A stretch of 23,685 bases of DNA from Clostridia bacterium (GTDB taxonomy: Bacteria > Bacillota_A > Clostridia > Oscillospirales > CAG-272): contig JAFQLN010000089.1 of NCBI GenBank assembly GCA_017414585.1, positions 1 through 23,685 of the forward strand. Direction: 5' to 3'. Below the pieces are notes generated by a model that saw only the letters and a list, made by a program, of their open reading frames with translations, did not search any database and had not been told where the DNA came from. The position numbers and the translations under genes were made by a program. Shown here in pieces: positions 1 to 23,685 of the stretch (the stretch's first letter is position 1; each line of letters begins with the position of its first letter).

Positions 1-584
1 CCGTAGATCGCAAGGGGATACGAACCGAATTCTCGTCCGCCGTCGGTGAAAATGTTCATGAATTCGAGCCCTTCCGTAGAGAAAAAGCAGATAGCCGCAT
101 AGATCACGAACAGTCCGGAGAATTCCAGCACGCCGCCGATGATCATCAGAACAAGCGTGAGGATTTTGTCCCAGGTCCAGACAACGGCACACCGCGGAAT
201 AACATAGGCGAACATGATGCACGCCTGCAGAAAGCGTCCGAGACGGGAAAATTCGGTCTGCGAAGCGATGACCTGAAAGACGAGGGATCGCGGACGAACC
301 ATCATGCGGTCGAACTGCCCGTTGCCGAGGACGGATGCGAAGCGGTCGAATCCGCGGAAAAAACATTCGGCAACGGAAAACGACATCAGCACCGTAGCAA
401 AGCAGAGAAGCACATCTTCATATGTGAATCCCGCAACGGAATGAAAGCGTGCAAGAAGAAAATGCACCGCAAGAAAGAACGAAAACGATCCGAGAAGCTG
501 GCTGAGGGAAGCGAGAATAAACGACATCTTGTGCTGCATACAGCTCCGCAGATGAATGGATAAAAAGTGCAGATACAGTTTCAT
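1..584 (-). CDS. ABC-2 family exporter permease, second subunit (3' end outside window)
   Basis: Reading from the ATG at 584 gives 194 residues with no stop before the window edge, so the C-terminal part is missing. It begins MKLYLHFLSIHLRSCMQHK and shows hydrophobic segments around residues 23-45, 60-75, 135-150 and 155-180, as expected for an inner-membrane permease of the ABC-2 family that pairs with a related permease (PF06182-like). The start is set by a GGGAGG ribosome site 5 nt upstream. The ATG lies one nucleotide after the TGA of the preceding permease gene (TGACATG), so the two are probably translationally coupled. With the next two genes it makes a three-gene exporter operon. The substrate cannot be told from sequence; this architecture occurs in drug/viologen-type exporters and in uncharacterised systems. 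Confidence 0.85.
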   Translation of the reverse strand, partial: MKLYLHFLSIHLRSCMQHKMSFILASLSQLLGSFSFFLAVHFLLARFHSVAGFTYEDVLLCFATVLMSFSVAECFFRGFDRFASVLGNGQFDRMMVRPRSLVFQVIASQTEFSRLGRFLQACIMFAYVIPRCAVVWTWDKILTLVLMIIGGVLEFSGLFVIYAAICFFSTEGLEFMNIFTDGGREFGSYPLAIY

Positions 585-585
585 G

Positions 586-1410
586 TCAGCCTCCCTGTGA
601 TACGGTATGTCTGAGTGATGCGGACATCCACAGTTTTCCGATGACGGTGAGAATCACGCACCACAGAATCTGCAGAAGAACAAAACGGATCATTTCCGCT
701 CCCGCTATGCTGCCGCTGTAAATACGGAACGGCAGATTTTCCATGGCGCCGAACGGGGAATATTCCACAAAAGTCCGCAGAGCCTGGGGCATGAAGAGAA
801 CGGGCAGATACCCGCCGGAGAGAAAATCGGCTAAAGTTCCCGCTGCCATGCGGATTCCCTGTGAATGGATTGTGTGAAAACAGGAGATATAGACGAGCAT
901 CGTAAATGCACAGACACAGTAGCACGCGAGCACAAGCGTGAGCAGGAAAAAGACTGCCTGAACAGGTGTCGGCGGGAGAGTGAGTCCGTAAGGGACGGGC
1001 AGGAAAGCGGCGACGAGCAGGATGGGCATACACCGAAGAGCCGCGCGGGAAACACGGGTTGACATAGTCCGCGCCATCCAGAACCAGTAAAGATCCACGG
1101 GACGCGCCAGTTCGTAGGCGATGCTGCCGCTGGAGATTGTGTCGAGCAGTTCATTGTCGTACGTCCACGAATTCATCATGGCGAGAAATGCCTGCCGGAG
1201 CCATATGTACGCGGACAGCGCCTGAAAATCCATCGGAAATACAGCGGGATTGGTTTCGTACAGTGCTTTGAACAGGAGAATATTGAGAAAGCCCCACGCG
1301 AACTGCGTCGAAATTCCGGCAGCCGCTGCCGCACGGTACTGCAGTCCTCCGATGAAGCGCATCCTGAAGTACGAAAGATATTTTCTGCAGGGTAGAATGG
1401 CTTTGTTCAT
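586..1410 (-). CDS. ABC-2 family exporter permease, first subunit
   Basis: A 274-residue membrane protein with about six hydrophobic segments and a cytoplasmic N-terminus rich in basic residues (MNKAILPCRKYLSYFRMRF). It resembles the ABC-2 permeases that come in heterodimeric pairs with one ATPase. The ATG at 1410 overlaps the TGA of the ATPase gene as ATGA, and a GGGAG ribosome site lies about 8 nt upstream inside the ATPase gene. The two permeases share little obvious sequence but have similar length and topology, so they probably form a heterodimeric channel energised by the adjacent ATPase. No substrate-specific feature is visible. Confidence 0.85.
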   Translation of the reverse strand: MNKAILPCRKYLSYFRMRFIGGLQYRAAAAAGISTQFAWGFLNILLFKALYETNPAVFPMDFQALSAYIWLRQAFLAMMNSWTYDNELLDTISSGSIAYELARPVDLYWFWMARTMSTRVSRAALRCMPILLVAAFLPVPYGLTLPPTPVQAVFFLLTLVLACYCVCAFTMLVYISCFHTIHSQGIRMAAGTLADFLSGGYLPVLFMPQALRTFVEYSPFGAMENLPFRIYSGSIAGAEMIRFVLLQILWCVILTVIGKLWMSASLRHTVSQGG

Positions 1411-2381
1411 ATCGCAAACTCCCTGTACAGAGATACCACAAGCTCTTCGGCAGTCGTTCCTTCTACGGACAGGTCGGTCAGCTCCAGATGCCGGGACAGT
1501 TCTGCAATGGCGGCGGAGATGCTGATGATCTCTGTGTCCACGGTGAAAACAGCGTGACCGGAACTGCGGCTGGTTTCCGTTATACCGGGAAGGACCGGAA
1601 TGCTCCCGCCGGAGAAGGAAATATGCAGTGTGCGCCGGGAGGACTTTTTCGTTTTCAGTTCGGACAGCGCACCGTCGAGGAGAATCTTTCCGCTGCCGAT
1701 GAGCAGAATCCGTTCGGTCAGTGCTTCGATGTCCTGCATATCGTGCGTGGTGAGAATGACCGTGGTTCTACGGTCGGCGTTGATTTTTTTGATGAATTCA
1801 CGCACAGCGATTTTCGATACCGCATCGAGTCCGATGGTCGGTTCGTCCAGAAAAAGAATGGATGGTCTGTGCAGAAGGGAAGCCGCAATTTCGCAGCGCA
1901 TCCGCTGTCCGAGAGAAAGTTGGCGCGCCGGTGTGCGGATGATGCTTGAAAGATCGAGCAGGTTGACCAGTTCCTCAAGGGAATCCTTGTAGACTGCGGG
2001 ATCCATTCTGTAAATATCTTTGAGCAGGGTGAACGAGTCAATGACCGGAACTTCCCACCAGAGCTGAGAACGCTGACCGAAGACAACGCCGATATGCCCG
2101 ACGTGTTCCGCACGGTTTTTCCACGGAACCAGTCCGTTGATGACGCAAGAACCGGAATCCGGAGTCAGAATACCGCTCATAACTTTGATTGTACTGCTTT
2201 TTCCGGCGCCGTTGGGACCTATGTAGCCGACCATCTCGCCGTCGCCGATTCGGAAAGATATGTCGTCAAGGGCATGGATGATTTCGTATTCCCTCTTGAA
2301 CAGCGCACGCACGGCTTCACCGAGTCCTGCATTTCGCCGCGCTACCTTGAAGCTCTTTCTGATGTGGCTGAGTTCTATCAT
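1407..2381 (-). CDS. ABC transporter ATP-binding protein (exporter type)
   Basis: A 324-residue ABC ATPase that powers the two adjacent permeases. Visible motifs are Walker A GPNGAGKS (residues 55-62), the Q-loop in FGQRSQLWWE (Q103), signature LSLGQ (155-159), Walker B ILFLDE (175-180) and the switch histidine in LTTHDM (about 213). The FGQRSQLWW stretch is typical of ATPases that work with paired ABC-2 permeases. The C-terminal 85 residues or so form a family-specific tail. A GTG 12 nt further upstream is in frame, but it lies within the AGAGGTG ribosome site, which is 9 nt before the ATG at 2381, so I chose the ATG. The gene is first in its operon and has an excellent promoter (2428-2456). 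Confidence 0.93.
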   Translation of the reverse strand: MIELSHIRKSFKVARRNAGLGEAVRALFKREYEIIHALDDISFRIGDGEMVGYIGPNGAGKSSTIKVMSGILTPDSGSCVINGLVPWKNRAEHVGHIGVVFGQRSQLWWEVPVIDSFTLLKDIYRMDPAVYKDSLEELVNLLDLSSIIRTPARQLSLGQRMRCEIAASLLHRPSILFLDEPTIGLDAVSKIAVREFIKKINADRRTTVILTTHDMQDIEALTERILLIGSGKILLDGALSELKTKKSSRRTLHISFSGGSIPVLPGITETSRSSGHAVFTVDTEIISISAAIAELSRHLELTDLSVEGTTAEELVVSLYREFAI

Positions 2382-2427
2382 ACCGCGTATCACCTCTTAT
2401 TCTGTAGAAAATTGTGAAAGGGTAATA

Positions 2428-2456
2428 ATTATACAATAAATCGGTTCATTTGTCAA
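2428..2456 (-). promoter_or_regulatory. Sigma-A promoter of the ABC exporter operon
   Basis: On the minus strand TTGACA (2456-2451) is followed by a 17-nt spacer and TATAAT (2433-2428), both perfect consensus. The transcript would begin near 2421, about 40 nt before the ATPase ATG at 2381. It is divergent from the lipoprotein promoter about 40 bp away. Confidence 0.9.
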
Positions 2457-2493
2457 TAAATAATGAAAAAAACATGAAAATAACGCCGTGTGA

Positions 2494-2522
2494 TTGACGT
2501 TTTCGGAAGAATATGCTATATT
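2494..2522 (+). promoter_or_regulatory. Sigma-A promoter of the lipoprotein gene (extended -10)
   Basis: TTGACG (2494-2499), a 17-nt spacer and TATATT (2517-2522), with an upstream TGC giving an extended -10. An in-frame ATG at 2513 lies between these elements and cannot be the start codon, which supports the ATG at 2555. Confidence 0.85.
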
Positions 2523-2554
2523 ATAGACATATCAATAAACTGCGGAGGCTAACA

Positions 2555-2941
2555 ATGAAATCAAGACGGATTTTGCTTTTTTTGATTCTTGCGGTATCTG
2601 CGCTTTTGCTGACATCCTGTTCGGCTGACTGGGGCGAAGAGGTGGTGTATGTGCGGCTTTCAAACGGTGATAGCACCATGGACTGGATTGTTGACAAAAA
2701 CGGGGATCTCATGAAGCCTGCTGCCGACTTAGGAGGCGAGGAATTTGATTTTTCGGGATGCAAAACGGGTGATGTGATCCGCATGGAAATCTATCTGATT
2801 CAGGAGATCTTCCCGGCAAATGTGGTTTACAAGCGCTGCGAAGCCACCGGCAGGACTGCGGAAGTGAAGATGAAGGACGAATATCGCAGCTGGCTTGCAG
2901 AGAACGAAATGTACGAAGGTGTCTGGACGATCGCTGAATAG
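2555..2941 (+). CDS. Small lipoprotein of unknown function
   Basis: A 128-residue protein with a typical lipoprotein signal: basic start MKSRR, a hydrophobic core and a lipobox LLTSC, with the acylated cysteine at residue 22. The mature part is about 106 residues, mostly polar with no transmembrane segment, so it should be anchored to the outer face of the membrane. I do not recognise the family. It has four cysteines in all, counting the lipobox cysteine. GGAGG sits 6 nt before the ATG at 2555. The gene is monocistronic between its own promoter and the terminator at 2947-2986. It is divergent from the ABC exporter and separated by a short two-promoter region, so the two could be co-regulated, but nothing in the sequence shows that. 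Confidence 0.75.
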   Translation: MKSRRILLFLILAVSALLLTSCSADWGEEVVYVRLSNGDSTMDWIVDKNGDLMKPAADLGGEEFDFSGCKTGDVIRMEIYLIQEIFPANVVYKRCEATGRTAEVKMKDEYRSWLAENEMYEGVWTIAE

Positions 2942-2946
2942 TAAAT

Positions 2947-2986
2947 GAAGCCGAACGATGGATCGAAAAATCCGCCGTTCGGCTTC
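2947..2986. terminator. Shared bidirectional terminator between convergent genes
   Basis: A perfect 11-bp inverted repeat, GAAGCCGAACG (2947-2957) with CGTTCGGCTTC (2976-2986), plus an inner GGAT/ATCC pairing. It lies between the end of the lipoprotein gene and the end of the convergent kinase gene, directly abutting the latter's stop. T-runs are short on both sides, so efficiency may be moderate. Confidence 0.75.
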
Positions 2987-2988
2987 TG

Positions 2989-4134
2989 TTATGTTCGGAT
3001 GATATAATCTGCGCGGTCTCTGATGGCGAAAGCATCGCTGTATTTCTGTTCCATGGGAATCCAGCGGGAGACGAACATTCTGAGCATTTCTTCGCCGTTT
3101 CTCTCAAGAATGCGGCGTTTTTGTTCGTCGGGTGAGCATTCCGTGTAAATCCGGAAACCGTTCACAGGCGTCTTTCCGTCTTCAAAATACGGATGACAGG
3201 AATAGGAGCCTTCGATGATGGTCAGCGGTTTTTTCGGCAGTGTGACGGTAGAGGTAATCTTCATTTTTGAGCAGTCGAAAACGCCGTAAGTGAGACTTTC
3301 ATCATAGAGATGGTCGGTCACTTCATCGCGGAAGCGTTCGTAGTCCACATTTCCGCCGGGTTCGGAGAGACGTTCGGGTGTGCGCTTGTCCGGCGGCAGG
3401 AAGAAGTCGTCCATGTGGATCACGCGCGCGTCAAACAGATCGGCGAGAAGTTCGGCAAGCGTGGATTTCCCCGAGCCGCACATCCCGTCAATGAAGCATA
3501 CCAGCGGTTCGCAGCTCTTGCCCGAAGCAGACAGTGCAAAGAAAATATGGCGAAGAACCGACTGCAGCTGAAAATACTCGCGCCGGATCACACGGTATGC
3601 GGGATGACAGGCGTTTCTGTATTCCTCGCTGTGGCTGACCGGCGGCATTCCGGCGGCGATGTAGTTCTCAAGATACTCCTGCAGCGCAGCGGATGTGAAA
3701 TTGAAAATGCCTTCATCGGTCAGTCTGCGGAGTATGTCGAGCGATTCGAGAAAAATGACTTTGCGGCTGCTTGTGTCGGAAGCGGATTTTGTAAACAGCA
3801 GTGTATCAAACGCAGCGTACAGAGCATTGTCCGGAATCGGCGGAATTCCCCTCGGAAGCAGGTATGCACGTACATATCCGCCGCCGATTTCTTCATAAGG
3901 GGCATTTTGGTCACAGGTTTTCGGGAACTCCGTTACCGATTCCGTTTCTTGTATGATTCTTGCCAGCGCAGCATCACAGTCGGAGACCATGTGTCCCGGA
4001 CCGAACGCCGCCTGATACAGCAGTTTGACAGCATCCGTCGGCTGCATCATTGTGTAATACGCCGCGTGTGTGCGAAGGATCTCTTCCGCGGACGGGGCAG
4101 AGCGTGAAGCGGATATAAAAACTTGATTTTTCAT
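2989..4134 (-). CDS. Two-domain protein with C-terminal uridine-kinase-like P-loop domain
   Basis: A 381-residue protein. The C-terminal part (about 210-381) is a P-loop kinase of the uridine kinase/phosphoribulokinase type: Walker A GMCGSGKST (217-225), a strand ending HMDDFF (240-245), then a lid-like region rich in Arg (KRRILERN, about 339-346). It should phosphorylate a small molecule, but the substrate is unknown. Residues 1-200 form a separate domain that I cannot name, with conserved-looking stretches such as LLYQAAFGPGHM and GGGYVRAYL. There is no convincing ribosome site before the ATG at 4134. That ATG overlaps the TGA of a broken glycosidase gene (ATGA), so the gene was probably once translated by coupling to it. 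A downstream start at Met29 or Met30 is possible but would remove part of the N-terminal domain. Confidence 0.75.
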   Translation of the reverse strand: MKNQVFISASRSAPSAEEILRTHAAYYTMMQPTDAVKLLYQAAFGPGHMVSDCDAALARIIQETESVTEFPKTCDQNAPYEEIGGGYVRAYLLPRGIPPIPDNALYAAFDTLLFTKSASDTSSRKVIFLESLDILRRLTDEGIFNFTSAALQEYLENYIAAGMPPVSHSEEYRNACHPAYRVIRREYFQLQSVLRHIFFALSASGKSCEPLVCFIDGMCGSGKSTLAELLADLFDARVIHMDDFFLPPDKRTPERLSEPGGNVDYERFRDEVTDHLYDESLTYGVFDCSKMKITSTVTLPKKPLTIIEGSYSCHPYFEDGKTPVNGFRIYTECSPDEQKRRILERNGEEMLRMFVSRWIPMEQKYSDAFAIRDRADYIIRT

Positions 4135-4320
4135 GATTCACTGACAGCAAGAGTGTTAAAGCGTTCGTTTTTATCATTGACAGCACAGCAGAAGTGGTGA
4201 TTTTCCCTTCCGGCGAACGAACCACGGCTTATGGGCATGAACATTTTCCCACGCTTTCTCGGTTTCGATGAGCGGAGCACCGTCCCATACGTTCCAGTTG
4301 ATCAGATCGAGGCTGGCTGC
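4131..4320 (-). pseudogene. 3' remnant of a glycosidase gene, frameshifted and 5'-truncated
   Basis: Translating the minus strand from about 4318 gives ASLDLINWNVWDGAPLIE, continuing through WENVHAHKPWFVRRKGK to 4201. The sense then continues one nucleotide out of frame from 4199 as HHFCCAVNDKNERFNTLAVS up to a TGA at 4133-4131. Together this matches the end of five-bladed beta-propeller glycosidases (GH43/GH130-like), where a W...AHKPW...G..YHFYCAV pattern precedes an LATS-like strand. Only about 60 residues survive: the 5' end stops at the 3' end of the CoA ligase gene (stop 4326-4324). In the first frame a stop appears at 4176-4174. The final TGA overlaps the ATG of the kinase gene. The family assignment is from memory of the motif pattern. 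Confidence 0.6.
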
Positions 4321-4323
4321 ATT

Positions 4324-5958
4324 TTATCTTGTGGTCTGTGCTTCAACCAGCCGCTTGCCGCAGTAGATTTCGCGGAGCTTGGGCTTTTCGATTTTACCGG
4401 TGGGATTGCGCGGTACATCGGCGAAAATAATCTTGCGCGGACGCTTGTATCTCGGCAGTTCGGTGCAGAATTCGTTGATTTCTTCTTCGGTAGCGGTACA
4501 TTCGGGCTTGAGTTCAATGATCGCCGCTGCAATTTCGCCGAGTCGTTCGTCGGGCAGACCGATTACGGCAACATCCTTGATTTTGTCGTTCTTGCGGAGA
4601 AAATCTTCGATCTGAACAGGGTAGAGGTTTTCGCCGCCGGTGATGATGACGTCCTTCTTGCGGTCAACGAGGTAGATGAATCCGTCTGCGTCGCGTTTTG
4701 CCATGTCTCCGGTGTAGAGCCAGCCGTCCTTGAGGATTTCTTCGGTTGCAGCTTCGTTCTTGTAGTAGCAGGTCATGACGCCCGGACCCTTGACGATCAG
4801 TTCGCCGACATCTTCGCCTTCGACGGGAGTACCGTTGGGATGGACGATTTCAGCTTCCCAGAGATAGCCGGGAACGCCGATTGCACCGACCTTGTGGATG
4901 TTTTCCACACCGAGATGAACGCAGCCGGGGCCGATGGATTCGGAAAGCCCGTAGTTGGTATCGTATTCATGATTCGGGAACAGCTTTTTCCAGCGCTTGA
5001 TGAGGGACGGCGGAACGGGCTGTGCACCGATGTGCATGAGTCTCCACTGGGAGAGACGGTAGTCGTCGGGATTGATATCGCCGCGGTCGATGGCGTCGAG
5101 AATATCCTGCGCCCACGGAACGAGAAGCCATACGATGGTTGCGCGTTCATCGGAAACGGCACGGAGAATCCATTCGGGGGATACGCCCTTCAGGATAACC
5201 GCACGGCTGCCGGAGAGAAGCGAGCCGAACCAGTGCATCTTCGCACCGGTGTGGTAAAGCGGGGGAATGCAGAGGAAAACGTCGTCGCGGGTCTGGCTGT
5301 GATGATGCTGTTCCACACGGCAGGCTGTGATGAGCGAAAGATGCTTATGCAGAATTGCTTTCGGGAAACCGGTCGTGCCGGAGGAGAAGTAGATTGCCGC
5401 ATCGTCATCTTCATCGTACTCGACAGCAGGCGCGATGGAGGAGCAGTATGTGACCATTCTGTCATAACTGTCCGCGTAATCGGGCGCATCCTTGCCGACG
5501 AAGAAGAAATCCCTGATCATCGGAAGATCATCGACAACAGCGTTCACACGTTCGGTGAATTCGGGACCGAAGATCAGAACGGAAGCATCCGCGAGATCTG
5601 CGCAGTACTTGATTTCATCGGAAGAATAACGGTAGTTCATCGGAACGGCAAGCGCACCGGTCTTGAGAATACCGAAGTAAACCGGCAGCCATTCCAGACA
5701 GTTCATCAGAAGAATTGCAACCTTGTCGCCTTTTTTGACGCCGCGGGTGAGAAGGAGATTGGCAAAACGGTTCGCCTTGGTGTCAAATTCCTTCCATGTC
5801 ATTTCACGGCGGTATTTTTCGCCGGGCGTTGCTTCGATGAGCGCGTATTCACGCCATGTCGCGTTCGGGTCGGGCTGATTGGCGGGGTTGATTTCGACGA
5901 GAGCCACTTCGTCAGGGTAGAGCTTGGCATTTTTTTCGAGTAAATCCGTAATGACCAT
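4324..5958 (-). CDS. AMP-forming acyl- or aryl-CoA ligase under T-box control
   Basis: A 544-residue enzyme of the ANL superfamily that activates a carboxylic acid to its acyl-AMP and then the CoA thioester. Motifs: ATP loop SSGTTGFPK (192-200), NYGLSES (335-341), GWLYTGD (412-418), the hinge VDRKKDVIITGGEN (431-444) and the C-terminal catalytic lysine in NPTGKIEK (K522). Length and motifs are complete. The acid substrate is not evident; both medium/long-chain fatty acids and aryl acids are possible. The start at 5958 has an AAAGGA site about 11 nt upstream. The frame stays open to 6135, but that extension runs through the T-box and terminator and is not coding. The T-box has a tyrosine specifier, which is unusual for this family. 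A glycosidase remnant follows directly downstream. Confidence 0.9.
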   Translation of the reverse strand: MVITDLLEKNAKLYPDEVALVEINPANQPDPNATWREYALIEATPGEKYRREMTWKEFDTKANRFANLLLTRGVKKGDKVAILLMNCLEWLPVYFGILKTGALAVPMNYRYSSDEIKYCADLADASVLIFGPEFTERVNAVVDDLPMIRDFFFVGKDAPDYADSYDRMVTYCSSIAPAVEYDEDDDAAIYFSSGTTGFPKAILHKHLSLITACRVEQHHHSQTRDDVFLCIPPLYHTGAKMHWFGSLLSGSRAVILKGVSPEWILRAVSDERATIVWLLVPWAQDILDAIDRGDINPDDYRLSQWRLMHIGAQPVPPSLIKRWKKLFPNHEYDTNYGLSESIGPGCVHLGVENIHKVGAIGVPGYLWEAEIVHPNGTPVEGEDVGELIVKGPGVMTCYYKNEAATEEILKDGWLYTGDMAKRDADGFIYLVDRKKDVIITGGENLYPVQIEDFLRKNDKIKDVAVIGLPDERLGEIAAAIIELKPECTATEEEINEFCTELPRYKRPRKIIFADVPRNPTGKIEKPKLREIYCGKRLVEAQTTR

Positions 5959-5994
5959 GATTCTGTAAATCCTTTCGTTGCTGCCGGTGCAAAT

Positions 5995-6026
5995 AAAAAA
6001 GTCCCCGGCTGATTTCAGCAGAGGAC
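5995..6026 (-). terminator. Intrinsic terminator of the T-box leader
   Basis: GTCCTCTGCTG pairs with CAGCCGGGGAC across an AAAT loop, with one mismatch, and is followed by six T residues (6000-5995). The 5' arm GTCC is also needed for the antiterminator stem with GGAC upstream of the T-box motif, so the two folds exclude each other. Confidence 0.9.
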
Positions 6027-6290
6027 GGAAATTCCGTGGTACCACCTCAGTTTGTCCTGCCTTTGCAGACAGAACCTCAGCAGGCACAGGCTTTTCAGCG
6101 GATGCCCTGATCCGATAACGGGGATCGGTCGTCACAGCCTACTGATGCAAGTGAGCACGTTCGGTGTGCTGCTCGGGGAATGTATTCGCCTCGGATCATC
6201 CGCGCCGCTCCTTCATGACTTGCACCGACCGTCATTTCTCTGGGGAAGGAAGAAAGCGTGCTACTTGTTTCCCGTCATAACATTTTCACA
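5995..6290 (-). promoter_or_regulatory. T-box leader with UAC (tyrosine) specifier
   Basis: All main T-box parts are visible on the minus strand. The Stem I base GGGAA (6273-6269) pairs with TTCCC (6180-6176). They close the specifier loop, with AGTA on the 5' side and GAA-UAC-A on the 3' side, the codon UAC being at 6184-6182. Higher in Stem I, ATGAC/GTCAT encloses GGTCGGTGCA, the apical T-box loop. The T-box motif AGGTGGTACCACG is at 6047-6035. Its TGGT bulge would pair with a tRNA ending ACCA, which fits the A73 discriminator of bacterial tRNA-Tyr. A terminator follows at 6026-5995. Uncharged tRNA-Tyr should favour the antiterminator and switch on the downstream ligase. Confidence 0.93.
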
Positions 6291-6296
6291 ACTTGC

Positions 6297-6325
6297 ATTG
6301 TACCACAAAAACATACGCTTGTCAA
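6297..6325 (-). promoter_or_regulatory. Sigma-A promoter of the T-box/CoA ligase unit
   Basis: TTGACA (6325-6320), a 17-nt spacer and TACAAT (6302-6297) on the minus strand. Transcription would start near 6290, just ahead of T-box Stem I. This makes the ligase transcript independent of radA upstream. Confidence 0.92.
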
Positions 6326-6327
6326 GA

Positions 6328-6363
6328 GGAATTTCGCATAAAAGGTTTTTTCGGGGAAATTCC
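6328..6363. repeat. Inverted repeat between radA and the T-box promoter
   Basis: Perfect 8-bp arms, GGAATTTC (6328-6335) and GAAATTCC (6356-6363), with a 20-nt spacer. It begins 5 bp after the radA stop and ends 2 bp before the -35 of the ligase promoter. There is no T-run after the 3' arm on the minus strand, so as a radA terminator it is weak; an operator is an alternative. Low information either way. Confidence 0.4.
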
Positions 6364-6367
6364 GGTT

Positions 6368-7798
6368 TCAGTCGGATGCAGCCTCTTTCTGATCCCGGTT
6401 CCCGAGCAGTCGGAGCGCATCGTAAATGCCGGACAGCGGAATCAGTTCCACACCCGATTCGCGGAATGCATCGGCGTGCTTCGGGTTGGAGAGAAGCTGT
6501 GCGGCAGCTTTTTTCGGCAGGGCGATACGGGTAAAGCCGAGACGGAACGCTTCGTTGACACGCTGTTCAACAGAGGCTACCGTGCGGAATTCACCGGACA
6601 GTCCCAGTTCTCCGAACGCAATGATGTCGTCCGGTACGGGAATGTCGCGCAGGGAAGAGATCATCGCCAGACAGCACGCCGCGTCAATCGCAGGCTCGTC
6701 CAGACGCAGACCGCCGATGACGTTGAGATAGACGTCATGTGAAGAAAATTTCAGTCCGAGCCGCTTTTCGAGTACCGCCAGAAGCAGACACATCCGGTTA
6801 TAGTCGATACCGTTCCCTGTTCTGCGCGGAGAGGGGAAGACCGTCGGGGTGACGAGTGCCTGAATTTCGGCAATCAGCGGGCGTGTGCCTTCCATGATGC
6901 AGACCGCACAGCTTCCGCTGACACCGAGCGGTCTGCCTTCCAGAAGCATCGCGGACGGATTTGCCACTTCGCTGAGCCCTTCTTCGCCCATCTCAAAGAC
7001 ACCGATTTCATTGGTCGAGCCGAAACGGTTCTTGATGGCGCGGACAATGCGGTGCGGCTGCCGGCGGTCGCCTTCAAAATACAGAACCGCATCCACCATA
7101 TGTTCGAGCACCTTCGGACCGGCAATGCCGCCTTCTTTGTTGACGTGCCCGACGATTACAACCGATGCGCCGTCCGTTTTTGCGCGTTCGATCAGCAGGG
7201 AGGAGCATTCGCGCACCTGCGTGACACTGCCGCTCATGGACGAAGCAGCTTCGGTGAACATGGTCTGAATCGAGTCCACAATCATCAGATCCGGTTTGAT
7301 TTTGTCGTATTCGGAGAGGATGGCTTCAATGGAGGTCTCCGTGAGCACATAGAGAAATTCCGCAGAAACACCAAGCCGGTCTGCGCGCATTTTGAGCTGA
7401 CCTTTTGATTCTTCTCCGGAGACGTAGAGCACTTTGCACGAATCGCCGATCTGTCCGCAGAGCTGCATGAGAAGGGTCGATTTGCCGATACCGGGTTCGC
7501 CGGCGAGCAGAATCACAGAACCTTCCACCAGTCCTCCGCCGAGAACACGGTCGAGTTCACCGAGTCCCGTCGAGTGGCGCAGATATTCCGGGAGCGTGAA
7601 ATCACCGAATTTTACGGCGTGGTCGCGTTCGATCCGGGGAGAAGTGGGACTGTTCGATTTTGACGATGCTTTTGCCGGCGGCTGGTAAGTTTCCTCAACA
7701 AAGGAGTTCCACGCACCGCACTGGGGACATTTGCCGAGCCATTTGGCACTCTGGTGATCGCATTCGCTGCATACATAAACGGTTTTTGACGCTTTCAT
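6368..7798 (-). CDS. radA: DNA repair protein RadA (Sms)
   Basis: A 476-residue RecA-like ATPase/branch-migration factor that helps process recombination intermediates. Domains in order: an N-terminal C4 zinc finger (C10, C13, C24, C27), a RecA-like core with Walker A GEPGIGKST (100-108), the RadA-specific KNRFG motif (256-260), and a C-terminal Lon-protease-like domain (about 300-476). Length is normal for the family. The start at 7798 has GAAGGA about 10 nt upstream; an in-frame codon at 7834 falls within the promoter -10 and is excluded. It is transcribed alone from the promoter at 7833-7861, divergent from the aconitase operon. No clear downstream terminator is seen. Confidence 0.97.
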   Translation of the reverse strand: MKASKTVYVCSECDHQSAKWLGKCPQCGAWNSFVEETYQPPAKASSKSNSPTSPRIERDHAVKFGDFTLPEYLRHSTGLGELDRVLGGGLVEGSVILLAGEPGIGKSTLLMQLCGQIGDSCKVLYVSGEESKGQLKMRADRLGVSAEFLYVLTETSIEAILSEYDKIKPDLMIVDSIQTMFTEAASSMSGSVTQVRECSSLLIERAKTDGASVVIVGHVNKEGGIAGPKVLEHMVDAVLYFEGDRRQPHRIVRAIKNRFGSTNEIGVFEMGEEGLSEVANPSAMLLEGRPLGVSGSCAVCIMEGTRPLIAEIQALVTPTVFPSPRRTGNGIDYNRMCLLLAVLEKRLGLKFSSHDVYLNVIGGLRLDEPAIDAACCLAMISSLRDIPVPDDIIAFGELGLSGEFRTVASVEQRVNEAFRLGFTRIALPKKAAAQLLSNPKHADAFRESGVELIPLSGIYDALRLLGNRDQKEAASD

Positions 7799-7832
7799 GG
7801 ATATGGATTCCTTCAATTTATTATATGGGTAC

Positions 7833-7861
7833 ATTATAGCGCAAGTTTTTTATTCTGGCAA
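7833..7861 (-). promoter_or_regulatory. Sigma-A promoter of radA
   Basis: TTGCCA (7861-7856), a 17-nt spacer and a perfect TATAAT (7838-7833) on the minus strand, about 30 nt upstream of the radA ATG at 7798. Confidence 0.88.
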
Positions 7862-7923
7862 GAGGATTCTGCGTGAAATCCGCCGGAAAACTGCCGGGAT
7901 ACGAAAAAAACACCGTCCCGCCC

Positions 7924-7952
7924 TTGACAATACTGTAAAAACACGGTATAAT
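7924..7952 (+). promoter_or_regulatory. Sigma-A promoter of the aconitase-GH43-Icd operon
   Basis: TTGACA (7924-7929), a 17-nt spacer and TATAAT (7947-7952), both perfect consensus. The start codon of the first gene is at 8009, preceded by GGAG about 7 nt upstream. It is back to back with the radA promoter, about 60 bp apart. Confidence 0.93.
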
Positions 7953-8008
7953 AAAGAATATTCGTTTTTGAATAATCTTTCATTTTTCCTGTATATCGGA
8001 GAACAACC

Positions 8009-9940
8009 ATGGGACTTACATTAGCTGAAAAAATCCTGAAAGCACATACTGTGGACGGTACGTTTGTCAAGGGCAGTGAAATCGGTTTGAAGATCGACCA
8101 GACGCTCACACAGGACGCAACCGGTACAATGGCATATATTGAATTTGAAGCGATGGGCATTGATCAGGTGCGCACCGAACGCAGTGTCGCCTACATCGAC
8201 CACAACACGCTTCAGTCCGGTTTTGAAAATGCCGATGACCACAGATTTATTGCATCCGTCGCAAAAAAGCACGGTATTTACTACTCCAGACCCGGCAACG
8301 GCATCTGCCATCAGGTGCATCTCGAACGCTTCGGCGTGCCCGGCAAGACCCTTATCGGTTCCGACAGCCATACTCCCACAGGCGGCGGTATCGGCATGAT
8401 TGCTATCGGTGCAGGCGGCCTGGACGTTGCTGTTGCCATGGGCGGCGGCGCTTACTATATCACCTATCCGAAAATCGTCAATGTTGAGCTGACCGGCAAG
8501 CTCTCTCCGTGGGTTGCGGCAAAGGATGTCATTCTGGAACTGCTCCGCAGAATCTCCGTCAAGGGCGGTGTGGGTAAAATTATCGAATATACCGGTGAAG
8601 GCGTGAAGACCCTCTCCGTTCCCGAACGTGCCACCATTACCAATATGGGTGCGGAACTCGGCGCAACGACCTCTATTTTCCCGTCCGACGAAAATACCCT
8701 CGCTTTCCTCAAGGCACAGGGCAGAGAAGATGTCTGGACTCCCCTCGCAGCGGACGAAGATGCAGTCTACGACGAACATATCGTGATCGACCTCAGCACG
8801 CTTGAACCGATGGCTGCCTGCCCGCATTCCCCTGACAATGTCAAATCCATCAAAGAAATCGGTCAGATGAAGATTGATCAGGTCTGCATCGGCTCCTGCA
8901 CAAACTCCTCTCTCGTCGATATGCTCAAGGTAGCCTATATCCTCGACGGCAAGACCGTGCATCCGGATGTTTCCCTCGCAGTTTCTCCCGGATCGAAGCA
9001 GGTTCTTGCTATGATGGCGGAAAACGGCGCACTGGAGAAGATCATCTCCGCCGGTGCGAGAGTGCTTGAATCCGCGTGCGGTCCGTGCATCGGCATGGGA
9101 CAGTCTCCGAACTCGAAGGGGATTTCCCTCCGTACTTTCAACAGAAACTTTGAAGGCAGAAGCGGCACGAAAGACGGTCAGGTTTACCTCGTTTCTCCCG
9201 AAGTCGCTGCAGCATCTGCGATTGCCGGATATCTCTGCGATCCCAGAGAACTCGGCAATATGCCCGTATTTGAACTGCCCGAAAAGTTCCTCATCAACGA
9301 CAATATGATCACGCTTCCCGCATCTCCCGAGGAAGCAAAGGATGTCGAAATCCTGCGCGGCCCGAATATCAAGGAATATCCGAAGACGGAACCGCTTGCC
9401 GATTCTCTCAAGGCAGAATGTTCCCTCAAAGTCGGCGACAACATCACAACCGACCATATCATGCCCGCAGGCGCGAAGATTCTCCCTCTCCGCTCCAATA
9501 TTCCCGCAATTTCCAAGCACTGCTTTGCAGTCTGCGATGAATCCTTCCCCGAACGCGCACTGGCACTCGGCAAGAGCATCATTGTCGGCGGAGCAAACTA
9601 CGGGCAGGGTTCGTCCCGTGAACACGCCGCACTCGCACCGCTCTACCTTGGCGTCAAGGCGGTCGTTGTCAAATCCTTTGCAAGAATTCACCGTCAGAAC
9701 CTTGTCAACGCAGGGATTCTCCCTCTTGAATTTGTCAATGAAGCTGACTACGATGCAATCGCGCAGGGTGATACGCTCGTGATCGACGATCTCAAGTCCG
9801 TTCTCACAACCGGTACCGTGATGATCAGAAACGAATCAAACGGCAAGATGATCGAAACCAGATGCGAACTTTCCGAACGGATGAAAGACGTCATGAAGTG
9901 CGGCGGTCTGCTGGATTACACCAAGGCGAATCTGAAATAA
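8009..9940 (+). CDS. acnA: Aconitate hydratase (short, Aquifex-type)
   Basis: A 643-residue [4Fe-4S] dehydratase that interconverts citrate and isocitrate. The three cluster cysteines are visible as C297 (GSCTN), C357 and C360 (ACGPC). The N-terminal SDSHTPTGGG stretch (118-127) and the C-terminal swivel domain, with GANYGQGSSREHAAL, are also present. At 643 residues it is shorter than classical AcnA (about 890) and fits the compact single-chain form sometimes called Aquifex-type, related to isopropylmalate/homoaconitate dehydratases. The adjacent isocitrate dehydrogenase supports a role in the oxidative branch leading to 2-oxoglutarate. It is the first gene of a three-gene operon. The symbol is by function, not by close similarity to E. 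coli AcnA. Confidence 0.93.
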   Translation: MGLTLAEKILKAHTVDGTFVKGSEIGLKIDQTLTQDATGTMAYIEFEAMGIDQVRTERSVAYIDHNTLQSGFENADDHRFIASVAKKHGIYYSRPGNGICHQVHLERFGVPGKTLIGSDSHTPTGGGIGMIAIGAGGLDVAVAMGGGAYYITYPKIVNVELTGKLSPWVAAKDVILELLRRISVKGGVGKIIEYTGEGVKTLSVPERATITNMGAELGATTSIFPSDENTLAFLKAQGREDVWTPLAADEDAVYDEHIVIDLSTLEPMAACPHSPDNVKSIKEIGQMKIDQVCIGSCTNSSLVDMLKVAYILDGKTVHPDVSLAVSPGSKQVLAMMAENGALEKIISAGARVLESACGPCIGMGQSPNSKGISLRTFNRNFEGRSGTKDGQVYLVSPEVAAASAIAGYLCDPRELGNMPVFELPEKFLINDNMITLPASPEEAKDVEILRGPNIKEYPKTEPLADSLKAECSLKVGDNITTDHIMPAGAKILPLRSNIPAISKHCFAVCDESFPERALALGKSIIVGGANYGQGSSREHAALAPLYLGVKAVVVKSFARIHRQNLVNAGILPLEFVNEADYDAIAQGDTLVIDDLKSVLTTGTVMIRNESNGKMIETRCELSERMKDVMKCGGLLDYTKANLK

Positions 9941-10008
9941 TCAGCTTCTGCCCCGCATGACAGTCAGAGATAGTATAGCAGACATTTGCTTTTACAAAGG
10001 AGATCTGT

Positions 10009-11283
10009 ATGAATCCATTGCTGCCGAGAAAATATTTTGTTCCGGATGCTGAAGCGCGTGTGATGCCCGACGGACGGCTGTACCTTTACGGTTCGCTGGA
10101 TATTTCGGGAAACCGCGGCTACTGCTCCGAGGAATACCGTGTCTTTTCCACCGATGATCCTGCCATGACCAGGTGGACGGATCACGGCGTGTCATTCAGA
10201 AATACAAAAGAAGAACCCGGAATCCCGTGGAAGGGCGGCGTAACGCTCTATGCACCCGATGCCGTTTATAAAGATGGAAAGTATTATCTTTTCATCTGCG
10301 GTGCGGACAAATTTGAAGCTGTCGCCGTGTCGGATACGCCGTACGGGCCTTTCGGCGATGCAAAGCCGGTTGCCGGTGCCGACGGTGACGGAATAGACCC
10401 GTCTGTTTTCGTGGATGATGACGGACAGGCATACTATCTGTGGGGACAGTTTTCCCTGAAAGGCGCGAAGCTGAACGACGATATGTGTACGCTGGACATG
10501 GATTCCCTCCATACAGCGATTCTCACTGAACAGGAATACGGTTTCCACGAAGGCGCGTCCATCCGCAAACGGAACGGGAAATATTACATTGTATATACGG
10601 ACATATCCAGAGGCAAAGCAACCTGTATGTCCTATGCGGTAGCCGATCACCCGCTCGGTCCCTATACCAAGGGCGGCGTGATTGTTGACAATATGTACTG
10701 CGATCCCTCCACATGGAACAACCACGGTTCCATTCAGCAGTTCAACGGACAGTGGTACATCTTTTATCACCGTTCTTCGCAGAATGGAAACACCTGCCGG
10801 CGCGTGTGTGCGGAACCGATTACATTCGCCGAGGACGGAAGCATCCGGGAAGTGGTCATGACATCGCAGGGTGCTGCCGGACCGCTGGATGCTTTCGGGG
10901 AAATCGACGCATCCACTGCCTGCCGCATGACGGGCAATATCTACATCAAACCGGACGGGGTGAATCCCGATGAGCCGAACGAAATTCTCACGGACTGCGG
11001 CGGCAAAAACTGGTGCGGCGACTGGGCGGAATACAGATACCTAGATTTCGGCGAAGGTGCGCTTTCCTGTACGGTAAATGCAAAGGGCAGGGGAAAGATT
11101 CTTCTGCGGATCGACGGAGCGGAAAAGCCGTTCTGTACGGTTGATATCGACAGTGAAAACGGATTCTCATCCTTTACAGCTCCGGTTACAGCCGATGTCA
11201 GCGGCGTGCATCCTTTGTGGATCGTCTTCAACGGCAGAGGAATGGAACTGGATTCCTTCACGTTTGCAAAAAAATTAAAGTAA
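10009..11283 (+). CDS. GH43-family glycosidase with C-terminal CBM6-like domain
   Basis: A 424-residue five-bladed beta-propeller glycosidase. The three acidic GH43 positions are visible: general base D13 (VPDAEARV), the modulating Asp D130 (GIDPSVF) and the acid E181 (FHEGAS). About residues 305-424 look like a beta-sandwich carbohydrate-binding module of the CBM6 type. There is no signal peptide, so it should act in the cytoplasm on short oligosaccharides; GH43 enzymes usually remove arabinose or xylose, but the exact sugar is unknown. AAAGGAG precedes the ATG at good spacing. It sits 68 bp after aconitase and 35 bp before icd without a promoter or terminator between, so it is co-transcribed with two central-metabolism genes, an odd placement. 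Confidence 0.85.
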   Translation: MNPLLPRKYFVPDAEARVMPDGRLYLYGSLDISGNRGYCSEEYRVFSTDDPAMTRWTDHGVSFRNTKEEPGIPWKGGVTLYAPDAVYKDGKYYLFICGADKFEAVAVSDTPYGPFGDAKPVAGADGDGIDPSVFVDDDGQAYYLWGQFSLKGAKLNDDMCTLDMDSLHTAILTEQEYGFHEGASIRKRNGKYYIVYTDISRGKATCMSYAVADHPLGPYTKGGVIVDNMYCDPSTWNNHGSIQQFNGQWYIFYHRSSQNGNTCRRVCAEPITFAEDGSIREVVMTSQGAAGPLDAFGEIDASTACRMTGNIYIKPDGVNPDEPNEILTDCGGKNWCGDWAEYRYLDFGEGALSCTVNAKGRGKILLRIDGAEKPFCTVDIDSENGFSSFTAPVTADVSGVHPLWIVFNGRGMELDSFTFAKKLK

Positions 11284-11318
11284 AAAACTCAACATAAATC
11301 AAAGGAGTACCCTCCGGT

Positions 11319-12518
11319 ATGGAAAAGATAAAAATGACAACGCCCCTCGTCGAGATGGACGGGGATGAAATGACCAGAATTATCTGGAAATGGATCAAGG
11401 AAATCCTCATTGAGCCTTATGTAGATCTCAAGACGGAGTACTATGACCTCGGTCTGGAATACAGAAACGAAACGGGCGATCAGGTTACGATTGATTCCGC
11501 AAACGCGACAAAGAAGTACGGCGTTGCAGTCAAGTGCGCAACCATCACGCCGAACGCTGCCCGTGTGAAGGAATACAGCCTCAAGGAAATGTGGAAATCC
11601 CCGAACGGCACCATCCGTGCGATTCTCGACGGTACCGTATTCCGTACCCCGATTATCGTCAAGGGCATCACTCCCTATATTCCCACGTGGACAAAGCCCA
11701 TCACCATCGCACGTCACGCATACGGCGATATCTATAAGAATACCGAAATGACCGCGGAAGCCGGCTCCAAAGCGGAACTAGTTATCACCGACAAGGACGG
11801 AAATGAAAAGCGCGCCCTTGTGCATCAGTTCGGTGCATCCGCAGGAATCGTGCAGGGTGTGCACAACGTCGATTCTTCTATCGAGAGCTTTGCACGTTCC
11901 TCTTTCAATTTTGCGCTCGATACCAAGCAGGATCTGTGGTTTGCCTCCAAGGATACCATTTCCAAGACCTACGACCACCACTTCAAGGATATCTGGGCGG
12001 ATATCTACGAAAAGGAATACAGAGCAAAATTTGAAGAAGCGGGCATCGAATACTTCTATACCCTCATTGACGACGCTGTCGCACGTGTGGTAAGAAGCGA
12101 AGGCGGCTATATCTGGGCGTGCAAAAACTACGACGGCGACGTCATGTCCGATATGGTGGCAACTGCGTACGGATCTCTCGCTATGATGACCTCGGTTCTC
12201 GTATCTCCTGACGGAAATTATGAATACGAAGCGGCGCACGGCACGGTTCAGCGTCACTATTACAAGTATCTCGAAGGCAGCGAAACATCCACAAACAGCG
12301 TGGCGACGATCTTCGCATGGACCGGCGCTCTTCGGAAACGCGGCGAACTCGACGGACTCACGGATCTTGTAAACTTCGCAAACCATCTCGAAGAAGCTAC
12401 GATCAAGACGATCGAAGACGGTGTTATGACCGGCGACCTTTATCTCCTTTCCAAACTCGAAAACAAGAAGAAGGTCAATACCGAACAGTTCCTCCGCGAA
12501 GTGGCGGCAAGACTGTAA
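11319..12518 (+). CDS. icd: NADP-dependent isocitrate dehydrogenase (eukaryote-like type)
   Basis: A 399-residue enzyme that oxidises isocitrate to 2-oxoglutarate and CO2. The sequence has the hallmarks of the homodimeric, eukaryote-like subfamily: MDGDEMTR near the start, [33 protein letters not shown], and [12 protein letters not shown] near the coenzyme site. E. coli-type Icd looks quite different. AAAGGAG lies about 10 nt before the ATG at 11319. It is the last gene of the operon and is followed by a strong terminator (12534-12568). With aconitase it supplies 2-oxoglutarate and NADPH; citrate synthase is not in this window. Confidence 0.95.
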
Positions 12519-12533
12519 TCGAATATATTTCAA

Positions 12534-12568
12534 ACGGCTCTGCGGCTCAAAACTGCGGAGCTGTTTTT
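12534..12568 (+). terminator. Intrinsic terminator of the aconitase-GH43-Icd operon
   Basis: A 12-bp stem, ACGGCTCTGCGG (12534-12545) with CTGCGGAGCTGT (12553-12564), including several G-T pairs and a 7-nt loop. It is followed by a T-run (12564-12568). Confidence 0.88.
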
Positions 12569-12610
12569 GTCAGCGTACAGCAAGAAAAATGCATGAATTT
12601 GCAGAAACAC

Positions 12611-12639
12611 TTGCGAAAAAGGACAGTGTATGATAAAAT
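12611..12639 (+). promoter_or_regulatory. Sigma-A promoter of the MFS/glycosidase operon (extended -10)
   Basis: TTGCGA (12611-12616), a 17-nt spacer and TAAAAT (12634-12639), with TGA upstream giving an extended -10. The expected transcript start near 12646 makes an ATG at 12652 almost leaderless, which favours the ATG at 12676 for the transporter. Confidence 0.75.
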
Positions 12640-12675
12640 ATCCATAGAAATATGAAAGGCAGGTTCTTTAGCCTT

Positions 12676-14244
12676 ATGAAACTCAACTACAAACGGACAC
12701 TGCTTGTCGGATTTGCATTTTTTCTGATTACAGTGTTCTGGCAGGCATATGACAGCATTATTCCGAAAATTCTGACTGATAAATTCGGATTGTCCCAGTT
12801 CTGGTCTGGCATCATCATGGCGTTTGATAACGTTCTCGCTGTATTCATGCTTCCTCTCTTCGGCGCGATTTCCGATAAGCATCAGGGCAGACGCGGACGC
12901 CGCACACCGTTTATCCTGATCGGAACCATCGCAGCAGCTGTGCTGTTTGTCGGTCTCTCTTTTGCTGACCAGATGCAGCTCAGCCGTATCGAACCGATCA
13001 CCGGTGTGACCGCTTCCGAACAGTCTGCTGAACGTGAAGAAGCACTGACTGAACTTTACCGCTCCGGTGTTTCGTGGACATTCAGCGTCGGCAATCCGAA
13101 CGGTCCGCAGAAAACCGATCTTGCCAATATCTACGGCACAGAAGAACAGTTCCTTGAATCTATGCGGGAAGAAAATCCCGATCTGACTTGGGTGACACAG
13201 GCGCGGCAGGCATATGCATGGCAGAAAACGTGCGAAAATCCCGTTGTCCTTATCGTCTTTATCGTCCTTCTGCTCGGTGTTCTCATATCCATGGCAACCT
13301 TCCGTTCTCCCGCCGTTGCACTGATGCCGGACGTTACACCGAAGCCGCTTCGCTCCAAAGCAAATGCAATCATCAATCTCATGGGAACGGCAGGCGGCAT
13401 TCTTGTCCTCATTCTCGGCATTGTGTTCGGAACGGGGAAAACTGCCAATACGCTCATGAGTTATACGATGTTCTTCATGACGATTTCGTTCATCATGCTC
13501 GGCGCACTTCTGATTTTCATGCTGACGGTAAAAGAACCGAAATGGGCAGCGGAAGCGTTGGCTGCTGACGAAAAAAACAGTGCGGAAACAAAGCAGGACA
13601 ATGCGGACGCAGATACCGAATCATCCGGCAAACTGCCGAAAGATCAGTTCCGTTCCCTTTGCTTCATCCTTGCATCCGTTGCATTATGGTTCATGGGGTA
13701 CAACGCTGTGACCAGTAAGTATTCCGTATATGCCGGCGAAGTGCTGCAGCTCGACTTCAACCTTACGCTGATCGTTGCTCAGGCAGCCGCGATTGTCTCC
13801 TATGTACCCGTCGGTATCATCGCTTCAAAAGTCGGACGGAAAAAGACGATTCTCGCCGGAGTTCTGATGCTCGGCATCGCATTCTGTTCTGCTGCATTCA
13901 TGAAAGCCGGCAGCAACGTGTGGGTGATGAACGCACTTTTTGCACTTGCGGGTATCGGCTGGGCGACCATCAATGTCAACAGCTACCCCATGGTGGTGGA
14001 ACTTGCCAAAGCGGGGGACGTCGGACGGTATACGGGTTACTATTATACTGCCAGCATGACAGCGCAGATTGTCACGCCCATTCTCAGCGGTGCGTTTTTG
14101 ACCTTTGTCGGAATGCGTACCCTGTTCCCTTATGCGGCGATTTTTGTAGCACTGGCGTTTGTGACCATGCTCTTTGTCCGTCACGGAGATTCCAGACCGG
14201 TGAGAAATAAGGATCTCCTTGAAAATCTCGATGTGGATGACTGA
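12676..14244 (+). CDS. MFS transporter, sugar/GPH-like, with a large extracytoplasmic loop
   Basis: A 522-residue membrane protein with about 12 hydrophobic segments. The cytoplasmic loop between helices 2 and 3 carries GAISDKHQGRRGRRTPFI, the MFS signature loop in the form found in sucrose/GPH-type sugar carriers. Between helices 3 and 4 there is an unusually long polar stretch of about 90 residues (98-188) that should face outside. A second charged linker (about 285-325) separates the two halves on the cytoplasmic side. An in-frame ATG at 12652 exists, but it has no ribosome site and lies too close to the transcript start; 12676 follows GGCAGG by 12 nt. First gene of an operon with three hydrolases, so it is the likely importer of their substrate. 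Confidence 0.82.
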   Translation: MKLNYKRTLLVGFAFFLITVFWQAYDSIIPKILTDKFGLSQFWSGIIMAFDNVLAVFMLPLFGAISDKHQGRRGRRTPFILIGTIAAAVLFVGLSFADQMQLSRIEPITGVTASEQSAEREEALTELYRSGVSWTFSVGNPNGPQKTDLANIYGTEEQFLESMREENPDLTWVTQARQAYAWQKTCENPVVLIVFIVLLLGVLISMATFRSPAVALMPDVTPKPLRSKANAIINLMGTAGGILVLILGIVFGTGKTANTLMSYTMFFMTISFIMLGALLIFMLTVKEPKWAAEALAADEKNSAETKQDNADADTESSGKLPKDQFRSLCFILASVALWFMGYNAVTSKYSVYAGEVLQLDFNLTLIVAQAAAIVSYVPVGIIASKVGRKKTILAGVLMLGIAFCSAAFMKAGSNVWVMNALFALAGIGWATINVNSYPMVVELAKAGDVGRYTGYYYTASMTAQIVTPILSGAFLTFVGMRTLFPYAAIFVALAFVTMLFVRHGDSRPVRNKDLLENLDVDD

Positions 14245-14255
14245 CGGAGGGTGTG

Positions 14256-15071
14256 ATGATTTATTGGCTCCTGCTTGCAGCACTGTTTCTTCTCGCACTC
14301 CTGCTGATCTGGCTGCTGATCCTTGTCCGCCCGGGAAAGCGGAAGGCAGTACCCTCCCAGCTGCTGACTGACTATGCCCACCGCGGACTGCACGATGATC
14401 GTGTTCCCGAAAATTCGCTGGCGGCATTTCGTCAGGCGGCTGAAAACGGCTACGGTATCGAACTGGATCTTCAGCTTTCGGCAGACAGGGAAGTTATGGT
14501 CTTCCATGATTACACGCTCGAACGCATGACGGGAGAAAAAGGAAAGCTCTCCGAATGCACTGCGGGCAGCCTGCGGGCGATGCATCTTTTGAATAAAGAC
14601 GGGAGCATAACGGAACAGACGATTCCCACACTCCGGGAAGTACTCGATACAGTGGACGGGCGTGTTCCTCTGCTGATTGAACTGAAGGGCGAGAGTACCG
14701 ATACAGCACTGTGTCCGGCTGCGGATGAAATACTGCGGCAGTATACCGGTGCGTACTGCGTGGAATCTTTCAATCCGATGCTGCTTGCGTGGTATAAACA
14801 GAATCGGTGCGATATCTGCCGCGGACAGCTGTATACCGATGTGTACCGTGAAAAGGGCAAATCCGTGCTCAATCTTCTGCTGTCAGCAATGGCACTCAAT
14901 GTGCTGTCCAGACCGCATTTTATAGCGTACAATTTCAAGTACAGAAACAAAATCCCCGTTCGGACTGCGTCGGGACTTTTCGGCGCCCATCGCTTTATCT
15001 GGACGGTTCGTTCGGAAGCGGAACGGGGACGGGCAAATGAAAATATGATTTTTGAAAATATACAACCATGA
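14256..15071 (+). CDS. Glycerophosphodiester phosphodiesterase, membrane-anchored
   Basis: A 271-residue GDPD-family enzyme with an N-terminal transmembrane anchor (about residues 3-25). The catalytic set is visible: H42-R43 (AHRGLHDD), then E69 and D71 (IELDLQ), and H84 (VFHD). The family hydrolyses glycerophosphodiesters to glycerol-3-phosphate and an alcohol; substrates may include lipid or teichoic-acid-derived diesters. The end, with WTVRSE..., is normal, so the protein is complete. GGAGG lies 5 nt before the ATG at 14256; a GTG one codon upstream is too close to it. It begins 11 nt after the transporter stop, so it is co-transcribed. Whether the catalytic domain faces in or out is not settled by sequence; basic residues after the helix (RPGKRK) suggest a cytoplasmic side. 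Confidence 0.9.
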   Translation: MIYWLLLAALFLLALLLIWLLILVRPGKRKAVPSQLLTDYAHRGLHDDRVPENSLAAFRQAAENGYGIELDLQLSADREVMVFHDYTLERMTGEKGKLSECTAGSLRAMHLLNKDGSITEQTIPTLREVLDTVDGRVPLLIELKGESTDTALCPAADEILRQYTGAYCVESFNPMLLAWYKQNRCDICRGQLYTDVYREKGKSVLNLLLSAMALNVLSRPHFIAYNFKYRNKIPVRTASGLFGAHRFIWTVRSEAERGRANENMIFENIQP

Positions 15072-15087
15072 GAAAGGAGTTTGCAGT

Positions 15088-16056
15088 ATGACAAACAAAG
15101 AATGGTTCAAAGAGGCACAGTTTGGTATGATGATCCACTGGGGGCTGTATTCTCTTCCGGCAGGGGAATGGAAGGGAAAGCGCATGGAGCACATCGGGGA
15201 ATGGGCACAGGCGTATTTCCGGATTCCCAATGCCGAATATGCCCGTCTGGCAGATATTTTCAACCCGATTTACTTCAACGCAGAAGAATGGGTAGATCTC
15301 GCCATTGATGCCGGCATGAAGTATATGGTCTTTACTTCCAAGCATCACGATGGCTTTGCGATGTACAAATCGGAGGTTTCTAAGTATAATATCGTGGATG
15401 CAACGCCGTTCGGACGTGACGTAACCGCTGAACTGGCAGAAGCCTGCTATAAGAAGGGGCTGAAGTTCGGTCTGTATTATTCGCAGGATCTTGACTGGAG
15501 TCATCCTCACGGCGGCGGATATACGGCAGGAAAAACATGGTATAAGAATACAGCTTACTGGACGAACAACTGGGATTTCCCGGAAGACGACAAAAAAGAT
15601 TTTTCGATCTGTTTTGAAGAAAAAATCAAGCCGCAGGTTAAGGAAATTCTGACTAAGTACGGCGATCTCTGCCTGATCTGGTTCGACGTACCGTTTACGA
15701 TTGCACGCGAACAGACGGATGAACTGTACAATCTTGTCAAGCAGTATCAGCCCGATTGTCTGGTCAATTCCCGCATCGGCAACGGATACGGCGACTACAC
15801 TTCTGCCGGTGACAACCAGATTCCGAATGACGACAAGTCCGGTATGTTGTTTGAAACACCTGCAACGCTCAATGACACCTGGGGCTACAAGGCGTTCGAT
15901 AACAACTGGAAAAACGCGCAGCGGGTACTGGAAATCAAGAATCACCTGGCTGTACGCGGCGCAAATTATCTGCTCAATGTCGGTCCCGACTATCTGGGAA
16001 GAATTCCGGCTCCCGCGTGCGATATTCTCCGTGAAGTCGGAGGAAAACTGGGATAA
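15088..16056 (+). CDS. GH29 alpha-L-fucosidase, short cytoplasmic form
   Basis: A 322-residue (alpha/beta)8-barrel fucosidase. Family features are HWGLYS (17-22), SKHHDGFAMY (84-93), GLYYSQDLDW (128-137) and the predicted catalytic nucleophile D200 in LIWFD. Most GH29 enzymes are 430 residues or longer with a C-terminal beta-sandwich; here the protein ends soon after the barrel, with LNVGPDYLGRIP. There is no signal peptide, so it should release fucose from imported glycans. The acid/base residue cannot be assigned safely in this family. The ATG at 15088 follows AAAGGAG by 8 nt; an upstream in-frame ATG at 15052 lies within the preceding gene without a ribosome site. Spacing from the diesterase is 16 nt. 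Confidence 0.9.
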   Translation: MTNKEWFKEAQFGMMIHWGLYSLPAGEWKGKRMEHIGEWAQAYFRIPNAEYARLADIFNPIYFNAEEWVDLAIDAGMKYMVFTSKHHDGFAMYKSEVSKYNIVDATPFGRDVTAELAEACYKKGLKFGLYYSQDLDWSHPHGGGYTAGKTWYKNTAYWTNNWDFPEDDKKDFSICFEEKIKPQVKEILTKYGDLCLIWFDVPFTIAREQTDELYNLVKQYQPDCLVNSRIGNGYGDYTSAGDNQIPNDDKSGMLFETPATLNDTWGYKAFDNNWKNAQRVLEIKNHLAVRGANYLLNVGPDYLGRIPAPACDILREVGGKLG

Positions 16057-16071
16057 AGAGAGGAAAAGACG

Positions 16072-16821
16072 ATGCGCTTTGTTTCATGGAATGTCAACGG
16101 ATTCCGTGCTGTGCTGACGAAAGGCTTCGATGCGTTTTTTGACGCAGCCGATGCGGATATCTTTGCCTTGCAGGAGACGAAAATGCAGCCGGGACAGGCT
16201 TCGTTCGAGCGGGACGGTTATCTGCAGTTTTACTCCAGTGCTGAGAAAAAAGGTTATTCCGGAACGGCAGTGTTCACGCGCAGAGAACCGCTGTCCGTTG
16301 CTTACGGCATTGACGGTCTGTACAGCGATGAAGGGAGGCTGATCACGCTTGAGTTTGAGGATTTCTATTTCCTCAATTCCTACACGCCGAACGCGCAGCA
16401 TGAACTGGCACGGCTCGATTACCGGATGCAGTACGAGGACGATCTGCGCACGTATATGAAAATGCTCGATCAGACAAAACCGGTCGTTCTGTGCGGGGAT
16501 CTGAATGTCGCAAGACTGGAAATTGACCTCAAAAATCCGAAAACGAACGTGGGAAATCCGGGATTTTCCAATGAGGAACGTGCCAAAGCGTGCGAACTTC
16601 TGGAAGCCGGCTTCACGGATACCTTCCGGCATTTCTACCCCGACCGGACAGGGGCATATACATGGTGGTCCTATATGTTCAAGGCAAGGGAAAAGAACAC
16701 CGGATGGCGGATTGACTATTTCATCGTATCAAACCGCTTTGTCCCCAGACTCACAGACGCAAGAATATATGCCGATGTTCTCGGCAGTGATCACTGTCCC
16801 GTCGGACTGGAACTCGACTGA
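16072..16821 (+). CDS. xth: Exodeoxyribonuclease III (AP endonuclease)
   Basis: A 249-residue EEP-superfamily nuclease that cuts at abasic sites and removes 3' blocking groups in base excision repair. Diagnostic motifs are WNVNG at the start, LQETK (metal-binding Glu), GDLNVA, and the C-terminal SDHCPV with the catalytic Asp-His. Length matches bacterial ExoIII/ExoA. It starts 15 nt after the fucosidase stop, with an AGAGG site, and is followed 38 nt later by the rhamnosidase-like gene, so a housekeeping repair gene is embedded in a glycan operon. Confidence 0.96.
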   Translation: MRFVSWNVNGFRAVLTKGFDAFFDAADADIFALQETKMQPGQASFERDGYLQFYSSAEKKGYSGTAVFTRREPLSVAYGIDGLYSDEGRLITLEFEDFYFLNSYTPNAQHELARLDYRMQYEDDLRTYMKMLDQTKPVVLCGDLNVARLEIDLKNPKTNVGNPGFSNEERAKACELLEAGFTDTFRHFYPDRTGAYTWWSYMFKAREKNTGWRIDYFIVSNRFVPRLTDARIYADVLGSDHCPVGLELD

Positions 16822-16859
16822 GCTTTACTCCCATTTTTTCGTACAGAAAGGAATCAGGT

Positions 16860-19430
16860 ATGAAGAAAAAACTCCGCTCCCTTCTCGAGGGAAAGACTGA
16901 AAACCATATTTTACCGTTTTTCTGGCAGCACGGAGAAGATGATGAAACGCTTCTGACGGAACTGCACAAAATTTACGATTCCGGCATCCGCGCCATCTGC
17001 GTGGAATCCCGTCCGGCAGAGGAATTCGCACAGGCTGGATGGTTTGAGGATATGCATCTTTTGATTTCGGAATGCGAACGGCTCGGGATGGAATTCTGGC
17101 TGCTGGACGACAAGCATTTTCCGACCGGAATCGCTGCCGGTGCTCTGGAACGGGAACATCCCGAACTCGGCAAGCACGCACTGACGGAAAGACATACCGA
17201 TGTGGCAGGACCGATGAAAGACTGCGCGGTGATCGTGGAAGGCTGGCTCGGTCAGGAAAGTGAACTTGTCGGCGTGATTGCCTGCGAACGCTGTCCCGGC
17301 GATCAAAAGCAGCGAATGACAGGACGCGCACTCAATCTGACCGCACAGGTACGCGACGGGATGGTCTTTTTCGATGTACCCGAAGGCTACTGGCGGATTT
17401 TTACACTGATTGATACGCCGAACAAGGACCGCTATGTCGATACGCTCCGCAAGGATTCCGTAAAGGTGCTGATTGACGCTGTTTACGAACCGCACTACCG
17501 CGAACTCGGAAAGTATTTCGGCAAAACTTTCCGCGGCTATTTCAGTGACGAACCGTTCATCATGCGCAATGCACTTTTGCCGATCGGTGATGCGAACCGC
17601 TCAAAGGGAATTTTTGCATGGAATGACAACGTCCGCGCCGGACTGGAAGAAAAGCTCGGGGAAGACTGGCTTCTGAAGCTGCCGTCCCTGTGGTTCCCGG
17701 GAGATCATGCGGCAGAAACGCGGATTGCCTATATGGATGTTGTGACCAATCTGTATCGCGAGTGCTTCTCCTATCAGCTGGGGGACTGGTGCAGAGCGCA
17801 CGGTGTTGAATACATCGGTCATATTGTGGAAGACGACGGTTCTCACTGCAGAACAGCCAATGCCGCAGGACACTTCTTCCGCTCTCTCGATGGGCAGGAT
17901 ATGGCGGGAATCGACGTGGTTCTTTGTCAGATCGTTCCCGGCATGACGGACAACACAATTGCCGTTCCGTGCAGCTACGATATTTCCGATCATGAATTCT
18001 TCCACTTCGGACTTGCCAAACTCGGTTCTTCTCACGCACATATCCAGCCCCAAAAGCGCGGACGTGCGATGTGTGAAATCTATGGCGCATACGGATGGGC
18101 GGAAGGTCTGCCGATGATGAAGTGGCTGACCGACCATATGCTTGTCCGCGGAATCAATGAATTCGTTCCGCACGCCTTCACCCCCAAGTATCCCGACTAC
18201 GACTGCCCGCCGCATTTCTATGCACACGGACACAATCCCGAGTACCGCGGCTTCGGCAGAGTCATGGATTACGTGAACCGCGTATCGACTATCCTCAGCG
18301 ACGGACGCCATTTTGCTTCCGCAGCGATTCTGTATCATGCAGAGGCTGAATGGTCGGGCGGTAAATATATGAAGTTTGAAAAGCCTGCGAAAATTCTGAT
18401 GCAGGCACAGATTGACTTCGATATCATTCCGGAGGATTATCTTGCGAAAGCTGAAGTCCGGGACGGAAAAATCTGTCTCGGCAAAGAAACTTATCCCGTT
18501 CTGATCGTGCCCTACACGGAGATTCTGCCGGATGCGATCTTGAACGATATTCGCCGGATGCGCGATGCAGGTGTACAGGTTTACTTTATAGATGACCTGC
18601 CGGACAGAACGGCTGCAGGAAAGTCGGTGCAGGATTTCGATGTCTGCGCACTGGAATCGCTGGTTGAAACCATGAAGCCGTACCGTGATCTCACAGCAGA
18701 AGGGACTGCCGTTCGTGATCTGCGCTTCTTCCATTACGAAAAAGACGGAACGGAAGTGTATTTCCTCACCAATGAAGGCATTACCGAAACCGTTTCTGTC
18801 GAACTGACCATTGCAGGACATGAAAAGAAGAAGTATATTCAGTACGATCCAATGGAAAACAAGGCGTTCCGTGTGGAAGGCGGCGATACGATCGCACTGA
18901 CGCTGGAACCGTATCAGTCCGTGATGCTCTTCTTCGGAGCAGACTGTCTCTGGGAAGAACTGCCCGAACAGAAAACGCTTTGCACAGATGACCGTGCTGT
19001 TGTACCGCAGACATGGCAGATTGCCTTCGCAGAACCGGAAGCATATGATCCGGCGGACCGCAATCCGGAAAACGGCTTCGGCGAAACGGCGCAGATCAAG
19101 GAACTCTACAATATTGTCCGTGAAAATCCGCGGTTTGCCGGTTTTGTCCGTTATGAAACCGAAGCAGAACTGACCGAAGGACTGTGCGTGATGGATCTCG
19201 GCAAGGTCGGCGAATGCGCGGCGCTCTGGGTGAACGGAGAATATGTCGATGAAAAGATCATTCCGCCTTATCGCTTCACGTTCAACGCGAAAGCAGGTGT
19301 CTACAAAATCACGGTTGTGACTACTTCGCACCTCGGATACCATATGCGCGACGGTTTTTCCCGTTTCCTCATGATGGAACCTGTCGGATTGATCGGTCCT
19401 GTTGAAATCCGAAGCGCAGAAGAACGGTAA
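16860..19430 (+). CDS. GH106-like alpha-L-rhamnosidase family protein
   Basis: An 856-residue protein. The N-terminal half has the pattern of GH106-related barrels: FFWQHGED (20-27), CVESRPAEEF, WLLDDKHFPTG (about 80-90) and a GYFSDEPFIM motif. The C-terminal region (about 770-856) resembles the galactose-binding-like sandwich of these enzymes, with LWVNGEYVDEKIIPPYRF and a conserved RDGFSRFL...GLIGPV ending. There is no signal peptide, so a cytoplasmic role in removing rhamnose or a related sugar is likely. AAAGGA precedes the ATG by about 9 nt. It is the last gene of the operon, and a bidirectional terminator lies about 180 bp downstream. The exact GH family and substrate are inferred from motif memory; assignment as a rhamnosidase is less certain than the fold. 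Confidence 0.72.
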   Translation: MKKKLRSLLEGKTENHILPFFWQHGEDDETLLTELHKIYDSGIRAICVESRPAEEFAQAGWFEDMHLLISECERLGMEFWLLDDKHFPTGIAAGALEREHPELGKHALTERHTDVAGPMKDCAVIVEGWLGQESELVGVIACERCPGDQKQRMTGRALNLTAQVRDGMVFFDVPEGYWRIFTLIDTPNKDRYVDTLRKDSVKVLIDAVYEPHYRELGKYFGKTFRGYFSDEPFIMRNALLPIGDANRSKGIFAWNDNVRAGLEEKLGEDWLLKLPSLWFPGDHAAETRIAYMDVVTNLYRECFSYQLGDWCRAHGVEYIGHIVEDDGSHCRTANAAGHFFRSLDGQDMAGIDVVLCQIVPGMTDNTIAVPCSYDISDHEFFHFGLAKLGSSHAHIQPQKRGRAMCEIYGAYGWAEGLPMMKWLTDHMLVRGINEFVPHAFTPKYPDYDCPPHFYAHGHNPEYRGFGRVMDYVNRVSTILSDGRHFASAAILYHAEAEWSGGKYMKFEKPAKILMQAQIDFDIIPEDYLAKAEVRDGKICLGKETYPVLIVPYTEILPDAILNDIRRMRDAGVQVYFIDDLPDRTAAGKSVQDFDVCALESLVETMKPYRDLTAEGTAVRDLRFFHYEKDGTEVYFLTNEGITETVSVELTIAGHEKKKYIQYDPMENKAFRVEGGDTIALTLEPYQSVMLFFGADCLWEELPEQKTLCTDDRAVVPQTWQIAFAEPEAYDPADRNPENGFGETAQIKELYNIVRENPRFAGFVRYETEAELTEGLCVMDLGKVGECAALWVNGEYVDEKIIPPYRFTFNAKAGVYKITVVTTSHLGYHMRDGFSRFLMMEPVGLIGPVEIRSAEER

Positions 19431-19437
19431 AAGAGAA

Positions 19438-19485
19438 CAGAATGCGTGCCGGACGGTGCTGTTTGTTCCGGACGGTACGCTTCTG
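19438..19485 (+). repeat. Hairpin and short direct repeat after the rhamnosidase gene
   Basis: CAGAATGCGTGCCG (19438-19451) can pair with CGGTACGCTTCTG (19473-19485) with one bulged T. The 9-mer CCGGACGGT occurs twice (19449-19457 and 19468-19476). There is no T-run, so it is not a standard terminator. A second small hairpin, TTCTCTT/AAGAGAA, follows near 19520-19540. The 19431-19610 interval contains no gene I can support. Confidence 0.45.
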
Positions 19486-19610
19486 CCTATGAATCAGTCG
19501 TATTTTGCCATGACGTACTTTTCTCTTGGCAAAGAGAATACAGATTGACGGATACCCCCGTGATTCATGGAAGAAACCGGATGCTTATCTCGACTGCTGA
19601 ACAAAAACAG

Positions 19611-19653
19611 AAAATCCTCTCTGAACGGATTGAATCCGAACGGAGAGGATTTT
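19611..19653. terminator. Bidirectional terminator between convergent operons
   Basis: AAAATCCTCTC (19611-19621) pairs perfectly with GAGAGGATTTT (19643-19653), and an inner CGGAT/ATCCG (19626-19630/19634-19638) extends the fold. A- and T-runs flank both sides. It serves the rhamnosidase operon (plus) and lies 9 bp after the stop of the EutH-like gene (minus). Confidence 0.9.
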
Positions 19654-19662
19654 TTCATCGGT

Positions 19663-20772
19663 TTATTTAGTTTTTTGCCGGGTCAGGAGGAGTGCGAGGA
19701 GTGCCGCACTGATACCTCCCGCCAGTTTACCCAGAAGCAGGGGGGGAATCAGAACAGGATCCATTGCGCTGCAGAATGCGAGATGATCACCGAGCAAAAA
19801 ACCTGCGCTGACAAGAAAGGCGAAATTGACGATCTTGCCGCGTTCATCCATATCACGAATCAGCCGGAAGGTCGGAACACAGTTTGCAATGGAGGTGAGC
19901 AGTCCGAGCGTTGCATTTTCGTTGATGCCGAGGAGCTTCCCGAGATGGGTGAATGGCTTTTTGAGCAGATGGGAAATCACTGTGACGAGAACATATGCCC
20001 CCGGAAGAATCAGAACGATGGATACAACATCATTCATGGCATCTCTGACAGAACCGAGTCCGGGGATCAGTTCCGTTCTGAGAAGGGCAGAGGCGATGGC
20101 TGCGACACAGGACACAGTTGCGATGATACTGATTATTTTGCCGAATACGAGAAAAACTCTCGTGATAATGTTCGGAATCAGAAGCAGGCAAACGCAGACC
20201 AGAATGGAAAAGACAATCACAGGTACGAGTGTTGTGCCGATCAGGGAAAGCGGATACCCTGCTGTCATGCCGCCGATCAAACAGCCGAATGGAATGGTAA
20301 TGAACCCGCAGAGAATCCCTTTGGAAAAGGCAGGGTAATCCTTTTTCTCAAGGATGCCGAGCGCAACGGGAATGTTGAAAACAATTGTCACGCCCATCAT
20401 CGAGGAGAGAATCATTCCGCACAGTCCCGCAGCTTCCGGTGTTCCGGCGATTCCGACAGCCAGCGGATAAGCTCCCATGTCACAGGCAAGCAGGATACCG
20501 GCAAATACGGAAGGATCCAGCTTCAGAAGACTGCAGAACGGAGACAGCAGCGGGATAAGATGCTCGCCGATCAGCGGAACGAGAACGAGAATGCCCGACA
20601 TGGTCACGGCAAGCGAAGCGAATGCTTCAAAACCTTCCGTGAAAGCCTTGCCAAGCCCGAACCGGTTTCCGAACAGAAAATCCACGGCACCGATACACAG
20701 AAAGAGTACCATTACGTCGGTGATCAGCTGACTTGGCTGCAGATGAACGGCGAGAAACTCCGTCAGATTCAT
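19663..20772 (-). CDS. eutH: EutH-family membrane transporter, coupled to cysN
   Basis: A 369-residue protein with about ten to eleven hydrophobic helices. It matches the ethanolamine-permease EutH family in length and in glycine-rich segments such as ILLACDMGAYPLAVGIAGTPEA, NIPVALGILEKKDYPAFSKG and GFLLGDHLAF. EutH proteins move ethanolamine across the inner membrane. Here no eut genes are in view; instead the ATG at 20772 lies one nucleotide after the TGA of cysN (TGACATG), so it is the last gene of the sulfate-activation operon. That context suggests a different substrate, possibly a sulfur compound, which is inference only. A strong terminator follows immediately. Confidence 0.82.
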   Translation of the reverse strand: MNLTEFLAVHLQPSQLITDVMVLFLCIGAVDFLFGNRFGLGKAFTEGFEAFASLAVTMSGILVLVPLIGEHLIPLLSPFCSLLKLDPSVFAGILLACDMGAYPLAVGIAGTPEAAGLCGMILSSMMGVTIVFNIPVALGILEKKDYPAFSKGILCGFITIPFGCLIGGMTAGYPLSLIGTTLVPVIVFSILVCVCLLLIPNIITRVFLVFGKIISIIATVSCVAAIASALLRTELIPGLGSVRDAMNDVVSIVLILPGAYVLVTVISHLLKKPFTHLGKLLGINENATLGLLTSIANCVPTFRLIRDMDERGKIVNFAFLVSAGFLLGDHLAFCSAMDPVLIPPLLLGKLAGGISAALLALLLTRQKTK

Positions 20773-20773
20773 G

Positions 20774-22351
20774 TCAGATTTCCAGGACGTTGGCGGTGGC
20801 GAGAAGAATTTCGGTCACGTCGTCCGCGAGTACACCCGTGGTCAGATATTCACCGTCTCCGGTGGTCAGAACAATCAGACCTGCTCCGGTGAGGACATTT
20901 TTCTGCTCGTCGGAGAGATGCGCCGCGTAGTAGGGCGTGCGTCCCTCTTCAAACAGAGCGCGTTCAAGGGCGCGTCCGTAAGATTCATTGTCAACGGAAA
21001 CGATCAGCGGCTTCTGACCGAGATGCTTTGCACGTTCGGCAGGGGTGATCTGCGCATCGGAAGCGGCAAGACTGCGGTCTTCGGCAAGAGCTTCCGTGAT
21101 GATGCCGCCGCCGGAGATTTCGTAATTGTCAACAAGCACAAAGCGTCCGGTTGCGGGGAGGGCATTGCTGATGTCAAAAGCGATGTCGCGGTCACAGACG
21201 AGTGTGCAGTCGGCGATGTCATTTTTGTTCGCCTGCATGACGCCGGTATTCTTGTCGAGAGACGATGCGTCAAGAACGCTGTGGATTTCCGCGATCCGGC
21301 AGGTGGTCTTCGCCGTGCAGGATTTGATAATGTATTCCTTGCCGACAGTCAGCGGGTTCTTGCCGAGCCAGAACATACTTGCGCGGAAGCGTCTGCCGAC
21401 CTTCGGGGCTTCTTCGCCGGTTTTGCAGGCGATTTCACCGCGGTGAACGTAGATCTGCGTTGTGGTTGTGAAACCGCAGGATTTTCCCTTGGTGAAGACT
21501 TTCGGAGCGCGTGCGGAATCGTCATCCATGAACCATTCTTCGAGATTCTTGACCGTAGTGGTTTTGCCGGACGGATAGAAGATGACTTCATCGCCCGCAC
21601 GCAGAGAACCGGATTCGCAAAGCCCAGCGATAATCCGTCGGTCATCGCCGCCTTCGGTGAACTTGTAAACGTCTTCTACGGGGATTCGCAGAGGAAGATT
21701 GTCTTCCGCTTCGCCGCCGTTGAAAATATCGAGCTGTTCAAGGACGTTGACGCCGGTATACCACGGGGTATTTTCGGAATGGTTGGCGATGTTGTCGCCC
21801 TGCATTGCCGAAACGGGGATGAACGCCGCCGGGTTGATGCCGATGGAGTGGAGGAATTCGGTGTATTCGGCGCAGATTCTGTCATAAATTTCGGGATCGT
21901 AGCCGACAAGGTCGATCTTGTTGACGAGAACCGCGATCTGATTGATGCCGAGCATTTCCAGCATATATCCGTGTCTGCGCGAGTTTTCGCAGATCCCTTC
22001 CGCCGCGTCGATGACGAGAAGGGCAGCTTCCGCACGGGATGCACCGGTGATCATATTCTTGAGGAATTCGATGTGACCGGGCGCGTCGATGATGATGTAT
22101 TTCCGCTTTTCGGTTTCAAAGAAACAGCGGGCAGTGTCGATGGTGATACCCTGTGCACGTTCGTCCTTGAGCGCGTCGAGAAGGAAAGCATATTCAAACG
22201 GCTTGCTTGTCTTTCTGCTAAGCTCGCGGATTGCTTCGATTTTACCGTCCGGAAGGGTGTGCGTGTCAGCGAGGAGACGTCCAATGACGGTACTTTTACC
22301 GTGGTCAACATGACCCGCAACGACAATATTGATATGTTGTTTATCCTGCAT
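20774..22351 (-). CDS. cysN: Sulfate adenylyltransferase GTPase subunit CysN with a degenerate APS-kinase-like tail
   Basis: A 525-residue GTPase subunit that, with CysD, makes APS from sulfate and ATP. Motifs: G1 GHVDHGKS (13-20), the G2 region DERAQGITID (63-72), DAPGH (89-93) and NKID (144-147), followed by EF-Tu-like beta barrels to about 430. Plain CysN is about 475 residues. The extra C-terminal stretch (435-525) lines up in character with the start of an APS kinase: a LGQKP lead-in, a helix ALERALFEEGR, and GLIVLTT. Where the kinase needs a GxxGxGKS P-loop, it has VDNESYGRA. So the kinase activity should be absent from this protein. The ATG at 22351 follows GAGAGAG. The gap to cysD is 194 bp. 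Confidence 0.93.
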   Translation of the reverse strand: MQDKQHINIVVAGHVDHGKSTVIGRLLADTHTLPDGKIEAIRELSRKTSKPFEYAFLLDALKDERAQGITIDTARCFFETEKRKYIIIDAPGHIEFLKNMITGASRAEAALLVIDAAEGICENSRRHGYMLEMLGINQIAVLVNKIDLVGYDPEIYDRICAEYTEFLHSIGINPAAFIPVSAMQGDNIANHSENTPWYTGVNVLEQLDIFNGGEAEDNLPLRIPVEDVYKFTEGGDDRRIIAGLCESGSLRAGDEVIFYPSGKTTTVKNLEEWFMDDDSARAPKVFTKGKSCGFTTTTQIYVHRGEIACKTGEEAPKVGRRFRASMFWLGKNPLTVGKEYIIKSCTAKTTCRIAEIHSVLDASSLDKNTGVMQANKNDIADCTLVCDRDIAFDISNALPATGRFVLVDNYEISGGGIITEALAEDRSLAASDAQITPAERAKHLGQKPLIVSVDNESYGRALERALFEEGRTPYYAAHLSDEQKNVLTGAGLIVLTTGDGEYLTTGVLADDVTEILLATANVLEI

Positions 22352-22545
22352 GATACTCTCTCTTTATTCTTCGGTTGATAATTGTCTGTTTGCTCCGTGA
22401 CAATCCCTGATCATGGATCATCCCCTCCGGCACCCAATCAGCGCAGCGGAAGGTCGTGGGATTTTTTATATATTTCAGCTGCAAATACGCCGGTTTGCCA
22501 ACGGGGGCATCCCCGTCCGGTCTTCCGGTGGGGGCATCTCCGGCA
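22352..22545 (-). other. Repeat-bearing cysD-cysN spacer, open in one minus-strand frame
   Basis: Where cysD and cysN are usually adjacent there are 194 bp here. In one minus-strand frame, different from cysD and cysN, the whole spacer lacks stops. Its translation begins GDAPTGRPDGDAPVGKPAYL and continues through KYIKNPTTFRCADW to a stop just inside cysN. It has no plausible start signal of its own. The first part is a two-unit repeat (see 22503-22542). An alternative 23-residue open frame (22475-22546) starts at an ATG overlapping the cysD stop as TGATG. I cannot assign a function; a small inserted repeat element or an RNA-processing site fits as well as a gene. Confidence 0.4.
22503..22542. 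repeat. Tandem 27-nt-spaced repeat with hairpins in the cysD-cysN spacer
   Basis: GGGGGCATCYCCG occurs at 22503-22515 and 22530-22542 (12 of 13 identical), 27 nt apart, so the spacing is in frame. The first copy forms a perfect hairpin ACGGGG-GCAT-CCCCGT (22501-22516). Between the copies CCGG-TCTT-CCGG (22517-22528) forms another small hairpin. Confidence 0.7.
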
Positions 22546-23433
22546 TCACATATATCCGCCGCGTCTCAGTTCTTCGAGTCCGCCGCCGTCTTCCTTGTCC
22601 TGTTCACGGCCGCTTCTTTCTGCGATCCGGGCGAATTTGCCGGACTTCAGTTCTTCAATGATGTCATCCAGATTCTTTGCTGTAGATTCAACCGGCTTGG
22701 TGCACGGCCAGCAGCCGAGCGAACGGTAACGCTTTCCGTCTCCCTGATCGAAATAGAGTGATACAACCGGCACACCTTCGCGGCGGATGTATTCCCAGAT
22801 ATCGGTCTCGGTCCAGTCAAGAAGCGGATGGATACGGACATGGGTTCCGGGAGCGAAGTCAGTCTTGTACTGACCCCAGAATTCCGGCGGCTGATCGTCT
22901 GCGTCCCAGTCGTTGTGCTTGTCTCTCGGGCTGAAGTAGCGTTCCTTCGAGCGGCTTCCTTCTTCGTCTGCACGTACACCGACGATAACACCGGTGAACG
23001 GTTCACAGTTTTCGTCCCGTTCGTATTTGCCGGTTGTGTGGTTGAGGCGGTAACGCGGCCAGTCACCGGCGAGTGTGTGCGTGAGTGCTTCCGTCTTCAG
23101 ATGGCGGCAACATTCGATGCGCGTTGCATTGCCGTCCGGGAAGGTTGCCTTGGCATCCAGAGCTTCGCGGTTTTCGCCGTAGATCATGTCCAGATTCCAT
23201 TCCATAGCGAGACGGTCGCGGTATTCGATCATTTCGGGAATCTTGTAGTGCGTGTCAACATGGACAAGCGGGAAGGGAACATGACCGTAGAAGGCTTTTC
23301 TGGCGAGGCAGAGCAGAACGGTGCTGTCCTTGCCGATCGACCAGAGCATACATAAATTTTTAAATGCTGAGTACGATTCACGGAGAATGTGAATGCTTCT
23401 CGACTCAAGCATATCAAGATGACTGTATGACAT
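22546..23433 (-). CDS. cysD: Sulfate adenylyltransferase small subunit CysD
   Basis: A 295-residue PP-loop ATPase that forms the catalytic subunit of ATP sulfurylase, making APS from sulfate and ATP. The PP-loop is SIGKDST (32-38); other family stretches are [46 protein letters not shown] and [15 protein letters not shown]. Length is close to the usual 300, and the end (LRRGGYM) is normal, so the gene is intact. The ATG at 23433 follows AAAGGAC by about 10 nt. It lies 48 bp after cysQ and upstream of cysN, so it belongs to one minus-strand operon whose promoter lies outside the window. Confidence 0.97.
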
Positions 23434-23481
23434 ATAGTTATTTAGTCCTTTCGTAGGAGGTGTATAAACGGGTGATTCGGT

Positions 23482-23685
23482 TTATTCAATGCCCGCAGTA
23501 TCGAGTGCGGATGCAGGGTTGTTGAGAATGACAAAACCGCGGCGGTTGACAGGATCTGCACGGTTGGCTATCAGAGGCTTACCGTCGATGTCAGTAAAGA
23601 CAGCACCGGCTTCGCGGCAGATGATTTCCATTGCAGCGGTATCCCATTCCTTCATGAAAGCACCGTAACGGTAGTGCACATCGGC
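23482..23685 (-). CDS. cysQ: CysQ-type 3'(2'),5'-bisphosphate nucleotidase (5' end outside window)
   Basis: Only the last 67 residues are present; the frame is open to the window edge. The piece ADVHYRYGAFMKEWDTAA matches the conserved C-terminal segment of inositol-monophosphatase-family enzymes, whose WDTAA aspartate binds metal and substrate. The following EAGAVFTDIDGKPL also fits. CysQ hydrolyses PAP (adenosine 3',5'-bisphosphate) to AMP, clearing the by-product of PAPS use. The neighbouring cysD and cysN make that role more likely than inositol phosphatase, but the fragment alone cannot separate the two. Confidence 0.8.
   Translation of the reverse strand, partial: ADVHYRYGAFMKEWDTAAMEIICREAGAVFTDIDGKPLIANRADPVNRRGFVILNNPASALDTAGIE

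Follow-up and report, generated by a model that had tools for sequence, protein, structure and literature searches.

T-box leaders switch on the genes behind them when their tRNA is uncharged, i.e., under starvation for the corresponding amino acid. In the clostridial DNA analyzed here, a stretch of 23,685 nucleotides referred to as the window, a T-box reading tyrosine stands in front of the gene of an AMP-forming acyl/aryl-CoA ligase, which raises the question what such an enzyme has to do with the supply of tyrosine. A preliminary description of the locus had suggested that the ligase activates 4-hydroxyphenylacetate or a similar aryl acid and that the CoA ester is reductively carboxylated to the arylpyruvate and transaminated to tyrosine, with an indolepyruvate:ferredoxin oxidoreductase (IOR) as the partner to look for. 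Here, this proposal is examined from the leader outwards, through the ligase and its relatives to the gene clusters and genomes in which these are found.

The leader could be confirmed as a complete transcriptional T-box with the tyrosine specifier GAA-UAC-A (Table 1). Both of these claims of the preliminary description were borne out, as the covariance match obtained in e-value mode spans the model from end to end and as the specifier, in a loop closed by GGGAA/TTCCC, is the same in the Rfam specifier column and in the reading of a stem-guided script. The score of 78 bits lies under the gathering score of RF00230, which is 93, and a scan of the whole window at the gathering threshold was therefore empty. 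Antiterminator and terminator both need the same UCCUC and are, according to folding, mutually exclusive; the terminator is seen by folding and is absent from the output of a scan for terminator-like sites. With the full-model match, a specifier loop that fits one tRNA, a UGGN bulge and mutually exclusive antiterminator and terminator, the leader shows the sequence and structural features expected of a member of the family. Folded freely, the leader as a whole does only modestly better than shuffled sequences (z -1.72), and one promoter-like site was found where 1.6 are expected in shuffles, so that the weight of the promoter lies in its place and not in its rarity. The base pairing with the tRNA discriminator had also been put forward in favor of tRNA-Tyr. 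It is compatible with this tRNA; however, the discriminator A is common to tRNA-Tyr and tRNA-Phe, and the U of the UGGU bulge, which pairs with it, cannot separate the two, leaving the pairing uninformative in this respect.

Table 1. Features of the T-box leader, the ligase gene and the following open reading frame in the window.
Feature	Position	Strand	Basis and remarks
T-box leader (RF00230), complete model	6018-6287	-	Rfam covariance match, 78 bits, E 2.8e-17, model positions 1-219 of 219
Sigma-A-type promoter TTGACA-17-TACAAT	6297-6325	-	11 of 12 consensus matches
Specifier codon UAC (Tyr)	6182-6184	-	GAA (6187-6185) before, A (6181) after; Rfam specifier column and stem-guided script
GGGAA, 5' strand of the helix closing the specifier loop	6269-6273	-	Pairs with UUCCC (6180-6176)
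Conserved AGAGA of distal Stem I	6237-6241	-	Sequence and Rfam alignment
T-box/antiterminator with bulge UGGU (6044-6041) for the tRNA 3' end	6021-6048	-	Folded as 6052-6019, -8.3 kcal/mol
Intrinsic terminator, stem 6026-6001, U-run 6000-5995 (six U)	5995-6026	-	Folded as 6027-5993, -15.9 kcal/mol
AMP-forming acyl/aryl-CoA ligase, 544 aa, proposed arylacetate (4-hydroxyphenylacetate) ligase	4324-5958	-	PF00501 and PF13193
381-aa ORF, weak kinase similarity	2989-4134	-	189 bp downstream of the ligase; possibly co-transcribed, probably unrelated

Both domains of the ligase exceed their curated cut-offs (PF00501 with 235.7 bits versus 29.9, PF13193 with 49 bits versus 24.5), most of 120 listed homologues share the length of 544 aa, and the first methionine is invariant in 28 aligned sequences. 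Family models leave the substrate unplaced. The best NCBIfam model is a fatty-acyl-CoA ligase, and none of the best 25 of 108 matches reaches its model's own cut-off; the PaaK model TIGR02155 (cut-off 646.3 bits) is absent from these 25, the lowest of which scores 202.6 bits, so that any match of the ligase to PaaK would lie far under the cut-off. The closest solved relatives by sequence are FadD13 and FadD5, which the family profile matches with 273 and 260 bits, feruloyl-CoA synthetase also being among the nearest, and models and structures thus lean towards a fatty-acyl substrate. On these grounds the enzyme could activate a different acid, such as a fatty acid, a phenylpropanoid or cinnamate, with a loose link between the T-box and tyrosine, which we regard as unlikely given that related ligases are repeatedly linked to iorA-iorB, paaK and ACT genes and that the specifiers read are exclusively aromatic (see below). 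The preliminary description had named the ligase as the only gene downstream. It does follow the T-box directly; however, the 381-aa ORF lies close behind it on the same strand, the scan listed no terminator-like site between the two, and it may be part of the same transcript, which makes a sole downstream gene uncertain. A counterpart of this ORF was not seen by eye after the ligase in the related locus L001. Two further observations concern other parts of the window: the strand opposite the ligase has an open frame of 570 aa (4231-5943, plus strand) that is probably a shadow of codon usage, and ORFs at the window end (20774-23433, minus strand) look, from their translations, like the sulfate adenylyltransferase subunits CysD and CysN.

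For comparison, 80 ligase loci representing a part of the family were collected and searched for T-boxes upstream, and genome-wide searches covered the 46 genomes that were reached via 46 of these loci. The relatives come mostly from metagenome-assembled genomes titled Clostridia or its families, many of them from rumen or gut, and a few are titled Chloroflexi, Spirochaetia, Acholeplasmatales or Victivallales. In 29 of the 80 loci the 700 bp in front of the ligase hold a T-box core, and after removal of L014 there remain 28 T-boxes directly in front of the ligase, 26 of which reach the RF00230 gathering score (94-137 bits), L003 and L016 lying slightly under it with 91.5 and 92.1 bits. In five additional loci the T-box is located further upstream, giving 33 of 80 altogether: in L018, L028, L072 and L079 the order is T-box, symporter-like gene, ligase, and in L006 a tyrosine-reading T-box (669-995, 86.8 bits) is followed by an 880-aa lipoprotein-like ORF, an odd middle gene, and then by the ligase. 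At the other 47 loci no T-box was found by the core-motif scan, L014 being the only one of them to which Rfam was applied as well. The core of L014 (at -72, 8474-8546) was left uncounted, since Stem I is absent and Rfam gives no match; a promoter-like sequence, the core and a terminator-like hairpin survive in front of this ligase, the appearance of a decayed T-box. Core-like matches far upstream in L063 and L077, and those in L004, L012, L044, L053 and L067 (-1631), were judged to be chance by eye and script, as they lack a Stem I match or look coding.

With 373 T-boxes across the 46 genomes (approximately 107 Mb), chance would place about 0.07 of them no more than 500 bases from any of 80 genes, against the 28 seen; as the loci are related, these 28 do not represent as many independent events. 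Presence and absence of the T-box require 16 changes on a ligase tree obtained by a quick search with 23 of 78 inner branches unresolved, T-box members occur in both halves of this tree, and the window ligase groups with L001 and L021 (SH-aLRT 99), both of which carry a tyrosine T-box. The objection, raised in the preliminary description itself, that the arrangement might be a recent rearrangement of a tyrS leader was tested in this way, and the conservation among related loci argues that the pairing of T-box and ligase is no local rearrangement. T-boxes in front of tyrS do exist in related genomes, four being found by script in 30 tyrS loci (L131, L142, L143, L151) and four by coordinates (G014, G027, G031, G041); they are separate elements, and given this and the spread of the T-box-ligase pair over both halves of the tree, a displaced tyrS T-box that is functionally unlinked to the ligase is an extremely improbable explanation. 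As a control for specifier reading, the tyrS T-boxes of L131, L142, L143 and L151 were read by eye and gave UAC, L131 being the least sure.

All of the T-boxes directly in front of the ligase have an aromatic specifier, UAC for tyrosine in 24 of 28 and UUC for phenylalanine in four (L042, L049, L054, L065). The stem-guided script supplied 22 of these calls (18 UAC, 4 UUC), and six UAC were assigned by eye. In four of the latter (L009, L021, L025, L030) the script returned ACA, the pair next to the loop being A.G there and not A-U, and UAC was taken from the register of their relatives; in the remaining two, L037 with CAA instead of GAA and L008 with a leader cut too short, the script failed. 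For the T-boxes further upstream, the script read UAC in L028 and L072 and ACA in L018, and made no usable call in L079 and L006, both of which show UAC in the Rfam specifier column. Two back-to-back pairs of T-boxes on opposite strands within approximately 650 bases, all over the gathering score, were also observed in the genomes searched (G028:C64:9556-10184 and G034:C26:19522-20169).

The surroundings of the related ligases provide the partner that had been proposed. In 29 of 80 loci the ligase is followed on its own strand by iorA, a gene for IOR; of the 64 loci with 4.5 kb or more of sequence counted from the start of the ligase, this holds for 26. A symporter-like gene adjoins the ligase in 36 of 80, and in 18 of 80 paaK is nearby in the same orientation. 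These identities rest on tblastn similarity across loci, with one example of each checked by family models: IorA and IorB of L051 score 721 bits to TIGR03336 (cut-off 650.9) and 279 bits to NF005325 (cut-off 230), PaaK of L051 scores 515 bits to TIGR02155, under that model's 646.3, and the sodium-symporter-like protein of L042 stays below the cut-offs of its best NCBIfam models. In its fullest form the order is T-box, ligase, symporter-like gene, iorA, iorB, paaK and ACT gene (e.g., L042, L049, L054), and the cluster of L059 includes an additional gene resembling PLP-dependent aminotransferases. A tandem second ligase in the 1.6-kb gaps was ruled out, the gap gene being sodium-symporter-like. 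The same-strand gene preceding the T-box-ligase of L066 (upstream of 2853) resembles, by eye, transporters of the NSS family, a family that PMC2494555 reports under Leu, Phe and Trp T-boxes. T-box and downstream iorA occur together in 13 loci, and in 16 loci with downstream iorA no T-box was detected, so that other control may exist there. Several genomes with a lone ligase carry iorA-iorB at another place, in most cases with no T-box core right in front of them. Ruminococcus flavefaciens YAD2003 (L061) likewise possesses the ligase, with no T-box detected before it, together with IOR. Neither in the 4.3 kb that follow the ligase in the window nor in the 9.6 kb of L001 were ior, paaK or symporter-like genes found beside the ligase, the downstream flank of L021 is hidden as the contig stops within the ligase, and IOR is found over cut-off in the two genomes with the nearest ligases, G001 (L001) and G019 (L021). 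The pathway suggested in the preliminary description is supported by this gene context, with an arylacetate as the probable substrate and carboxylation as the probable direction.

A closer view on the substrate is offered by the T-boxes of paaK. Such elements precede paaK over the gathering score in four genomes (G004, G006, G017, G044) and read phenylalanine; none was found directly in front of paaK in the paaK stretches fetched from other genomes. The script read UUC in L111 (G044), L112 (G004) and L113 (G017) and UCU in L107 (G006), which is the least certain; the Rfam register is off by one in L107, L111 and L113, as it is in L018, and L112 is UUC by both methods. Three of these genomes (G006, G017, G044) have, besides the phenylalanine-read T-box of paaK, a separate tyrosine-read T-box in front of the ligase or its operon, a split that is clean on both sides in G044 only, since the ligase-side reading in G017 (L018) and the paaK-side reading in G006 depend on the register. 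T-box specifiers agreed with gene function wherever the function was verified, as stated in PMC2494555. Carried over to the present case, this agreement would place PaaK in a phenylalanine branch and the ligase in a tyrosine branch, and the split in specifiers points to phenylacetate as the putative substrate of PaaK and 4-hydroxyphenylacetate as that of the ligase. The four phenylalanine T-boxes in front of the ligase head clusters that hold both ligases, so they do not conflict with the split, yet they allow a ligase of broad range that may take both acids. Such an enzyme, a general arylacetate-CoA ligase for phenylacetate, 4-hydroxyphenylacetate and perhaps indoleacetate whose specifier marks the amino acid that runs short first in a lineage, is a serious candidate to which we give somewhat less than an even chance; it would also account for G009 and G013, in which PaaK is not found at E 1e-60 and IOR and a tyrosine T-box before the ligase are present. 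The predominance of tyrosine among the direct T-boxes and the separate phenylalanine and tyrosine T-boxes of paaK and ligase in the three genomes, one of them clean, weigh on the other side.

Activation of an acid by an AMP-forming enzyme costs ATP, and this cost together with induction by starvation fits an anabolic direction of the route. Among the 46 genomes, prephenate dehydrogenase, prephenate dehydratase, chorismate synthase and DHQ synthase were all not found in G009, G020 and G023, and tyrS and the T-box-ligase are present in all three. This coincidence is weak, since the T-box-ligase is found in 30 of the 46 anyway and the chance of meeting it in three shikimate-poor genomes is 0.27; the three are, moreover, draft metagenome-assembled genomes. 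Prephenate dehydrogenase is kept in 42 of 46 genomes, so that the route would be at most a supplement in most of them. Matches to the EPSP-synthase family, counted together with MurA, which belongs to it, occur in 46 of 46 genomes. For the reverse direction it may be argued that IOR is best known for the oxidative fermentation of amino acids and that it occurs over cut-off in 41 of 46 genomes, near a ligase or not; the operon would then be catabolic, with IOR oxidizing arylpyruvates from amino acid fermentation and ligase and PaaK handling the CoA esters. We consider this improbable, because T-boxes induce under shortage, signaled by uncharged tRNA, because the ligase is AMP-forming and not an ADP-forming, energy-conserving synthetase, and because some hosts seem to be devoid of the end steps of the shikimate route. 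IOR can run as a reductive carboxylase. According to PMC4162585, which discusses the part of IOR, Porat et al. showed that Methanococcus maripaludis has a further route to its aromatic amino acids, with aryl acids as substrates, and PMC7356843 cites Allison (1965) for the formation of phenylalanine from phenylacetate in rumen bacteria.

Taken together, the locus is probably part of a starvation-induced system in which arylacetates, activated with CoA and reductively carboxylated, are rebuilt into tyrosine and phenylalanine, as judged from sequence and gene order. The T-box, its tyrosine specifier, its conservation and the gene order among relatives are observed. In the cell, uncharged tRNA-Tyr would pair with the UAC specifier and the UGGU bulge and stabilize the antiterminator, allowing RNA polymerase to read into the ligase gene. 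An arylacetate supplied by the gut, with 4-hydroxyphenylacetate as the likeliest candidate, would then be converted by the ligase to its CoA thioester, and an IOR, presumably encoded in the genome of the window as well, would reductively carboxylate the thioester to 4-hydroxyphenylpyruvate, which an aminotransferase could turn into tyrosine. T-boxes of this kind are found in relatives before the sodium-symporter-like gene, which probably serves uptake, and also before iorA-iorB and PaaK, probably the phenylacetate branch, in clusters that may be co-transcribed. It counts against this explanation that the ligase step could already be covered by PaaK, which is encoded in the same operons. A wider formulation, which to us has nearly an even chance of being right, is a T-box regulon of gut and rumen Clostridia, split into tyrosine and phenylalanine, that would salvage arylacetates by reductive carboxylation (4-hydroxyphenylacetate via the FadD-like ligase and phenylacetate via PaaK) and replace the shikimate route for phenylalanine and tyrosine in some lineages, the ligase representing a new family of 4-hydroxyphenylacetate-CoA ligases recognized through its riboswitch. 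If this is true, the RNA names the amino acid and hence the substrate for a ligase family that is labelled "fatty-acid" and has at least thousands of relatives in databases. In addition, cross-feeding among gut microbes, with some releasing arylacetates and others turning these into amino acids, would be provided with genes and with a regulatory readout.

In the open literature searched, no T-box tied to indolepyruvate oxidoreductase or to phenylacetate metabolism was found, a prior mention in supplements of surveys or in T-box databases being possible; the main text of PMC2494555 does not contain "CoA", and that of PMC3766115, whose T-box regulons are given in additional files, contains none of "tyrosine", "CoA" and "phenylacetate". 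The RNA itself appears to be an ordinary T-box and its target pathway to be new. With known tyrosine T-boxes such as that of Bacillus subtilis tyrS, the leader shares the promoter, a Stem I with an AGUA/GAA specifier loop, the UAC specifier, the AGAGA motif, the UGGU bulge and the antiterminator/terminator pair; it differs in its score under the gathering threshold and in preceding a CoA ligase instead of tyrS, tyrosine biosynthesis or transporter genes. The ligase resembles the fatty acyl-CoA synthetases FadD13 and FadD5 in sequence, whereas the ligase neighbors viewed showed no noticeable connection to lipid genes. With PaaK (TIGR02155), its neighbor in the loci counted above, it would share the same reaction on a sister substrate, although it stems from a different AMP-forming branch and the T-box of PaaK itself reads phenylalanine. 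Finally, the route proposed here would be like the one from aryl acids in Methanococcus maripaludis and rumen bacteria, as described in PMC4162585 and PMC7356843, leading from the aryl acid via its CoA ester and carboxylation by IOR to the arylpyruvate and the amino acid; in contrast to that route, the one proposed here has mostly clostridial genes, a FadD-like ligase and T-boxes in front of the genes.
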